Origin: Candidatus Kryptonium sp.
Lineage (GTDB): Bacteria > Bacteroidota > Ignavibacteria > Kryptoniales > Kryptoniaceae
Direction: 5' to 3'
Assembly: GCA_025060635.1 (NCBI GenBank)
Contig: JANXBN010000002.1
Span: 248,001 to 312,000, forward strand
Length of the DNA stretch: 64,000 nt
Below are positions 1 through 64,000 of this stretch, piece by piece. A model generated the notes under the pieces. It was not told the DNA's origin and made no database searches. It worked only from the letters and a program-made list of their open reading frames with translations. Numbering within the stretch: the first letter of the stretch is position 1; each line of letters opens with the position of its first letter. The position numbers were made by a program, and so were the translations under genes.

Positions 1-951
1 AACGAGGCCATCTTTGTAGATGTTAAATCCATATTTTTCGGCTTTCCTGTGAAGAATAAATCTTATGTATTCAAGAAAATGGGGGGCAATTCCAGAATAA
101 ATATATTCACGACCGCGATTGAGGTTGAGTGGTTCTTTTCTGGCTTTCTCATATTCTTCTTCAGTTATAAAACCAGTGACGAGCATATTTTTCAAGACGA
201 CATCGCGAATTTTTATAGCTCTGTCTGGATATTCAAACGGATTATATCTTGCAGGTGATCTTAACATTCCAACTAATAAAGCGCATTCAGCGAGTGTTAA
301 TTCACTTGGGCTTTTGCCGAAATAGATGAACGAGGCAGATTCAACTCCATATGCGCTCATTCCAAAATAAGCAATGTTAAGGTACATCTCAAGGATTTCT
401 TCCTTTGTATAAGTTCTCTCAATTTGAATTGCTGTTATCGCTTCACGAATTTTTCTTGTAAGCGAAAGCTCTTGTGAAAGATAAAGATTTCTGGCAAGCT
501 GTTGAGTAATTGTGCTCGCACCCTCGCGAATTCTCAAACTTAAAATGTTCTTCACCATTGCTTTTATAATTCTATCTAAATCAATTCCCCAGTGTTTGTA
601 AAATTTTCTATCCTCAGTTGCTATTAAAGCGTTTATCAAATTTTTAGGTATGCTATCTATCGGAGTGTAAGATCTTTGTTTGATGTAAAATTGTCCGAGG
701 AGTTCTCCGTCGTATGAATAAACCTTTGTCGCGAGCTCTGGAGTTGGATTTTCAAGCTGCTGAAGCGATGGTAGACCTAAAACCAAATAGATAACATATG
801 CGACAAATAAAACTGCAACTGAAATTAAAATTATTCTTTTTATCTTCTCACGCCGTTTCAATTTCTCAAGTATCGTTTTTCTGTAATCAGGATCGTTGAA
901 ATATCGCTCCTTGTCAATTTCACTTTTGAAGTAATCTCTGAACTTCCTCAT
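1..951 (-). CDS. Class A penicillin-binding protein (PBP1A-like), N-terminal part; C-terminus lies outside the window
   Basis: I read this by translating the minus strand from an ATG at 949-951; the frame stays open to base 1 (317 codons). A basic cytoplasmic N-terminus is followed by one membrane anchor (about residues 38-60) and then a GT51 peptidoglycan glycosyltransferase domain. Visible GT51 motifs are TEDRKFYKHWG with the likely catalytic Glu at 113, GASTITQQLARN, a RKIREA segment and KEEILEMYLN. In class A PBPs a transpeptidase domain follows, which would lie beyond the window. The enzyme polymerises lipid II on the outer face of the inner membrane. Its first 32 bases overlap the 3' end of the LpxH-like gene upstream, so the two envelope genes are probably cotranscribed. 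Family assignment is firm; the exact PBP subtype is not. Confidence 0.88.
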   Translation of the reverse strand, partial: MRKFRDYFKSEIDKERYFNDPDYRKTILEKLKRREKIKRIILISVAVLFVAYVIYLVLGLPSLQQLENPTPELATKVYSYDGELLGQFYIKQRSYTPIDSIPKNLINALIATEDRKFYKHWGIDLDRIIKAMVKNILSLRIREGASTITQQLARNLYLSQELSLTRKIREAITAIQIERTYTKEEILEMYLNIAYFGMSAYGVESASFIYFGKSPSELTLAECALLVGMLRSPARYNPFEYPDRAIKIRDVVLKNMLVTGFITEEEYEKARKEPLNLNRGREYIYSGIAPHFLEYIRFILHRKAEKYGFNIYKDGLV

Positions 952-1690
952 TTGCGAAGTTCCATTTTTTTATTTCAAACTCTTCCGAAAAAACTCCGTA
1001 AGTGAAGTTCCACAGCCAGTCGCCGGTGTTGATATAAAATCCATTTCCGATCTTTAAAACAGCAGGTTTATGCAAATGTCCCATCACAACATAATCAAAA
1101 CCTTCTTTAATTTTCTCTGTTGCGAATTCAATTATATCTTTTTCGTCGTTCTTTGAATCCCTATTGATTGAATATTCTCTGCTTTTTCTTGATGAAGCGC
1201 TAGCAAGCCAGAGCCCAAAATCAGGATGAAGTAGAGAAAACAAAGCGATGTTTGTCTTGTTGCGCAAAATCTTTTTGAGAATTTTATATCCCTTATCGCT
1301 TTTTGAAAGCCCATCGCCGTGAACTATGTAAAATTTCTTCCCGTTGATTTCAATTTTCAATTCATCTTTGAAAATTTTTATGCCTATTTCCGATTCAAAA
1401 TAATCGCGAACCCAGAAATCATGATTCCCGAGCACATAAAAGATTTCCACTCCATTATCGGAAAGTTCAGCGAGTTTTCCAAGTGTTCTTGTAAAACCCT
1501 TTGGCACAGCAAGTTTATATTCAAACCAGACATCAAAAAAATCACCCAAGATAAAAAGTTTTTGTGCGGTTTCGCCAACGAGATTAAGAAAACGAACAAG
1601 CTCTATTTCTTTTGCACGATTAGATTCCTTGCTTCCATGCCCAAGATGAACATCAGATATAAAAAATGCTTTTTCCAAATGAAGAACCAA
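920..1690 (-). CDS. lpxH: UDP-2,3-diacylglucosamine diphosphatase-like metallophosphoesterase (LpxH type)
   Basis: A 256-residue calcineurin-like phosphoesterase. The metal-binding blocks are all present in order: DVHLG (13-17), GDFFD (49-53), GNHD (88-91), HGD (124-126) and GHLH (204-207). In this family LpxH hydrolyses UDP-2,3-diacylglucosamine to lipid X in lipid A synthesis at the inner face of the cytoplasmic membrane. The length is close to E. coli LpxH (240). The third block reads GNHD rather than the enterobacterial GNRD, so an LpxH-like phosphatase with another substrate cannot be excluded. It sits between folD and a PBP gene on the same strand and overlaps the PBP start by 32 bases, which fits an envelope role. 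Confidence 0.75.
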   Translation of the reverse strand: MVLHLEKAFFISDVHLGHGSKESNRAKEIELVRFLNLVGETAQKLFILGDFFDVWFEYKLAVPKGFTRTLGKLAELSDNGVEIFYVLGNHDFWVRDYFESEIGIKIFKDELKIEINGKKFYIVHGDGLSKSDKGYKILKKILRNKTNIALFSLLHPDFGLWLASASSRKSREYSINRDSKNDEKDIIEFATEKIKEGFDYVVMGHLHKPAVLKIGNGFYINTGDWLWNFTYGVFSEEFEIKKWNFANEEVQRLLQK

Positions 1691-1733
1691 ATTTTGTTTG
1701 TGTTAAATTTAATCTTCCGGATTTACCGTTAAA

Positions 1734-2642
1734 TCAAGTGAAACTTTCAACTCCTTTGAACTTAACTTGATTCATTGTTGCTTTTAGGGTATTTTTCATA
1801 AGCATTGCGATCGTCATAGGACCGACTCCGCCAGGCACTGGGGTTATAGCTCCGGCAACTTCGTAAGCTGATTCAAAATGGACATCTCCGACGAGTTTAT
1901 AACCTTTTTCAGAGGTTGGATCGTCAACACGATTAACGCCGACATCAATGACAACGGCTCCAGGTTTTATCATATCGCCTTTTATGAACTCTGGGCTTCC
2001 CATTGCAGCTATTAAAATATCGGCCTGTTTTGTGAAATAAGAAATATCTTTTGTCCCTGTATGACACACTGTGACAGTGGCATTTGCCCATTCTTTCTTT
2101 TGGATCAAGATATTTGCAATTGGTTTACCGACTATATTGCTTCTTCCAACTACTACAACATGTTTTCCGGCAGGATTAATTCCACTTCTTTTCAAAAGTT
2201 CTTGAATTCCCGCCGGGGTGCAGGGAAGATAAGTGTCTAAACCTATCACAAGTTTTCCGACATTTACAGGATGAAATCCGTCAACATCTTTGATTGGATC
2301 AATCGTTTGTAAAATTTTTTGCTCGTTAATATGCGATGGAAGCGGAAGTTGGACTAAAATTCCATGGATTTTAGGATCAGAATTTAAAGCGTTAATTTTT
2401 TCAATTACTTCGTTTTCAGGTGTTTCTGATGGAAGTTTTAGAGTTATAGAATAGAAGCCAAGTTCCTCGCAAGCTTTTCCTTTCATTTTCACATAGACCT
2501 GGGATGCTGGATTATCACCGACGAGTATGAAAGCAAGCCCCGGGATGACGCCGGTTTCATTGAAAAGTGCTTCTGCTTGTTGTTTGACTTCTTGTTTGAT
2601 CTCTTCAGAGATTTTCTTCCCATTGATTATTTGTGCTGGCAT
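1734..2642 (-). CDS. folD: Bifunctional methylenetetrahydrofolate dehydrogenase / methenyltetrahydrofolate cyclohydrolase
   Basis: This 302-residue cytosolic enzyme interconverts 5,10-methylene-, methenyl- and 10-formyl-tetrahydrofolate using NADP. Typical FolD blocks are visible: YVKMKGKACEELGF with the catalytic Lys, GILVQLPLP, the PCTPAG segment, VVVVGRSNIVGKP of the nucleotide-binding fold, and GAITPVPGGVGPMT near the C-terminus. Length is normal for the family. The ATG at 2642 lies inside the 3' end of ymdB (38-base overlap), so the two are probably translated from one mRNA. One-carbon metabolism also appears at gcvT (15916-17007). Confidence 0.95.
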   Translation of the reverse strand: MPAQIINGKKISEEIKQEVKQQAEALFNETGVIPGLAFILVGDNPASQVYVKMKGKACEELGFYSITLKLPSETPENEVIEKINALNSDPKIHGILVQLPLPSHINEQKILQTIDPIKDVDGFHPVNVGKLVIGLDTYLPCTPAGIQELLKRSGINPAGKHVVVVGRSNIVGKPIANILIQKKEWANATVTVCHTGTKDISYFTKQADILIAAMGSPEFIKGDMIKPGAVVIDVGVNRVDDPTSEKGYKLVGDVHFESAYEVAGAITPVPGGVGPMTIAMLMKNTLKATMNQVKFKGVESFT

Positions 2643-3465
2643 TTTGGAGTGCTCCTTCGTTTATTGTTCTATTAAATTCGGGGTAAATTATATTCTCAAT
2701 TCGTAGCGCTTTCCCAGTTTGAGAATCAACAGTGAGAAAAACGGCTGAAAATTTTACATCGTTTTGCGCAACTTCATACTTGTGTGGTGTTTGATAAAGA
2801 AATCTCAAAATTGATGCTCTTTTTTCCATCCCGATTACAGAATCATAAGGGCCTGTCATCCCGATGTCGGTTATATATCCAGTTCCATTAGGTAAGATTC
2901 GCGCGTCAGCAGTTGGAATGTGGGTATGCGTTCCGAGCACAGCGCTAACTCTTCCATCAAGATACCAACCCATAGCCATTTTTTCAGCAGTGGCATCTGC
3001 GTGCATATCAACGATTATAACTTTTGTCTCTTTTGTTATTTTAGCAAGAGCCATTTCCATTGCTCTAAAAGGACAATCAATGGGGTAAAGAAAAACTCTT
3101 CCTTGAAGATTGACAACAGCAACTTTACCTTTTCCATTTTGAAGTTTATAAATAACATAGCCTTTACCGTAAGTTCCTTTGGGATAATTCAGCGGTCTTA
3201 AGATGTTTGGTTCGTTTATGAGATAATCCTTTACTTGTTGTAATTTGTCCCAGACATGATTTCCGGTTGTTATTACATTTACACCAGCTTGAAAAAGGCG
3301 TTGAGCTGTTTCTGGTGTTATACCTTTTCCGTCAGCAAGATTTTCACCATTTGCAACGCAAAAATCTATTTTATATTCTTTCTTGAAGTTCGGTAGTAGC
3401 ATTTCAACAATTCTTAAACCTGGTTCGCCAACAACATCTCCAATGAAAAGAATGTTTATTTCCAT
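2605..3465 (-). CDS. ymdB: YmdB-family metallophosphoesterase
   Basis: A 286-residue protein of the TIGR00282/YmdB family. Metal-binding motifs are visible: FIGDVVGEPG, NGENLADGKG, TGNHVWD, VDMHADATAEK and GTHTHIPTADARI. Characterised YmdB proteins have 2',3'-cyclic nucleotide phosphodiesterase activity and affect RNA levels. I chose the ATG at 3465 because the family begins at the IxFIGD strand; an in-frame ATG at 3498 would add 11 basic residues. The C-terminus has about 20 extra residues, encoded where the gene overlaps folD. No clear Shine-Dalgarno site precedes either start. It leads a minus-strand set running through folD, the LpxH-like gene and the PBP gene. Confidence 0.88.
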   Translation of the reverse strand: MEINILFIGDVVGEPGLRIVEMLLPNFKKEYKIDFCVANGENLADGKGITPETAQRLFQAGVNVITTGNHVWDKLQQVKDYLINEPNILRPLNYPKGTYGKGYVIYKLQNGKGKVAVVNLQGRVFLYPIDCPFRAMEMALAKITKETKVIIVDMHADATAEKMAMGWYLDGRVSAVLGTHTHIPTADARILPNGTGYITDIGMTGPYDSVIGMEKRASILRFLYQTPHKYEVAQNDVKFSAVFLTVDSQTGKALRIENIIYPEFNRTINEGALQNASTNNQWEENL

Positions 3466-3615
3466 GATGCGAGAGCGGATGAATTTGTTTTTAAACATAA
3501 ATAATATAGCAAAACGAGATCTTAAATAAAAGCGCCGGGGCGAAAGATGTTTACGCGCGGGTGGTGTGAAGTTTAAAATTTTTGTTTTTGGAAAGGTGGG
3601 AGATTATCAAAATTA

Positions 3616-3640
3616 AAAAGCCCGGCTTAAACCGGGCTTT
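3616..3640 (-). terminator. Intrinsic terminator after the GlmU-like gene
   Basis: An inverted repeat with a GCCCGG/CCGGGC core (AAAGCCCGG, seven-base loop, CCGGGCTTT) is followed on the minus strand by a T-rich run. It begins 8 bases past the stop of the gene at 3648-4910. Confidence 0.85.
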
Positions 3641-3647
3641 AGAAAGA

Positions 3648-4910
3648 TTAATCTTTTACTCCGTTTTTATCTCTTTCTTCCTGTGTTAGTTCAAAAACTT
3701 TTCTAAAAAGTTTCTCGTCAATCTCGGTAAACTGAATTTTCCTCCTTGCCATTACTCTTTTTGCAACTTCTATTGCTTTATCAATTCTGTATGTCACGAA
3801 TCCATCTTCAGCTCCGCCCCAGGAGAACGAAGGAACAAATTTCGGTGGAAGCCCAGCACCATAGATATTGCAACTTACCCCGACGACAGTCCCGGTGTTG
3901 AACATAGTGTTTATTCCACTCTTTGAGTGATCTCCCATTGTTAAGCCAACGAACATAGAACCGCTATCTACAAGTTCACCATCAATATAAACTTTGACAT
4001 TACCATAGTCATTTTTTAAATCGCTGTTGTTTGTATCGGCCCCAATGTTAACCCAAGTTCCGAGGTATGAATGTCCTATAAATCCTTCATGTTGTTTGTT
4101 TGAATATGCGTGAATTATAGATGCCTCAACTTCACCACCGACTTTACAAACAGGACCGATGCTTGTATTTTCATAAATTTTTGCTGAAACTTTTATCAAA
4201 CTATCATCCCCAATATACGCTGGTCCCTCAATTACAGCGTTTGGAAGGATCTTTACATTTTTACCGATGTATATCGGTCCGTTTTCGGCATCAAGCACGA
4301 CGCCCGGCTTTATCTTTGCTCCTTCTTCAATATGAATGAAATGTTCATTTAAAAGGTGAGCACCGTCATAAACCTTACCTAATTTCTTCGCCTTTCCTTC
4401 GGTTAGTATATTGAAATCAATCAAAATTTGCTCACCGTTATTATTTACAAGTTCCCAAGGATAGGTTATTAGCTTAACATTTGTCTCAATTTTTTCAAAT
4501 CCATCAAGGTCAGAATTTGAAAAAGGTTTGCCGAATTTACTTTTAAATTTTTGCAAATTTTCGCCCGTTGCCCAGAACGCGACGACTTCACCATCTTTGA
4601 CAAAAGCGATGTCTTTTCCGTTATATTTGAACTTATCTGCAAGATGTGGCTCCGCTAAAACTCTGCCATTTATGAATAAAACTTGATCAACTCCAGAGGG
4701 AATTTCATTGACATAAAAGTTTGGATAATCTCTTTTTAGAAGATCGGTTAAATAATCCCGTGCGTGTAGAATTACGGTTGGACTTGAAAAACTTCTTATA
4801 ATTTTGTCTTTCAACAAAGTAATGCCACAACGAAGCTCATATACAGGGCGAAAGTATACGAGAGGTAGAAGTTTTCTGTATTTTTCATCTTCAAATATGC
4901 AGATATTCAT
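3648..4910 (-). CDS. GlmU-like putative sugar nucleotidyltransferase with a left-handed beta-helix domain
   Basis: About 420 residues. The C-terminal half (about 210-370) has the isoleucine-patch hexapeptide pattern of a left-handed beta-helix acyltransferase (for example PIYIGKNVKILPNAVIEGP). The N-terminal half resembles the nucleotidyltransferase part of the GlmU-like family found in Bacteroidota and Chlorobi. The canonical pyrophosphorylase loop GxGTRM is absent: the protein starts MNICIFEDEKYRKLLPL, followed by FRPVYELRCG. I chose the ATG at 4910 because the longer frame to 5036 would overlap nagB and the terminator in the gap. It lies directly downstream of nagB, which fits amino-sugar metabolism, but I would not assign GlmU activity. 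Confidence 0.75.
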   Translation of the reverse strand: MNICIFEDEKYRKLLPLVYFRPVYELRCGITLLKDKIIRSFSSPTVILHARDYLTDLLKRDYPNFYVNEIPSGVDQVLFINGRVLAEPHLADKFKYNGKDIAFVKDGEVVAFWATGENLQKFKSKFGKPFSNSDLDGFEKIETNVKLITYPWELVNNNGEQILIDFNILTEGKAKKLGKVYDGAHLLNEHFIHIEEGAKIKPGVVLDAENGPIYIGKNVKILPNAVIEGPAYIGDDSLIKVSAKIYENTSIGPVCKVGGEVEASIIHAYSNKQHEGFIGHSYLGTWVNIGADTNNSDLKNDYGNVKVYIDGELVDSGSMFVGLTMGDHSKSGINTMFNTGTVVGVSCNIYGAGLPPKFVPSFSWGGAEDGFVTYRIDKAIEVAKRVMARRKIQFTEIDEKLFRKVFELTQEERDKNGVKD

Positions 4911-4943
4911 CGCTGTATTTTCTAAATTAGTTTTTGATAGAAA

Positions 4944-4972
4944 GGGGACTGCTTCATCGTGAAGCAATCCCC
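4944..4972 (-). terminator. Probable terminator or attenuator between nagB and the GlmU-like gene
   Basis: On the minus strand GGGGATTGCTTC and GAAGCAGTCCCC form a 12-bp stem with one G-T pair and a five-base loop, followed by TTTCT. It begins 12 bases past the nagB stop and ends just before the next start, so it may reduce rather than abolish read-through. Confidence 0.6.
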
Positions 4973-4983
4973 GCTTAAAAAAT

Positions 4984-5766
4984 TTATCCGTAATAGACGA
5001 ATTCAGCTGAGAGCTTTGAAGCAGCTTTTTTATCAAGAATTATAATTGCCTTTCTATGCATTTGCAACATTGAAGCAGGGCACATTGCAGTGACGGGTCC
5101 TTCAACCGCTGCTTTTACTGCGTCTGCTTTGCCTTCGCCACTTGCAAGCAAAATCACTTCTTTAGCTTCCATTATCGTTCCAATTCCCATAGTTATCGCA
5201 TACTTTGGAACTTCATCTATACTTTTGAAAAATCTTGAATTATCTTGTCTTGTTTTTTCTGTTAAGGTTTTAATTCTTGTCCTTGAACCGAGCGATGAAC
5301 CTGGCTCATTGAAAGCGATATGTCCATTTGCTCCGATGCCAAGAATTTGTAAATCAATTCCTCCAAACTTCTTTATCTGCTCTTCATACCATTGGCAGTA
5401 CGCTTCAACTTTCGGGTCAGTTTCATATGGACTAATTTTCAAATCGCCAAACATTCCTTGGGGGATATGAACATTTGCTGGATTGATATTGATATGTTTG
5501 AATAAATTCTCCCACATAAAATAATGGTAGCTCTGGTCGTGTTCAGGTGGCAATCCGATATATTCATCAAGGTTAAAAGTTACAACCTTTGAAAAATCAA
5601 GTCCTTCTTCTTTGTGCATTCTTATAAGTTCTTTGTAAAGTCCAAGTGGTGTGCTACCAGTTGCAAGCCCGAGGACAAGATTTGGCTTCTTGCGAATTCT
5701 GTCAGCAACGATTTTTGCAGCTTCCTTACTCATTGCGTCGTAATCTTCCTTTACGATTACAAGCAT
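4984..5766 (-). CDS. nagB: Glucosamine-6-phosphate deaminase
   Basis: This 260-residue enzyme converts glucosamine-6-phosphate to fructose-6-phosphate and ammonia in the cytosol. Motifs seen: GLATGSTPLGLYKEL at the phosphate site, FNLDEYIGL with the catalytic Asp, and LGIGANGHIAFNEPGS with the catalytic His/Glu region. Length matches the family (about 240-266). A GGAGG Shine-Dalgarno site lies just upstream of the ATG at 5766. It is followed by a hairpin and then the GlmU-like gene on the same strand. Confidence 0.95.
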   Translation of the reverse strand: MLVIVKEDYDAMSKEAAKIVADRIRKKPNLVLGLATGSTPLGLYKELIRMHKEEGLDFSKVVTFNLDEYIGLPPEHDQSYHYFMWENLFKHININPANVHIPQGMFGDLKISPYETDPKVEAYCQWYEEQIKKFGGIDLQILGIGANGHIAFNEPGSSLGSRTRIKTLTEKTRQDNSRFFKSIDEVPKYAITMGIGTIMEAKEVILLASGEGKADAVKAAVEGPVTAMCPASMLQMHRKAIIILDKKAASKLSAEFVYYG

Positions 5767-5823
5767 TTTAATTTTCCTCCGTTTTAGTTTTTGATTTTTA
5801 TGTTTAAAAGATTGCTTATATAC

Positions 5824-5855
5824 AAAAAAAGGGAGGCGAATGCCCTCCCTTTTTA
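5824..5855 (-). terminator. Intrinsic terminator after rpmE (symmetrical)
   Basis: GGGAGG and CCTCCC stems are extended by an A run on one side and a T run on the other, so it could work on both strands. It lies 22 bases past the rpmE stop on the minus strand. Confidence 0.8.
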
Positions 5856-5877
5856 TAAATTTAGCTAAAAATCAGGG

Positions 5878-6102
5878 CTATTCGCCTTTGTTTTCTTGAT
5901 AGTGCTTTGCATAGCGTCTCATAAAGCGCTCAACTCTACCAGCGGTGTCAACGAGTTTCTGCTTTCCTGTAAAAAACGGATGACAATTTGAACAAATCTC
6001 AACTTTGATAACTCCACCAACTGTTGATCTTGTTTCAAAAGTGTTTCCGCAAACGCACGCAATCACTGCCTTCTTATAAGGCGGATGAATTCCTTTTTTC
6101 AT
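5878..6102 (-). CDS. rpmE: 50S ribosomal protein L31, zinc-binding type
   Basis: A 74-residue protein starting [12 protein letters not shown]. Four zinc-type cysteines are visible in CVCGNTF and CSNCHPFF, so this is the C+ form of L31. The C-terminal [12 protein letters not shown] segment is typical. It is a monocistronic unit with its own promoter (6137-6168) and terminator (5824-5855). Confidence 0.96.
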
Positions 6103-6136
6103 CTTGATCTCCTTGTGTTGTTTATTTTTTCGCTTT

Positions 6137-6168
6137 TAAATATAATCAAAATGTCATTTAAAGACAAG
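6137..6168 (-). promoter_or_regulatory. Bacteroidota-type promoter for rpmE
   Basis: On the minus strand: CTTG, a 20-base spacer, then TATATTTA. This is close to the Bacteroidota -33 TTTG / -7 TAnnTTTG consensus and lies 35-66 bases upstream of the rpmE start. Confidence 0.5.
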
Positions 6169-6280
6169 GAAAATGCCCTCAAATTCAGTGAATTTTTCAA
6201 AATCGCATTTTTCCCAAAAAATTATTTGCTTTTTATTGATCAAAAAATTATAAATTTTCGCAAAAAAGCATTTAAAACCG

Positions 6281-6742
6281 ATGAAAATTTTCAAATTTGA
6301 AACACAGCAGTTAATTCCTGCATCAATTGATGTGGTGTGGGATTTCTTTTCAAATCCAAGAAATTTGAAAATCATTACGCCTCCTTATATGCGTTTTGAC
6401 ATTCTAAACGAGATTCCAGATGAGATGGAAGAAGGTATGATAATTATTTACACGGTTAGCCCTTTGTTTAACATTCCAATGCGATGGGTGACTGAGATAA
6501 CTTATGTTGAGCCGAAAGTATTTTTCGTTGATGAACAACGCTTCGGTCCGTATAAGTTTTGGCATCATAAACATAAATTTTTCCCAGTTGAAGGTGGAAC
6601 TTTGATGATTGATTTAGTTCATTATATGCTACCAGTGCCTTTGATTGATGGAATTTTAAATAAATTGTTAATCGCGCCTCGGATCAGGGAAATTTTTGAA
6701 TTTAGGAGAAACAAAATAAAAGAAATTTTCGGTGAAAAATAA
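6281..6742 (+). CDS. SRPBCC (START/Bet v1-like) family protein
   Basis: A 153-residue protein beginning MKIFKFETQQLIPASIDVVW, the usual first strand and helix of SRPBCC ligand-binding folds (DVVWDFFSNPRNLKIITPP). Members bind hydrophobic ligands or act as cyclase/aromatase-like proteins; nothing here indicates the ligand. No signal peptide or membrane segment is seen. It stands alone, divergent from rpmE and convergent with the HlyD-type gene, and ends at a shared hairpin. Function unknown. Confidence 0.75.
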   Translation: MKIFKFETQQLIPASIDVVWDFFSNPRNLKIITPPYMRFDILNEIPDEMEEGMIIIYTVSPLFNIPMRWVTEITYVEPKVFFVDEQRFGPYKFWHHKHKFFPVEGGTLMIDLVHYMLPVPLIDGILNKLLIAPRIREIFEFRRNKIKEIFGEK

Positions 6743-6746
6743 AAAA

Positions 6747-6767
6747 GGGCAGGTGTTAAACCTGCCC
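6747..6767 (-). terminator. Intrinsic terminator between convergent genes
   Basis: GGGCAGGT and ACCTGCCC form a perfect stem. On the minus strand it is followed by a run of six T, so it mainly ends the adaptor operon (stop at 6778); it could also act on the plus-strand SRPBCC gene. Confidence 0.82.
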
Positions 6768-6777
6768 TGTTAAGTAA

Positions 6778-8067
6778 TTAAAATGGTGTCCTTCCTCTAA
6801 ACTGGAAAGGTTGGGGTGTTTGAGGATTGTTTACAGTAGTGGTTGGAAATGCATAACCTGTTATTATTTCGTCGCCTTCTTTTAAATTTCCACCAACTAT
6901 TTCAGTATAATTTCCATCTGTTATGCCAGTTCTTACGAATACTGGTTTTGGATTTTTATTTTCATCAAGAACCCATATAGTTGCTCTGTTTCCGCCGGGG
7001 AAGCCACCACCGAAGCGTGGTCCACCTTGTCCCTGTTGTGCTTGTCCGAAAAAGCCAGGTCCACCACCTTCTTGTTGTCTCCTTTTCATAAACTCTTCTC
7101 TTCTTCTTTGCATTTCTTCCATCGCTTTTGCAAAGCGTTTATCCTCGGGATCTGGTTTAAATCTTAAAGCTTGATTTGGAATTCTCAAAACATTTTCGCG
7201 CTTATCTATCAAAATCCTAACATTTGCAGTCATTCCCGGTCGCAGTTTTAAATCGTTATTATCAACATCTATAATCACGGCGTAGTTTATCACATTTTGA
7301 ACATTAATAGGTTGCAACCGAACTTGTGCAACTCTTCCGACGAAAGTTTCCTCTGGATAAGCATCAACAGTGAAAAGGACAGTTTGCCCAGGTTTGACTT
7401 TTCCGATATCAGCTTCATCAACATTTGCTTCAACTCTCATTTTTCTTAAGTCATTTGCAATCGTGAAAAGGGTTGGAGCTTGCAAACTTGCAGCGACAGT
7501 TTGTCCAACATCAACATTTCTTGATATTACGATTCCATCTATAGGTGAATAAATTGTTGAATACTTTAAATTTACTCTTGCTCTTTCAAGTTGGGCTTCT
7601 GCAGATTTTAGTTGTGCAAGTGCCGTTTCATAATTTGTTAACGCTTGATCATAATCTGCTTGTGAGACAAGGTTTTTCGCAAAAAGCTCTTTTATCCTGC
7701 TTAAATCACGCTGTGCTTGATTTACTTGTGCCCTTGCTCTTTCAACCTGAGCTTCAGCATCTTTGACTTGCGCTGCAAGAAAAGTTGAATCAAGTTGTGC
7801 AATTATTTGTCCTTTTTTCACGACATCGTTGAAATCAACATATATCTTTGCAATTGTCCCTGATACCTGCGTCCCGACTTGAACGAGAGTAACAGGATTT
7901 AATGTCCCGGTTGTGGTCACATATACTTCAATTGTGCCAACATCTGCTTTTGCTGTTTTAAGTTGAAGGTTTCCTGACTTTCTGTTGTTAAGATAAAATG
8001 CAACAGCAAGCCCAGCCACAATTAAGACCAAAACTATTATTAAAACACGAATGAGTTTCTTCTTCAT
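6778..8067 (-). CDS. HlyD/MacA-type periplasmic adaptor subunit of an efflux system
   Basis: A 429-residue membrane fusion protein: N-terminal membrane anchor (about 6-27), a beta-barrel/lipoyl start (TGTLNPVTLVQVGTQVSG), a long alpha-helical hairpin rich in Ala/Gln (about 90-165), the second lipoyl half (YSTIYSPIDGIVISRNVDVGQTV) and the barrel domain. Such proteins bridge an inner-membrane pump to an outer-membrane channel. Residues about 316-363 are an unusual Arg/Glu then Gly/Gln/Phe-rich low-complexity insertion before the membrane-proximal domain. No pump or channel gene is adjacent. It is the last gene of the sigma/anti-sigma operon, so it is probably induced by envelope stress. A GGAGG site precedes the start. 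Confidence 0.85.
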   Translation of the reverse strand: MKKKLIRVLIIVLVLIVAGLAVAFYLNNRKSGNLQLKTAKADVGTIEVYVTTTGTLNPVTLVQVGTQVSGTIAKIYVDFNDVVKKGQIIAQLDSTFLAAQVKDAEAQVERARAQVNQAQRDLSRIKELFAKNLVSQADYDQALTNYETALAQLKSAEAQLERARVNLKYSTIYSPIDGIVISRNVDVGQTVAASLQAPTLFTIANDLRKMRVEANVDEADIGKVKPGQTVLFTVDAYPEETFVGRVAQVRLQPINVQNVINYAVIIDVDNNDLKLRPGMTANVRILIDKRENVLRIPNQALRFKPDPEDKRFAKAMEEMQRRREEFMKRRQQEGGGPGFFGQAQQGQGGPRFGGGFPGGNRATIWVLDENKNPKPVFVRTGITDGNYTEIVGGNLKEGDEIITGYAFPTTTVNNPQTPQPFQFRGRTPF

Positions 8068-8073
8068 CTTTTA

Positions 8074-8430
8074 TTACCTCCGTCCATTTTTTTCTGTTTC
8101 TTTTATCATCTTTTCAAATTCATTAATTTGTTCTGGCGTTAAAATTGCTCTTATTGAATCGCGAAGTGCACTTTTAAGAGAATCAAATTTGGGACGAAAT
8201 TCTCTACTTAAGTTCTTGAATTCCCTTTGCGACCAACTTAAAATAGAATCAAGGCGAACCTGTTGCTCTTGGTTTAGCTTCAATCGTTCAATGAGCTCTT
8301 TTCTATATTCTTTTAGTCCTCTCCTTGGATGATGTTTCAATAGAAAAGTTCTATCCACCAAGATTCCGAGACCAAAACCAATTAAGATGCATACTATTAC
8401 AAGAATTATCGCCTTGGTTTTACTGCTCAT
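8074..8430 (-). CDS. Membrane-anchored Spy/CpxP-like (LTxxQ-type) periplasmic protein
   Basis: 118 residues: an N-terminal membrane anchor (about 6-28), then a charged helical periplasmic part. RLKLNQEQQVRLDSI and AILTPEQINEFEKMI resemble the paired LTxxQ motifs of Spy/CpxP/CnrX-type stress chaperones and metal sensors. The start overlaps the anti-sigma gene by 4 bases and is preceded by GGAGGG. Position between the anti-sigma factor and an efflux adaptor suggests envelope-stress sensing. The family link rests on the motif pattern only. Confidence 0.65.
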   Translation of the reverse strand: MSSKTKAIILVIVCILIGFGLGILVDRTFLLKHHPRRGLKEYRKELIERLKLNQEQQVRLDSILSWSQREFKNLSREFRPKFDSLKSALRDSIRAILTPEQINEFEKMIKETEKNGRR

Positions 8431-8879
8431 TTTTTCCCTCCATTTGATAATGTTAGTTCAAGAACATCGTCTTTGCTTAAATTCTCACCAGATGATATAA
8501 CTTTTTGAACTGATGGTGTTTCGTTCAATATCGCTTCGTCAATTTTAGGAGAAGTCCTTACAGACATGATCTCAAATCCAATTAAAATTAGAAAAACTAT
8601 TATCAAGGCGATCGCCAGTTCTTTTGAAAATCCAATTACATAATCCCACAATGTTTGTTGTGTGCTTCTTTCCTTGAGTTTTGCCTGTACTCTTGTGAAT
8701 AAATACGGGGAAACTTCAATAATTTCTTCTTTTAGGGATTCGCGAACGAGATCATGAAGCTTAACAAGTTGAGAGCACTCTTGACATATCTTTATGTGTT
8801 CTTCAATCATTTCAATGTTGTTTTTTAACTCGCCATCAATATATTCGGAAACGAGCTTTTTAATTTTACCGTGCCTCAT
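8427..8879 (-). CDS. Anti-sigma factor with zinc-binding N-terminus
   Basis: 150 residues. The N-terminus carries the ZAS-type zinc motif H28-x3-C32-x2-C35 (EEHIKICQECSQL), and one membrane helix spans about residues 88-108. Such proteins bind their cognate ECF sigma factor at the membrane and release it on an envelope signal. The gene overlaps the sigma gene by 4 bases and the next gene by 4 bases, the usual arrangement for a sigma/anti-sigma pair. Confidence 0.85.
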   Translation of the reverse strand: MRHGKIKKLVSEYIDGELKNNIEMIEEHIKICQECSQLVKLHDLVRESLKEEIIEVSPYLFTRVQAKLKERSTQQTLWDYVIGFSKELAIALIIVFLILIGFEIMSVRTSPKIDEAILNETPSVQKVISSGENLSKDDVLELTLSNGGKK

Positions 8880-9457
8880 TTTAGAACTTCCCTATATTCT
8901 TTTAAATGTTCTGCCAAAAGTTTTCTTGCTCTAAAAATTCTTGACTTTACAGTTCCAACACTTACCTTAAGTATTTTCGCAATTTCTTCGTATGATAAAT
9001 CCTCAAACTCTCTGAGAATTATCGCAGTTTTGTATTCCATTGGAAGTTTTGAGATTGCTTTTTCAATAATTTCTCTTAGTTCTTTTTGTTCAACGATTTT
9101 TTCAACCTGCGAATGAGATGGCTCTGCTTTTGGATTTTGGCTCAATACATCCGATAGAGAATAAGTCCTTGAGCGTTGTCTTTTTCTTATTTCATCAATA
9201 CAGATATTAACTGTGATCCTGTAAATCCATGTATAAAAAGCCGAGCCAAATTTATAATCCTTTATTGACTCAATTACTCTCATAAACACATCCTGAGTTA
9301 GATCTTCAACAACGCTTGCATCACCTATAATTTTAAAGACCAAATTTGCGACTCTGTTTTGATACTTCTTCACAATAAACTCAAATGCCTTTTCGTCGCC
9401 GTCCCTTGCTCGTTTAATGACTTCTACTTCATCAATTTGTTCAAACTGCTCTTTCAT
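8876..9457 (-). CDS. ECF-family RNA polymerase sigma factor
   Basis: 193 residues with the two ECF domains: region 2 (about 20-90, VEDLTQDVFMRVIESI, WIYRITVNICIDEIRKR) and region 4 with its helix-turn-helix (about 135-190, LSYEEIAKILKVSVGTVKSR). It directs transcription of a small stress regulon and is probably held inactive by the downstream anti-sigma factor. First gene of a four-gene operon; only 38 bases separate it from the murA stop, so some transcription may read in from murA. Confidence 0.93.
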   Translation of the reverse strand: MKEQFEQIDEVEVIKRARDGDEKAFEFIVKKYQNRVANLVFKIIGDASVVEDLTQDVFMRVIESIKDYKFGSAFYTWIYRITVNICIDEIRKRQRSRTYSLSDVLSQNPKAEPSHSQVEKIVEQKELREIIEKAISKLPMEYKTAIILREFEDLSYEEIAKILKVSVGTVKSRIFRARKLLAEHLKEYREVLK

Positions 9458-9495
9458 TTTCTGAAATTATGACGATTAAGTTTGTTTAAAGTTCC

Positions 9496-10758
9496 TCAAA
9501 ATTCGTCCGTTTCTTCTCTCCAGATTTGCGCTCCGAGTTGTTGGAGTTTTTTCTCAATCCGTTCATATCCTCTGTCAATGTGATAGATTCGTAAAATTTC
9601 CGTTTTTCCTTCAGCGACAAGACCGGCAAGTATCAGCGAGGCGCTCGCACGCAGGTCGGTTGACATCACCTTTGCTCCCTTTAGTTTTTCCACGCCTCTT
9701 ACAATTGCTACATTTTCATTAACTTCAATATCTGCACCAAGCCTAACAAGCTCTGGGACATGCTTAAATCTGTCGTAGAAGATCGTCTCCGTTATAATGG
9801 ATGTTCCTTTCGCAATTGACATAAGGGCTGTCCACTGGGCTTGCATATCCGTAGGGAAGCCCGGATATTCAGCTGTTGTGACATCAACGGGTTTAATTTC
9901 ATCAGGTGCTTCAAGTTCAACGAAATCGTCTCCAATTTTTAGATGACATCCTGCGTTTTCAAGTTTAAAGAGAACAGCTTCAAAATGGGACGGATTACAT
10001 TTTTCTATTCTTATTTTTCCGCCTGTTATTGCTCCAGCTATGAGGAAAGTTCCTGCTTCAATCCTATCGGGTATCGTTACAATGTCGGCTGGATGAAGTT
10101 GGTCAACACCTTCAATTTCAATTTTATCTGTTCCAAGTCCATTTATTTTTGCTCCCATTGAATTTAAAAATTCACCAAGTTGAACAATTTCAGGTTCCTT
10201 CGCTGCGTTTTCAATTATAGTTGTTCCTTTCGCAAGGACTGAAGCCATCATTATGTTTCCAGTAGCGCCGACACTTGGCTTGTCAAAATGTATTCTGGCG
10301 CCGTGTAACTGTTTAGCTTTGGCAACAATATAACCAGCATCAAGCTCAACTTCTGCACCAAGTTTTTTGATACCTTCAATATGAAGATCAACAGGTCTTG
10401 GTCCCCAAGCACAACCACCAGGTAAAGAAACACGAGCATAACCAAATCTCCCAACAAGTGGACCAAGGACATAAATAGACGCTCTCATTTTTTTGACGAG
10501 TTCATAAGGTGCTTCAAATTTTGATATGTTTTCTGTGTTGATAGTTAAAATGTGATTTTCAAATTTAACATCAACTCCCATTTCGGTGAGAACTTGGCTC
10601 ATTGTTTTTACATCTCTAAGGTCAGGAGTGTTATAAATTCTGTAGGTTCCGCTTGCGAGGATCGTTGCTGGCATTAGTGCGAGAACTGAATTTTTAGCTC
10701 CACTGATTTCTACAGTCCCAGAAAGTTTTTGCCCTCCGATAATTACGAATTTTTCCAT
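9496..10758 (-). CDS. murA: UDP-N-acetylglucosamine 1-carboxyvinyltransferase
   Basis: This 420-residue enzyme makes the first committed precursor of peptidoglycan from UDP-GlcNAc and phosphoenolpyruvate in the cytosol. Seen: GAKNSVLAL with Lys22-Asn23, the active loop LPGGCAWGPRPVD with Cys116 (the fosfomycin target in the family), and YPGFPTDMQAQWTAL near the C-terminal domain. Length is typical. Transcribed from a divergent promoter region shared with the radical SAM gene. Confidence 0.97.
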   Translation of the reverse strand: MEKFVIIGGQKLSGTVEISGAKNSVLALMPATILASGTYRIYNTPDLRDVKTMSQVLTEMGVDVKFENHILTINTENISKFEAPYELVKKMRASIYVLGPLVGRFGYARVSLPGGCAWGPRPVDLHIEGIKKLGAEVELDAGYIVAKAKQLHGARIHFDKPSVGATGNIMMASVLAKGTTIIENAAKEPEIVQLGEFLNSMGAKINGLGTDKIEIEGVDQLHPADIVTIPDRIEAGTFLIAGAITGGKIRIEKCNPSHFEAVLFKLENAGCHLKIGDDFVELEAPDEIKPVDVTTAEYPGFPTDMQAQWTALMSIAKGTSIITETIFYDRFKHVPELVRLGADIEVNENVAIVRGVEKLKGAKVMSTDLRASASLILAGLVAEGKTEILRIYHIDRGYERIEKKLQQLGAQIWREETDEF

Positions 10759-10796
10759 TTTCGCTTTTACCTTAATTTTGCACTTTTCTTAAATTT

Positions 10797-10829
10797 CAAA
10801 AAATAAAGTCAAAAACAAAATTTTGCAAT
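10797..10829 (-). promoter_or_regulatory. Bacteroidota-type promoter for murA (overlaps the divergent promoter)
   Basis: On the minus strand: ATTG, 20-base spacer, TATTTTTT followed by G. The -33 element lies inside the spacer of the plus-strand promoter at 10822-10853, so the two start sites may compete for RNA polymerase. Confidence 0.4.
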
Positions 10830-10853
10830 CTTTACATTTTTTTAGTATTTTTG
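10822..10853 (+). promoter_or_regulatory. Bacteroidota-type promoter for the radical SAM / RNase E/G operon
   Basis: TTTG, 20-base spacer, TATTTTTG: a full match to -33 TTTG / -7 TAnnTTTG. The expected start near 10860 leaves a short leader before the ATG at 10894. Confidence 0.6.
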
Positions 10854-10893
10854 ATACAAGGCAAGGGAAACGGAAATTAAAGCGATTGACAAT

Positions 10894-13620
10894 ATGGCAA
10901 ATTTTGAATATAGATTACTTGAAGAAATTAAGTCAAAAATAGACCAAAAAATTCTTCCATTCGTTGATAAGCCGGGAAGATATATTGGAAATGAGTTTAA
11001 TATCATAGTTAAGCCAGATGCAGAGGTAAGAATTGCGTTGTGTTTCCCGGATGTCTATGAAATAGGGATGTCTTATATTGGATTTAAAATTTTGTATAAC
11101 ATCGTGAACAAAATACCGTGGGCAAGCGCCGAAAGGGTTTACGCTCCTTGGGTAGATGCAGAAGAAATTATGCGAAAGGAAGGTATTCCTTTATTTTCCT
11201 TGGAAACAAAAAGACCTTTAAAACTTTTTGATGTCATTGGCTTTACGTTCCAATATGAGCTTCATTATACTAACATCTTGAACATGCTTAATTTGGGGAA
11301 TGTCCCAATTTTCGCAAAAGATAGAACTGATGAAGATCCAATAGTTATCGCAGGTGGGCCGGTTGCCTGCAATCCTGAACCAATGTCTGCTTTCATTGAT
11401 GCATTTTTGCTCGGTGATGGGGAGAACCTTTTACCTGCTTTCCTTGAAATCGTCCGTAAAATGAAAAAAGAAGGTGCGAAAAGAGATGAAATTTTATTAA
11501 CAGCATCAAAAACCTTGCAAGGAGTGTATGTTCCAAAATTTTATGAACCAGTTTATGAAAATGGCAAGATAAAAAGTATAAAAAAACTTGTTGATGATGT
11601 ACCTCTTCCAATCAAACGAAATGTCATCCCGGAATTAAAGCCAGAGTATTATCCAGATAAACCTGTTGTTCCGTTGATTGAAGTTGTCCACGACAGATTT
11701 CAGCTTGAAATAATGCGGGGTTGCACTCAAGGTTGTCGGTTCTGCAACGCAGGAATGATTTACAGACCTGTTCGTGAGAGATCCGTTGATGATTTGATTA
11801 ATGAAACGAGGACAGTTATAGAGAACACTGGTTATGAAGAGATGTCTTTAGTTTCGCTTTCTACATCGGATTATTCGCTGTTGCCTGAGTTAATGAGTAA
11901 AAATTATGAACTCATCAAAGAAAAGCATGTCTCCCCAAGTTTTCCATCACTTCGCCCGCAGACATACACGAAGGGAATTGCAAAGTTTGCCCGAGAAGGT
12001 GGCGCAAGCGGGTTGACATTTGCTCCAGAAGCTGGGACTGAAAGATTGCGTAGGGTAATAAACAAGCAAAGTTCTGAAGAAGATTTCTATCGTGCAGTTG
12101 AAATAGCAATTGAATATGGATGGCGACTTGTTAAACTCTACTTCATGATGGGGCTTCCCACGGAAACCTATGAGGATCTTGACGGAATTTTGAAAATTGC
12201 TGAAAATGTAGTGAAAATCGCCAGACAGAAGAAAGTTTATAATATGGAAGTTCATGTCTCTGTATCTCCTTTTTCCCCAAAGCCACACACTCCATTTCAA
12301 TGGGAAAGACAAAATTCAATTGAAGAATTACTTGACAAGGCGAAATATCTTAGATCAAAGAACAGATACAAAAATATAAAACTTGACATCAGAGATCCAA
12401 GGGTTACAACTCTTGAGACGATACTTGGACGTGGCGATAGAAGGATTTCAAATGTAATTTACTCAGCTTGGAAAAAAGGAGCTAAGTTTGATGCGTGGAC
12501 AGATAAAATGAATTTTGATTTATGGCTTGAGGCGTTGAATGAACATGGTTTTAAGATTGAAGATTTCATCCGTGAATTTGACAAAGATGAAGTTTTTCCG
12601 TGGGATCATATTTTCATGGGCGTTTTGAAGAAATTCCTATGGAGGGATAGAGAAAAAGCTTATAAGGAAGCAATGATTCCAGATTGTAGACCTGAGGATA
12701 TTTGCCATGCGTGTGGAGCTTGTGATTTTAAAACTATAAAAATGTTAATCAGAGAACAAGTAGATAAACCTGACAAGACTGTGCAATATGGCGAAGTTAT
12801 GAGCATGGGCGAGGATATAATCTGGATTGATAAATCCCAAGAAAATGAAACAAAACAGATTGAAACTTATTTCTACAGAATGAAATACACGAAAGAGGGA
12901 TATTTAAAATACATCTCGCACCTTGATCTTGTCCGTCTTTTCAATCGTATTTTTAGAAAGTCGGGATTGAAAGTTGCATATACACAAGGTTTTCATCCAC
13001 ATCCCAAGTTTTCTTTTTCTGCTCCGCTTCCGCTTGGTTATTCAAGTTTGTGTGAATTTATTGATTTTGAGCTTGAAGATCATCTTGATGTTGAGGAGAT
13101 CAAAGATCGTCTTGCTTCAAATCTCCCTGATGGAATGCGTGTGATAGAAATAAAAGAGATTTCAAAACCTAAAGAATCGCTTGACAAGCAAATAAATCTT
13201 TTTGAATACAAAATCTATTTCACATCAGAAAAACTTGCAGATCAAATTCAGTCGTTTCTCTCAAAGGATGAAATTTTGATTCACAAGGTAAATCAAAATG
13301 GTAAATTGAAAACCTTAAACATTCGCAAATATATCCGAGAAATAAACATAAATAACAACGGTTTTACGCTTCAAATTATTCGCGACAAAGACGGCGTGAT
13401 GCCACGCGTTGACCTAATTCTTGAAATTCTTTTGGGTTTAAACAAAGAAGAAATCAAAAAATTAAAAATTGAAAGGACAGGTCAATTTATTTGTAAAGAT
13501 GGGGTCATCTTTGATCCGATTGATTATGAGTTAGTGAAAAACAAAATAGGGGTTTTTAGTTATGAGGAAGGAAATTTATATCAGCACGAGGAAGAAAGAA
13601 ACACGTATAGCAGTTCTTGA
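10894..13620 (+). CDS. Radical SAM protein (TIGR03960-like) fused to a DUF2344/TIGR03936-like domain
   Basis: 908 residues in two parts. The N-terminal part (about 1-600) contains a B12-binding-like segment and a radical SAM core with the cluster motif C277-x3-C281-x2-C284 (RGCTQGCRFCNAG). Motifs such as FAPEAGTERLRRVINK and MMGLPTETYEDL follow. The C-terminal part (about 625-870) matches the DUF2344 type (YLKYISHLDLVRLFNRIFRKSGL, YTQGFHPHPKFSF). In many bacteria these are separate genes or a fusion beside an RNase E/G gene, as here; the substrate is not established. The last 59 bases overlap the start of the RNase gene. A possible role in RNA or tRNA modification is an inference from that linkage. 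Confidence 0.88.
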   Translation: MANFEYRLLEEIKSKIDQKILPFVDKPGRYIGNEFNIIVKPDAEVRIALCFPDVYEIGMSYIGFKILYNIVNKIPWASAERVYAPWVDAEEIMRKEGIPLFSLETKRPLKLFDVIGFTFQYELHYTNILNMLNLGNVPIFAKDRTDEDPIVIAGGPVACNPEPMSAFIDAFLLGDGENLLPAFLEIVRKMKKEGAKRDEILLTASKTLQGVYVPKFYEPVYENGKIKSIKKLVDDVPLPIKRNVIPELKPEYYPDKPVVPLIEVVHDRFQLEIMRGCTQGCRFCNAGMIYRPVRERSVDDLINETRTVIENTGYEEMSLVSLSTSDYSLLPELMSKNYELIKEKHVSPSFPSLRPQTYTKGIAKFAREGGASGLTFAPEAGTERLRRVINKQSSEEDFYRAVEIAIEYGWRLVKLYFMMGLPTETYEDLDGILKIAENVVKIARQKKVYNMEVHVSVSPFSPKPHTPFQWERQNSIEELLDKAKYLRSKNRYKNIKLDIRDPRVTTLETILGRGDRRISNVIYSAWKKGAKFDAWTDKMNFDLWLEALNEHGFKIEDFIREFDKDEVFPWDHIFMGVLKKFLWRDREKAYKEAMIPDCRPEDICHACGACDFKTIKMLIREQVDKPDKTVQYGEVMSMGEDIIWIDKSQENETKQIETYFYRMKYTKEGYLKYISHLDLVRLFNRIFRKSGLKVAYTQGFHPHPKFSFSAPLPLGYSSLCEFIDFELEDHLDVEEIKDRLASNLPDGMRVIEIKEISKPKESLDKQINLFEYKIYFTSEKLADQIQSFLSKDEILIHKVNQNGKLKTLNIRKYIREININNNGFTLQIIRDKDGVMPRVDLILEILLGLNKEEIKKLKIERTGQFICKDGVIFDPIDYELVKNKIGVFSYEEGNLYQHEEERNTYSSS

Positions 13621-15208
13621 AGATGGTCAAATTGCAGAATTGTTCTTTGAAAATCCCGAACAAGAAAGAATGGTCGGGGATATCTATCTTGGTAAAGTCG
13701 CAAGAGTTTTGCCCGGTATAAAAGCAGCTTTTATTAACATCGGACATAAACAAGATGCGTTTCTTCATTTTGCCGATATTGATAAAACCTCAATTGAAGA
13801 ATACGCTGATCTCCTTGGTGATGACACAAGCGTTGATGAAGTTTCAGAAACCGCCGTTGAAACTGCGGAAGAGAAAGAGTTAGCAGCTTTACAGCCTATT
13901 TCTACTTCCAAATCAACCGGGACAACCGAGGTATATGCACCTAAAAAACCTCATCTGTTGAAAAAGGGACAACCGATATTGGTACAAGTCATCAAAGAAC
14001 CGCTTGGAAGGAAGGGAGCTAGAGTCACGACAAGGATAACTCTTCCCGGAAGATTTCTTGTCCTTATGCCTTTTATGGAGAATAAAATCGGAATATCAAG
14101 GAAAATTTTAAATGTCAAGGAAAGGAGAAGATTAAGAAACATAATTAGAGCACTTCTTCCTAATGGATATGGTGTTATCGTTAGAACCGCTGCCGAGGGG
14201 AAAGATACTAAAACATTAAGAGGGGAGCTTGAACAGTTGATCGCAACTTGGGAAAAAATAGAAAAAATGATTCCAACGGAGAAGCCACCTGCTTTGCTTT
14301 ATAAAGATATAAGTGTGACATCAAGCGTAATGCGAGATCTTTTAACTAAAGATGTGGAAAGAGTTGTTGTTGATTCAAAATCTCTCTTCCGTGAGATAGT
14401 TGCATATGCAAGGTGGGCAGCGCCTGATGTAGTTGACAAAATTGAACTTGATGAGACGGAAGATATTTTTGAAAAATATGGAATAAACAAGGAAATTGAA
14501 AACTCGCTTAGTAGAAAAATTTATCTTCGCGGAGGAGCTTACATCCTGATTGAGCAAACAGAAGCGATGACAGTTATAGATGTAAACACAGGAAAGTATG
14601 CACCACGCCAAAATCAAGAACAAGTATCTTTGAGAATCAACCTTGATGCTGCGAAAGAGATAGTAAGACAACTAAGGTTGAGAGACATTGGTGGCTTGAT
14701 AGTTGTTGATTTCATTGATATGGAAGATGAAAAAAGTAAAAAGAGATTATTTGATGAACTCCGAAAAGAATTCAAAAAAGACAGGGCAAAGGTGACGGTG
14801 CTGCCGATGACTGAATTTGGTCTGATCCAAATCACGAGACAAAGGGTAAGACCAAGTGTGTTTGAGAAATTTAGTGAACCTTGTCCTACCTGTGCTGGAA
14901 CTGGAACGATTTTTCTAAGAGATTTGATACTCAGGAAAATAGAGCGATGGTTCGCAAAATTTAAAGCGATTTCATCTGAAAGGAACATTGTTTTAAAACT
15001 TCATCCAACGGTCGCTAAATATATGAAAACAAGTTTGAAAGGAAGATTGAAAATTTTGAAGTTCATTTTGAGATATTTCATTAAAGTGAAAGTTGAAGCA
15101 GACCCAACTCTTTCTGTAGAAGAGTTTAAAGTCGTTTCAGCGAAAACAGGCAAGGAATTAACAGACACGGGAGCATATATCGGAATTTCAAAAGAAAACC
15201 AAAATTAA
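13562..15208 (+). CDS. rng: Ribonuclease E/G family endoribonuclease
   Basis: 548 residues. The N-terminal S1-like domain begins right after the start ([24 protein letters not shown]). The catalytic metal aspartates are D340 ([10 protein letters not shown]) and D383 (VVDFIDME), and the zinc-link cysteines are C441 and C444 (CPTCAGTG). Their spacing, 43 and 58 residues, equals that in E. coli RNase E (D303, D346, C404). Unusual is an acidic, low-complexity insertion of about 45-50 residues (about 75-125) inside the S1 domain. Alignment with RNase G supports the start at 13562, so the 59-base overlap with the upstream gene is real. Role: single-strand RNA cleavage in rRNA and mRNA processing. 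No long C-terminal scaffold is present, so it is RNase G-like. Confidence 0.93.
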
Positions 15209-15221
15209 ATGGAGATTTAAA

Positions 15222-15893
15222 ATGAAAATTTTTCTTGACACCGCAAACATTGATGAAATAAAAGAAGCAGCAAGTTGGGGAATACTTGATGGCGTTACAA
15301 CTAATCCAAGTTTAATTGCAAAGGAAAAAAGGGATTTTAGGGAAATTCTATACGAAATATGTTCCATCGTTGAAGGCGATATCAGCGCTGAAGTTATATC
15401 AACTGACCTTGAAGGCATGATCAAAGAGGCAAGGGAGCTTGCAAGGATTTCTAATAATATCGTCGTGAAAATTCCATTAATAAAGGACGGTTTAAAAGCT
15501 GTTAAAATTTTAAGAAATGAAGGTATAAGAACAAATGTGACGCTTTGTTTTTCCCCAACCCAAGCAATTTTAGCAGCGAAAGCAGGAGCTTATTACATTA
15601 GCCCATTTGTAGGTCGTCTTGATGATATATCAAGCGATGGAATGAATCTAATCAGGCAGATAGTTCAGATTTACAAAAATTATAATTTTGAAACCAAAGT
15701 TCTCGTGGCGAGCGTAAGGCATCCTATGCATGTTGTTGAAGCTGGGCTCATAGGTGCAGATGTTGTCACGATGCCGTTTAAAGTATTAGAACAAATGATA
15801 AAACATCCACTTACAGACATTGGCTTGGAAAGATTTCTTGAGGATTGGAGAAAAGCTCAATTAGAGATTGAAAAATTTGAAAAGGTTAAATAA
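15222..15893 (+). CDS. Transaldolase / fructose-6-phosphate aldolase-like, short form
   Basis: A 223-residue TalC/FSA-type aldolase. Motifs: [26 protein letters not shown], and the Schiff-base lysine K83 in [10 protein letters not shown], then [14 protein letters not shown]. Short transaldolases act in the non-oxidative pentose phosphate pathway; sequence alone does not separate transaldolase from fructose-6-phosphate aldolase. It lies 13 bases after the RNase gene, preceded by GGAG, and 22 bases before gcvT. Confidence 0.92.
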
Positions 15894-15915
15894 AAACTTA
15901 GGAGAATAGCAACAG

Positions 15916-17007
15916 ATGAAACGCACCCCATTTTATGAAATTCATCTTGAACTTGGAGCTAAAATCGCACCTTTTGCTGGCTTTGAGATGCCAATTCAAT
16001 ATGATGGAATTATAAGCGAACATAAGCGAGTCCGTGAGTCTGTGGGTGTTTTTGATGTTTCTCACATGGGTGAGTTTAAAGTAAGTGGAAAGGACGCGTT
16101 AAATTTTTTGCAAAGGTTAACGGTTAACGATGTTTCAAAAATTTCTCCTGGAAGAGCACAGTATACAGCGATGTGCTATGAAGATGGAGGTATAGTGGAC
16201 GATCTTTTAATATATAATCTTGGCGATTCGTATATGGTTGTTGTGAACGCAGCAAACATTGAAAAAGATTTTGAATGGATGAGAGAACATATTCAAGGTG
16301 ATGTAACTCTTGAAAACATAAGTGATAAAGTTGCGCTTTTAGCTGTTCAAGGTCCGAAATCTCTTTTAACACTACAAAAATTGACAGATGTTGATTTAAC
16401 GCAGATAAAGTATTATCATTTCGTTAAAGGAAAACTTGCTGGGGTTGAGATGATAATTTCAAGGACTGGTTACACTGGGGAGCTTGGTTTTGAACTTTAT
16501 TTTGATGCCGATCCGGAACTTTGCAGAAAGGTTTGGAATGCGATCATGGAATCTGGCAAAGAATTTAACATTGGTCCCGTAGGTCTTGGTGCAAGAGATA
16601 CCCTTAGAACTGAAATGGGATATATGCTTTATGGGAACGATATTGATCAAACTACAAATCCACTTGAAGCTGGCTTGGATTGGATTGTAAAATTTGACAA
16701 AGGTGATTTTATAGGTAAAGAGAATTTGCTTAAAATTAAAACCGAGGGAGTAAAGAGAAAACTTGTTGGGTTCGTAAGTGATGATAAGATTCCACCAAGA
16801 CACGGTTATGAAATTTATAAAGATGGAGAGAAAGTTGGTCATGTTACGAGTGGGACTTTCTCGCCAATCCTTGAAAAGGGGATTGGAATGGGATATGTTG
16901 ATGTTAAATTTTCAAACTTGGGTGAGAAAATAATAATTAACGCCCGTGGTAAGGAATTAACAGCGGTTATTGTAAATCTCCCATTCGTTCCAAATAGAGC
17001 AAAATAA
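15916..17007 (+). CDS. gcvT: Aminomethyltransferase, glycine cleavage system T protein
   Basis: 363 residues, the usual length. It transfers the aminomethyl carbon from the H protein to tetrahydrofolate. Visible blocks: HLELGAKIAPFAGFEMPIQY, FDVSHMGEF, GRAQYTAMCYEDGGIVDDL, SRTGYTGELGFELYF and GLGARDTLRTEMGYMLYGND. GcvH and GcvP are not in this window. AGGAG precedes the ATG. It supplies methylene-THF for FolD. Confidence 0.95.
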   Translation: MKRTPFYEIHLELGAKIAPFAGFEMPIQYDGIISEHKRVRESVGVFDVSHMGEFKVSGKDALNFLQRLTVNDVSKISPGRAQYTAMCYEDGGIVDDLLIYNLGDSYMVVVNAANIEKDFEWMREHIQGDVTLENISDKVALLAVQGPKSLLTLQKLTDVDLTQIKYYHFVKGKLAGVEMIISRTGYTGELGFELYFDADPELCRKVWNAIMESGKEFNIGPVGLGARDTLRTEMGYMLYGNDIDQTTNPLEAGLDWIVKFDKGDFIGKENLLKIKTEGVKRKLVGFVSDDKIPPRHGYEIYKDGEKVGHVTSGTFSPILEKGIGMGYVDVKFSNLGEKIIINARGKELTAVIVNLPFVPNRAK

Positions 17008-17020
17008 AAGCAGGGGACAG

Positions 17021-17758
17021 ATGAATATTGATTTGTTTTTCACACCTTTACAGGTTCAAGATGAATTGGGGCTACAGAATAAAACAGTAATAGTTGTTGA
17101 TGTTTTAAGGGCTTCAACTACTATAGCGACAGCTTTGAAAAATGGCGCAAGAGCGATAATTCCAGTTGCAACTGTTGAAAACGCCGTGAAATATGCCTCA
17201 ACTCTTGAACCAAGCTCTTTTCTCTTATGCGGAGAAAGAGGTGGTAAAATAATTGATGGATTTGATCTTGGAAATTCCCCGTTTGAATACACCGAAGATA
17301 AGGTTAAAGGTAAAACATTAATCTACGCAAGCACAAATGGCTCCGTTGCCATAACCAAGACAAAGTACGCGAAACATTCCATAATCGCTGGATTCGTGAA
17401 TATATCAGAAGTTGTGAAGTTTGTAAATGAAAATAGCGATGATATCCTAATTCTTTGTTCAGGAAAGTTAAATCGTTTTTGTATTGAAGATACAGTTTGT
17501 GGAGGGATGATTGCTTTCATGCTTATAAATGGAAAATCAAAGAAGAAATTCAACCTTAGCGATTCCGTCCTTGCCTCTATTAAGCTTTACAAATCTTATC
17601 GCAAAAATCTTTTAAAGATGCTGAAAGAAAGTGAGCATGGTAGGTTTTTAATTGAACTTGATTTTGAAGAAGATTTAAAGGTAGCAGCAGGTGTTGATAC
17701 CATCCCAATTTTACCAATTTATTCTGATGGTGTAATAAAACAATATACCAAGGAGTAA
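17021..17758 (+). CDS. 2-phosphosulfolactate phosphatase family protein (ComB-like)
   Basis: 245 residues. Family motifs: VIVVDVLRASTTI near the N-terminus, CGERGG, GFDLGNSPFEY and YASTNGSVAI. In methanogens ComB dephosphorylates phosphosulfolactate for coenzyme M; bacterial members are common, often without the rest of that pathway, and their substrate is less certain. No comA or comC is seen here. It is 13 bases after gcvT, with an AGGGGA-type ribosome site, and ends the operon starting at 10894. Confidence 0.85.
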   Translation: MNIDLFFTPLQVQDELGLQNKTVIVVDVLRASTTIATALKNGARAIIPVATVENAVKYASTLEPSSFLLCGERGGKIIDGFDLGNSPFEYTEDKVKGKTLIYASTNGSVAITKTKYAKHSIIAGFVNISEVVKFVNENSDDILILCSGKLNRFCIEDTVCGGMIAFMLINGKSKKKFNLSDSVLASIKLYKSYRKNLLKMLKESEHGRFLIELDFEEDLKVAAGVDTIPILPIYSDGVIKQYTKE

Positions 17759-17801
17759 AAAGTTTAATTTGGAATTTGAAATCGCGTCGCCAGGGAAATC
17801 T

Positions 17802-17834
17802 TTTGTTTTGTTGATCAAATTTTGCATATTTATG
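17802..17834 (+). promoter_or_regulatory. Possible promoter for the TPR membrane protein gene
   Basis: TTTG, 21-base spacer, TATTTATG (one mismatch to TAnnTTTG), about 43 bases upstream of the ATG at 17877. Confidence 0.35.
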
Positions 17835-17876
17835 GCAAGTAGGAATTAACGAAAACTAATCAAAAATATTAAAGTT

Positions 17877-18569
17877 ATGCTTAAGCCGAGGAAAAAGATA
17901 AAAAAACAGGAGCTGAAGGAAGACAAACTTGTTCTAACTTATTACAAAGCCCGTGAATTTGTGGAGAAGAATAAAAAGGTTTTGAGTTATGTTGTAATCG
18001 GTATAATAGTTCTTGTCGCAGGTGTAATCATTTACCGAAATAACCTTAGAGCCGAAAATGAAAGAGCAGAGATGCTTTTTTCAAAAATCATAAACTACTA
18101 TGACAATGGGGACTACAAAACTGCAATTGATGGGATTCCACAGCGTAATATACAAGGATTAAAATATATCGTTGAAAATTACGGTGGCACTGAAGCAGGT
18201 GAAATCGCAACATATTATCTTGCAAATGCTTATTATATGCTTGGCGATTATGACAATGCTCTGAAGTATTTCAAAAAATATGATGGGGATGATAAGCTTT
18301 TACTTTCCGCATCCCTTGCTGGAATTGCATCAATTTATGAGATAAAGGAGGATTATAAAAAGGCAGGGGAGTATTTTGAGAAGGCAGCGCAAAAGTTCAG
18401 AGAAAATATACTTATTCCAGAATATCTTTATAATGCGGGAAGAAACTATAAGCTTGCTGGTGAAAGGGAAAAAGCACTACGCTTATTTGAGAGGATAAAA
18501 AAAGAATATTCAAACTTTGCAAAAATTCGCGATGTTGAAATTTACATCGCATCATTGAAAAATGAATGA
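17877..18569 (+). CDS. Membrane-anchored tetratricopeptide-repeat protein
   Basis: 230 residues. A basic cytoplasmic N-terminus (about 1-37) is followed by one membrane helix (about 38-54) and TPR-type repeats in about 95-215 (AEIATYYL-like pattern, ANAYYMLGDYDNALKYFKKY, YKKAGEYFEKAAQKF, YNAGRNYKLAGEREKALRLFERI). The architecture resembles YfgM-type proteins that assist protein folding or secretion at the inner membrane, but this is only an architectural likeness. Its own promoter candidate lies at 17802-17834. Confidence 0.75.
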   Translation: MLKPRKKIKKQELKEDKLVLTYYKAREFVEKNKKVLSYVVIGIIVLVAGVIIYRNNLRAENERAEMLFSKIINYYDNGDYKTAIDGIPQRNIQGLKYIVENYGGTEAGEIATYYLANAYYMLGDYDNALKYFKKYDGDDKLLLSASLAGIASIYEIKEDYKKAGEYFEKAAQKFRENILIPEYLYNAGRNYKLAGEREKALRLFERIKKEYSNFAKIRDVEIYIASLKNE

Positions 18570-18595
18570 ATTAAAAATTTAAAGGTAAGAAATTT

Positions 18596-19036
18596 GTGGA
18601 GTTGATATCAAAAATTTCCTATTTCATTCACATTATATCTGCCATACTGATTGGTGTTTCCGCTTTTGGTTTTCCTACCGTTGAGTCATTTTTTAGAAGT
18701 GAGAACAGTTTGATCTTGCATAAATTGTCTATTAAATTTTCAGATTTCGCTCGGAATGGTGGAATTTTATCTTTAATTACAGGAATTTACAACTGGATAC
18801 TTATTGGCGATGTTCGTTGGTGGTTAATCGCTAAGATAGTTTTATTCTTATGGTTTGTGGTTTCTGGCATTTTCGTGGGCGTGAAATATATTGCAAAGCG
18901 TGAGGAGCTTTTGCTTGCAAATCAAGTTTCTGTAGAAGAAGTAGCAAAGGTAAGCAAAGCAATTGCGTATTACTCATATATAAATCTTGTGGTGTTCTTA
19001 GTAATAGTTTTCCTTGCCGTGTTTAAACCATTTTAG
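18596..19036 (+). CDS. Small integral membrane protein, function unknown
   Basis: 146 residues from a GTG start preceded by AAAGG. Four hydrophobic segments are visible (about 8-26, 52-70, 78-98 and 122-143), with WW in the loop before the third. The pattern recalls CopD/DUF2269-type four-helix proteins that carry conserved histidines or haem, but I see only HIIS and HKLS histidines and cannot assign it. It follows the TPR gene by 26 bases and is probably cotranscribed. Confidence 0.6.
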   Translation: MELISKISYFIHIISAILIGVSAFGFPTVESFFRSENSLILHKLSIKFSDFARNGGILSLITGIYNWILIGDVRWWLIAKIVLFLWFVVSGIFVGVKYIAKREELLLANQVSVEEVAKVSKAIAYYSYINLVVFLVIVFLAVFKPF

Positions 19037-19182
19037 TGTAATGAAATGTTGCAATTATGTTTTGTAAAAATTTCATAGTTAGTGAAAAAAGGTAAAAGTA
19101 TGAGGTTGTTTGCTTTCTGATTTTTAATGGATTTTTAGATTGTGATTTGTGGCATAGAATTTATAAACTTGTTGTTGAAACA

Positions 19183-19214
19183 CTTGACTTTTACGAAATA
19201 TAAGTTTATTTTTG
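19183..19214 (+). promoter_or_regulatory. Bacteroidota-type promoter of the type IV pilus operon
   Basis: CTTG, 20-base spacer, TATTTTTG, within the 273-base gap before the pilin-like gene. Expected start near 19221, giving a leader of about 90 bases ending in a strong AGGAGG site. The rest of the gap (19037-19309) shows no gene. Confidence 0.55.
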
Positions 19215-19309
19215 TTTAGAAGTTAGTTCTTTGATTATGGTTTTGTTTGTTTAAACCTTTTCGTTTTCTCAAAAATACACCAAAAAACAAACTTTAGGAG
19301 GTAATTACT

Positions 19310-19759
19310 ATGGGTCAACAGCAACTTTTACTCATCGTTCTTGGCGTCATCATAGTTGGAATTGCAATTGCAGTTGGAATTTCAATGTTCAAGAGCAGTG
19401 CGGTTGACGCCAACAGAAGCGCAATTGCAGGTGATCTTGCAAATCTTGCTGCAAAAGCTCAGAGATATTACAGAACCCCCGTTGAGCTTGGTGGAGGTGG
19501 GAATTCATTTGCTAATTTTGCTTTAAGCCCACTTGATACTGGAAATGCTAATGGTAGTTACAGAGTGGAGATATTAACAGGTGATCAAAAAATAGTTATT
19601 CATGCTCTTGGAAAGGAAAGGATTGGGGCTAATTTTGTTGCAGCTATTGATTGTGTAGATGCTGATAGAAGTAGAATTTATCAAGGTATTGCGTCTGGAT
19701 TGCAAACGACCGACGCAAATAGAGGTTATGGAACCTTACAAGGTTGGACACCTCAATAA
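19310..19759 (+). CDS. Pilin-like protein, probable major subunit of the pilus locus
   Basis: 149 residues. The N-terminus MGQQQLLLIVLGVIIVGIAI is a one- or two-residue leader ending in Gly followed at once by a hydrophobic helix, as in type IV prepilins cut by a prepilin peptidase. The residue at mature position 5 is Leu, not the usual Glu, and there is no positive charge in the leader. The rest is a globular domain with Tyr/Gly-rich parts and a single Cys. The strong AGGAGG site, own promoter and following hairpin suggest high expression, as for a major pilin. Assignment rests on position and N-terminus, not on homology I could test. Confidence 0.7.
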   Translation: MGQQQLLLIVLGVIIVGIAIAVGISMFKSSAVDANRSAIAGDLANLAAKAQRYYRTPVELGGGGNSFANFALSPLDTGNANGSYRVEILTGDQKIVIHALGKERIGANFVAAIDCVDADRSRIYQGIASGLQTTDANRGYGTLQGWTPQ

Positions 19760-19790
19760 AATTTAGCTCCTCCTAAAAATTCCTCCTAAG

Positions 19791-19818
19791 AGGGGGATGC
19801 TTTTATAAGCGTCCCCCT
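19791..19818 (+). terminator. Hairpin after the pilin-like gene (partial terminator or mRNA-stabilising element)
   Basis: AGGGGGA-GCTT pairs with AAGC-TCCCCCT around a four-base loop. It is followed by GG and then a loose T-rich stretch, not a pure T run, so partial read-through into pilC is likely. This would give more pilin mRNA than assembly mRNA. Confidence 0.6.
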
Positions 19819-19855
19819 GGTTAAAATTTTATTTTATTAAGGAGGTGAGAAAAAT

Positions 19856-21220
19856 TTGCCTGATTATCGCTTTGAGGGTGTAACATTGACGGGGCGCCCC
19901 GTTCAGGGAATAGTGTCTGCCGATAGTCTTGCTGAAGCAAAGAAAAAAATTAAGCAACTTGCAGAGCAGAGAAAATTTAAGGTAACGAAGATTCAAAAGC
20001 GAAAAACTTTTATTTATAAAGTTCAACGAGATAGTGAAAAGCCAATTACTGGTGAACAAAGGGCTTTTACGAAAGAAGAAGTAAAGCAAGCACTTGAAAA
20101 ACTTGGATATAAAGTTGTAAATATTCAACCTAAAGTTCTTGATTTTAAATTTAAACCACCTGAAACTGAAATAGTTACATTTGTTCGTGTCAGCGCTGAT
20201 TTGTTAAGAGAAAAACTTCCTTATAATGAAGTCCTTCAATTGCTTATAAACGATGTTCAGCATCCGACGCTTAGAGAGGCGTTGAGGGAAATAAACAATG
20301 ATCTTCGTCAAGGTAAGGACAGCGAAGAAGCGTTCTTAAAGCAGGAAAAAGTTTTGGGTAAATTCACGGCAAGAATGCTTGGGCTTGCTTCAAAAAGCGG
20401 AAATATGGCGGAGATTTACGAGAGCACCGCAAAATTTCTTGAGAGGAATGCTGAATTTAAGAAGAATCTTAAAAGTGCTTTGATAATGCCTATTTTCACA
20501 TTGATCGTTTTGTTTATTGCTGTTATTTTCTATGTTGCATATATTTTTCCAGAGACAGCAGAACTTTTCCTTAAACTTGGAACTGAACTTCCACCAATGA
20601 CAGCAGCTACATTAGAGCTAAGCCGATTCTTGCTTGATAACATGACTTATATTTTCTTTGGGTCAGCTTTATTGACTTTTGCTTTTATTTATTTCATTAG
20701 AACTCCTAAAGGACAGTTTTTGCGTGATAAGTATATTATAAAAATTCCTGTTCTTGGACCTTTGATTCACAAAACAACTATTGAAATTTTTTGTAGAGTT
20801 TTCTATGCTCTTTATGCAGGATCGGGGGAAAACATAGAGGCTATTCGCCTTGCAGCTGAAGCATGTGGTAATAAGTATATGGAACATCAGATAAAAACAA
20901 TAGCAATACCGATGATGTTAAGTCAAGGTAAGGGACTCGTAGAAGCATTTGAAGCAACGGGGGTTTTCACAAAAACAGCACTTGCAAGATTTCATTCTGG
21001 GGCGGAAACAGGAACCGTTAAACAAACAGCACTTCAAATTGCAAATTATTACGAAAAAGAAACAGTTTATAAACTTAAAAACGCGGTTGATTTTATTCAG
21101 CTTATGATTGCGATGATAATTATGATCGTCATGACCTTGCTTACGCTTATATCTTCCGAAACGGCAATGGTTAAACCGAAGACGCCATATACGATGATAC
21201 TTCCATTTCAAAGTTTTTAA
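19856..21220 (+). CDS. pilC: Type IV pilus inner-membrane platform protein PilC/GspF
   Basis: 454 residues from a TTG start preceded by AAGGAGGTGAG. It begins YRFEGVTLTGRPVQGIV, the usual GspF N-terminal repeat; a second copy-like segment (FTKEEVKQALEKLGYKV) makes the protein about 50 residues longer than the norm. Two GspF domains carry membrane helices at about 212-235, 262-285 and 415-438. Motif LREINNDLRQGKDSEEAF and KSGNMAEIYESTA are typical. It connects the assembly ATPase to the growing pilus. Second gene of the locus. Confidence 0.92.
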   Translation: MPDYRFEGVTLTGRPVQGIVSADSLAEAKKKIKQLAEQRKFKVTKIQKRKTFIYKVQRDSEKPITGEQRAFTKEEVKQALEKLGYKVVNIQPKVLDFKFKPPETEIVTFVRVSADLLREKLPYNEVLQLLINDVQHPTLREALREINNDLRQGKDSEEAFLKQEKVLGKFTARMLGLASKSGNMAEIYESTAKFLERNAEFKKNLKSALIMPIFTLIVLFIAVIFYVAYIFPETAELFLKLGTELPPMTAATLELSRFLLDNMTYIFFGSALLTFAFIYFIRTPKGQFLRDKYIIKIPVLGPLIHKTTIEIFCRVFYALYAGSGENIEAIRLAAEACGNKYMEHQIKTIAIPMMLSQGKGLVEAFEATGVFTKTALARFHSGAETGTVKQTALQIANYYEKETVYKLKNAVDFIQLMIAMIIMIVMTLLTLISSETAMVKPKTPYTMILPFQSF

Positions 21221-21244
21221 AAATTTTCACGAGGTGATGTAAAA

Positions 21245-23032
21245 ATGACGGTTGGTGTAGACATTACGGATAAACTTGGTTATACGCTTTTAAAGAAAGG
21301 AATAATTGATTATGAAACACTTGAGCGAGCTTTGAAGATCAAAGAGCAAGAAGATTCAAAGACGAGAAGAAGTTTGGCTCAAATTCTTGTGTTTGATTTT
21401 GGAGTTGATCATGACAGTGTGTTTAAAGAAGTTGCAAACCTTTATGGGTTCAGGGAGATCTATCTTGCGGATGAAAATATTGATAAAAACAGAATTGACT
21501 TTATAAGGAAGCTCATTGAGCCTTTGCCGCAAGCATTGAAAGATCAAATGAGAGAGGAAAAAATCTTACCATTGAAAAATGACGAACAAAGACCAGATAA
21601 ACTTATTTTAATATCTGCCGATCCAACGAGTAGGAGCATACCTCTTATTGCTAGGTCTCTTGGGGCTAAGAGATATGAAGTGTGTTATGTGAGATTAAAA
21701 GATATACAAAATTTGTTTGATAAAGTTTTCCCGCCGGAGAATGAGTTTTTAAAAGTTCTTGAAAATTCAAAAATTGAAATAACCGAGGATGAGCTTGAAG
21801 AGGAAACGCTTGATGAAGCAGCAATTGAAGCTGAAATAAATAAAAGTATGCTTGTTAATCTCGTTGAGGGAATGCTTGTTGAGGCAGTTAGAAAAGGCGC
21901 AAGCGATATTCATATAATTCCGAAGGATTCAAGGACCACCGAAATTCACTTTAGAATAGATGGAAAGTTAAGATTATGGCATGTTCAGGACGGTATAAGA
22001 CCTGAAGCAATTGCTGCGGTTGTCAAAGATAGATCAAAAAATGTTGATAGATTTGAGCGTGAAATGGCGCAAGATGGTTTTATTCAGAGGAAAGTTGATG
22101 GGCATATGATAAGATATAGAGTTTCTGTGCTTCCGATCGTCGGGAAGGAGTTTCAGTATAAGTTTGAAAGCATTGTAATCCGAGTTCTTGATGATAGAAA
22201 AGTTATAACTGATCTTGACAAGCTCGGATTCCAAGGTAAAGCAAAAGAGTTCTTTATCAAGGCAATTTCAAAGCCACAAGGAATGGTTATTGTAACTGGT
22301 CCAACTGGAAGTGGAAAATCAACAACATTAATGGCAGCATTACATTATATTATTAAACCAGAAATAAATGTTTTAACAGTTGAAGATCCTGTTGAATATA
22401 TAATTCCGGGTGCAAGGCAGTTGAAGATTGGTCCAAAAATGAATTTTGAGCAAGCATTAAGAGCTATCTTGCGTCACGATCCTGATGTCGTTATGGTTGG
22501 TGAAATAAGAGATAAGGAAACAGCGGAAATCGCTATAAAGCTTGCAAACACGGGGCACTTGACATTTTCAACCCTTCATACTAATGATGCACCAAGCGCA
22601 ATATCAAGATTGTATAAAATGGGAATTGAAACATTTCTCATTGCTTATGCTATAAATATCATAATTGCTCAAAGATTAATACGAAAGCTTTGCGAGAAAT
22701 GCAAGCGTCCTATAGAAGATTTGGATCCTGCTGTTCCTTTGAGTTTAGGATTTACAGAGGAAGAAATTAAAAATACTGTTTTCTATGAAGCCGTTGGATG
22801 CGATCAGTGTCATGGTGGATATAAAGGAAGAGTCGCAATTCATGAAGCGCTTTATTTTACAAAGGAAATAAGAAGACTGATCTTTAAAACGGGTAGGGAT
22901 ATTGATGAAGAAGCTATAAGAGAACAAGCAATCAAAGATGGAATGCTGACATTACGCGCAGCTGGAAGAGAAAGAATTAAACAAGGAGTCACAACGCTTG
23001 AGGAAGTAGCTCATGCAACAACGGAAGATTAA
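21245..23032 (+). CDS. pilB: Type IV pilus assembly ATPase PilB/GspE
   Basis: 595 residues. N-terminal MshEN/GspE-N type domain (about 1-190), then the ATPase: Walker A GPTGSGKSTT from residue 352, Asp box and Walker B region HDPDVVMVGEIRD, His box STLHTNDAPSAISR. Four cysteines in CEKCKRP and CDQCHGGY form the zinc site of GspE-type extension ATPases. It powers pilus assembly at the inner membrane. It lies 24 bases after pilC, with GAGGTGA before the ATG. Confidence 0.95.
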   Translation: MTVGVDITDKLGYTLLKKGIIDYETLERALKIKEQEDSKTRRSLAQILVFDFGVDHDSVFKEVANLYGFREIYLADENIDKNRIDFIRKLIEPLPQALKDQMREEKILPLKNDEQRPDKLILISADPTSRSIPLIARSLGAKRYEVCYVRLKDIQNLFDKVFPPENEFLKVLENSKIEITEDELEEETLDEAAIEAEINKSMLVNLVEGMLVEAVRKGASDIHIIPKDSRTTEIHFRIDGKLRLWHVQDGIRPEAIAAVVKDRSKNVDRFEREMAQDGFIQRKVDGHMIRYRVSVLPIVGKEFQYKFESIVIRVLDDRKVITDLDKLGFQGKAKEFFIKAISKPQGMVIVTGPTGSGKSTTLMAALHYIIKPEINVLTVEDPVEYIIPGARQLKIGPKMNFEQALRAILRHDPDVVMVGEIRDKETAEIAIKLANTGHLTFSTLHTNDAPSAISRLYKMGIETFLIAYAINIIIAQRLIRKLCEKCKRPIEDLDPAVPLSLGFTEEEIKNTVFYEAVGCDQCHGGYKGRVAIHEALYFTKEIRRLIFKTGRDIDEEAIREQAIKDGMLTLRAAGRERIKQGVTTLEEVAHATTED

Positions 23033-23051
23033 TAAAATTTGAATAAGTTTT

Positions 23052-23603
23052 ATGGGCACAGGACAAACATTAATAACAATTTTGGCGCTGGCTCTTCTTT
23101 CGCTTGCGGTTTTGAATATAAATCGTGGGCTTTCAAGTCATGATGTCTCACTAGCTCAAAATAGATATCGTCTTGAAGCACTATCAATCGCAACTTCATA
23201 TATTGAGCAAGCATCACAATATTACTTTGATGAAGCCGTCGCAGATACAAATAACACTGCCAAAACAGATCCAAACACATTTTCGGCTACGCTTGGACTT
23301 GATGCTGATGATACAACAGCAATGGGGATGATAGAAATTGATGATTTTGACGACTATAACAGTATAACTCGCATAGATACAGGAAAAAGCAGCGTGATTT
23401 ATAAAGTATTTTTCAAAGTTAATTATGTTGATCTATCTGGCAATAGAGTCGTGCCTGTTTCATATAAGACATTTCATAAACAGATGACAGTTTTTGTGAT
23501 GGATAATTACGATCCACCTTTAATTTACAGAGAGACAGCGCTTGGAAAAGTGAGGGATACTGTTAAAATTAGCTTCGTTTATAGTTATTGGTTCTATAAT
23601 TAA
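23052..23603 (+). CDS. Pilin-like minor subunit candidate
   Basis: 183 residues. N-terminus MGTGQTLITILALALLSLAV has the same plan as the first pilin-like protein: a tiny leader with Gly and then a hydrophobic helix, again without Glu at position 5. After about residue 24 it becomes polar (NRGLSSHDVSLAQNRYRLEA), with a long N-terminal helix as in pilins. Position between pilB and other pilin-like genes supports a minor pilin. No homology claim beyond this. Confidence 0.6.
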   Translation: MGTGQTLITILALALLSLAVLNINRGLSSHDVSLAQNRYRLEALSIATSYIEQASQYYFDEAVADTNNTAKTDPNTFSATLGLDADDTTAMGMIEIDDFDDYNSITRIDTGKSSVIYKVFFKVNYVDLSGNRVVPVSYKTFHKQMTVFVMDNYDPPLIYRETALGKVRDTVKISFVYSYWFYN

Positions 23604-23616
23604 AATTTTAATTTCT

Positions 23617-24309
23617 ATGGCCTCAATTCTTGATTACATAATGGCAACTGTCATCGGTGGAGTTATTTTACTTATTACGATTGTTGTCACTGACACCACA
23701 ACCCGCGATTTTGCCAATTATAATTCCGATGCCATTACTCAAATAAATCTTGCGAATATGTCCAGCATAATTGAATACGATTTGAGAAAAATGGGGTATG
23801 GGGTTCCAGAAGGGAATCGTATTCTTTTTATAGCCCGTCCTAATCATCTTAAGTTTATAGCTCATTTGAATCGTGAGTTTGACTACTTCGGGCATGTAAT
23901 ACCGCATAGAGATAACATTGCTGATACAATTGAGTATATTATAACTCTTGCTGAAAAAATTGATTATGGCGACACAAGTTTGTTTATTTATAAAATCACG
24001 AGAATATTAAAGGTCACTGGTGAAGGAGTTCGTTCAACAGACATTGGAAGAATCGGGAATGGACAAGTTTTTAGATACCTTGATCAAATAGGTAATCCAG
24101 TTGATCCAGGAAGTGAGTTAGTTGCGTCAAAGATGGTTGAGGTTACTTTAACAGCCTTTAATCCTCGTGTTGTGTTATCACCTGAACTTGTGCGTAAGGA
24201 GGTTTCTGGCATTAAGGATCGGGAGTTTAGAAAGAAAGAGTTGAGACGATTACTGCGTACATCCTTCTGGCGACAGACACGGCTTGTTTCAAAGAATTTA
24301 AGAAGATAA
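23617..24309 (+). CDS. Pilin-like / PilW-like minor subunit candidate
   Basis: 230 residues. N-terminal hydrophobic helix at about 8-26 (MATVIGGVILLITIVVT) followed by a polar helix (INLANMSSIIEYDLRKMGYGVPEGNRI). The SSIIEYDLRKMGYG segment is like the helix-to-globule junction of PilW/PilV-type minor pilins. It lies 13 bases after the previous gene and 14 before the next. Confidence 0.55.
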   Translation: MASILDYIMATVIGGVILLITIVVTDTTTRDFANYNSDAITQINLANMSSIIEYDLRKMGYGVPEGNRILFIARPNHLKFIAHLNREFDYFGHVIPHRDNIADTIEYIITLAEKIDYGDTSLFIYKITRILKVTGEGVRSTDIGRIGNGQVFRYLDQIGNPVDPGSELVASKMVEVTLTAFNPRVVLSPELVRKEVSGIKDREFRKKELRRLLRTSFWRQTRLVSKNLRR

Positions 24310-24323
24310 GGAGGGGAAGAGAT

Positions 24324-25676
24324 ATGTTTGGAAAAACATCACTGTTAATACTCATTGGGTTTATCACAGCGTTTTCAATTTATCAACTTCGCTTAACTCG
24401 TGCTGTAATTTCTGCAACTGATAGTTTTAATTATTATTATGCGAAAACCTTGGTTCATGAAACAGCTGTAAGTGCAATGAATATCGGGGTAAGTAGAGTT
24501 TGGAAGGATGGAACGATAAATACAACCTTTAATGTCGTAATGAACAATTGCACAGCTGTGGTTAGAATTCATCCTGTTATACCTGATTCAATTGTTAGAT
24601 TAAGTGTTAAAGCAAGAGGATATGCATTTGTAGATACATATTATGCTAAATATAGAAGACCATACCAAATTGAGGATTCAGCGTTTGCATATTTTGTATA
24701 TTCAAGTGCTCCTGTGACACCAGCTTCAAGATATTTTTGGTATACTGGAACAGAATTTTATGCTGGAGCTCCTGTTTACTGGATAGATGGTGATACAGTT
24801 TGGGGTCCTGTTCATACTAATGGTGTTTTACATACATATGGCTCACCTGTTTTTTATGACAAAGTTACTGCATATTCTGGAATAAATCCACAACCGACCT
24901 CTAACAGAAATAAAGCAAAATTCTATGGTGGATGGGAAGTTGGTATATATGCTGAAATTCCATCCGATATGAACAGGACTAAAACAGCAGCAATAAATGG
25001 TGGTGGAGTTATTAACCAAGCAACTTATTTTAAATTTTTGCCTGATGGCAGAGTTGTAAGAAGAAGAATAACTGGATGGACACAACAATGGATCGGAAGC
25101 TCAAGTTATAGAAGACAGCGATCAGTACCGCAATTAGCTGCACCTGATACGATTAGTATTTCACAGTTAAGCTCAACAGGTGTTATTTGGGTTAGAGGTG
25201 AAGTTGTTGTAGAAGGCACTCTAAATGGTCAATTAACTATCTTAGCTGATGGAAATATAAGAATATGGGATGATATAAGATATGCAAGTGATCCGAATGT
25301 TAATCCGAATTCTGATGATTTTCTTGGGCTCGTCTCATATCAAAATGTCATAATAGCTGATAGCGATCCAAATCAAAACGATGTCGTTATTCAAGCGGCT
25401 ATCATGGCGTACAATGGTGGTTCCAATGACCGCAGTTTTATAGCTGAAAACTGGGATAAGAGGCCACCTTCTGGAGCTATTTATTTAACGGGAAGCATAT
25501 GTCAAGAGCAAAGGGGACCGGTGGGACGATTCGCTGGAGCTAGTGGAATAATTCAAAATGGTTTTAGTAAAAGATATAGATATGATCCAAGGTTTAGAGA
25601 TAAAGCACCGCCGTATTATCCGCTTGTAAGCTACCCAGGTATACGACAATTAAGGTTAGTTTCATGGTGGGAATGA
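24324..25676 (+). CDS. PilX-like (DUF4900-type) pilus-associated protein
   Basis: 450 residues. N-terminus MFGKTSLLILIGFITAFSIY has a three-residue leader ending in Gly, a Lys and a hydrophobic helix. The large C-terminal part is rich in Tyr, Trp and Gly; segments such as DTVWGPVHTNGVLHTYGSPV and GEVVVEGTLNGQLTILADGN resemble DUF4900/PilX-N proteins that have a prepilin helix and a beta-helical extracellular domain. It may be a tip-located adhesin or minor pilin. A GGAGGGGA site precedes the ATG. Confidence 0.6.
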   Translation: MFGKTSLLILIGFITAFSIYQLRLTRAVISATDSFNYYYAKTLVHETAVSAMNIGVSRVWKDGTINTTFNVVMNNCTAVVRIHPVIPDSIVRLSVKARGYAFVDTYYAKYRRPYQIEDSAFAYFVYSSAPVTPASRYFWYTGTEFYAGAPVYWIDGDTVWGPVHTNGVLHTYGSPVFYDKVTAYSGINPQPTSNRNKAKFYGGWEVGIYAEIPSDMNRTKTAAINGGGVINQATYFKFLPDGRVVRRRITGWTQQWIGSSSYRRQRSVPQLAAPDTISISQLSSTGVIWVRGEVVVEGTLNGQLTILADGNIRIWDDIRYASDPNVNPNSDDFLGLVSYQNVIIADSDPNQNDVVIQAAIMAYNGGSNDRSFIAENWDKRPPSGAIYLTGSICQEQRGPVGRFAGASGIIQNGFSKRYRYDPRFRDKAPPYYPLVSYPGIRQLRLVSWWE

Positions 25677-25700
25677 AAATAAAACTTTTAAGTTAACCCT

Positions 25701-26945
25701 ATGCCAGTAAATCCGCAAATTATTAAAGAGGCGAAAGAATTGTTGAGTTCGCTTGCTAGTAAAGTTCCAGTTACACTTTTTAGTGTAGAGAAACAAATGT
25801 ATATCGGTGATGAGCTAATAAGAAAGATGTCGGAAAATCAGAAACTTATCTTGAGAGATTTGATAAATATGTTTCTTTTGAGAATGAGAGAACTTGAGGC
25901 ATCTGATATAGATTTTGGGGGGTGGGGTTCCAGGAAAATGGTTTGGCTTAGAATTCACGGCGCCAAAAAACCAATACCAGAATTTGGAACTTATGAAACT
26001 GACGAGTTTAACATTTTGATACAAAGCTTGCTTATGGAAAGACAAAGGCAATACCTTTACGAGAATAGAAATCTTGATTTTTCATACACATTTAAAGATC
26101 AGAATGGAACAATTTATCGTTATCGTGCGGATGCTTATTTTGAACTTGATGATCTTGCTTTAAATATGAGGGCGATAAATACTCAAATACGACCTTATGA
26201 AAGTTATGGATTTCATCCGAATGTTACTAAAGTTTTAAGTTTGCAATATACAAAAGAGGGATTAATTCTCGTTACGGGGATAACAGGTTCTGGTAAAAGC
26301 ACCACGCTTGATGCTATAGTTGATCTTAACAACAGGACTGTTGAAGGACATATTATTATAATTGCCTCGCCAGTTGAATATGTTCACGAATCAAAGCGTT
26401 GTATAATTCGCCATAGAGAAGTTGGTAGAGATACTATGTCGTTTAAACAGGGAACGATAGAAGCGTTGCGTCAAGATCCTGACATAATTATAATTGGGGA
26501 GATGAGGGATCCAGATACAATCATGGCTGCACTTGAAGTAGCAGATAGTGGGCATAAAGTTTTATCAACACTTCATACTTCTTCAGCTGTTGAAAGTATT
26601 GATAGAATAATTGGAGAAGTTCCACCAATTGAACAAGAAAGAGTTAGAAATAGGTTAGCTGATATTTTAAAATGTGTGATCTCTCAGAAACTTGTCCCAA
26701 GTTTAGATGGGAGAAGAGTTCTTGCCAAAGAAGTAATGGTTATGACACCTTCAATAAGATCGGCTATAAAGAACAATAACACTGGTGAAATTTATCAAAT
26801 GATCGCTGAAGGAGCTGAATATGGGATGATAACGATGGAGCAAGATTTAAGACGACTTTATCTTGAAAGAAAAATTTCGCTTGAAACGGCTATCAATTTT
26901 GCAAATAACAAACGAAGAATGCAACAACTTCTACAAGCAGCATAA
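25701..26945 (+). CDS. pilT: Pilus retraction ATPase PilT-like
   Basis: 414 residues. Walker A GITGSGKSTT starts at residue 193; the Asp box/Walker B region is RQDPDIIIIGEMRDPDT and the His box STLHTSSAVESIDR. The C-terminal TPSIRSAIKNNNTGEIYQMI corresponds to the AIRNLIRE region that marks PilT. No zinc cysteines, unlike PilB. It indicates that the pilus is retractile, separating this locus from a type II secretion system. The N-terminal 60 residues are longer than in typical PilT. Follows the PilX-like gene by 24 bases. Confidence 0.88.
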   Translation: MPVNPQIIKEAKELLSSLASKVPVTLFSVEKQMYIGDELIRKMSENQKLILRDLINMFLLRMRELEASDIDFGGWGSRKMVWLRIHGAKKPIPEFGTYETDEFNILIQSLLMERQRQYLYENRNLDFSYTFKDQNGTIYRYRADAYFELDDLALNMRAINTQIRPYESYGFHPNVTKVLSLQYTKEGLILVTGITGSGKSTTLDAIVDLNNRTVEGHIIIIASPVEYVHESKRCIIRHREVGRDTMSFKQGTIEALRQDPDIIIIGEMRDPDTIMAALEVADSGHKVLSTLHTSSAVESIDRIIGEVPPIEQERVRNRLADILKCVISQKLVPSLDGRRVLAKEVMVMTPSIRSAIKNNNTGEIYQMIAEGAEYGMITMEQDLRRLYLERKISLETAINFANNKRRMQQLLQAA

Positions 26946-26975
26946 TAATATTCAAACAACAAAATTATTATCGCG

Positions 26976-28577
26976 ATGGCAAGAAAAAAATTTTCTGGAA
27001 AAATTGCGGTTGGAATTTTCGTTGATGGTTTATCGCTCCAGGTTGCTTGTCTTGCAAAGTCGGGGAAAAAGATCAAATTTATTGATGCGCAAATAGTTAA
27101 TCTTGCAACTAAGCTTGAAGCGATTTACACAGGTGCCCAAGTATTAGAACAGATTGAACCGATTTCTGAAACGACCCCTATAGATATAACCTCTGAAGCA
27201 TCAGCTACTGACCTTCTTCTAACCGAAACAGGAAGAGGAGCTCAAGATAATGCTTCTATTCTTATTGGCGTTTTAAGCAGATATCCGAAGCGGAAGTATA
27301 AACTTGCCATCTCAGCACCTGAGCCGTATATATTTTATTCTACTTTTGAATCTAATTGGGGATTGAAGGGAAATAAATTAAAAGAAAAAATTATTGAGCA
27401 GATATCAAAAGGAAGGACAGGGGAACCACTTAAATCAGACGCCATCAACTATCTTGAGTTTCCAGATGGTTCTGTTCTTGCTATTGTCCGAGATTCACGA
27501 ATTACATTGATTGACTTGCTTGATGGTATCAAAAAATCAATCGGTGGAAGAATTCCAAAAATTTCGTTCGTTGAAACACCTGAACTTTCACTGGTTAATT
27601 TAGTTAAATTAAACTACAAGTTCCCGCAAAATTCCATTACTGTGATAATTTACATCGGGCATGAGTTTAGTAGATTAATATTTATGAAGGGGAATGATCT
27701 TTTCCATATCTCCCCGTTGATAGGTGAAGGCGTTGATTCATACAATATAGCTAATACAATTTATAGCAGATTGATACTTGAACAGGATAGTCTCGGATTG
27801 TCGGTTATAAATAATATAATTCTTGCTGGTGAGGCACAAGCCGCTGGTGTTAAGGAAATTCTTACGCAGATGTTTCCTGAAGATGTAAACATTGACTATA
27901 TTAAGTTTCCGAACTTATCTCCGGATGGCGCAGATCCATTGCTTTTTGAAAGCTTGCCGAGGGTCGCTGTTGCTATCGGTTCAGCTTGGAGAACCCTTGA
28001 GATTGATAGAAAAGATCTTTATTCAATTGACCTAACCCCTTTTGAAATTCGCGAAGGTCAAAAGGTTTTTAAACTTGGAATTCTTGGATGGTTGTTCTTA
28101 ATTCTCATTCCGATTTTAACTTTCCAAATAACCACGAGGATAGCCCAGCTCAACCGAACTCTTTCCGAAACTCAAACGGAACTTCAGAGAAAGAAGTCGG
28201 AGCTTGCAGAACTTCAGATATTACAACAGCAAGTAGATATAGCAAGGCAACGGCTTGCTTATTATAAATCTACCTTTGGGGTTTTAGATTCAATGAGAGT
28301 TAACACAGATATTTGGAGCAGTTTTTTGCAAAAGATTGCAACTGAAGCTCAAAATGTTGGGAGAATTTGGATCACTGACATAAGTGCATCTGATCCAAGA
28401 ACAATAACTATAAAAGGATATTCTCTTTATAGAAATAGAATTCCAAGATTCTCAAATGCTATTGGTAATGCGACATTGATGCAGGTCCAAGTTCAAGAGA
28501 TAAGAGGTAGAACAGTATATCAATTTGAGATAAAGGCAAGCATCACTCCTGAAATAGCAAAAACAGCAAAAAAATAA
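26976..28577 (+). CDS. Fused PilM-PilN protein of the pilus alignment complex
   Basis: 533 residues. About 1-360 is an actin-like PilM-type domain (VGIFVDGLSLQVACLAK; YKLAISAPEPY; IIYIGHEFSRLIFMKGN). This is followed by one membrane helix (about 366-387, LGILGWLFLILIPIL), a coiled coil (about 390-425, LSETQTELQRKKSELAELQ) and a PilN-type periplasmic domain (about 430-530). In most type IV pilus systems PilM and PilN are separate; one chain here gives a GspL-like plan. An insertion of about 45 residues follows the first strands. Gene order pilMN-pilOP-pilQ is the standard order. Confidence 0.82.
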   Translation: MARKKFSGKIAVGIFVDGLSLQVACLAKSGKKIKFIDAQIVNLATKLEAIYTGAQVLEQIEPISETTPIDITSEASATDLLLTETGRGAQDNASILIGVLSRYPKRKYKLAISAPEPYIFYSTFESNWGLKGNKLKEKIIEQISKGRTGEPLKSDAINYLEFPDGSVLAIVRDSRITLIDLLDGIKKSIGGRIPKISFVETPELSLVNLVKLNYKFPQNSITVIIYIGHEFSRLIFMKGNDLFHISPLIGEGVDSYNIANTIYSRLILEQDSLGLSVINNIILAGEAQAAGVKEILTQMFPEDVNIDYIKFPNLSPDGADPLLFESLPRVAVAIGSAWRTLEIDRKDLYSIDLTPFEIREGQKVFKLGILGWLFLILIPILTFQITTRIAQLNRTLSETQTELQRKKSELAELQILQQQVDIARQRLAYYKSTFGVLDSMRVNTDIWSSFLQKIATEAQNVGRIWITDISASDPRTITIKGYSLYRNRIPRFSNAIGNATLMQVQVQEIRGRTVYQFEIKASITPEIAKTAKK

Positions 28578-28591
28578 AGTTTTAATCTAAA

Positions 28592-29473
28592 GTGCCATAC
28601 AAAACAAGAAATACGCTAATACTTCTCACTTTCCTTGTGATAATCCTTGCTGTTGGTGGATATTTTATTCTTTATCATTTCCCAAAGGAAATCAAAGAAG
28701 TTAAAGCTGAAATTCAAAGAGTTGATCAACAGATAAATGCCCTTTCAGGTTTGCAAATTGAACTTTACAATTTGCAGAAACAAATAAAAGAAGAACAGGA
28801 AAAACTCGCACAGCTTGATAAACAAATAGTCCCAGATGTCACGCCGGCTATGACATACTCTTATCTAAATTCAATTTTAAACTACGCCGGTTTTGTAAAG
28901 TTTGATATGCTTTATATGGGAAGCAAAAAAGCCCAGAAATATGCATATAACATTTACGATATAAAAGGTGAAGCATCTTTTGATAATATTTACAAGTTCA
29001 TTTGGTATCTTGAACGCGGACCTCAAATTTATAGAATAGCACGCTTTGACCTTCGTGGAGTAGAAACAAGAGATGAGGAGACGAAGCAGTTTTCAATCGT
29101 CGTTCCATTTCAGATGGAAATACACGCGCTTTATGCTGATGTTAAGGATTTGCCACCTATAAAAAGAACGCTTGAAGATGTCGTCGTTGCCGAGGTCAAA
29201 AATCCATTTATACCTTACATTTACAGGGAGTTGCCACCGAATACAAGAGGATTGCTTGAAGTTGAAAGGGCTGATTTAAAAGCGGTTATTCCGGGAAGAG
29301 CTTTTATAGCTGATCATACTGGGAAAATTCATGTTCTAAAAGAAGGAGACGAGGTTTATCTTGGTTATGTCACAAAAATTGATATTGAGAAAAATCAAGT
29401 TGAATTCACACTTAACAAAGCGGGCATCGTTGAAAAGTTTGTCTTGAAGTTAAGGTTTGAACAACAAAAATAA
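28592..29473 (+). CDS. Fused PilO-PilP-like protein
   Basis: 293 residues from a GTG start. Membrane helix at about 9-29, coiled coil at about 33-80, then a PilO-like ferredoxin-fold part (about 85-190). The C-terminal about 75 residues (LLEVERADLKAVIPGRAF, HVLKEGDEVYLGYVTKID) look like the beta-domain of PilP, which in other bacteria is a separate lipoprotein contacting the secretin. A fusion would tie the inner-membrane ring to PilQ in one chain. The PilP part is a pattern call and less certain than PilO. Confidence 0.72.
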   Translation: MPYKTRNTLILLTFLVIILAVGGYFILYHFPKEIKEVKAEIQRVDQQINALSGLQIELYNLQKQIKEEQEKLAQLDKQIVPDVTPAMTYSYLNSILNYAGFVKFDMLYMGSKKAQKYAYNIYDIKGEASFDNIYKFIWYLERGPQIYRIARFDLRGVETRDEETKQFSIVVPFQMEIHALYADVKDLPPIKRTLEDVVVAEVKNPFIPYIYRELPPNTRGLLEVERADLKAVIPGRAFIADHTGKIHVLKEGDEVYLGYVTKIDIEKNQVEFTLNKAGIVEKFVLKLRFEQQK

Positions 29474-29485
29474 TAGAGAGGTGAG

Positions 29486-30712
29486 ATGGGACGAAAAATA
29501 ATTTTTTTATTACTTTTCATTCAAATTTTATCGGGTTTAGCTCTTTCACAAATTGGAGGGCGTCCGAGAGAATTAAGAAGAGCGTATGTGGCACCTGAGG
29601 AAATAGTTTCAATGTCAAGAACGATGCCTTTTAATCAGGCGCTTCAAATTTTTAACGACATTAGTAAAAAGTTTCTTGGCAAAGTTATAATTGACCCTGA
29701 GACGAGGATAAGCCCTATTGGAGTTGATATTGATAAGATGCATTGGCTTGACGCATTTGAATTGATCCTAAGAGCGAATAAACTATGGTATGAGGAGTAT
29801 GCAGATTATATAAAAATAGTTCCACTTGCTGAAGTTACAGGACCACCAACCCCTACTGCTCCAACTGAGGAAGAAAAGGCAAAGATACATTTTGAAAGTC
29901 GTGAGGTGATGATTTCAGCCGTATTTTTTGAGGCGGACGCATCAAAATTAAAGCAATATGGTTTTAGTTGGGATTTCTTTCGTGGCAGGGGAGTGAACAT
30001 AGGTGTTACAATGTCAGCTGCCGAAGGAAAAACGGGTTTGCTTACGATTGATGTTAATAATCCTGACATTGATTTTGGAAATTTGGTTGCGATTTTCAAA
30101 GCCCTTGAATCTCAACAAATTGGTGAGGTTGTTGCAAATCCAAGGATCACAGTTAGATCAGGGGAACAAGGACAAATTCAAGTTGGAAGCGACATTTCCG
30201 TTACAGTTAGAGATTTTGCTGGAAACGCAATTACGCAGTTTTTTTCAACTGGTTCAATTATTAGGGTAAAACCAGAGGTTATAAAATTTGATACTGTTTA
30301 TTTTATTGTCCTTGAACTTAACATTGAAAGAAGCAATGTCGCAGGCGTAGCGCCACAAATAACAATAAATAAATCTTCAGCACAAACGAAAATTTTACTT
30401 CTTGATGGAGAGGAAACAATAATTGGCGGTCTTTACATAAATGAGGAAAGAGTAACTCGTGAAGGAGTCCCAATACTTAAAGATTTACCTTGGTGGTTTT
30501 TTGGATTAAGGTATTTATTTGGGTTTGATGTTAAAACAGTTGCAAAGAAGGAGTTGATAATACTTTTAAAAGCTGAGATTTTACCGACACTTGCTGAAAG
30601 GTTAAGGGAAAGATCTCTAAAAGTTGGTGAACGTCCGATGTTAAAACAAAGCAGAGAAGAATTACTAAAGGCACTTGAAAATTATAAAAAGCAGTTGAAA
30701 CCTGAAAAATAA
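29486..30712 (+). CDS. pilQ: PilQ-type secretin, compact form
   Basis: 408 residues with a signal peptide (about 1-21, FLLLFIQILSGLALSQ). One N-domain (about 45-120) precedes the secretin barrel domain, which shows EVVANPRITVRSGEQGQIQVG and LLLDGEETIIGGLY. It is much shorter than typical PilQ (600-750), lacking AMIN domains and repeated N1 domains. It forms the outer-membrane channel for the pilus. A GAGAGGTGAG site precedes the ATG. Follows pilOP by 12 bases. Confidence 0.9.
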   Translation: MGRKIIFLLLFIQILSGLALSQIGGRPRELRRAYVAPEEIVSMSRTMPFNQALQIFNDISKKFLGKVIIDPETRISPIGVDIDKMHWLDAFELILRANKLWYEEYADYIKIVPLAEVTGPPTPTAPTEEEKAKIHFESREVMISAVFFEADASKLKQYGFSWDFFRGRGVNIGVTMSAAEGKTGLLTIDVNNPDIDFGNLVAIFKALESQQIGEVVANPRITVRSGEQGQIQVGSDISVTVRDFAGNAITQFFSTGSIIRVKPEVIKFDTVYFIVLELNIERSNVAGVAPQITINKSSAQTKILLLDGEETIIGGLYINEERVTREGVPILKDLPWWFFGLRYLFGFDVKTVAKKELIILLKAEILPTLAERLRERSLKVGERPMLKQSREELLKALENYKKQLKPEK

Positions 30713-30726
30713 ACTTGGGTCTCGTG

Positions 30727-32103
30727 ATGAGAAAAGTATTGATTTTTTCCATATTGGTTTTTTTGCTTTTTTCTGGATGTAAAAAAGCAGTTGAGCCAGA
30801 AGAAGAGAAACAGCAAAAAACCGTTGTTTTAAACGGACGAGTGCTTGAAGAAGCAACAAATGCTCCGATTAGAAATGCTGTCGTGCGAATTCTTGGCATA
30901 ACCCCAGCGCTTATAACATATACAGATTCATTAGGAAGATACCAATTTAATTTTCAAATTGAGGTTGAAACTGAACTTCAAATTGTAGCGTTCAAAGAAG
31001 GTTATGAACCTGACACAAGTAAGGTATTAGCTCTTCCGGGAAGAAAGGTTGATGTTCCAGTTTTAATGTTAAAAAGAGTTGTTTCAGAAGTTCCAACAAG
31101 CGGTGAGCCAGCAAGTATTGTTCTTGTTTCACAATCAGCGAAAAACATAGGTGTAAAAGGAAGTGGTTCTGTTGAGACCGCTCAACTTGTTTTTGAAGTT
31201 CAAGATTCAAGTGGGAAACCCGTTGACCTTGCTCATTCGGTTGAAGTTAGCTTCAGGATTGGTTCAGGACCAGGTGGCGGTGAATTTGTTCATCCCCCAA
31301 GAGCTAGAACTGATAGCAAGGGACGTGTGACGGCTAATGTTGTAAGTGGAACAAGAGCAGGTGTTGTTCAAATTGTTGCTGAAGCTGTCTCTGGAACAAG
31401 GACAATAAGATCATTACCAGTGGTGATTGTAATTCATGGTGGGCTACCGGATTCAGCTCATTTCAGCATCGCTCCAGACAAGTTGAATTTTCCTGGCTAT
31501 AACATTTTCGGATTAACTAATAGGATAACAGCTTATGTTGGAGATAAATATGGAAATCCAGTCAAACCCGGAACCGCAGTGTATTTTACAACGACTGGAG
31601 GGATAATTGAAGGTTCAGTTTTGACAGATAACAGAGGACAGGGCAGTGTTAACTTAATTTCAGCTGAGCCAAGACCTGTTCATCCAGTCCTCGGTCCAGG
31701 TTACGCAGTTGTAACTGCAACAACAGCTGATGAAAATCAACGAACAATAAAAGCTGAAACTATAGTTCTTTTCTCAGGGATACCTCAAGTGACAGTCACA
31801 CCTTCAACATTTAGTATCCCGAACCTTGGGTCCCAGATTTTTAATTATACTGTGAGCGATCAAAATGGAAATCCATTAGCAGGTGGGACCACGATAAAAG
31901 TTTCTATTGATGGTAAAGATATAAAAGCGTTAGGAGATCTTGATATAACTTTGCCAGATACCAGAGATAGAAGTTGGACAAGGTTTTCATTTGCAATTCA
32001 AGATACAACTGGCGATGATACACCGCGCCCTGTTTTGATTCGTATTTCTACAACTGGACCAAATGGGTCTGCAACTGTTAATATCTCAGGAACGGTAAGA
32101 TAA
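30727..32103 (+). CDS. Lipoprotein with carboxypeptidase-regulatory-like and bacterial Ig-like domains
   Basis: 458 residues from the ATG at 30727 (upstream TTG 30715 and GTG 30724 are in frame but give no better leader). Lipoprotein signal peptide ending LLFSGC. Next comes a carboxypeptidase-regulatory-like domain (about 35-110, VVLNGRVLEEATNAPIRNAVV), then Big_1/invasin-type Ig domains (about 125-365; RTDSKGRVTANVVSGTRAG, LTDNRGQGSVNLI). It follows the secretin by only 14 bases, so it is probably part of the pilus operon, perhaps as a surface adhesin or secretin partner; the role is an inference. Confidence 0.75.
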   Translation: MRKVLIFSILVFLLFSGCKKAVEPEEEKQQKTVVLNGRVLEEATNAPIRNAVVRILGITPALITYTDSLGRYQFNFQIEVETELQIVAFKEGYEPDTSKVLALPGRKVDVPVLMLKRVVSEVPTSGEPASIVLVSQSAKNIGVKGSGSVETAQLVFEVQDSSGKPVDLAHSVEVSFRIGSGPGGGEFVHPPRARTDSKGRVTANVVSGTRAGVVQIVAEAVSGTRTIRSLPVVIVIHGGLPDSAHFSIAPDKLNFPGYNIFGLTNRITAYVGDKYGNPVKPGTAVYFTTTGGIIEGSVLTDNRGQGSVNLISAEPRPVHPVLGPGYAVVTATTADENQRTIKAETIVLFSGIPQVTVTPSTFSIPNLGSQIFNYTVSDQNGNPLAGGTTIKVSIDGKDIKALGDLDITLPDTRDRSWTRFSFAIQDTTGDDTPRPVLIRISTTGPNGSATVNISGTVR

Positions 32104-32133
32104 AACAAAATAAAAAATGGAGGCGGATTAAAG

Positions 32134-32502
32134 ATGCCAGAGAAATCAAGGGTCCTCGTTGTTGATGACGAAGAGGCATTGAGATATTTGTTAAGTACGG
32201 AACTTGCCGCTGAAGGTTATGAGGTTGAAACTGCTGGCGACGGAGATGAGGCAATTGAAGCGATAAAAAGCAAAGATTATGATGTCGTCCTTTTAGATAT
32301 TAAAATGCCGAGGGTTGATGGGTTTGAAGTGCTAAGGTTTATAAAACAGAATAAGCCAGAAATTAAAGTTATAATGCTGACCGCATATGCTGATGTGAAA
32401 AATGCAATTGAAGCTTTAAAACTTGGTGCTTCTGACTTTGTTAGCAAACCTTATGATCTTGAAGATATTTTAACTTCAATTAATCGTGCTCTCGGAAGAT
32501 GA
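32134..32502 (+). CDS. Stand-alone CheY-like response regulator receiver
   Basis: 122 residues, receiver domain only. Acidic pocket DDEE at 11-14, phosphoacceptor D55 (VVLLDIKMPRVDGFEVL), switch Thr in IMLTAYAD and Lys in FVSKPYD. No output domain. It is the last gene before the strong terminator at 32529 and follows the lipoprotein by 30 bases with a GGAGGCGG site. It may control pilus activity as PilG/PilH-like receivers do. No kinase gene is nearby. Confidence 0.9.
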   Translation: MPEKSRVLVVDDEEALRYLLSTELAAEGYEVETAGDGDEAIEAIKSKDYDVVLLDIKMPRVDGFEVLRFIKQNKPEIKVIMLTAYADVKNAIEALKLGASDFVSKPYDLEDILTSINRALGR

Positions 32503-32528
32503 GCTAACCAGCTGAACTTCCCCCCTGG

Positions 32529-32570
32529 CCGATCTTGCTTGGGATGTATCCCAAGAAGATCGGTTTTTTT
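32529..32570 (+). terminator. Strong intrinsic terminator ending the pilus operon
   Basis: CCGATCTT-CTTGGGAT pairs with ATCCCAAG-AAGATCGG around a short loop, followed by seven T. Confidence 0.92.
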
Positions 32571-32599
32571 ATTTTCAAAATTTAAAAACAATAATTGCG

Positions 32600-33346
32600 A
32601 TGTTTTCTGAAAAACTGATTCAAAAGCTAAAATCTGCAAAATCAGTCGTTGTCCTTACTGGAGCTGGTATCTCTGCCGAAAGCGGGGTTCCAACTTTCAG
32701 AGGACAGGAAGGTTTGTGGAAAAAATTCAAGCCAGAAGAACTTGCAACTTTTGATGCTTTCATTCGTAATCCTGAACTCGTCTGGGAATGGTATAATTAC
32801 AGAAGGAAACTCATTTTGGAAGTTAAGCCAAATCCAGGGCATTATGCACTTGTTGAACTTGAGAACATATTGCCAAACTTTACGCTTATAACTCAGAATG
32901 TTGATAACCTTCATCGCAGAGCCGGAAGTAAAAATGTAATTGAGCTTCACGGAAACATTGAAAAAAATTACTGCATTAAATGCGGCAAAAGATACGATGA
33001 TGTAAATCTTGCGCTTGAGATGAAGGTACCAAAGTGCGAGTGTGGTGGGTTGATAAGACCTGATGTTGTTTGGTTTGGTGAGATGCTTCCAATTGATGCT
33101 TGGGATAAAGCTGAAGAATCCGCATCAAATTGTGATGTTTTCTTCTCAATTGGAACATCAGGAGTTGTTTATCCAGCCGCTTCACTTCCTCAAATTGCGA
33201 AAAGAAGTGGTGCATATACTGTTGAAATCAACATAGAACGAACTGATTTATCTTGGTTTATGGATGAGGTGATAATTGGAAAATCGGGTGAAGTTCTACC
33301 AGAACTTGTTAAGAAATTAAAGGAAAAAAGTGAGGAATCGGTTTGA
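32600..33346 (+). CDS. cobB: Sirtuin, NAD-dependent protein deacylase (CobB type)
   Basis: 248 residues. NAD-binding motifs GAGISAESGVPTFRG (21-35) and TQNVDNLHRRAG (98-109), catalytic His117 in ELHGNI, and a zinc site from C125, C128, C146 and C148. The Y65-x2-R68 pair (WYNYRRK) is the class III signature that in SIRT5 and E. coli CobB permits removal of succinyl and malonyl groups. It is cytosolic and probably reverses acylation of metabolic enzymes. It lies between the pilus terminator and the cobalamin riboswitch. Confidence 0.94.
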   Translation: MFSEKLIQKLKSAKSVVVLTGAGISAESGVPTFRGQEGLWKKFKPEELATFDAFIRNPELVWEWYNYRRKLILEVKPNPGHYALVELENILPNFTLITQNVDNLHRRAGSKNVIELHGNIEKNYCIKCGKRYDDVNLALEMKVPKCECGGLIRPDVVWFGEMLPIDAWDKAEESASNCDVFFSIGTSGVVYPAASLPQIAKRSGAYTVEINIERTDLSWFMDEVIIGKSGEVLPELVKKLKEKSEESV

Positions 33347-33379
33347 TTTGATTTTTAATTTTGCTGTGCTTATATTTTG
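33347..33379 (+). promoter_or_regulatory. Probable promoter of the cobalamin-uptake operon
   Basis: TTTG, 20-base spacer, TATATTTT, placing transcription start near 33386, about 25 bases before the riboswitch P1 stem. An alternative -7 (TAATTTTG at 33356) lacks a good -33. Confidence 0.5.
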
Positions 33380-33410
33380 CAAAGAAAGTTAAGTTTGTTC
33401 TTTAACATTT

Positions 33411-33605
33411 GGGATTCTGGTCCCCTTGTCTTGCAAGGGGTTAAAAGGGAAGTCCGGTGAAAGTCCGGCGCTGCCCCGCAACTGTGATCCCGAGACAATC
33501 AAACTTCGGCAATGCGCCTGCTGGCGCTAAAGCCACTGTCTCTTGTCAAGAGATGGGAAGGCGAGCCGAAGTTTTCGGGAAAGCCAGGAGACCTGCCAGA
33601 ATCCC
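33411..33605 (+). promoter_or_regulatory. Cobalamin (adenosylcobalamin) riboswitch aptamer
   Basis: Conserved cobalamin-riboswitch blocks are present in order: GGTGAAAGTCCGG and GCTGCCCCGCAACTGT near 33455-33485, and the B12 box GCCAGGAGACCTGCC at 33583-33597. The closing P1 stem is a perfect 10-bp pair between 33411-33420 and 33596-33605. In this class binding of a B12 cofactor represses the downstream genes. Here these are a BtuB-like receptor and a BtuG-like lipoprotein, which fits exactly. A stable hairpin (33609-33642) and a terminator (33674-33721) follow, so the switch probably acts at transcription termination. Confidence 0.96.
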
Positions 33606-33608
33606 TGC

Positions 33609-33642
33609 GAATCCAAAACCTCCGAGGGGAGGTTGAGGATTC
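33609..33642 (+). promoter_or_regulatory. Hairpin of the riboswitch expression platform
   Basis: GAATCC and AACCTCC pair with GGAGGTT and GGATTC around a GAGG loop. There is no T run after it, so it is not a terminator itself; it may help shape the switch between aptamer and terminator. Confidence 0.5.
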
Positions 33643-33673
33643 AAAAACAACTAAAAAGTTTTTGATCTTCATC

Positions 33674-33721
33674 AAACCCAACCTTCTCTCGGTTTCTTTC
33701 TGAGAGTTGGTTGGGTTTTTT
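33674..33721 (+). terminator. Riboswitch-controlled terminator upstream of btuB
   Basis: AAACCCAACC (33674-33683) pairs with GGTTGGGTTT (33709-33718), with an inner CTCTC/GAGAG stem and a T run. It ends 26 bases before the receptor ATG at 33747, so it must be conditional for the operon to be expressed. Confidence 0.85.
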
Positions 33722-33746
33722 GTTTTAAAATTAAAGTTTTTGAACT

Positions 33747-35930
33747 ATGCGTTCCGTTTTATTTCTCCTAATGCTATCGGCGCTTTTTGAAAATCTTTTG
33801 GGACAAGAGTTGACTTTAACAGGTTATGTGTTTGATGAAAACAAGAACCCTATTGTTAATGCCAGTATTGAGTTAACACAAGGCAATTTCCGCAGTGGAG
33901 CGATAACTGATTCGCTCGGAGTTTTTAGGTTAAAAGTCAAACCAGGCAAAGTTAAAATTTCTGTAAAACATCTTTCATTTAAAGAACTTGATGAAATTCT
34001 ATATGTTTACGCAGATACTTCCATATTCTTGCAGATGACAAACCGTGTGATAAAGTTTGATGAAATTACCATCTCGGCTACGCGGTATCAGAGCAACATC
34101 TCCAAGGTTTCAAATTTTGTGGAAATCATAGATAGTGAAACTTTTCAAATAACCTCATACACCTCAATCGCCGATATATTGAAAAGAGCAACATCGGTCT
34201 ATGTTAGAGATTATGGGGGGACACCATCCACATTGAAAACAATTTCCCTTCGCGGGACTGGTTCTGAGCATACTGTGTTTCTTCTGAATGGGATCAGAAT
34301 CTCAAGCTATCAAAATGGGGTTCTTGATCTGAGTTTGGTTCCTCTTGATGTTATAGAAAGAATTGAGATCATTCATTCCAATTTATCATCACTTTATGGG
34401 GCTGATGCAATTGGTGGAGTTGTTAACATTATCACAAAAACGAAAAGCGATGATGTCGGCGTTAATTTCGGTTTTGATTCCTTCGGCTTGAGAAAATTTA
34501 ACGCAAGGGTTTCTGGCGGAATTGGGAATTTATCTTATCTTTCTTCATTCTCACGAACTTACGGCTCTGGAAATTTTAGCTATAAGTATAGGTTTGGGAA
34601 GGAGTATATAACATTGAGAAGAAAAAATTCGCATTTTAGCAACTCAGACATATATTTTGTTCTCTCAAATCAAAGTTTATCTATCTCAGCATTTTATGTT
34701 CGCTCCAATCGTGGAATTCCAGCTCAAGTTACGAAGTTTGATCCAACGAGCACAGCATGGCAATTTGATGAAGATTTAAATGTTTCAATTTCAACTTTGA
34801 AAACATTTGCGAACTTGGTTTTAAAAGCAACAGCGATGTTCAAAAGTTCATATCAAAGATATGTTAACAACGATTTGATCATAGCTGGCTCTGGGATTGA
34901 TAGCTATTTGCGAAATTTGTTTTATTCAGCGGTTTTGAATTCAATTTTTAAATTTGGTTCTGACTTTATTGTGTCCTCCGGTATTGAAACATCTTTTGGA
35001 ATTGGGGAGGGAAATTCGTTTCAGAAGGCAAGGAGATTAAATCTTGCTGTTTTCTTAACTGGTGAGAAGGAATTCAAAATGCCTGTCTTGCCAACCTTTA
35101 GAATTTATCCAATGTTAAGAAACGATTATTTTTCAGATTTTGGAAACAGATTCGTTTATAAATTTGGTGTTAACTTTGAAACATTACGGAAACCTTCTTT
35201 AAATGTGAAGTTTAGTTATGGCACAAGCTTCAGGGCTCCAACTTTCAACGATCTTTATTGGCATGGCGCAGGAAATAGGGAATTAAAACCAGAGAAGTCA
35301 AAAGGCTATGATGTTGGCTTTATAATGATCGCGAATTTAAAATCAAATATCATTAGGGAGACAAGATTTGAAGTTGCTTTCTTTGATCTTAACATTGACG
35401 ATAGAATCGTTTGGTTGCCATCTAAAGAAAATCAAAGCATATGGAGACCGATAAACATTGATCGGGTTAGATCAACCGGCTTTCAAATTTCAGGCGAAGT
35501 GAACCTGTTTAAATCTTTCCTTGTATCCGGTAATTTTTCCGCAGTCAGAAGCATTCGCGTAAACAAGCGAAGGGACGACGATGCAACTCATAACAAGTTT
35601 CTTATTTACATTCCGACATCAAGTGGAAACATTAGAGCTGAATTAAACTTTGATAAAATCTTTTTCGTGCTCTATGGAAATTATGTTGGAATAAGATACA
35701 CGACAGAGATGAACGATAGATGGTTGCAACCTTACTTCGTCGTTGATTTCACGACTGGGTTGAACCTGCAAACTCGGTTTGTTAACAGCAAACTTAAAAT
35801 AACTGTGAAAAACATCTTCAACGAGAATTATGAAACGATGGTTGGATATCCAATGCCTTTGAGAAGTTTTATGTTTGAAATTTCTGCACTAATAAACAGC
35901 AACAAAAACAAAAAGGATCAAGAAAAATGA
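33747..35930 (+). CDS. btuB: TonB-dependent outer-membrane receptor, BtuB-like (cobalamin)
   Basis: 727 residues. Signal peptide (about 1-19), a carboxypeptidase-regulatory-like domain (about 21-100, LTLTGYVFDENKNPIVNASI) typical of Bacteroidota receptors, the plug (about 105-225, with SISLRGTGSEHTVFLLNGIR-like segment and YGADAIGGVVNIIT) and a 22-strand barrel ending in Phe-rich strands. The cobalamin riboswitch upstream identifies the likely substrate as B12 or a precursor. It overlaps the BtuG-like gene by 4 bases. TonB, BtuF and BtuC are not in the window. Confidence 0.88.
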   Translation: MRSVLFLLMLSALFENLLGQELTLTGYVFDENKNPIVNASIELTQGNFRSGAITDSLGVFRLKVKPGKVKISVKHLSFKELDEILYVYADTSIFLQMTNRVIKFDEITISATRYQSNISKVSNFVEIIDSETFQITSYTSIADILKRATSVYVRDYGGTPSTLKTISLRGTGSEHTVFLLNGIRISSYQNGVLDLSLVPLDVIERIEIIHSNLSSLYGADAIGGVVNIITKTKSDDVGVNFGFDSFGLRKFNARVSGGIGNLSYLSSFSRTYGSGNFSYKYRFGKEYITLRRKNSHFSNSDIYFVLSNQSLSISAFYVRSNRGIPAQVTKFDPTSTAWQFDEDLNVSISTLKTFANLVLKATAMFKSSYQRYVNNDLIIAGSGIDSYLRNLFYSAVLNSIFKFGSDFIVSSGIETSFGIGEGNSFQKARRLNLAVFLTGEKEFKMPVLPTFRIYPMLRNDYFSDFGNRFVYKFGVNFETLRKPSLNVKFSYGTSFRAPTFNDLYWHGAGNRELKPEKSKGYDVGFIMIANLKSNIIRETRFEVAFFDLNIDDRIVWLPSKENQSIWRPINIDRVRSTGFQISGEVNLFKSFLVSGNFSAVRSIRVNKRRDDDATHNKFLIYIPTSSGNIRAELNFDKIFFVLYGNYVGIRYTTEMNDRWLQPYFVVDFTTGLNLQTRFVNSKLKITVKNIFNENYETMVGYPMPLRSFMFEISALINSNKNKKDQEK

Positions 35931-36973
35931 AAAAAATCAAAATCATCTTTGCTCTTTTCTTAACAGTTCTACTGATTTACAGCGGCTGTAAGAAAAGCGA
36001 GCCAGTTACATCTGATGTTCCTGTCTTGAGAGGCGTCTATGTTTTGAACGAAGGTAACTTTGGAAGAAATAATTCAACATTGAGCTATTATGTTCCTGAT
36101 TCAAACATTGTTTATGAAGATGTCTTTTCGCGGGTCAATGGAAGGGGGCTCGGCGATACTGGGAATGACATCGTGATTAGCGGTGATGGAAGCAAAGCAT
36201 ACATAGTTGTAAATAACTCTGATAAAATAGAGGTTATTGAGACGAGGACACATAGATCTCTTGCAACGATTTTGCTTTCGCAAGCAAGCCCTTACAAAAT
36301 TGCATTGCATGGTAACAGGGGATATGTTACAAATTTATACAGAGGTGCGGTGTCTGTAATTGACTTAACAACGAATAGAGTTGTGGTTGATACGATAAAA
36401 GTTGGAAGTAATCCAACTGGAATCGTTGCCTTTGGCAACAAAGTTTATGTCGCAAATTCAGGGTTTGGAAATGGAAGAACTGTTTCAGTAATTGATCCAT
36501 CAACGAACAGAGTTATTAAAACAATAAATGTGGGGGATGGTCCAGATGCTTTTGCTGTTGATCAATTAGGAAGATTGTGGGTTTTGTGTTATGGTTCCTA
36601 TGGTGATTGGCAAAATCCAAATGATGATACGGATGGGAAATTATTTGCAATTAATGTTAGCGCTGATGTCGTTGTTGATTCAATTGTAATCGGTGGGCAT
36701 CCATCGCGACTTTTAATCGTTGGTGATTTCGCTTATACAATTAAAAACGGAAACATAGTTAGGATAAACTTGAGAACGAAAGAGAAAAATGAGACCTTTA
36801 TCCGTGGGAATTTCTATTCAATTGGGTTTGATCCGTTAAATAGACATTTATATTGTTCAGATGCCAAAGATTTCGTTCAAAAGGGAGAGGTTTATATTTA
36901 TGATTTGAATGGTGCGTTTATTAAAAAGTTTCAGGCAGGAATAATACCGAGTTCATTTGCATTTGCGTATTGA
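35927..36973 (+). CDS. BtuG-like surface lipoprotein with YVTN/YncE beta-propeller
   Basis: 348 residues. Lipoprotein signal ending LLIYSGC with Cys21. The rest shows repeated propeller blades of YVTN/YncE type: KAYIVVNNSDKIEVIE, GYVTNLYRGAVSVIDL, KVYVANSGFGNGRTVSVID, GQ-like GRLWVLCYG. In Bacteroides, BtuG is a surface seven-bladed propeller lipoprotein that binds cobalamin very tightly and hands it to BtuB. Here a propeller lipoprotein is translationally coupled (4-base overlap) to a BtuB-like receptor under a B12 riboswitch, which strongly suggests the same job. Direct homology to BtuG was not tested. Confidence 0.8.
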   Translation: MKKIKIIFALFLTVLLIYSGCKKSEPVTSDVPVLRGVYVLNEGNFGRNNSTLSYYVPDSNIVYEDVFSRVNGRGLGDTGNDIVISGDGSKAYIVVNNSDKIEVIETRTHRSLATILLSQASPYKIALHGNRGYVTNLYRGAVSVIDLTTNRVVVDTIKVGSNPTGIVAFGNKVYVANSGFGNGRTVSVIDPSTNRVIKTINVGDGPDAFAVDQLGRLWVLCYGSYGDWQNPNDDTDGKLFAINVSADVVVDSIVIGGHPSRLLIVGDFAYTIKNGNIVRINLRTKEKNETFIRGNFYSIGFDPLNRHLYCSDAKDFVQKGEVYIYDLNGAFIKKFQAGIIPSSFAFAY

Positions 36974-36978
36974 TTTTT

Positions 36979-37000
36979 TTCGGGGGCGGATGCCCCCGAA
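36979..37000 (+). terminator. Hairpin between the convergent BtuG-like and crotonase genes
   Basis: TTCGGGGGC and GCCCCCGAA form a 9-bp stem with a GGAT loop. T-rich sequence follows on the plus strand only after five bases; on the minus strand an A run follows, so it serves mainly the plus-strand operon. Confidence 0.65.
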
Positions 37001-37004
37001 GAGT

Positions 37005-37784
37005 TTATTTGTTTTTAAAAACGGGTTTTCTCTTTTCAAGGAAAGCGGAAGTTCCTTCTTTAAAATCTTCAGTTCCACAGCATATCCCAAATAGAGTTGC
37101 CTCAAGGTGAAGTCCATCGCTGAGAGTTGTTTCATATGCCATGTTCACTGCTTTAATCCCCATGCGGACTGCGATTTGTGGTTTTGATGCGAGAGTTTTT
37201 GCAAGCTCTTCCGCTTCTTTTAAAAGTTCTGATTGTGGAACGACTTTGTTGACAAGCCCCATTTCATAAGCTTCCTTTGCGGTGAACCTTTTACCTGTTA
37301 AAACAAGTTCCATTGCTTTTGTTTTCCCAATAAGCCGGGTTAATCTTTGTGTTCCACCATATCCGGGGATGATTCCAAGGTCAATTTCTGGCTGACCAAA
37401 GACAGCGTTTTCGGAGGCAATTCTGAAATGGCAAGCCCAAGCTAGTTCGCTTCCTCCACCGAGAGCATAGCCGTTAACTGCAGCGATTACAGGTTTACCT
37501 AAGTTTTCAATTAAATTAAAAACTTCTTGCCCTCTTTCAGCAAATTCGCGCCCAGATACGGCATCAAGTTTATTAAGTTCTGCTATATCTGCCCCTGCCA
37601 CAAACGCTTTTTCACCAGAGCCGGTTATTATGACGACATAAATATCATTATCGTTTTTAATTTTTGTGAACACATCTTTCAATTCAAGCATGGTTTGATT
37701 GTTAAGAGCGTTCAACTTTTCGGGTCTGTTAATTGTTACAAATGCGATATGGTCTTTTACTTCAAATAAGATGTTTTGATACAT
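37005..37784 (-). CDS. Enoyl-CoA hydratase/isomerase family protein (crotonase)
   Basis: 259 residues. Crotonase motifs: oxyanion-hole segments GSGEKAFVAGADIAEL and AVNGYALGGGSELAWAC with the catalytic Glu, and the second Glu in FGQPEIDLGIIPGYGGTQRL. Both catalytic glutamates are present, as in true enoyl-CoA or 3-hydroxybutyryl-CoA hydratases. It would act in fatty acid or butyrate-type metabolism. It lies 25 bases after the sugar nucleotidyltransferase gene on the same strand, an unrelated partner. Confidence 0.92.
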   Translation of the reverse strand: MYQNILFEVKDHIAFVTINRPEKLNALNNQTMLELKDVFTKIKNDNDIYVVIITGSGEKAFVAGADIAELNKLDAVSGREFAERGQEVFNLIENLGKPVIAAVNGYALGGGSELAWACHFRIASENAVFGQPEIDLGIIPGYGGTQRLTRLIGKTKAMELVLTGKRFTAKEAYEMGLVNKVVPQSELLKEAEELAKTLASKPQIAVRMGIKAVNMAYETTLSDGLHLEATLFGICCGTEDFKEGTSAFLEKRKPVFKNK

Positions 37785-37809
37785 TTCTCCCTCCTAATTC
37801 TTTTTATTT

Positions 37810-38883
37810 TTACCAAGCAATTTCAACTCTTGATTGATCGCCGAGCATAAATTTGTGAACTCGGGGTTTTCCAGTTGCTTCAACTATTTCAACATCGTTT
37901 CCAAGCAAACTGCTTTCAATTCTAATCCCGACATTCAAAATTTTACAGTTTTTCATAATTATGCTGTATTCAACTTCGCTGTTTAGAATCAATGTGTTTT
38001 CATCAATGGATGTATACGGACCGATGTAGCTTCCTTCTATCACACAATTTTTTCCTATTATTGCTGGACCTCGTATGATGCTATTTTTTATTTTTGCGCC
38101 ATTTTGAAGTATAACTTTACCTTCAATCTTGGTGTGTTGGTCAAGTTCAACATCTTCTTCAATCCTTGGTTCAAGTGAATCAAGCACGAGGCGATTTGCT
38201 TCAAGCAGATCTTCTGGCTTTCCTGTATCTTTCCACCATCCGGTGATCTCCGCAAATCCGATCTTATAGCCTTTTTCAATCAAGTAAGTATGTGCATCTG
38301 AAATTTCAAGCTCTCCGCGCCAACTTGGTTTTATGTTCTTAACAGCTTCAAAAATTGAACTATCATAAAAATAAATTCCAGCGACTGCGTAATTGCTCTT
38401 TGGAACTTTGGGCTTTTCTTCAATTCTAATTATTTTGCCATCAACTATTTCAGGTACGCCAAATCTTTGTGGATCTTTTACCTTCGCAAGTGTTAAAAAG
38501 CAATTATATTCATTTTTTTCAAATTCCTCAACAAATTTTTTTATGCCTCCGACAAACATATTATCACCGAGATAAAAAACGAACTTATCAGATTTGATGA
38601 AATCCTCAGCTATCATCACAACATGGGCGAGTCCGAGTGGCGCTTCTTGTGGTATATATGTTATCTTAACACCCCATTTGCTTCCGTCGCCAATTGCTTT
38701 CGGGACTTCATCGCTATCTGCGTTGTAGACAATTCCAATTTCTTTTATTCCAGCTTCTGAAATTGTTTCAATGGCATAGTGAAGCATTGGTTTATTTGCT
38801 ATCGGAATGAGGTGTTTATTTTGTGTATGGGTGAGTGGTCTTAACCTCGTCCCCCTTCCACCACTTGCTATAAGTGCCTTCAT
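37810..38883 (-). CDS. Glucose-1-phosphate thymidylyltransferase, long RmlA type
   Basis: 357 residues. N-terminal pyrophosphorylase loop GGRGTRLRPLTHTQNKHLIPI, then substrate motifs YLGDNMF, RFGVPEI and WWKDTGKPEDLLEANR. The C-terminal about 110 residues form a left-handed beta-helix (IIRGPAIIGKNCVIEGSYIG), as in the long RmlA subfamily (TIGR01208). The product, a dTDP-sugar, would feed surface polysaccharide synthesis. No other rml genes are nearby. The GlmU-like gene at 3648 lacks the loop that is present here. Confidence 0.88.
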   Translation of the reverse strand: MKALIASGGRGTRLRPLTHTQNKHLIPIANKPMLHYAIETISEAGIKEIGIVYNADSDEVPKAIGDGSKWGVKITYIPQEAPLGLAHVVMIAEDFIKSDKFVFYLGDNMFVGGIKKFVEEFEKNEYNCFLTLAKVKDPQRFGVPEIVDGKIIRIEEKPKVPKSNYAVAGIYFYDSSIFEAVKNIKPSWRGELEISDAHTYLIEKGYKIGFAEITGWWKDTGKPEDLLEANRLVLDSLEPRIEEDVELDQHTKIEGKVILQNGAKIKNSIIRGPAIIGKNCVIEGSYIGPYTSIDENTLILNSEVEYSIIMKNCKILNVGIRIESSLLGNDVEIVEATGKPRVHKFMLGDQSRVEIAW

Positions 38884-38926
38884 TTTCCACCGATTTTGTT
38901 TTTGATGTTAATTTCTTGGGTTTGCT

Positions 38927-38958
38927 AAAATTTAAGAAAAGTTGAAGTATTTATCAAT
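38927..38958 (-). promoter_or_regulatory. Promoter for the rmlA-like / crotonase genes
   Basis: On the minus strand: ATTG, 20-base spacer, TAAATTTT, with the -7 element about 44 bases upstream of the ATG at 38883. Confidence 0.45.
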
Positions 38959-39054
38959 TAAGTTGGGATCCAAGCTCATCGCAGAATAATTTTAAACGCA
39001 TCGTCTTAAACTTTGTGATGAGGGGAATGTTTGAGGCAAGTAATTTGAAGCATA

Positions 39055-39086
39055 ATTGCAAAATTATCTTTTTTTGGTTAAATTTC
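39055..39086 (+). promoter_or_regulatory. Promoter for the FecE/BtuD-like ATPase gene
   Basis: ATTG, 20-base spacer, TAAATTTC; expected start about 24 bases upstream of the ATG at 39117. It is in the same 233-base gap as the divergent promoter at 38927-38958. Confidence 0.45.
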
Positions 39087-39116
39087 CAGTGAAATTTTAT
39101 AACGAACATTGAAATT

Positions 39117-39944
39117 ATGATTGTTAAGGTCAGCGACATATGCTTTAGTTATAAGCATAAGCCCGTTCTTAAAAATATAAGTTTTGAGGTCGCCCAAGGT
39201 GAGTTTGTAAGTTTGATCGGTCCAAATGGCTCGGGGAAGACAACACTCCTAAAAATTCTCATTCGCCTTCTTTTGCCAAATAAGGGAGAAGTGCTAATTT
39301 TTAACAAGAATATAAATTCGTATTCGCTGAAAGATTTAGCAAGGATAATCGGATTTGTTCCACAAGATAACTTCTTTGCATTTCCCTACACTGTGCTGGA
39401 AGTCGTGTTGATGGGGAGAACACCATATCTTAATGGAATTGGTTTTGAAACAAATGAAGATATTGAAATAGCACTTGAGGTAATGGAATTGACAAATATA
39501 AAAAATCTCGCCGATAAACCTATAACCTCTTTATCGTTTGGGGAAAGGCAAATGGTTTTGATTGCCCGAGCCCTTGCTCAACAACCACAAATTATATTAC
39601 TTGACGAACCGAACGCACATCTTGACATTTCTCATCAAATTGAAACATTCTCGCTTCTAAAAACGCTTGCGATGGAAAAAAATGTGACAGTTATCGCAGT
39701 TTCGCACGATTTGAACCTTATTGCATCATATAGCGATAGAGTTATACTTTTATCAAATGGAGAAATTTACGCGATGGGGAAACCTGATATCGTTTTAAGT
39801 GAAGATAATATAAAAAATGTTTATAATGCAGATGTCCTTGTTGACATAAATCCAGCTACTGCAAAACCGAGAATCACTCTCTTGCCAGATAAAATTGGGC
39901 AGTTCATAGATAAATTAAAAAACCAAAAGGAGCGAAAAAGATGA
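39117..39944 (+). CDS. ABC transporter ATP-binding protein of the iron-siderophore / cobalamin type
   Basis: 275 residues. Walker A GPNGSGKTT, Q-loop FVPQDN, signature LSFGERQ, Walker B IILLDEPNAHLD and switch His in AVSHDLN. The segment YTVLEVVLMGRTPYL after the Q-loop is typical of FecE/FhuC/BtuD ATPases that pair with FecCD-type permeases. No permease or binding protein gene is adjacent, so it is an orphan here. Its substrate could be cobalamin or ferric siderophore. It overlaps the dehydrogenase gene by 4 bases. Confidence 0.9.
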   Translation: MIVKVSDICFSYKHKPVLKNISFEVAQGEFVSLIGPNGSGKTTLLKILIRLLLPNKGEVLIFNKNINSYSLKDLARIIGFVPQDNFFAFPYTVLEVVLMGRTPYLNGIGFETNEDIEIALEVMELTNIKNLADKPITSLSFGERQMVLIARALAQQPQIILLDEPNAHLDISHQIETFSLLKTLAMEKNVTVIAVSHDLNLIASYSDRVILLSNGEIYAMGKPDIVLSEDNIKNVYNADVLVDINPATAKPRITLLPDKIGQFIDKLKNQKERKR

Positions 39945-41047
39945 ACGCTTTTGAACTTATCCAGAAGCACGGGCATGAACAAGTTGTATATTGTTATGAT
40001 GATTCAACTGGCTTAAAAGCAATAATTGCAATTCATAATACTGTTCTCGGACCTGGTCTTGGTGGAGTTAGGATGTGGAAATATGAAAACGAAGAAGAGG
40101 CACTTCTTGATGTCCTTCGCCTTTCAAAAGCAATGACATATAAAGCAGCAGTTGCGGGTCTTAATCTCGGTGGCGGGAAGGCAGTTATAATAGGTGATCC
40201 GCAAACACAAAGAAATGAAGCGCTTTTCAGAGCATTCGGAAGATTTGTGCAAAGCTTGGGTGGTAGATATATAACCGCTGAAGATGTCGGAACCGACGAA
40301 AAAGTTATGGAATGGATTTTCGCTGAAACAAAATTTGTCACGGGTATTCCTGAATCGCTTGGAGGAAGCGGGAATCCAGCACCAGTTACAGCTTATGGAG
40401 TTTATGTTGGAATAAAAGCTTGTGTTAAAGAGGTTTATGGAAACGAAACGCTCGCTGGAAAGAAAATCGCAATACAAGGAGCTGGACAAGTTGGAAGATT
40501 TTTATGTCAGCATCTTGCAAAAGACGGAGCAAAGATTTACATAACTGACATAATTCCCGAAAAAGTTAAACAATGTGTTAATGAGTGCAACGCTGAGTTT
40601 GTTGAGCCGGAAAAGATTTATGATGTTGATGCCGATATTTTTGCCCCTTGCGCACTCGGTGGAATAGTAAACGATGAAACGATACCTCGTTTTAAATTTA
40701 AAATCATCGCGGGAGGAGCAAACAATCAATTGCTTGATGAAGATAAACACGCAAAAATGCTCATGGAGCGAGGAATTCTCTACGCACCTGACTATGTAAT
40801 AAACGCAGGAGGATTGATAAATGTCGGAAGAGAAGTTGAAGGTTATAGCAAGGAACACGCAATGAGGAAAGCGGAAGGAATTTATGACACCTTGATGAAG
40901 GTTTTTGAAATCTCAAAGAAGGAAAATATCCCAACACATGTGGCTTCAGCAAGGCTTGCTGAGGAAAGAATCATGAGCGCTTTAAGAATCAAAAAAATTT
41001 CGCTTGATACCACGAAAGCATCACTTGAAAAACGATATCACAGGTAA
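39941..41047 (+). CDS. Leucine/valine-type amino acid dehydrogenase (Glu/Leu/Phe/Val family)
   Basis: 368 residues, the length of leucine dehydrogenase. Substrate and catalytic region GPGLGGVRMWKYENEEEAL and YKAAVAGLNLGGGKAV with the catalytic Lys; NAD fold IAIQGAGQVGRFLCQHLAK; then ANNQLLDEDKHAKML and YAPDYVINAGGLINV. It deaminates branched-chain amino acids to 2-oxoacids with NAD. This could supply branched 2-oxoacids for oxidation or lipid synthesis. Translationally coupled to the ABC ATPase upstream, which is odd. Ends at a strong hairpin. Confidence 0.92.
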   Translation: MNAFELIQKHGHEQVVYCYDDSTGLKAIIAIHNTVLGPGLGGVRMWKYENEEEALLDVLRLSKAMTYKAAVAGLNLGGGKAVIIGDPQTQRNEALFRAFGRFVQSLGGRYITAEDVGTDEKVMEWIFAETKFVTGIPESLGGSGNPAPVTAYGVYVGIKACVKEVYGNETLAGKKIAIQGAGQVGRFLCQHLAKDGAKIYITDIIPEKVKQCVNECNAEFVEPEKIYDVDADIFAPCALGGIVNDETIPRFKFKIIAGGANNQLLDEDKHAKMLMERGILYAPDYVINAGGLINVGREVEGYSKEHAMRKAEGIYDTLMKVFEISKKENIPTHVASARLAEERIMSALRIKKISLDTTKASLEKRYHR

Positions 41048-41054
41048 ACTTGAA

Positions 41055-41082
41055 CCCGCTCCTTCTTTGGGAGCGGGCTTTT
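41055..41082 (+). terminator. Intrinsic terminator after the amino acid dehydrogenase
   Basis: CCCGCTCC pairs with GGAGCGGG around a short loop, followed by CTTTT. Confidence 0.8.
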
Positions 41083-41098
41083 AAAATCATAAAAAGGA

Positions 41099-41614
41099 GT
41101 GCGTATAGAAAAAGAATTACCAAATAGCGAGTATGAAGAAGTGTCCTTCAAGCGCAGACTAATTCGCGAAAGAGTTTTGCAAATGCTTTATGCTTATGAG
41201 ATTTCTGGAAATTCTCCCGAATTCATACTTTCTGATCTATTTTCTGATTTTCAATCTGATAAGGAAAGCTACGAGTTCGGTAAGAGCTTGTTCTTAAGCG
41301 TCATAGAGAATATTGATGAGATTGATAGAATAATCGCAAGCAAGATAAAAAATTGGGAAATTGAACGGCTCGCTTTAATTGACAAGATAGCTCTGCGTAT
41401 AGGTGTTTGTGAATTGAAATATTTTCCTGAAATTCCACCGAAAGTATCCATAAACGAAGCAATTGAGCTTGCGAAGAAATTTAGCACGGAAAGAAGCGGA
41501 AAATTCGTCAACGGCGTCCTTGATGCAATTTACAACGAACTTAGAGAAACAGGGCAACTTAATAAATACGGAAGGGGACTGATTGACAAGAGTTTGAGAA
41601 AAGAAAGGGATTGA
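41099..41614 (+). CDS. nusB: Transcription antitermination factor NusB
   Basis: 171 residues as drawn. NusB core: RRLIRERVLQMLYAYEISG, LALIDKIALRIGVCELKYFPEIPPKVSINEAIELAKKFSTERSGKFVNGVLDAIYNEL in separated blocks. NusB binds boxA RNA with NusE/S10 in rRNA antitermination. The start is unsure: the GTG at 41099 overlaps the AAGGAG site, so spacing is poor. A GTG at 41141 in frame would start just before the conserved core and give 157 residues. The gene overlaps the transporter by 4 bases. Confidence 0.92.
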   Translation: MRIEKELPNSEYEEVSFKRRLIRERVLQMLYAYEISGNSPEFILSDLFSDFQSDKESYEFGKSLFLSVIENIDEIDRIIASKIKNWEIERLALIDKIALRIGVCELKYFPEIPPKVSINEAIELAKKFSTERSGKFVNGVLDAIYNELRETGQLNKYGRGLIDKSLRKERD

Positions 41615-42852
41615 AAGTGGGAAAAAGGTTCAAAATTTTCATCTGGACTCTTTTTGACTTCGCAAATACATCCTTTTCTGTTTTAATTTTAACGACTGCG
41701 TATTCGGTTTATTTTCGGGAGATTGTAACCGGAAATTCCGAGATTGGGGATTTTCTCTGGGGACTTGCTTTCAGCATTTCAATGCTAATTGTGGCTTTCA
41801 TATCTCCGTTTCTCGGGGCAATTGCAGATTATAGTTCAAATAAAAAATTTTTTCTATTTGTTTTCACATATCTTTGCATTATTTCAACAGGTTTAATGTT
41901 TTTCGTTGAGCGCGGTGATGTTCTTTTGGGGATGATTTTATTGATATTCGCTAATATCGGGTTTGAAGCGGGGCTTGTTTTTTATGACGCATTTCTCCCA
42001 GAGATAACCAGTGAGAGAAGCTACGGAAGGGTTTCTGGATATGGTTTTGCGATGGGATATATTGGTTCGTTCATATCTTTGCTTATCGCTTTCCCGTTTC
42101 TAAAAGGAGAATTCACACCTGAAAACTTGATCAATGTAAGATTAAGTTTCGTTATAACATCGCTTTTTTTCTTGCTTTTTTCACTTCCATTTTTCATAGT
42201 GATAAAGGAAAGGAAAGCGAGCTCGCCTGGAAAAATATCTTACTTTAAAATTGGAATTGAGCGAGTTAAAGCGACATTTCAGAACGCAGCGAGATATAAA
42301 AACATTGGGCGATTTTTGCTTTCGTATTTTATCTATGCTGATGGAATAAATACTGTGATAATATTTGCTTCAATTTTCGCACGACTTACCCTTAATTTTT
42401 CACTTGTGGAGATATTAACATTTTTTCTTTCCGTTCAATCAACCGCTGTACTTGGATCTGTGATATTCGGTATAATTGCAGATAGCATCGGGCAGAAAAA
42501 GACACTAAGTATAACTCTTTTAATGTGGATCGCAACTGCAGTAGGAGCGTATTTTTGCAACGATAAGACAAGTTTTTATATAATCGGATTTATAGCTGGA
42601 GCTGCCATGGGTTCTTCGCAATCAACGAGCAGAAGCTTGATGTCAAAAATAATTCCACCTGAAAAGAAAACCGAGTTTTTCGGATTTTATTCATTTTTTG
42701 GAAAATCCTCCGCAATACTTGGTCCACTTGTCTTTGGGTTCGTTTCATCAATTACGGGAAGCCAAAGAATAGCAGTTATATCAGTTGCTCTTTTCTTCAT
42801 CGTTGGTTTAATCCTTCTACAAAGAGTAAAGGAAGAAAAATTCAGCGGTTAA
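41611..42852 (+). CDS. MFS transporter, UMF1/Atg22-like
   Basis: 413 residues from a TTG start that overlaps the nusB stop. About 11-12 hydrophobic helices. It begins IFIWTLFDFANTSFSVLILT and has GRVSGYGFAMGYIGSF, the signature of the UMF1 (Atg22-like) branch of the major facilitator superfamily, and GAAMGSSQSTSRSLMSKIIP near the second half. Substrate unknown; Atg22 proteins export amino acids from the yeast vacuole. Convergent with purM 43 bases away, with no clear terminator. Confidence 0.85.
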   Translation: MKVGKRFKIFIWTLFDFANTSFSVLILTTAYSVYFREIVTGNSEIGDFLWGLAFSISMLIVAFISPFLGAIADYSSNKKFFLFVFTYLCIISTGLMFFVERGDVLLGMILLIFANIGFEAGLVFYDAFLPEITSERSYGRVSGYGFAMGYIGSFISLLIAFPFLKGEFTPENLINVRLSFVITSLFFLLFSLPFFIVIKERKASSPGKISYFKIGIERVKATFQNAARYKNIGRFLLSYFIYADGINTVIIFASIFARLTLNFSLVEILTFFLSVQSTAVLGSVIFGIIADSIGQKKTLSITLLMWIATAVGAYFCNDKTSFYIIGFIAGAAMGSSQSTSRSLMSKIIPPEKKTEFFGFYSFFGKSSAILGPLVFGFVSSITGSQRIAVISVALFFIVGLILLQRVKEEKFSG

Positions 42853-42895
42853 TCGTGATACGATTTAAAGCGTTGGGGATTAATGTCATTTTTCA

Positions 42896-43903
42896 TTATG
42901 ACGAAGAAAGTGTGCTTATTTCGCCAATTATGAACGGGTTCTCTCCAATTGATCTTAGCTCATTTACAATTTTATCTGCATCGTTTTTATCAACGATTAG
43001 AATCAAACCTACACCGAGATTAAATGTCCGGCGCATATCTTCCTCTGGGACATCTCCAAGTTTTTGGATGAGATTAAAAATTGGCGGTCTTTCCCAAGAA
43101 TTCCAATCAATTTTGATAGTTAATTCTTTCGGGACAACTCTTTTCGTGTTTCCGATGATACCGCCACCTGTTATATGCGACATTGCGTGGATTTCAAATT
43201 TTTCAAGAAGTTTTGAAATGGGCTTAAGATATGAACGGTGAATTTTAAGAAGTTCTTCCGCAAGGGTACTGTTAAGTTCAGGAATGAATTCATCTAATTT
43301 GAATTTTTCAAGCAAGACAGCCCTTGCAAGTGAGTATCCATTTGTGTGAAGTCCTGTAGATGGAAGTGCGACAAGAATATCTCCGTTTTTAACTTTGTCT
43401 CCTTTGATTATTTTTTCTTTTTCAACGATACCGACGATTGTTCCAGCAAGGTCGTATTCGCCTTCGGAATAGAAATTAGGCATTTCTGCAGTTTCCCCGC
43501 CGATTAAAGCACAGTTGTTTTCTTCGCAAGCCTTTGCGAGCCCATAAATTACTTGTTCGGCTACTTGAATGTTTAATTTTCCAGTCGCGAAATAGTCAAG
43601 AAAGAAAAGAGGTTTCGCACCGCATACAAGGATATCGTTCACGCAGTGATTTACAAGGTCTTGTCCAACAGTGTCATGTTTGTTTGTAAGAAAAGCAATT
43701 TTAAGTTTCGTGCCAACTCCATCGGTGCTTGAAACGAGAACTGGATGTTTATATTCTTCAAACTTTGCATCATAAAAAGCGCCGAACAAACCAATATCGG
43801 TCAAAACTCTTTGATTGAAAGTTTTTCTAACTAATGGTTTTATTTTTTCCACTAAAGATTCAGCAGAGTCAATATCTACTCCAACGCTTTTGTAAGTTTT
43901 CAT
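42896..43903 (-). CDS. purM: Phosphoribosylformylglycinamidine cyclo-ligase (AIR synthetase)
   Basis: 335 residues. It closes the imidazole ring in purine synthesis using ATP. Motifs: YKSVGVDIDSAESLVEKIKP, SSTDGVGTKLKIAF, DLVNHCVNDILVCGAKPLFFLDYFA split across blocks, IGGETAEMPNFY and LPSTGLHTNGYSLAR. Length normal. It lies alone on the minus strand, downstream of the ferredoxin gene and its terminator. Confidence 0.96.
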   Translation of the reverse strand: MKTYKSVGVDIDSAESLVEKIKPLVRKTFNQRVLTDIGLFGAFYDAKFEEYKHPVLVSSTDGVGTKLKIAFLTNKHDTVGQDLVNHCVNDILVCGAKPLFFLDYFATGKLNIQVAEQVIYGLAKACEENNCALIGGETAEMPNFYSEGEYDLAGTIVGIVEKEKIIKGDKVKNGDILVALPSTGLHTNGYSLARAVLLEKFKLDEFIPELNSTLAEELLKIHRSYLKPISKLLEKFEIHAMSHITGGGIIGNTKRVVPKELTIKIDWNSWERPPIFNLIQKLGDVPEEDMRRTFNLGVGLILIVDKNDADKIVNELRSIGENPFIIGEISTLSSS

Positions 43904-43929
43904 AGTTTTGGAAATTTATTTTAAAGCAA

Positions 43930-43955
43930 AAAGCCCGACCTGATGGTCGGGCTTT
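43930..43955 (-). terminator. Intrinsic terminator after the ferredoxin gene
   Basis: AAAGCCCGACC and GGTCGGGCTTT form an 11-bp stem with a four-base loop; on the minus strand a TTTTT run follows. Confidence 0.88.
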
Positions 43956-43960
43956 GAAAA

Positions 43961-44248
43961 TTACAGTCCAAATCTTTCGTAATTAATTCGTATATACTGT
44001 TGCCATTTTTCTGGGACCTCAGCTTCTGGGAAGATTGCTTCAACTGGACATTCTGGTTGGCAAGCACCGCAATCAATGCATTCTTGTGGATGGATATAAA
44101 GCTGCATCTTCTTTTCACGCATCTCTTTCAAATGCTCTTCATTCGTAATATCATAACCTTCTGGACCGTAGATACAATTGACAGGACAAACTTGGACGCA
44201 GGCGGTGTCACAGACACCGACGCAGGGTTCAGCAATAATGTACGCCAT
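43961..44248 (-). CDS. Ferredoxin with two iron-sulfur clusters
   Basis: 95 residues. Two cysteine clusters: [18 protein letters not shown] near the N-terminus and [16 protein letters not shown] (about 57-72). The second is a standard 4Fe-4S motif; the first has altered spacing, as in Chlorobi/Bacteroidota-type two-cluster ferredoxins. A low-potential electron carrier in the cytosol, a natural acceptor for the split oxidoreductase at 51812-55407. AGGAG precedes the ATG. Confidence 0.93.
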
Positions 44249-44329
44249 TGAGGTTCTCCTGATTTTGTTTTTAAGTTGACAAGCAAAATTTAAGAATAAA
44301 AAAGTTTCAGAAAATTGACTTTTGTCAAA

Positions 44330-45361
44330 TTACCGCGATTTTATTTCTGTCCAAAACCTATCAAGAAGTTTTGTAACAGGGCCGAGGTCTTTCATCAACT
44401 CAAAATTTTTTAGAGTTTCTTCATCAGGATATCTTTTATTTGTTAGATATTTTGGATCAATAAGTTTTTTTGCTGAATCATTCACGGTAGCATAGCCAGA
44501 AAATTCACTTACTCTTGCGCTGACCTCTGGCTTGAGAAGGAAGTTGATAAAGACATGTGCGTTTTCAATGTTTTTTGCTGATTTTGGAATTGCGAGGTTA
44601 TCAATCCATAATGTTCCGCCTTCTCTTGGAAGAACATAGACTATATTTGAGTCATATTCCGAAGCCTTAACAAGTTGCCCACTCCATCCGTGAGCGATCC
44701 ATACATCGGCTGATAAAATCGCTTGATCAAAGCCAGAGCTATTGTATTGTTTAACTAAATTTTTCTGTTGCATTAAAAGTTCTTTCGCTTTTATAAGAAT
44801 TGCCGTATCATTCTCATTGATTGAATGTCCAAGAAGTTTTAACGCAACTGCGAAGCACTCACGCATATCATCAAGCATTAAAATTTTATCTTTATATTTT
44901 TCATCAAAAAGGACCTTCCACGACTCTGGCAGATTACCAAGTTTATCTTTTCTATACGCAAAGCCAGTTGTCCCCCAGAAAAATGGAATTGTGAACCTGT
45001 TCTGTGGATCGTATTCAAGATTTAAAAATCGTGGATTTATATTTTTTATGTTTGGTATTTTGCTTTTGTCTATTTCTTGTAAAAGATTTTGATGAATGAG
45101 TATTTGAGCCATGTAATCGGATGGCATGACGACATCATACTGGCTGACGCCAGTTTGTAGTTTTTCAAGCAACACCTCGTTTGAATCGTAAGTGTCAAGA
45201 TTGATTTTAATTCCTGTTGTCTTTTCAAATTCATCTATAACATCTTGCGGTAGATAATCCGACCAAATATAGATGTTGACCACCTTTTCATTTTTTGCAC
45301 AAGATGAAAGGGCAAGCGAAAAAATTAGCAAAAATCCCACAAATAAAATTTTATCCTTCAT
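44330..45361 (-). CDS. potD: Spermidine/putrescine ABC transporter substrate-binding lipoprotein
   Basis: 343 residues. Lipoprotein signal ending LALSSC, so it is membrane-anchored in the periplasm. PotD-type features: VVNIYIWSDYLPQDVIDEFE, GVSQYDVVMPSDYMAQIL, IPFFWGTTGFAYRKDKL and WIDNLAIPKSAKN. It overlaps potC by 4 bases. Polyamine is the usual ligand of the family; other ligands are possible. Confidence 0.88.
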   Translation of the reverse strand: MKDKILFVGFLLIFSLALSSCAKNEKVVNIYIWSDYLPQDVIDEFEKTTGIKINLDTYDSNEVLLEKLQTGVSQYDVVMPSDYMAQILIHQNLLQEIDKSKIPNIKNINPRFLNLEYDPQNRFTIPFFWGTTGFAYRKDKLGNLPESWKVLFDEKYKDKILMLDDMRECFAVALKLLGHSINENDTAILIKAKELLMQQKNLVKQYNSSGFDQAILSADVWIAHGWSGQLVKASEYDSNIVYVLPREGGTLWIDNLAIPKSAKNIENAHVFINFLLKPEVSARVSEFSGYATVNDSAKKLIDPKYLTNKRYPDEETLKNFELMKDLGPVTKLLDRFWTEIKSR

Positions 45362-46121
45362 TTTGACATCAGCAATTTTTGTGATAAAATTATCGCTGTA
45401 GTAGTGGTTATTAATATGATCGTTGAGATTGCGTTTATCTCCGGTGTCACATTTGTTTTTAACATTGAGTAAATTTGAAGTGGCAATGTTGTTGAGCCAA
45501 CACCAGCAACGAAAGATGTGATAAGATAATCATCAATTGAGAGCGTAAATACGATGAGGGAAGATGAAACTATCGCAGGAAAAAGAAGCGGAAGTGTGAC
45601 TCTCTTGAAAACTTCAAATTCGTTTGCCCCGAGATCAAGCGCCGATTCCTCAATTTCCTTTTCAATGTTTTGTAATCTTGCTAAGACGATCAAAACGACA
45701 TACGAAATGCTGAAAACAATATGAGCAATTATGACGGTCGTGAATCCAAGCGTGATCTTTATGAAGCCAAAAAAGCTTAGCAATGCTCCAGCAAGGACAA
45801 TTTCAGGAATTATGATCGGAAGATAAATCAAGATTTTAAAACTTTCCTTCAATTTGAAGTCAAGTTTTTTCAATCCAACAGCTCCAAGCGTCCCAAATAT
45901 GGTTGAAATCAAAGTTGATGCAAAAGCAATAAGCAAACTATTTTTCAAGGAATTGAGTAAAACCTTGTTATTGAATAGATTCACATACCACTGAAATGTG
46001 AAACCCTCCCAGATCGTCGTCCACTTTGATTTGTTGAACGATAAAACGATCAAAACAAAAATTGGGAGATATAGAAAAGCATAAACGCTTAATGTGTAAA
46101 TTTTCATAAGTAAATTGCCTT

Positions 46122-46125
<4 letters not shown>
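45358..46125 (-). CDS. potC: Spermidine/putrescine-type ABC transporter permease PotC
   Basis: 255 residues with six hydrophobic helices. The permease loop contacting the ATPase is EEIEESALDLGANEFEVFKRVTLP-like (EESALDLGANEFEVF then RVTLPLLFPAIVSS), the EAA motif. An ATG six codons in (MKIYTL) is an alternative start. It overlaps potD and cutA by 4 bases each. The partner PotB permease and PotA ATPase are not in this cluster. Confidence 0.88.
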
Positions 46126-47634
<1,509 letters not shown>

Positions 47635-47648
47635 TTCTTTGTTCAAAG

Positions 47649-47676
47649 CCCACTCCCAGATTATCTTGGGAGTGGG
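47649..47676 (+). terminator. Hairpin after gap (terminator or processing site)
   Basis: CCCACTCCCA and TGGGAGTGGG form a perfect 10-bp stem. The following sequence is only mildly T-rich, so read-through to the LolA-like gene and pgk is plausible. Confidence 0.55.
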
Positions 47677-47716
47677 TCGTGATTGTTTAAAATCCCATAA
47701 ACTAAGGAGATTTGTA

Positions 47717-48433
47717 ATGCTTTTCATTTTAATTTTTCTGATTGTAAGCTCCACATTTTCGCAGAACGCAAATGATGTGATCAATAAAGCAATTCAAGCT
47801 GTTGAAGCTAACGATAAAAAAATTGAAACTCTTTCCGGTGAATTTAAACTTAAGGTTTTGATGAATTACGACATGACCGTGAGAAAAGGAAATTATGAAT
47901 TTTTGTATGATGTTAAGTTTGAGAATGGCGAAATAAAGGAAAGGAAATTGGTATCAATTCCTGAAAAAGCTGATTCGCAGAGCATAGCCGTTGCGAAACG
48001 AATTGAGCGAGTAAGGCAAGGTGAAAATTTGAAAATCAAAAATCTCGTCTTCCCATTCATCAGATGGACGGAAAACTCATCGGATAGGAAAATAAATTTC
48101 AAACTGAAAGGAAGCGAAAAACTCAACGGTAAGGATTGTTATGTGATAACTGTTGATTTTAAAGTTAAAAACGACAGCATAAGCTCCAATGGCGATGGAA
48201 AAATCTGGGTTGAAAAAGATAGCCACTTCCCAATTAGATGTGAATACGATGTAACATATGAGTCAAAACGAGCGGGTAAAAATCAAAGCAAACAATTTCT
48301 TGATATCGCAGACCACGGGGATTTTTACCTTCCAATCAGAAATGAAATTCAGTTTTTCCCAAGAGTTTTGTTACTAAAACTTGGAACCGTTAAAATAGTT
48401 TACGAAACAAACAAGTTCACATTCAAAAAATAA
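47717..48433 (+). CDS. LolA-like periplasmic protein
   Basis: 238 residues from the ATG at 47717, which has AAGGAG 5-10 bases upstream; a longer frame from 47639 lacks such a site and delays the signal peptide. Signal peptide [16 protein letters not shown], then a beta-rich protein with a LolA/LolB-superfamily pattern: [39 protein letters not shown] and [20 protein letters not shown]. Such folds bind lipids or lipoproteins. Its place between gap and pgk is unexpected. True LolA function is not shown. Confidence 0.65.
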
Positions 48434-48449
48434 AAGAAGCAATAACAAC

Positions 48450-49640
48450 ATGAAAAAGGTAACAATTGATGACCTTAACCTTAAAGGAAAAAGAGTCCTT
48501 GTAAGAGTTGATTTCAATGTCCCAATTGAAAATGGAAAAGTTTCAGATGATACAAGAATAAGAGAAGCACTTCCGACAATAAGAAAAATTATTTCAGAAG
48601 GCGGGAAGGCGATTTTAATGAGCCATCTTGGAAGACCGAAGGGGATTGATCCAAAATATAGTTTGAAACCAGTTGCGGAGCATCTTTCAAGTTTGTTAGG
48701 TATGTCGGTGAAATTTGCACCTGATTGCGTTGGAGAAGAGGTTAAGAAAATGGTTGATGAGATGAAGGAAGGCGAAGTGCTTTTACTTGAAAATGTAAGA
48801 TTTCATCCTGAGGAGGAAAAAAACGATGAAAATTTTGCGCGGGAGCTTGCTTTAATCGCGGATGTTTATATAAATGATGCATTTGGAAGTGCACACAGAG
48901 CACATGCTTCAACGGAAGGAGTTGCAAGGTTTGTTAAGGAAACGGCGGTTGGTTATCTGATGCAAAAAGAGGTAGAATATCTTTCCAAGGCGATTTCAAA
49001 TCCAGAGAAGCCATATGTTGCAATTCTTGGTGGAGCAAAGGTTTCGGATAAGATCCAGGTGATCAAAAATTTGATGGATAAAGTTGATGCTTTTTTGATT
49101 GGTGGAGGAATGGCGAACACATTTTTGAAAGCTAAAGGTTATGAAGTTGGAAAATCACTTGTTGAAGAAGATAAACTTGAACTTGCTAAAGAAATTTTAA
49201 GCGAAGCGGAGAAAAGAAATGTTAAGTTTGTTCTGCCTGTTGATTGCGTTATCGCAGATAAGTTTGCAAACGATGCGAATTTTGAAACTGTCCCTGTTGA
49301 TAAAGTCAAACCCGATTGGATGATACTTGATATTGGACTGGAAACGATTAAGGCATTTTATGAGGTTCTTAAAGAAGCAAAAACTGTCGTATGGAACGGT
49401 CCGATGGGAGTTTTTGAGTTTGATAATTTTGCAAAAGGAACTTTTGAAATAGCCAAGTTTCTCGCTGAGATAACGCAAAAAGGTGCGGTGACGATAGTTG
49501 GAGGTGGGGATTCAGCTTCTGCGATCGCAAAAGCAGGACTTTCTGATAAAGTTTCGCATGTCTCAACTGGCGGTGGAGCATCGCTTGAATTTCTTGAAGG
49601 GAAAGTTTTACCCGGAATAGCTGCGATAAAGGATAAGTAA
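48450..49640 (+). CDS. pgk: Phosphoglycerate kinase
   Basis: 396 residues. It makes ATP from 1,3-bisphosphoglycerate. Motifs: [20 protein letters not shown] region, [32 protein letters not shown]-like [34 protein letters not shown], and [13 protein letters not shown] with [11 protein letters not shown]. Length is standard. It follows the LolA-like gene by 16 bases. Confidence 0.97.
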
Positions 49641-49717
49641 TCAATAGATTTTGTTCTCACTCTTTTGTGCTATCAAATTCGCAACGCCCTTGATCTTTGG
49701 GGCTCGCCTGGGAATTA

Positions 49718-49749
49718 TTTTTAATTTTGCAAATAGCGTTATATATTTT
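49718..49749 (+). promoter_or_regulatory. Possible promoter for the rhomboid gene
   Basis: TTTT, 20-base spacer, TATATTTT in a very AT-rich stretch, 27 bases before the ATG at 49776. The sequence bias weakens this call. Confidence 0.3.
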
Positions 49750-49775
49750 AGCAAAATATAAAATTGAGTGCATAG

Positions 49776-50621
49776 ATGAGTTATAGGTATTACAGACCAA
49801 GCCTCTTCGGCGGTTTTAGATTTTTTCCGCCGGCGATAAAATATTTTATCATTATAAATGTCATTGTTTACCTTCTGCTTGTGATATTTGGATTGAATTT
49901 TAGAGTTGCTGGTGTTCCGCTTTATCTTTATGTTTATAGATATTTCGCTCTAAATCCAGTTGGCGATGGATTTCAGATATGGCAGTTAATAACTTATATG
50001 TTTATCCATGATCCCAAGGGGATCTTTCACATTCTTTTCAACATGCTGATGCTGTGGATGTTTGGAACTGAGATAGAGAACCTCTGGGGAACGAGAAGAT
50101 TTTTAGTTTATTACTTTACATCTGGAATTGGCGCTGGAATTGCTCATTTAATTTTCGCGCCGCTTTTTGGGCAAATAGGTCCTGTTGTTGGAGCTTCAGG
50201 TGCTATTTATGGAGTTATGATCGCGTTTGCGGTGATGTTTCCAGATAGATATATCTTCCTTTATTTTTTGATTCCGATTCCAGCGAGAATTTTCGTTGCG
50301 ATCCTTGTATTTTTTGATTTGATAATGGGTGTTTTCGGAAGCGACGGAGTAGCACACTTTGCTCATCTTGGAGGTGCAGTTGTTGGATTTGTGTATATAA
50401 AATTAATGTATGCTGGATTTGATTTAAGGCGATTTATTCCAAGCATAAAACTTCCGAGATTTAAAAGTAAAACAAGAAAAAAGTATCTTCTCGTTGACGA
50501 TGAGATAATCACGCAAGAACAAATTGATGCGATACTTGACAAAATAAGTCAGTATGGCTATGATAGTTTGACCGAGCGCGAGAAGAAAATTCTTTACGAG
50601 GCAAGCAAAAAATTGCGTTAA
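49776..50621 (+). CDS. Rhomboid-family intramembrane serine protease
   Basis: 281 residues with about six membrane helices. Catalytic dyad Ser141 in GASGAIYG and His197 in AHLGGAVVG are both present, plus the HILFNMLMLWMFG segment in helix 2. It cleaves membrane proteins within the bilayer. The C-terminal about 55 residues are cytosolic and charged, with QEQIDAILDKISQYGYDSLT, a small tail seen in rhomboids of Bacteroidota and relatives. Substrate unknown. Confidence 0.92.
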   Translation: MSYRYYRPSLFGGFRFFPPAIKYFIIINVIVYLLLVIFGLNFRVAGVPLYLYVYRYFALNPVGDGFQIWQLITYMFIHDPKGIFHILFNMLMLWMFGTEIENLWGTRRFLVYYFTSGIGAGIAHLIFAPLFGQIGPVVGASGAIYGVMIAFAVMFPDRYIFLYFLIPIPARIFVAILVFFDLIMGVFGSDGVAHFAHLGGAVVGFVYIKLMYAGFDLRRFIPSIKLPRFKSKTRKKYLLVDDEIITQEQIDAILDKISQYGYDSLTEREKKILYEASKKLR

Positions 50622-50642
50622 AACAAAAGGAAACAACTTTTT

Positions 50643-51710
50643 ATGATAAATAGAAGAAAATCCCGAAAAATTTATGTTGGAAATGTTCCAGTTGGTGGAG
50701 ATGCACCGATTTCAGTTCAATCAATGACGAAGACGAAAACGGAAGATGTAAAAGCAACGCTTAAACAAATTTATCAGCTTGCTGAAGCAGGTTGTGATAT
50801 TGTTCGTGTTGCAGTTCCAGACAAAGAGGCAGCTGAAGCGTTGCCTGAAATTGTTAAAGGTTCCCCGATCCCTGTCGTTGCTGATATCCATTTCAACCAT
50901 ATCTTTGCCTTAAAAGCGATAGAAGCTGGCGTTGCAAAAGTTAGAATAAATCCCGGAAACATAGGTTCAAAGGAAAGAATTAAGCAGGTTTTAAAAGCGG
51001 CGAAAGAAAGAGGCATTCCAATTAGAATTGGTGTTAATTCTGGTTCGCTTGAGAAAGATTTGTTAGATAAATACGGTTATCCGACGGCTGAAGCACTTTT
51101 TGAAAGCGCAATGCGTCATGTTGAAATATGTGAAGAATTTGGATTTTCGGATATAATCATCTCTGTTAAATCAACGGATGTTCGCTTGATGATAGAAGCA
51201 AATAGATTGGTAGCAAGTAGAACTGACTATCCACTTCATCTTGGTGTAACTGAAGCTGGACCGTTTTTCAGTGGGACAATAAAATCAGCCGTTGGCATAG
51301 GGACATTGCTTGCAGAGGGTATTGGAGATACAATAAGAGTGTCTTTGACTGATGATCCAATCAAAGAAGTTGAAGTCGGTAGAGAAATTTTGCGCTCGCT
51401 CGGGCTGGCTACGAGAAATGTTGAAATAATTGCTTGTCCAACTTGTGGACGTCTTGAAGTTGATCTTTTCAAGATCGTAAATGAACTTCAAGAGAAGTTG
51501 AAAAATATTAAGAAACCAGTCAAAGTTGCTATTCTTGGATGTGTCGTGAACGGTCCAGGTGAGGCAAGCGAAGCTGATATAGGCGTTGCATGTGGCAAAG
51601 GAGTAGGGATATTATACCGAAATGGTGAAGTTGTAAAAAGAGTTAAAGAGCAGGAAATTGTTCAGGCGGTTATTGAAGAAGTTGAAAAGTTTAATCCAGA
51701 CGGGAGATAA
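50643..51710 (+). CDS. ispG: 4-hydroxy-3-methylbut-2-enyl diphosphate synthase
   Basis: 355 residues. It makes HMBPP from methylerythritol cyclodiphosphate in the non-mevalonate isoprenoid pathway, using a 4Fe-4S cluster. The N-terminus reads [20 protein letters not shown] then [12 protein letters not shown]. Cluster cysteines lie in [10 protein letters not shown] and in [17 protein letters not shown]. This is the short two-domain bacterial form. It follows the rhomboid gene by 21 bases. Confidence 0.96.
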
Positions 51711-51711
51711 T

Positions 51712-51743
51712 TTTGAAGTTTTGGATTTAGTTGATTATATTTA
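51712..51743 (+). promoter_or_regulatory. Promoter for the split oxidoreductase genes
   Basis: TTTG, 20-base spacer, TATATTTA, giving a leader of about 60 bases before the ATG at 51812. Confidence 0.5.
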
Positions 51744-51811
51744 AACTTGTTTCTGAAAGATTTTTTAATCTGTGGGCTTTTGTAATCAAAAATTAATCAA
51801 GGTTAGAAAAA

Positions 51812-53779
51812 ATGTCAGAGAATAAATTCCCATTCCCTGGAATTCCAACGACATCTGATGGAGCTGGAGCAGTCGTATGGGTTGAAACACACATAAGTCA
51901 AGGTGCTTGTGCATATCCTATAACATCTTCAACCACAATGGGACAGGGCTTTCAGGCGGAAGTTGCAAACGGAAAAAGAAATCTTTGGGGTGAAAAACTT
52001 TTCTTCTTTGAACCTGAATCGGAACATAGCTCAGCTTCCGTTTGCGAAGGATTTGCAGCAGCTGGAGGAAGAATAACCAACTTTACTTCAGGACAAGGAT
52101 TGATTTTAATGAAAGAAGTTCTCTACACAATAGCAGGAAAAAGATTGCCTGTCGTGTTTCATATCGGTGCGAGAGCTCTTACTTCGCATTCTTTAAATGT
52201 ACACGCCGGGCATGACGATGTTATGGGAGTCGCTGATTGTGGATGGGGAATAATTTTTGCAAGAAATGTCCAAGAAGTTGCGGATCTGACCTTAATAGCA
52301 CATCGTGCGGCTGAAAACTCTGAAACTCCATTTATGATGGTGCAAGATGGTTTTCTTACCACACACACAATTGAGAATGTCCTTTTACCTGAGCCAGAAT
52401 TAATGAAGCAGTTTATTGAGGATCCGAATAAAAAACTTAAAAATTTAATGAATCCATACTTCCCGTTGATGACGGGTGTCGTCCAAAATCAGGACAGTTA
52501 TATGAAAGGTAAAATCGCTCAAAGATATTATTATGAGAAAGTTCCCGGTGCAATAAAAGAGGCGATGGAAACATATTACAAGTTAACAGGGCGGAAATAC
52601 GATTTCATAGATCCATACAAAGTTGAAGATGCGGAATATGTTGTGGTTGGTATGGGGACATTTATGGAAACAGCGATGGCAACGGTTGATTACTTAAGAG
52701 AAGTAGAAGGGTTGAAGGTTGGAGCTTTGACTGTAACTGTTTTTGCTCCATTCCCAGGTAAGGAAATAGTAAATGCATTAAAACATGTTAAGGCGTTCGC
52801 AGTTCTTGAAAGAATGGATAATCCATTGGCGCAATCAAATCCGCTTACAATGGCAATAAAAGCTTCTTTCGCAGATGCATTTATCGGTTCAAAAGGTTAT
52901 CCGAAGATAGATAGAATACCGAGAATTTTCTCAGGATCTGGTGGACTTGGAAGCAGGGATGTTAGACCCGGCGATTTCATCGCTATTTTCAAGAATATGA
53001 TGAGAAATGATGGCAAAGAGAAAGAATTTTTCGTCGTTGGAATAAAACATGAACTTGCGCTTGAGAGAGAATATGATCCAGATGTTAGACCAACTGGGGC
53101 TTTTTCAATGCGTGGTCATTCGGTCGGAGGTTATGGCTCTGTCACGACAAATAAGATCATAGCAACCTTGCTTGAAGACATATTCAAGCTTCAAGTGCAA
53201 GCATATCCAAAGTATGGCTCCGAAAAGAAAGGATTACCAACGACTTATTATCTAACAGCAGCGAAAGAAAAAATAAGAACTCATTGCGAACTTACTCATG
53301 TTGAATTCGTTCCGATGAACGATGTTAACGCTTTCAACCTTGGTAATCCACTCGCTGGATTGAGGGAAGGTGGAATGATCTTTATTCAAAGTGATAAAAC
53401 CAATCCAGAAGATGTTTGGCTTGAAATTCCATCATATGCTAAAAAAATCATCAAGGACAAGAAAATAAAAGTTTATTTCCTTGATACTGTTAAGATAGCT
53501 CGTGAGGTCGCACCAACACCAGATTTAGAGCAAAGAATGCAGGGAATCGTTTTGCTTGGAATCTTTTTGAGAGTTACGCCATTTAAAGAACAATATGGAT
53601 TGAATGAAGAAGAATTGTTTAAAGGTGTTGAAAAATCAGTCAGGAAGTATTTTGGTAAGCGTGGAGAAAATGTCGTTCAAGCAAATATTGAAGCAGTGAG
53701 GCGTGGATACTATGAAGTTATGGAAATTCCAAGAGAACTAATTGAAGCAACTGAGGTAAAAGCAGAATTTGAAATTTAA
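51812..53779 (+). CDS. Pyruvate:ferredoxin (2-oxoacid:acceptor) oxidoreductase, alpha + gamma part
   Basis: 655 residues. Thiamine-pyrimidine domain with AYPITSSTTMGQGFQAEV and ESEHSSASVCEGFAAAG; a transketolase C-terminal-like domain (about 270-400); and a gamma domain (about 415-560, FSMRGHSVGGYGSVTTNKII, NDVNAFNLGNPLAGLREGG). The order equals domains I-III of single-chain NifJ-type enzymes. With the next gene it covers about 1190 residues, so this looks like a NifJ enzyme split in two. Substrate pyruvate is likely but not proved. The partner gene follows by 20 bases. Confidence 0.88.
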   Translation: MSENKFPFPGIPTTSDGAGAVVWVETHISQGACAYPITSSTTMGQGFQAEVANGKRNLWGEKLFFFEPESEHSSASVCEGFAAAGGRITNFTSGQGLILMKEVLYTIAGKRLPVVFHIGARALTSHSLNVHAGHDDVMGVADCGWGIIFARNVQEVADLTLIAHRAAENSETPFMMVQDGFLTTHTIENVLLPEPELMKQFIEDPNKKLKNLMNPYFPLMTGVVQNQDSYMKGKIAQRYYYEKVPGAIKEAMETYYKLTGRKYDFIDPYKVEDAEYVVVGMGTFMETAMATVDYLREVEGLKVGALTVTVFAPFPGKEIVNALKHVKAFAVLERMDNPLAQSNPLTMAIKASFADAFIGSKGYPKIDRIPRIFSGSGGLGSRDVRPGDFIAIFKNMMRNDGKEKEFFVVGIKHELALEREYDPDVRPTGAFSMRGHSVGGYGSVTTNKIIATLLEDIFKLQVQAYPKYGSEKKGLPTTYYLTAAKEKIRTHCELTHVEFVPMNDVNAFNLGNPLAGLREGGMIFIQSDKTNPEDVWLEIPSYAKKIIKDKKIKVYFLDTVKIAREVAPTPDLEQRMQGIVLLGIFLRVTPFKEQYGLNEEELFKGVEKSVRKYFGKRGENVVQANIEAVRRGYYEVMEIPRELIEATEVKAEFEI

Positions 53780-53799
53780 ACAAAATTCGGGAGCTACAA

Positions 53800-55407
53800 A
53801 TGGAAGATAGAGAAAAAAATCTTCAGTTTGAAATAAATCCAACGAACGGAGAAGAAGCATACAAAGACATTATTGATATTCAATATTTTAACGAGGTCGT
53901 TGTTGGAGCCTACAATAAAGGAATAGCTGAGGAAGAGTTGCCTGCGGATATTTATACTGCAAGAAGTTTTATACCAGCTGGGACTGGAGCTTTGAGAGAT
54001 TTCAGTTATATTGCTCCAGAAATACCGCTTTTTAATGCTGACAATTGTGTTGGATGTATGGAATGCGTAACGGAATGCCCAGATACCGCAATACTTGGTA
54101 AAGTTGTCCCAGAATCAAAACTTGAAGAGGAACTTCAAAAAATTCAAGATCCAGTTAAAAGGGAGCATTTTCGTAAGCAGTTTGCTAAAACAACCAAATA
54201 CTATGATGTGCCAAAGAAGAAGGGAATTGAACCGGGCTTGTTTATGATAGCTATTGATCCAACAAAATGCAAAGGTTGCGCTGAATGTGTAGCAGCTTGT
54301 GGAGACCACAACGCCTTGCAAATGATTAAAAAGACAAATGAAAACTTAAAAGTATATAAAGAAACCTTCAACTTTTACAGCAAACTTCCTGAAACACCTA
54401 AGGAATATATTCAAGACAAGGTCTTGGCTGATATGATGCTTGCTGGTAGATCGCTTCTCTATGTTGGTGGAGCAGGTTCATGCATGGGTTGTGGTGAAGC
54501 AACAGCTATAAGAATGATGTTAGCTGCAACAGGTTTCGTGTACGGACCTGAAAACATTGGAATCGTTGCTGCGACTGGATGCAACACTGTTTATTCTTCA
54601 ACATATCCATATAATCCATTTAGAGTACCTTGGATAAATTCGCTTTTTGAGAATGCCCCTGCTCTTGCGATAGGTATAAGAGCGAGATGGGATCAAATTG
54701 GTTGGAAACATAAAAGATTGTGGGTCATAGGTGGAGATGGCGCAATGTATGATATAGGTTTTCAATCGCTTTCAAGAATGCTTGCATCAGGAATGGATAT
54801 TAAAGTCCTTGTTTTAGATACCCAAGTTTACTCAAATACAGGGGGACAATCTTCCACTTCAAGCTACCTTGGTCAAGATACCAAGCTTTCAGCATATGGC
54901 AAAGAAATTAAAGGCAAACCCGAAAGAAGAAAAGAACTCGCTCAAATTGTGATGATGCATCCAGATGTTTTTGTTGCTCAAACAACAGCAGCGCATATAA
55001 ATCACTTCTATCGTTCTATTCTCTCTGCAAATGAATATCCAGGTCCGGCTGTGGTCATAGTTTATACGACTTGCCAACCAGAACATGGAGTTGGGGATGA
55101 TATGGCAATGCATCAAGCTAAACTAGCTGTTGAATCAAGAGCTTTTCCACTTTTAATCTACGATCCAAGAAAAGGAGAGACGATAAGAGAAAGATTAAGT
55201 TTACAAGGTAACCCGGCTCCAAAAGATGATTGGTATGTGCATCCAAAGACAGGTGAAGTAATTGATTTTATTTATTTCGCAAGAACTGAAGGAAGATTTG
55301 CGAAGCATTTTGATAAAGATGGAAATCCCGATGAAATTCTATTGCAAGCTCAGGAAGATAGATTGAAAAACTGGCGACTGCTCCAAGAACTTGCGGGATT
55401 GAGATAG
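53800..55407 (+). CDS. Pyruvate:ferredoxin (2-oxoacid:acceptor) oxidoreductase, ferredoxin + beta part
   Basis: 535 residues. Two 4Fe-4S motifs: CVGCMECVTECPDTAIL (about 83-99) and CKGCAECVAACGDH (about 159-172; the last Cys is followed by Gly, not Pro). Then comes the thiamine diphosphate domain: GAGSCMGCGEATAIRMM, GIVAATGCNTVYSSTYP, GGDGAMYDIGFQSLSRML with the GDG...N-type cofactor site and LDTQVYSNTGGQ. It transfers electrons from the 2-oxoacid to ferredoxin while forming acyl-CoA. Oxygen-sensitive in known relatives, which suggests anaerobic metabolism. Confidence 0.9.
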   Translation: MEDREKNLQFEINPTNGEEAYKDIIDIQYFNEVVVGAYNKGIAEEELPADIYTARSFIPAGTGALRDFSYIAPEIPLFNADNCVGCMECVTECPDTAILGKVVPESKLEEELQKIQDPVKREHFRKQFAKTTKYYDVPKKKGIEPGLFMIAIDPTKCKGCAECVAACGDHNALQMIKKTNENLKVYKETFNFYSKLPETPKEYIQDKVLADMMLAGRSLLYVGGAGSCMGCGEATAIRMMLAATGFVYGPENIGIVAATGCNTVYSSTYPYNPFRVPWINSLFENAPALAIGIRARWDQIGWKHKRLWVIGGDGAMYDIGFQSLSRMLASGMDIKVLVLDTQVYSNTGGQSSTSSYLGQDTKLSAYGKEIKGKPERRKELAQIVMMHPDVFVAQTTAAHINHFYRSILSANEYPGPAVVIVYTTCQPEHGVGDDMAMHQAKLAVESRAFPLLIYDPRKGETIRERLSLQGNPAPKDDWYVHPKTGEVIDFIYFARTEGRFAKHFDKDGNPDEILLQAQEDRLKNWRLLQELAGLR

Positions 55408-55440
55408 GCAATATCAAGGTCAAAATTATTAGGGCTTAGA

Positions 55441-55472
55441 TTTGATTTTTTGAGGTAATTGAGTTAATTTTT
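55441..55472 (+). promoter_or_regulatory. Promoter for the GAF/GGDEF-like gene
   Basis: TTTG, 20-base spacer, TAATTTTT, about 35 bases upstream of the ATG at 55507. Confidence 0.45.
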
Positions 55473-55506
55473 AACAAAATTTTTACCTCATTATACGAGT
55501 GGTGAG

Positions 55507-57237
55507 ATGAACAGGGAGGATAACAATCCCGCAAAATTTGTGATCTTGATTGTATTTATGTTAACACTTGTTTTTTTGATCGTTGCAATTGATAATAAAA
55601 CAGCAAGGTTTGCGCTCGGCTTGACTTTGTTAATTACCTTAACTTTGTTTCTAACCCTGATGCTTCTAATTAAAAGAAAAAAACTTTACGATAAAGAGGA
55701 AAAATCTCACAGAGAAAGATCAACATTCCACTCGGTGGACGAAGGATTTGTAATTAAGAAACCCGATCATAAATTGAATCAAACAGGTGAAAAATTAAGC
55801 CCGAGAGAAGAATTTAGAGAACTTTTACGAAAGATTTTGTTGCTCATTAAAAATAATATCGTAGCTGACTCTGTCGCTTTTTATTGGGCTAATGAAGATA
55901 AAAAACAAATGGTTTTAGAAGAAGGTATAACGGATCTCGGATTCAGTTTCATTAAAAGATATGGTTGGGATGACGATGCTTTAAGTTTGGTTGTGAAAAC
56001 TGGCGTGCCTAAGGTGATTGGTGATATAAATTCATCTGCAAGTGAAGATGTTATAAAATATCAAAATCCCAAGGTAGGTAGCAGATCTCTTTTGGTTCAT
56101 CCAGTTTCGTATAGAAATAAAATTGTTGGCGTTGTTCTTTTAGATTCCCGTCAGACGCAAACATTTAGTGATGACGATGTAACAAATCTCTCTCTTTTTT
56201 CTGAATTGATCACAGGTTTAATTGAGAATTATAGCACGAAACTTGATCTTTACTATAAAGCAAAAATTCTTGAAGTTGTTAGCGGATTTGAGGCAAACAA
56301 AACTGAGGGATTGTTTTCTAAAATCCAAAACTTTGCAATAAAGGTTTTAGATTGTTCTGCCGTCGCGATCGTGCAATTTGAAGGTGAAAAGTGGGTCGTC
56401 GCGTTTGAATATTCTAAACTTGGGAAATATATAGATGTTGGAACAGAGATCAAGATTGAAGGAACACTCGTTGGAGAGGTTATATCAAGCGGGATGCCTA
56501 AAATAATTCCCTCAACCAGGACATATGGAAAGGTTTTTAGATTCACTGACACTGAGAAAATTACACTTGAATCGTCAATTGCTGTTGTCCCGATAAGGTA
56601 TGGAAGAAAGTGTTATGGAGCGATAGTTTTTGAGCATCCGAAGCAAAACTTTTTCTCATCATACAGTGATATAGAGAAAATTGAGGAACTTGCCACTGTA
56701 GTTGGAATGTTGTTTGAAAATCAGAATCTTAACGATCTCGTGGAAAATTATTTTACCTATGACGAGGAAACGCTTTTAATGAAGAAAAACTATTTTTATT
56801 CTCGCCTTGACGACGAAATTGAGCGGAAGATAAAACATGGAGGAGAACTTTCTCTTGTTTTAATATGTGTTGATAACATTGATTATGTTAGATCAACCTA
56901 TGGTGAGGAATCCGCTGAAGTTGTCTTGCCATATGTCGCAAATATCATCCGTGAACATTTGAATCGTTATGAACTTGCAGGAAAACTTGACGAAAATCTT
57001 ATTGGCGTAGCGCTTGTTGAAACTGGAGCAGATAATGCTTATATATGGGCGGAGAAACTAAGAAAAGTTATATCTAATCGGGAAATAAAATTTAACGACA
57101 AAAGCTTTAGCGTGACTATAACTGCTGGTCTCTCGGCATGGGATGGAGAAAAAAATGCTGAGGAATTTGTTGAAAAAGTGAGGAAAAATCTACTGAAAGT
57201 CATTCAATCTAGTGAAAATGTTGTAAGAGTTTTTTAA
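55507..57237 (+). CDS. Membrane GAF-domain protein with a degenerate GGDEF domain
   Basis: 576 residues. Two membrane helices (about 11-27 and 33-52), then two GAF-like domains (about 105-240, and 250-410), and a C-terminal GGDEF-fold (about 425-575: SLVLICVDNIDYVRSTYGEE, KLRKVISNREIKF, VTITAGLSAW). The GGDEF signature is replaced by GKLDEN, so cyclic-di-GMP synthesis is unlikely; the domain may bind nucleotide or dimerise. A signal sensor at the inner membrane; ligand unknown. It precedes the zinc-ribbon gene by 20 bases. Confidence 0.8.
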   Translation: MNREDNNPAKFVILIVFMLTLVFLIVAIDNKTARFALGLTLLITLTLFLTLMLLIKRKKLYDKEEKSHRERSTFHSVDEGFVIKKPDHKLNQTGEKLSPREEFRELLRKILLLIKNNIVADSVAFYWANEDKKQMVLEEGITDLGFSFIKRYGWDDDALSLVVKTGVPKVIGDINSSASEDVIKYQNPKVGSRSLLVHPVSYRNKIVGVVLLDSRQTQTFSDDDVTNLSLFSELITGLIENYSTKLDLYYKAKILEVVSGFEANKTEGLFSKIQNFAIKVLDCSAVAIVQFEGEKWVVAFEYSKLGKYIDVGTEIKIEGTLVGEVISSGMPKIIPSTRTYGKVFRFTDTEKITLESSIAVVPIRYGRKCYGAIVFEHPKQNFFSSYSDIEKIEELATVVGMLFENQNLNDLVENYFTYDEETLLMKKNYFYSRLDDEIERKIKHGGELSLVLICVDNIDYVRSTYGEESAEVVLPYVANIIREHLNRYELAGKLDENLIGVALVETGADNAYIWAEKLRKVISNREIKFNDKSFSVTITAGLSAWDGEKNAEEFVEKVRKNLLKVIQSSENVVRVF

Positions 57238-57257
57238 AAACAAAATTCATAGGCGAA

Positions 57258-57461
57258 ATGGCAAAGAAAGTAGCTTCATTTGCTGACAAAGTAGCAAAAG
57301 ATGCTAAGAAGGTTATTGAAACATGCCCAAAATGTAGCGCTCCAATTCAAATAGCACAACTTGTTGTCTCCAAAAGAAGCGAGGAAACAGGAAACTGGCG
57401 TTACAGCAAAAGATCTGTAAAAATCTGCAAGTGTAATGAGAAAGAGGTATATGCAATGTAA
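57258..57461 (+). CDS. Small zinc-ribbon protein with a basic helical N-terminus
   Basis: 67 residues. Cysteines C23 and C26 (CPKC) pair with C57 and C59 (CKC), giving a probable zinc ribbon. The first 21 residues (AKKVASFADKVAKDAKKV) should form an amphipathic helix with Val, Phe, Ala on one face and Lys on the other. I do not recognise the family. It lies 20 bases after the GAF gene and 67 bases before the microcompartment genes, with a separate promoter between. It might bind nucleic acid, or be a cargo peptide; both are guesses. Confidence 0.6.
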   Translation: MAKKVASFADKVAKDAKKVIETCPKCSAPIQIAQLVVSKRSEETGNWRYSKRSVKICKCNEKEVYAM

Positions 57462-57473
57462 GGAACTGGAACA

Positions 57474-57505
57474 TTTTTTAGAAAAGATAAGTTATTATAT
57501 CTTTG
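57474..57505 (+). promoter_or_regulatory. Promoter for the microcompartment vertex genes
   Basis: TTTT, 20-base spacer, TATCTTTG (perfect TAnnTTTG), 23 bases before the ATG at 57529, with AGGTGG as ribosome site. Confidence 0.5.
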
Positions 57506-57528
57506 AACAATAAAATTCAGGTGGAAGG

Positions 57529-57801
57529 ATGATATTGGGCAAAGTGGTTGGAACGGTATGGGCAACGAGAAAGGATGAAAGCTTGACAGGTTTGAAATTT
57601 CAAATTGTAAAGCATGTTGACCTTGATTACAATGTTAAGGACAATTTTTTGATAGCTGTTGATAGTGTTGGTGCCGGGGTTGGTGAAATTGTCCTAGTTG
57701 CAACTGGTAGTTCAGCTAGGCTTACTGCGGTTACGAAAAATAAACCAGTTGATGCGGTGATAATGGCTATCGTTGATAAACTTGATGTTGTCGCCGATTA
57801 A
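57529..57801 (+). CDS. Bacterial microcompartment vertex protein, EutN/CcmL family (first copy)
   Basis: 90 residues, the normal BMC-P length. N-terminus MILGKVVGTVWATRKDESL, the strand AVDSVGAGVGEIVLVATGSS and the C-terminal VDAVIMAIVDKLDV match the EutN/CcmL pentamer family that caps the vertices of bacterial microcompartments. The second copy follows. No hexameric BMC-H or BMC-T shell gene and no recognised cargo enzyme is in the window. Confidence 0.92.
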   Translation: MILGKVVGTVWATRKDESLTGLKFQIVKHVDLDYNVKDNFLIAVDSVGAGVGEIVLVATGSSARLTAVTKNKPVDAVIMAIVDKLDVVAD

Positions 57802-57820
57802 AATTTATCGGGGATCTTGT

Positions 57821-58090
57821 ATGTTTATTGCGAAAGTTATAGGAACCGTGTGGTCAACTATTAAAGATAAAAGCTTGCAGGGATATAAATTGCAGATAAT
57901 TCAACCTTTAAACGCAAAAGGTGAGAAGGTTGGGAATCCAATCATGGCTGTAGATACGATAGGTGCTGGTCCGGGAGAAATTGTGATGTATATAACCGCT
58001 CGAGAAGCAGTTATACCAATGAGTGTTAAAGAAGCACCTGTTGATGCTTCAATTGTTGGAATAGTTGAGAAAATAGATTTATTTCAATAA
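57821..58090 (+). CDS. Bacterial microcompartment vertex protein, EutN/CcmL family (second copy)
   Basis: 89 residues from the ATG at 57821; an upstream ATG at 57773 lies inside the first gene and would add a tail foreign to the family. Family pattern: MFIAKVIGTVWSTIKDKSLQ, MAVDTIGAGPGEIVMYITA and VDASIVGIVEKIDLF. It is a clear paralogue of the gene 19 bases upstream but strongly diverged, suggesting different vertex roles or mixed pentamers. It precedes the primary sigma gene by 27 bases. Confidence 0.92.
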   Translation: MFIAKVIGTVWSTIKDKSLQGYKLQIIQPLNAKGEKVGNPIMAVDTIGAGPGEIVMYITAREAVIPMSVKEAPVDASIVGIVEKIDLFQ

Positions 58091-58117
58091 AAACAAAATC
58101 TAAAGCAAATCACAAGT

Positions 58118-58975
58118 ATGGTGAGAATCACCAAAACAATTACAAATCGTGAGAGTATTTCAATTGACAAGTATCTCCAGGAGATAGGAAAATATGAACT
58201 TCTTACACCCGAGGAAGAAATTGAACTTGCCAGAAGAGCAAAGCAAGGTGACGAAAAAGCGCTTGAAAGGTTAATCCAAGCAAATCTTCGCTTCGTCGTT
58301 AGTGTCGCGAAACAATATCAAAATCAAGGTCTTCCTCTTGTGGATCTTATAAATGAAGGAAACCTTGGGCTCATAAAAGCAGCAAAGAGATTTGATGAAA
58401 CAAGAGGCTTTAAATTTATTTCTTATGCGGTTTGGTGGATAAGACAATCAATTTTACAAGCACTTGCAGAACAGTCAAGAATAGTACGTTTGCCTTTGAA
58501 TAGGGTTGGAGCTTTGAATAAAATTGGCAAAAAACTTAGCCAACTTGAACAAGAATTTGAACGAGAACCAAGCGCAAACGAGATCGCAGAAGAACTTGAC
58601 ATGAGCGTTTATGAAGTTGCTGATACGCTGAAAATTTCAGGAAGACATATATCAATGGACGCACCATTTGTTCAAGGTGAAGATAATAAACTTCTTGACA
58701 TTATGCCTAATGAAAGCGATCCGATGCCAGACCATGGACTTATGTATGAATCATTGAAAAAAGACATTGAAGAAGCACTTAGCACGCTTGATCCAAGAGA
58801 GAGGGAAGTTGTTAAACTTTATTTTGGAATCGGATATGACCATCCCCTTACACTTGAAGAAATAGGTGAAAAATTTAAACTCACCCGTGAAAGAGTAAGA
58901 CAAATTAAAGAGAAAGCCATCCGAAAACTCAGACATCATTCCAGAAGCAAAGTTCTCAGATCTTATCTCGGCTGA
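58118..58975 (+). CDS. rpoD: Primary RNA polymerase sigma factor, short Bacteroidota-like RpoD
   Basis: 285 residues. Lacks region 1.1 and the long non-conserved insert. Regions seen: 1.2 ([20 protein letters not shown]), 2 ([26 protein letters not shown] split, [20 protein letters not shown]), 3 (about 125-195) and 4.2 ([19 protein letters not shown]). This matches the short RpoD of Bacteroidota, which reads the -33/-7 promoters marked in this annotation. Own terminator downstream. It may be read from a weak promoter inside the second BMC gene or from the BMC promoter. Confidence 0.93.
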
Positions 58976-58987
58976 TTTTGTTTGCTT

Positions 58988-59018
58988 AATCCCGACCTCT
59001 TAACGGTCGGGATTTTTT
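58988..59018 (+). terminator. Intrinsic terminator after rpoD
   Basis: AATCCCGACC pairs with GGTCGGGATT, followed by TTTT. Confidence 0.9.
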
Positions 59019-59045
59019 GTTTTTAAAAACAAAATATGTAGGGAA

Positions 59046-59594
59046 GTGAAAATTTTTATTTTCATTTGTTTCCTTATGCTTTCCTGTTCTTCAACAGCAA
59101 GGTATTCAACTGCCGAGATCCAAGAGGTTTCAGAGGATATCATAATAAAGGAAATTGAAAAAGAAGATGATGTTGAGGTTAATTCAAGCAGTGTTTCCAG
59201 TTTATCTTATTCGGAAATTCAAAAAGCAATAGTTCGTGAGATTTTAAATTATATTGGGATACCATACAAAAAAGGTGGGGATGGAAATAATGGCATTGAT
59301 TGTTCTGCGTTTGTGATGATTGTCTTTAAAAATGTTTTTGGAGTCGTGTTGCCGAGGTCATCTTTTGAACAATTTAAACTCGGTAAGATGGTAAAAAGCA
59401 TTGACTCTTTAAAAGTTGGTGATCTTTTATTTTTTAACACCACTGGAAGAACAGCTTCTCATGTTGGAATTTATATTGGCAATGGTTTGTTTGCTCACGC
59501 AAGCGTAAAGGAAGGAGTAACCGTCTCTTCAATTTACAGCACATATTACCGAAAAAGGTTCAACGGTGCTAAAAGAATAATTGAGGTAAATTGA
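59046..59594 (+). CDS. NlpC/P60 (C40) cell-wall peptidase lipoprotein
   Basis: 182 residues from a GTG start. Lipoprotein signal ending LMLSC, an acidic linker (about 22-55), and the NlpC/P60 domain. Catalytic Cys86 in GIDCSAFV, His139 in ASHVGIYIG and His151 in LFAHASV. It cuts peptidoglycan stem peptides in the periplasm. It overlaps the ABC ATPase gene by 4 bases, which suggests linked recycling of wall peptides. Confidence 0.92.
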   Translation: MKIFIFICFLMLSCSSTARYSTAEIQEVSEDIIIKEIEKEDDVEVNSSSVSSLSYSEIQKAIVREILNYIGIPYKKGGDGNNGIDCSAFVMIVFKNVFGVVLPRSSFEQFKLGKMVKSIDSLKVGDLLFFNTTGRTASHVGIYIGNGLFAHASVKEGVTVSSIYSTYYRKRFNGAKRIIEVN

Positions 59595-60379
59595 TACTGA
59601 ATGTTGAAAATCTCTCAACTTATTTTTTCCTTGAGGATAAAACGATAAAAGCTGTTGACAGTGTATCTTTTGAAATTCACGAAGGTGAAATAGTTGCACT
59701 TGTCGGTGAATCAGGTAGCGGAAAAAGCGTCACTGCTCTTTCAATTGTTAGACTGATAGAACCTCCAGGGAAAATTGTAAGTGGTAAGGTTCTGTGGAGA
59801 AATAGGATTGATATTTTGAGCATAAGTAATGCGGAACTCAAAAATATAAGGGGTAAAGAAATTAGCGTAATTTTCCAAGATGTTACAAATTCTTTAAATC
59901 CAGTTTTAACTGTCGGCAAGCAAGTTAGAGAGGTATTTGAAATCAAAATGGGAATCAATAGAAAAAGTGCAAAATTAAAAGTTATTGAACTTTTTGAAAA
60001 GATAGGTATAAGTGAGCCTGAAAAGGTTTATGATTTTTATCCGCATCAGCTTTCAGGGGGATTAAGACAGAGGATTCTAATAGCGATGGCTTTTGCTCCA
60101 AAGCCAAAGCTCATTATTGCAGATGAACCAACCTCATTTGTTGATGCTGTGACGCAGATACAAATTCTTGAATTAATCAAATCTCTTCAAGTTGAAAATA
60201 GAACATCAATTCTTCTAATAACTCATAATTTTGGCGTTGTAAGTGAGATAGCAAATCGTGTTTATATAATGCATAGAGGTAAAATTATTGAAGAAGGGTT
60301 TACATTTGAGGTTTTATCAAAGCCAAAGCATCCATATACACGAAATTTAATTGAGTCAGCGAGGTTTTTGTCGTTTTGA
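59591..60379 (+). CDS. Oligopeptide/dipeptide ABC transporter ATP-binding protein (OppD/DppD type)
   Basis: 262 residues from a TTG start overlapping the peptidase stop. Walker A GESGSGKSVT, Q-loop VIFQD, signature LSGGLRQR, Walker B LIIADEPTSFVD (usually TALD), and the C-terminal PKHPYTRNLIESA of the peptide-transporter branch. It is shorter than typical OppD (about 320) because the C-terminal zinc-binding tail is missing. No permease or binding protein genes are adjacent. Confidence 0.88.
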   Translation: MILNVENLSTYFFLEDKTIKAVDSVSFEIHEGEIVALVGESGSGKSVTALSIVRLIEPPGKIVSGKVLWRNRIDILSISNAELKNIRGKEISVIFQDVTNSLNPVLTVGKQVREVFEIKMGINRKSAKLKVIELFEKIGISEPEKVYDFYPHQLSGGLRQRILIAMAFAPKPKLIIADEPTSFVDAVTQIQILELIKSLQVENRTSILLITHNFGVVSEIANRVYIMHRGKIIEEGFTFEVLSKPKHPYTRNLIESARFLSF

Positions 60380-60387
60380 GATGTAAA

Positions 60388-61173
60388 TTATTTAACCACG
60401 GTGACATCGCCAGAAGATAATTTGATTTTTCTTAAATTTTCGTCCTCAAGCACTAAAAATCCCAACTCGTCAATGTCAATCACTCTCCCAGTTACGGTTT
60501 TTCCAGATTGTATTACCGTGATTTTTTCTCCGATCATTTTACATCTACTTTTCCATTTTTGAATGACCGCTGAAAAATCTCTATTCTTGTTAAGCTCATC
60601 ATAATCAATCTCAATCTGGCCAAGTATATCTTTAAGTAATTCAACTCTATCGTAAATTTTTCCTGTTGATAGATACAACGAAGTTGCATATTCTTGGATT
60701 TCCTTTGGAAATTCGCTTTGATTTACATTTATCCCGATACCAAGAATGATAAAATCGCTTTTTTCAACTGTTATTGATGCTTCCATCAAGATTCCACAGA
60801 ATTTTTTATTGTCTATTAAAAGGTCGTTAGGCCATTTCGTAGTGATTTTGAGATTTGCGTGTTTTTCAATTGCTGATGCTATTGAATTTGCAAATAGGAA
60901 GGGAAAGATAGAGAATCTTTCCAATGGGATTTGAGGTCGTAAGATAATTGACATCAGTATGTTTTTTCCTGGCTCTGCTTTCCATATTCTTCCAAATCTC
61001 CCACGCCCATGCGATTGATAGTCGGCAATTACGATAGTGCCTTCTGGTTCATCTTTCTCTGCAATTTTTTTCGCGTAATCCATTGTTGATTTTATGCTTT
61101 TAAAGAAAAAAATTCTTCTGCCGAAAATTTTCGTCTCAAGGTTTTGAGAGATATTCTTTTCGTTAAATTCCAT
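60388..61173 (-). CDS. birA: Biotin-[acetyl-CoA-carboxylase] ligase, single-domain type
   Basis: 261 residues. Biotin-binding loop GRGRFGRIW, KSTMDYAKKIAE near the start, KWPNDLLIDNKKFCGILMEA and GIGINVNQSEFP. No N-terminal helix-turn-helix, so it is a ligase without repressor function. It attaches biotin to carrier proteins. It is convergent with the ABC ATPase gene (8-base gap) and follows the cyclase gene by 15 bases. Confidence 0.94.
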   Translation of the reverse strand: MEFNEKNISQNLETKIFGRRIFFFKSIKSTMDYAKKIAEKDEPEGTIVIADYQSHGRGRFGRIWKAEPGKNILMSIILRPQIPLERFSIFPFLFANSIASAIEKHANLKITTKWPNDLLIDNKKFCGILMEASITVEKSDFIILGIGINVNQSEFPKEIQEYATSLYLSTGKIYDRVELLKDILGQIEIDYDELNKNRDFSAVIQKWKSRCKMIGEKITVIQSGKTVTGRVIDIDELGFLVLEDENLRKIKLSSGDVTVVK

Positions 61174-61188
61174 AAACGGGTGTAAAAA

Positions 61189-63360
61189 TTACTTGGTTTG
61201 TAATATGAATACTCCAGTCCAGTTGAGCGGAGGTGGCGTTTCTTTGAAATGTAGACAGCGTTGGATGTATAATTTACAGGTATAGTCATTTGGATTAACT
61301 TCAAGCGCTTGTGTGAATTTTTCTATTGCCTTATCCCATTCCATTGCTCGGTAAAGCTCAAGGCCTGCGTTATATATTTCAATAAATCTCTTCATGTTTT
61401 CCGGCAAGTTATCATTTGCTAATCCGATTAGCTCATAGACTCTCACTGGCTCCGTTTTACCTTTCACAACAAGAAGATCAAGTTCTCGGACAATAAATTT
61501 GTCTTTAACTTTGTTATAGGTTGCTTCACCTATCATAATACTTGTTCCGTATTCCTTATTTGCTCCCTCAAGTCGCGATGCAAGGTTTACATCATCACCA
61601 ACCACTGTGTAATTAAATTTAACTTTTGAGCCCATGTTTCCGATAATTACTCTTCCGGTGTTAATTCCAATCCTCATTTTTATCTCGGGTCTTTTAAGTT
61701 TTCTCCATTTTTCTCGCAGCTCCTTTAATTTTTCTTGCATTTCAAGAGCTGTGATGCAAGCGTTGTAGGCGTGATTTTCATCGGGTACAGGAGCACCCCA
61801 GAAAGCCATTATGGCGTCGCCGATATATTTATCTATGGTCCCTTTGTTTTTGAATATGATAAGCGATAGCTCGTCAAGTAGCTCGTTTAAGAGCGTGACT
61901 AATTCGTGCGGTGTTAATTTCTCACTCATTGACGTAAAACCTTGAATATCGCTAAACATAATCGTAAGCTCTCTTTCCTCACCTCCCAACGCCATAAGTT
62001 CCGGATTTTCAATTAGCTTTTCAACGACCGATGCATCAACATACTTTTCAAACATGCTTTTTATTTGTTGCTTCTGCTTGTTCTCTCTAAATGTTAGAAA
62101 GCTGACGGATGATATATAACAAAGCAAAATGCTTAAAGTTGGTTCGGCATTGTAAAACCATCTCAAAAGCTGAGTAAAAGATAAAAATGAAAACGCAAAA
62201 TAACCGACCAAAATCGCAACTGTCAAGATTAAACTATTGTGAAATTTCGTTATAAATCCCGAAATGCCAACTATCATGGTCAAAACTATCATTATTAAAA
62301 TTTGAACTCGCCAACTAACAGGTCTTATGAAGTTTTGTGAGACGATCGTATTGAAAACATTAGCATGAATGAAAACATTTGGAGCTTTTTCTGAGAAAGG
62401 ATTTGGTCCGAGGTCACCAAGGGAGCGAGCTGTTGGTCCGATTATCACAATAGCATTTTTGAATTGGGAAAGAAATTCTTTATCTCCCTTCAAACCTGCT
62501 TCAATTACCTTATAAAGAGAAACTTGTCTAAAAATTGTATCAGGACCGGCATAATTTACAAAAAGTTCTGATTTTAAACTTGTTGGTATTTGAAAGCCTT
62601 CAAAATCGTAAACGACCTCATTTCTTTTTACTACGATGTTAACTTTTTTATAGTCAATTCCGAGATATTCAAAAGCTAAAACCGCTCCGAGCGATGGATA
62701 AATTTTTCCAGCATACTCAACGAAAAGCGGAACACGCCTTTGAACGCCGTCAAATGGATCAGGTAAAATTGCAACATGTCCGATTCCAGATGAAACCTCA
62801 ACAAGTTCATCAAAAGATTTTCCCGCAAATGTAACCGAACGATGAAAATATCTTTTTAATTCAGGTTGAATTGAAACGCCCCATTGATTTACTTTATAGT
62901 GAACCAAGCTATCAATGTAGAAGTCAATTTCATCATCACTTATTCCAGATGGGCGATATGGTCCAACCGCGAGAAAAACATTTGAATGTGCAGCAGAATA
63001 AACAAGAAGATTATTAAAATTTTCATCAGCTTGCTTGTTGAGGAAAAGGTCTATACCAATTGCTTTTGCACCAGCTTCGGTCAAATAATAAATTGCTTGT
63101 GCAGTGATATTATGTGGGATAGGATAACCAAAATCAATAAGTTCTCTTTCGTCAATTTTAACGATAATTAAATTTGGGTTTGGAAGAATTGAACCGCGCG
63201 CCTTGAACATCATATCAAGCGATTTGTATTCAAGCGCCTTGAAGATATCGCCAAATATGTCTGTTTTAAAAAACAGAATGCTTAAAATGATTGAAATAGT
63301 TGCAAAGAGAATACCGAAGGGGGCATATTGAATTCTTTTCTTCTGAAGAAACCTCATCAC
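61189..63360 (-). CDS. CHASE2-class III adenylate cyclase-TPR membrane protein
   Basis: 723 residues. One N-terminal membrane helix, an extracytoplasmic CHASE2 domain (about 35-330), three membrane helices (about 340-415), a class III nucleotide cyclase domain (about 440-625) and a C-terminal TPR-like region (about 645-700, YRAMEWDKAIEKFTQALEVNP). Metal aspartates D471 (FSDIQGFT) and D515 (GDAIMAFWG) are 44 residues apart as required, and VVGDDVNLASRLEG carries the expected Asn and Arg. All catalytic residues appear present, so cAMP synthesis in response to an outside signal is likely. Confidence 0.93.
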   Translation of the reverse strand: MMRFLQKKRIQYAPFGILFATISIILSILFFKTDIFGDIFKALEYKSLDMMFKARGSILPNPNLIIVKIDERELIDFGYPIPHNITAQAIYYLTEAGAKAIGIDLFLNKQADENFNNLLVYSAAHSNVFLAVGPYRPSGISDDEIDFYIDSLVHYKVNQWGVSIQPELKRYFHRSVTFAGKSFDELVEVSSGIGHVAILPDPFDGVQRRVPLFVEYAGKIYPSLGAVLAFEYLGIDYKKVNIVVKRNEVVYDFEGFQIPTSLKSELFVNYAGPDTIFRQVSLYKVIEAGLKGDKEFLSQFKNAIVIIGPTARSLGDLGPNPFSEKAPNVFIHANVFNTIVSQNFIRPVSWRVQILIMIVLTMIVGISGFITKFHNSLILTVAILVGYFAFSFLSFTQLLRWFYNAEPTLSILLCYISSVSFLTFRENKQKQQIKSMFEKYVDASVVEKLIENPELMALGGEERELTIMFSDIQGFTSMSEKLTPHELVTLLNELLDELSLIIFKNKGTIDKYIGDAIMAFWGAPVPDENHAYNACITALEMQEKLKELREKWRKLKRPEIKMRIGINTGRVIIGNMGSKVKFNYTVVGDDVNLASRLEGANKEYGTSIMIGEATYNKVKDKFIVRELDLLVVKGKTEPVRVYELIGLANDNLPENMKRFIEIYNAGLELYRAMEWDKAIEKFTQALEVNPNDYTCKLYIQRCLHFKETPPPLNWTGVFILQTK

Positions 63361-63393
63361 TTTTTCGTTGAATTTTGAAAATCAATCTATCTA

Positions 63394-63424
63394 AAAATTT
63401 AAACCTGACAGCTCAAAACTCAAA
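63394..63424 (-). promoter_or_regulatory. Promoter for the adenylate cyclase gene
   Basis: On the minus strand: TTTG, 19-base spacer, TAAATTTT, with the -7 element about 34 bases upstream of the ATG at 63360. Confidence 0.45.
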
Positions 63425-63438
63425 ATTAAAAACGGTGA

Positions 63439-64000
63439 TTAAAACTTCCAGTAAAGCAAAGCTTTAACTGTTTGAAGTTGCGTTGGGTCTGCTCCTCGTC
63501 TACCTCCAAATACAAAGACATTTTGACCTTTTTCAAAAATTTCTTCCCTTTTATATTCTTTTCCCTTTTTCGTCTGTTGTGTTGCTGTTTTTGATGCTTC
63601 TTCAATTAATTTTTTCAATTCTTGCTTTGAAACTTGTTTCTTTGATGCGTCCTTCTTTTCAGCTGCCACTTCTCCGAGTTCTCTTAATATATCTTCAATG
63701 CCAAGTATCTCATAGGCTTTTTGTGGTGAATCAAATTTGGATATAGCAAGCTCAAAAAATTGTTTTGCCGTTTCAGTATCGTCATTAAGATAGAGTAAAA
63801 GCCCAATGTTTAAATACACGCCTCCATCATTTGGATCAAGCTCGGTGCTCTTTTTGTAAAACTCAAACGCCTTCTGGGCTTCGTTTTTAAGAAAGTAGAT
63901 ATTTCCAAGAGAATTATATGTGACAGCATTTGAAAACTTTGCGATAAATTTTTCAGCCTCATCATATTTATCAAATAACACGAAGATCCGCGCAAGTTTA
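63439..64000 (-). CDS. TPR-repeat protein, C-terminal part; N-terminus lies outside the window
   Basis: The frame is open to base 64000 with no stop (upstream codons read KLARIFVLFDKYDEA), so this is the C-terminal about 187 residues of a longer protein. TPR units are visible (TYNSLGNIYFLKNEAQKAFEFYKKS, GVYLNIGLLLYLNDDTETAKQFFE split into blocks). They are followed by a Lys/Glu-rich linker and a Gly/Arg-containing tail (FVFGGRRGADPTQLQTVKAL). Function unknown. It lies upstream of the CHASE2 cyclase on the same strand. Confidence 0.8.
   Translation of the reverse strand, partial: KLARIFVLFDKYDEAEKFIAKFSNAVTYNSLGNIYFLKNEAQKAFEFYKKSTELDPNDGGVYLNIGLLLYLNDDTETAKQFFELAISKFDSPQKAYEILGIEDILRELGEVAAEKKDASKKQVSKQELKKLIEEASKTATQQTKKGKEYKREEIFEKGQNVFVFGGRRGADPTQLQTVKALLYWKF

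Follow-up and report, generated by a model that had tools for sequence, protein, structure and literature searches.

How a type IV pilus could be assembled from subunits that carry no leader is the question raised by this locus. According to a standard review, only a few components are conserved in all type IV filaments, among them a class III signal peptide on the subunits and the prepilin peptidase (PMC4471445). Classical prepilins have a leader of 6-26 residues that a dedicated peptidase cuts after a Gly, and Glu5 mutants do not homopolymerise (PMC4471445). The window, that is, the whole 64,000-nucleotide stretch analysed here, comes from the 2.5 Mb genome of a hot-spring bacterium (97% complete). 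It contains a type IV pilus-like operon, a single run of plus-strand genes from 19310 to 30712, in which four pilin-like ORFs have a hydrophobic helix that begins directly at the N-terminus. The gene order is pilin A, PilC, PilB, minor pilins B, C and D, PilT, a PilM/N-like protein, a PilO-like protein and a secretin, as follows.

19289..19309, plus strand: Shine-Dalgarno region of pilin A, tttaggaggtaattact, with AGGAGG, read from the sequence
19310..19759, plus strand: pilin A, the major pilin candidate, MGQQQLLLIVLGVIIVG..., 149 aa, no leader and a single possible start
19856..21220, plus strand: PilC/GspF inner-membrane platform protein, TTG start, Pfam T2SSF 4.6e-33; adjoins pilin A in relatives
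21245..23032, plus strand: PilB assembly ATPase, T2SSE 2.9e-109, PDB PilB 2e-94, TIGR02538 type_IV_pilB 3e-139
23052..23603, plus strand: minor pilin B, MGTGQTLITILALALL..., GspI/PilV-like by position only
23617..24309, plus strand: minor pilin C, MASILDYIMATVIGG..., with a conserved Asp6, GspJ/PilW-like
24324..25676, plus strand: minor pilin D, MFGKTSLLILIGF..., 450 aa, GspK/PilX-like by position only
25701..26945, plus strand: PilT retraction ATPase, TIGR01420 335.6 bits, over the curated cut-off of 319.1, PDB PilT 4e-70
26976..28577, plus strand: PilM/PilN-like protein, 533 aa, weak Pfam PilN match at 463-522 and weak Amuc_1101 PilM-like match; kept in relatives
28592..29473, plus strand: PilO-like protein, by position and a very weak PilO match; kept in relatives
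29486..30712, plus strand: secretin (PilQ-like), Pfam Secretin 1.3e-28, TIGR02515 PilQ 3.9e-25
30715..32103, plus strand: putative Ig-like lipoprotein at the operon end; homologues follow the secretin in many relatives, and its membership of the system is uncertain

Profile matches identify PilB, PilC, PilT and the secretin clearly, and solved structures of relatives do the same for PilB and PilT. Against the TIGR02538 type_IV_pilB equivalog, PilB scores 465.1 bits, below the curated cut-off of 675.65. The operon thus has the PilB/GspE-family ATPase and PilC/GspF platform expected of a type IV filament, together with the PilT and outer-membrane secretin expected of a type IVa pilus. The alignment complex seems compacted: the protein at 26976-28577 has the appearance of PilM and PilN joined in one chain, and a PilP-like C-terminus is possible for the PilO-like protein, judging by sequence. 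Much longer versions of the Ig-like lipoprotein occur elsewhere, about 1,560 codons in one relative (L060), and its sequence makes a pilus-linked outer-membrane adhesin possible. In several families (loci L047-L050 and L070), response-regulator genes lie 3' of the secretin, in some cases with large kinase-like genes, as in the regulation of twitching-type pili.

In each of the four pilin-like proteins, residue 1 is already the beginning of a 19-residue segment above the usual transmembrane threshold. One explanation is that the starts are mis-assigned, and that this is an ordinary type IV pilus in which a true upstream start would give a normal leader. The genes at 23052 and 23617, which have no clear Shine-Dalgarno site in the window, would favour it; those at 19310 and 24324 have clear sites at a suitable distance (AGGAGG and AGGAGGGG). 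However, reading upstream in frame to the first stop (4, 3, 21 and 31 codons) yields no ATG, GTG or TTG for any of the four genes; a misread start therefore cannot conceal a normal leader. The same holds more widely. The pilin A start aligns at the same residue in 150 distinct homologues from several phyla; a Shine-Dalgarno-like site precedes it in 140 of them, and in 143 the upstream sequence offers no other start. Unless rare non-standard starts are used, the sequence refutes mis-assignment, and we give it next to no weight. There is no class III signal peptide and no room for a leader in any of the four genes, and the 150 homologues are equally leaderless.

The four ORFs had been singled out in an earlier, sequence-only reading of this DNA, and we confirm their positions and quoted N-termini. 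That reading had proposed a divergent pilin class, to be given up should homologues turn up with classical leaders ending in Gly and followed by FTLIE. We sought such homologues, and all 150 relatives of pilin A begin with MGQQQ or a near variant, which strongly supports the proposal. The N-terminus of pilin A, MGQQQLLLI, is near-invariant across this set, with Gly2 in 149, Gln4 in 148, Gln5 in 150 and Leu7 in 147. Conservation is 97% over residues 1-9 versus 40% from residue 56 to the end. Not one of the 150 has an acid or a Lys/Arg in residues 2-24, and the major pilin lacks the Glu5 of type IV pilins. The earlier statement that none of the four proteins has Glu5 is correct, but it overlooked an acid at Asp6 of the 23617 protein, pilin C. 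All 32 homologues of pilin C have such an acid, 26 of them at position 6 and the other six at position 8, and Asp6 becomes position 5 once the initiator Met is removed. Pilin B has Gln5 in 31 of 36 homologues. Pilin D has no acid near its start and carries Lys/Arg within residues 2-10 in 29 of 32. The different subunit-docking rule suggested earlier could take a concrete form, in which an invariant Gln5 in A is accompanied by a conserved Asp in C set against Lys/Arg in D.

That these proteins are pilins at all is suggested by operon position, helix length and predicted fold, which together make it by far the likeliest assignment. The AlphaFold2 model of pilin A, built with 57 homologues, has a mean pLDDT of 90.7 and predicts a helix of 54 residues (2-55) followed by six strands. 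The model of pilin C (pLDDT 77) predicts a helix at 2-57 plus beta-strands. Both models thus have the layout of a type IV pilin, in which a long N-terminal helix packs on an antiparallel beta-sheet. Its best Foldseek matches in the PDB are the EpsI:EpsJ pseudopilin entries 2ret and 3cfi, at probability 0.91-0.95 and E values of 0.07-0.18, above 0.05; the matched chains are presumably those of EpsJ. Foldseek gave pilin A no significant match in the PDB, with the Shewanella type IV pilin 4d40 at rank 47 (TMt 0.55). Of the 57 members of the pilin A set, 23 weakly match the ComP_DUS profile of the ComP minor pilin, the best of them at an E value of 1e-4. Pfam and NCBIfam gave no useful match for pilins B and C, and the large C-terminal region of pilin D has a weak DUF4900 match. 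By position, and for C also by predicted fold, B, C and D are probably analogues of GspI/J/K or PilV/W/X.

The leaderless pilin gene also occurs outside the operon. A second leaderless paralogue in the same genome (L174, G000:C5:152020-152331, minus strand; MGQQQLLLLVLGAIIVTIAIAVAINIF..., 127 aa) lies far from the pil operon and adjoins genes that look like lptF/lptG, and some genomes hold up to ten copies (G199, G230 and G008). The pilin was also seen in MAGs labelled Deltaproteobacteria and Patescibacteria (L143 and L129), whose sequences look Ignavibacteria- or Calditrichota-like; these records are probably mislabelled or mis-binned.

The sequence-only reading took Met-Gly as a tiny leader whose Gly would suit a prepilin peptidase, and it advised a search of the genome for the cognate enzyme. 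We ran this search. In the own genome, profile searches found neither Peptidase_A24 nor its N-terminal domain PF06750, the archaeal-type PF06847 gave no match over cut-off, and the N_methyl pilin profile had no match even at E<=10. Of 14 control genomes, 12 gave the expected A24 match, and the same searches also detected A24 in several relatives. With no recognisable prepilin peptidase in the genome, the description of Met-Gly as a leader is misleading. We then extended the census to 293 genomes of the class, 289 of which are >=90% complete and <=5% contaminated. Of the 293, 160 have a match to the pilin A profile and 14 to Peptidase_A24; as all 14 are among the 160, A24 is absent from 146/160 pilin-positive genomes. 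Cleavage of a tiny leader by prepilin peptidase is accordingly unsupported. Seven pilin-positive genomes without an A24 match are single contigs (G048, G112, G116, G144, G156, G171 and G174), so assembly gaps cannot explain the absence. A complete chromosome record, CP070707.1, also has no A24 and the same pilin N-terminus. In the single-contig genomes PF06750 gave no more than weak matches, one of them marginally over cut-off in G144 and with an internal stop. The one match with a readable ORF (L166), in the same size class of about 340 aa, proved to be a radical-SAM-like protein and was rejected as a peptidase. These results indicate that pilD is absent in most of the lineage.

Borrowing of an A24 enzyme from another system in the same genome is a known arrangement for MSH loci, and a superfamily survey found such peptidase-lacking loci only in genomes with a peptidase elsewhere (PMC6668835). 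The 14 class genomes with A24 would allow for it here, as would A24 genes in 9 of 14 other pilin-bearing genomes, taken mainly from Calditrichota and KSB1, where the peptidase is thus available. We read eight A24 regions from six relatives. None lies within the pilin A operon; seven of the eight have a canonical pilin nearby, such as GFSMVELMVVLVIIG or GFSMVELMVVLVIIGILVLLALP, or an N_methyl match, and the A24 clusters apparently have their own additional genes for a pilus or for secretion. Pilin A keeps MGQQQLLL in the genomes of these regions, and the idea that A24-bearing relatives might have normal leaders on these pilins was rejected, their N-termini being unchanged. Since the N-terminus is identical with or without A24, and the 146 genomes above have no A24 anywhere to borrow, this explanation is scarcely credible.

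A different enzyme is the more serious alternative, although we still consider it unlikely. A protease that escaped recognition, either a divergent prepilin peptidase or another membrane protease, could process the pilins behind Met-Gly or at some other site. Gly2, found in all but one of the pilin A homologues, resembles the Gly-1 of classical prepilins, and a novel family would escape the profiles used. On the other side, pilins B, C and D would have to be cut by the same enzyme, yet Gly2 is merely common in them and not conserved, and the operon has no extra membrane protease. The known domains are missing from the own genome, as A24 is from the seven single-contig genomes, and a leader of this kind would fall far short of the classical 6-26 residues (PMC4471445).

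The absence of pilD might also mean that the operon is a degenerate remnant, non-functional or non-filamentous, whose real pilins and pilD have been lost. In the Melioribacter roseus genome pilB, pilC, pilT and pilQ are present, pilA and pilD were not found, and the set was assumed to be incomplete (PMC3534657); the weak Foldseek support for pilin A points the same way. However, the pilin is kept in more than half of the class genomes (160/293) and in other phyla, with the strict N-terminal conservation described above. Motors and platform are 55-70% identical across the class, there are several paralogous pilins per genome, and no frame contains a stop. A remnant is thus very improbable. A M. 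roseus MAG (L151, G314) has the same pilin and no A24; leaderless pilins and a missing pilD therefore explain the reported pilA/pilD gap, and the missing pilins are supplied.

Taken together, our results make it quite probable that the product of this operon is a machine resembling a type IV pilus, of type IVa-like character given its PilT motor, which uses neither prepilin peptidase nor N-methylation and whose pilins are synthesised with no leader to cleave. The starts, the missing leaders, the lack of A24 genes, the conservation and the operon itself can be read from sequence; pilus formation, Met removal and the roles of Gln5 and of the Asp-Lys pair are what we infer, and the following steps should be read in that light. 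Translation would start at the first residue of the pilin helix, the ribosome setting the N-terminus directly. Gly at position 2 makes a good substrate for methionine aminopeptidase, an established rule. Because Gly follows the initiator Met of pilin A, this Met is probably removed, leaving a mature Gly-Gln-Gln-Gln-Leu. Among the minor pilins, removal is predicted for no more than a part, namely 20 of 36 B, 27 of 32 C and 17 of 32 D homologues; the pilin D of the window starts with Met-Phe. Pilin A, held in the inner membrane by a signal-anchor that is never cleaved, would then be available for assembly driven by PilC and PilB, and the minor pilins B, C and D would probably prime the filament. 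Normal prepilins are oriented by the positive-inside rule, but in pilins A, B and C no positively charged residue precedes the helix; an N-in orientation is thus not fixed by this rule, and the expected topology is not assured. In the major pilin, Gln5 may replace Glu5 as a polar contact, and the acid of pilin C and the Lys/Arg of pilin D could pair in a salt bridge within the tip complex. Canonical GspJ has the acid and GspK has none, and the suggested C/D pairing would be in keeping with this by analogy.

We would put at even chances the broader proposal of a peptidase-free type IV pilus lineage spanning Kryptonia, Ignavibacteria, Calditrichota, KSB1 and Balneola-type bacteria, in which the N-terminus is defined by initiation, Gln5 stands in for Glu5, and an Asp (C)-Lys/Arg (D) pair keys the tip complex. 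Leaderless pilins in a pilus machine that otherwise looks complete, with no peptidase gene in most genomes, depart from what has been regarded as a rule for nearly all filaments of this kind. Such pili are annotated as incomplete because searches look for a leader and for pilD. If a widespread machine does without either, the chemistry of assembly would not depend on cleavage, N-methylation or Glu5, and the roles of cleavage and Glu5 would become directly testable in cultured species, for example M. roseus. In the open-access literature we came across no description of leaderless type IV pilins as a class and no occurrence of the pilin A N-terminal peptide in paper texts. On peptidase-free type IV pili, our searches turned up only the M. 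roseus gap and Nanoarchaeota without a detected peptidase.

Among known systems, the type IVa pilus of the Neisseria, Pseudomonas and Myxococcus PilA type shares PilB, PilC, PilT, PilM/N- and PilO-like proteins and the secretin in one operon, as well as, going by the predicted models, a pilin of long N-terminal helix and beta-sheet, and a minor pilin set. It differs in having a class III signal peptide, a prepilin peptidase and a Glu5 in the major pilin; the major pilin described here has an invariant MGQQQLLLI start. The pseudopilins GspI, GspJ and GspK of type II secretion resemble the minor pilins in forming three consecutive subunits, in the closeness of the C model to EpsI:EpsJ, and in an acid kept in the J-like subunit and absent from the K-like one; here, however, there is no leader, and B and D are assigned by position only. 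MSH pilus loci likewise have no prepilin peptidase gene in the locus, but their genomes supply one from another system (PMC6668835), whereas most genomes here have none. The Cytophaga-type T2SS/T4P of Bacteroidetes (CHU_3191-3201) belongs to the same broad group, and similar canonical clusters occur as a second system in a few relatives; unlike the operon described here, the Cytophaga cluster includes an A24 peptidase (PMC5553014).
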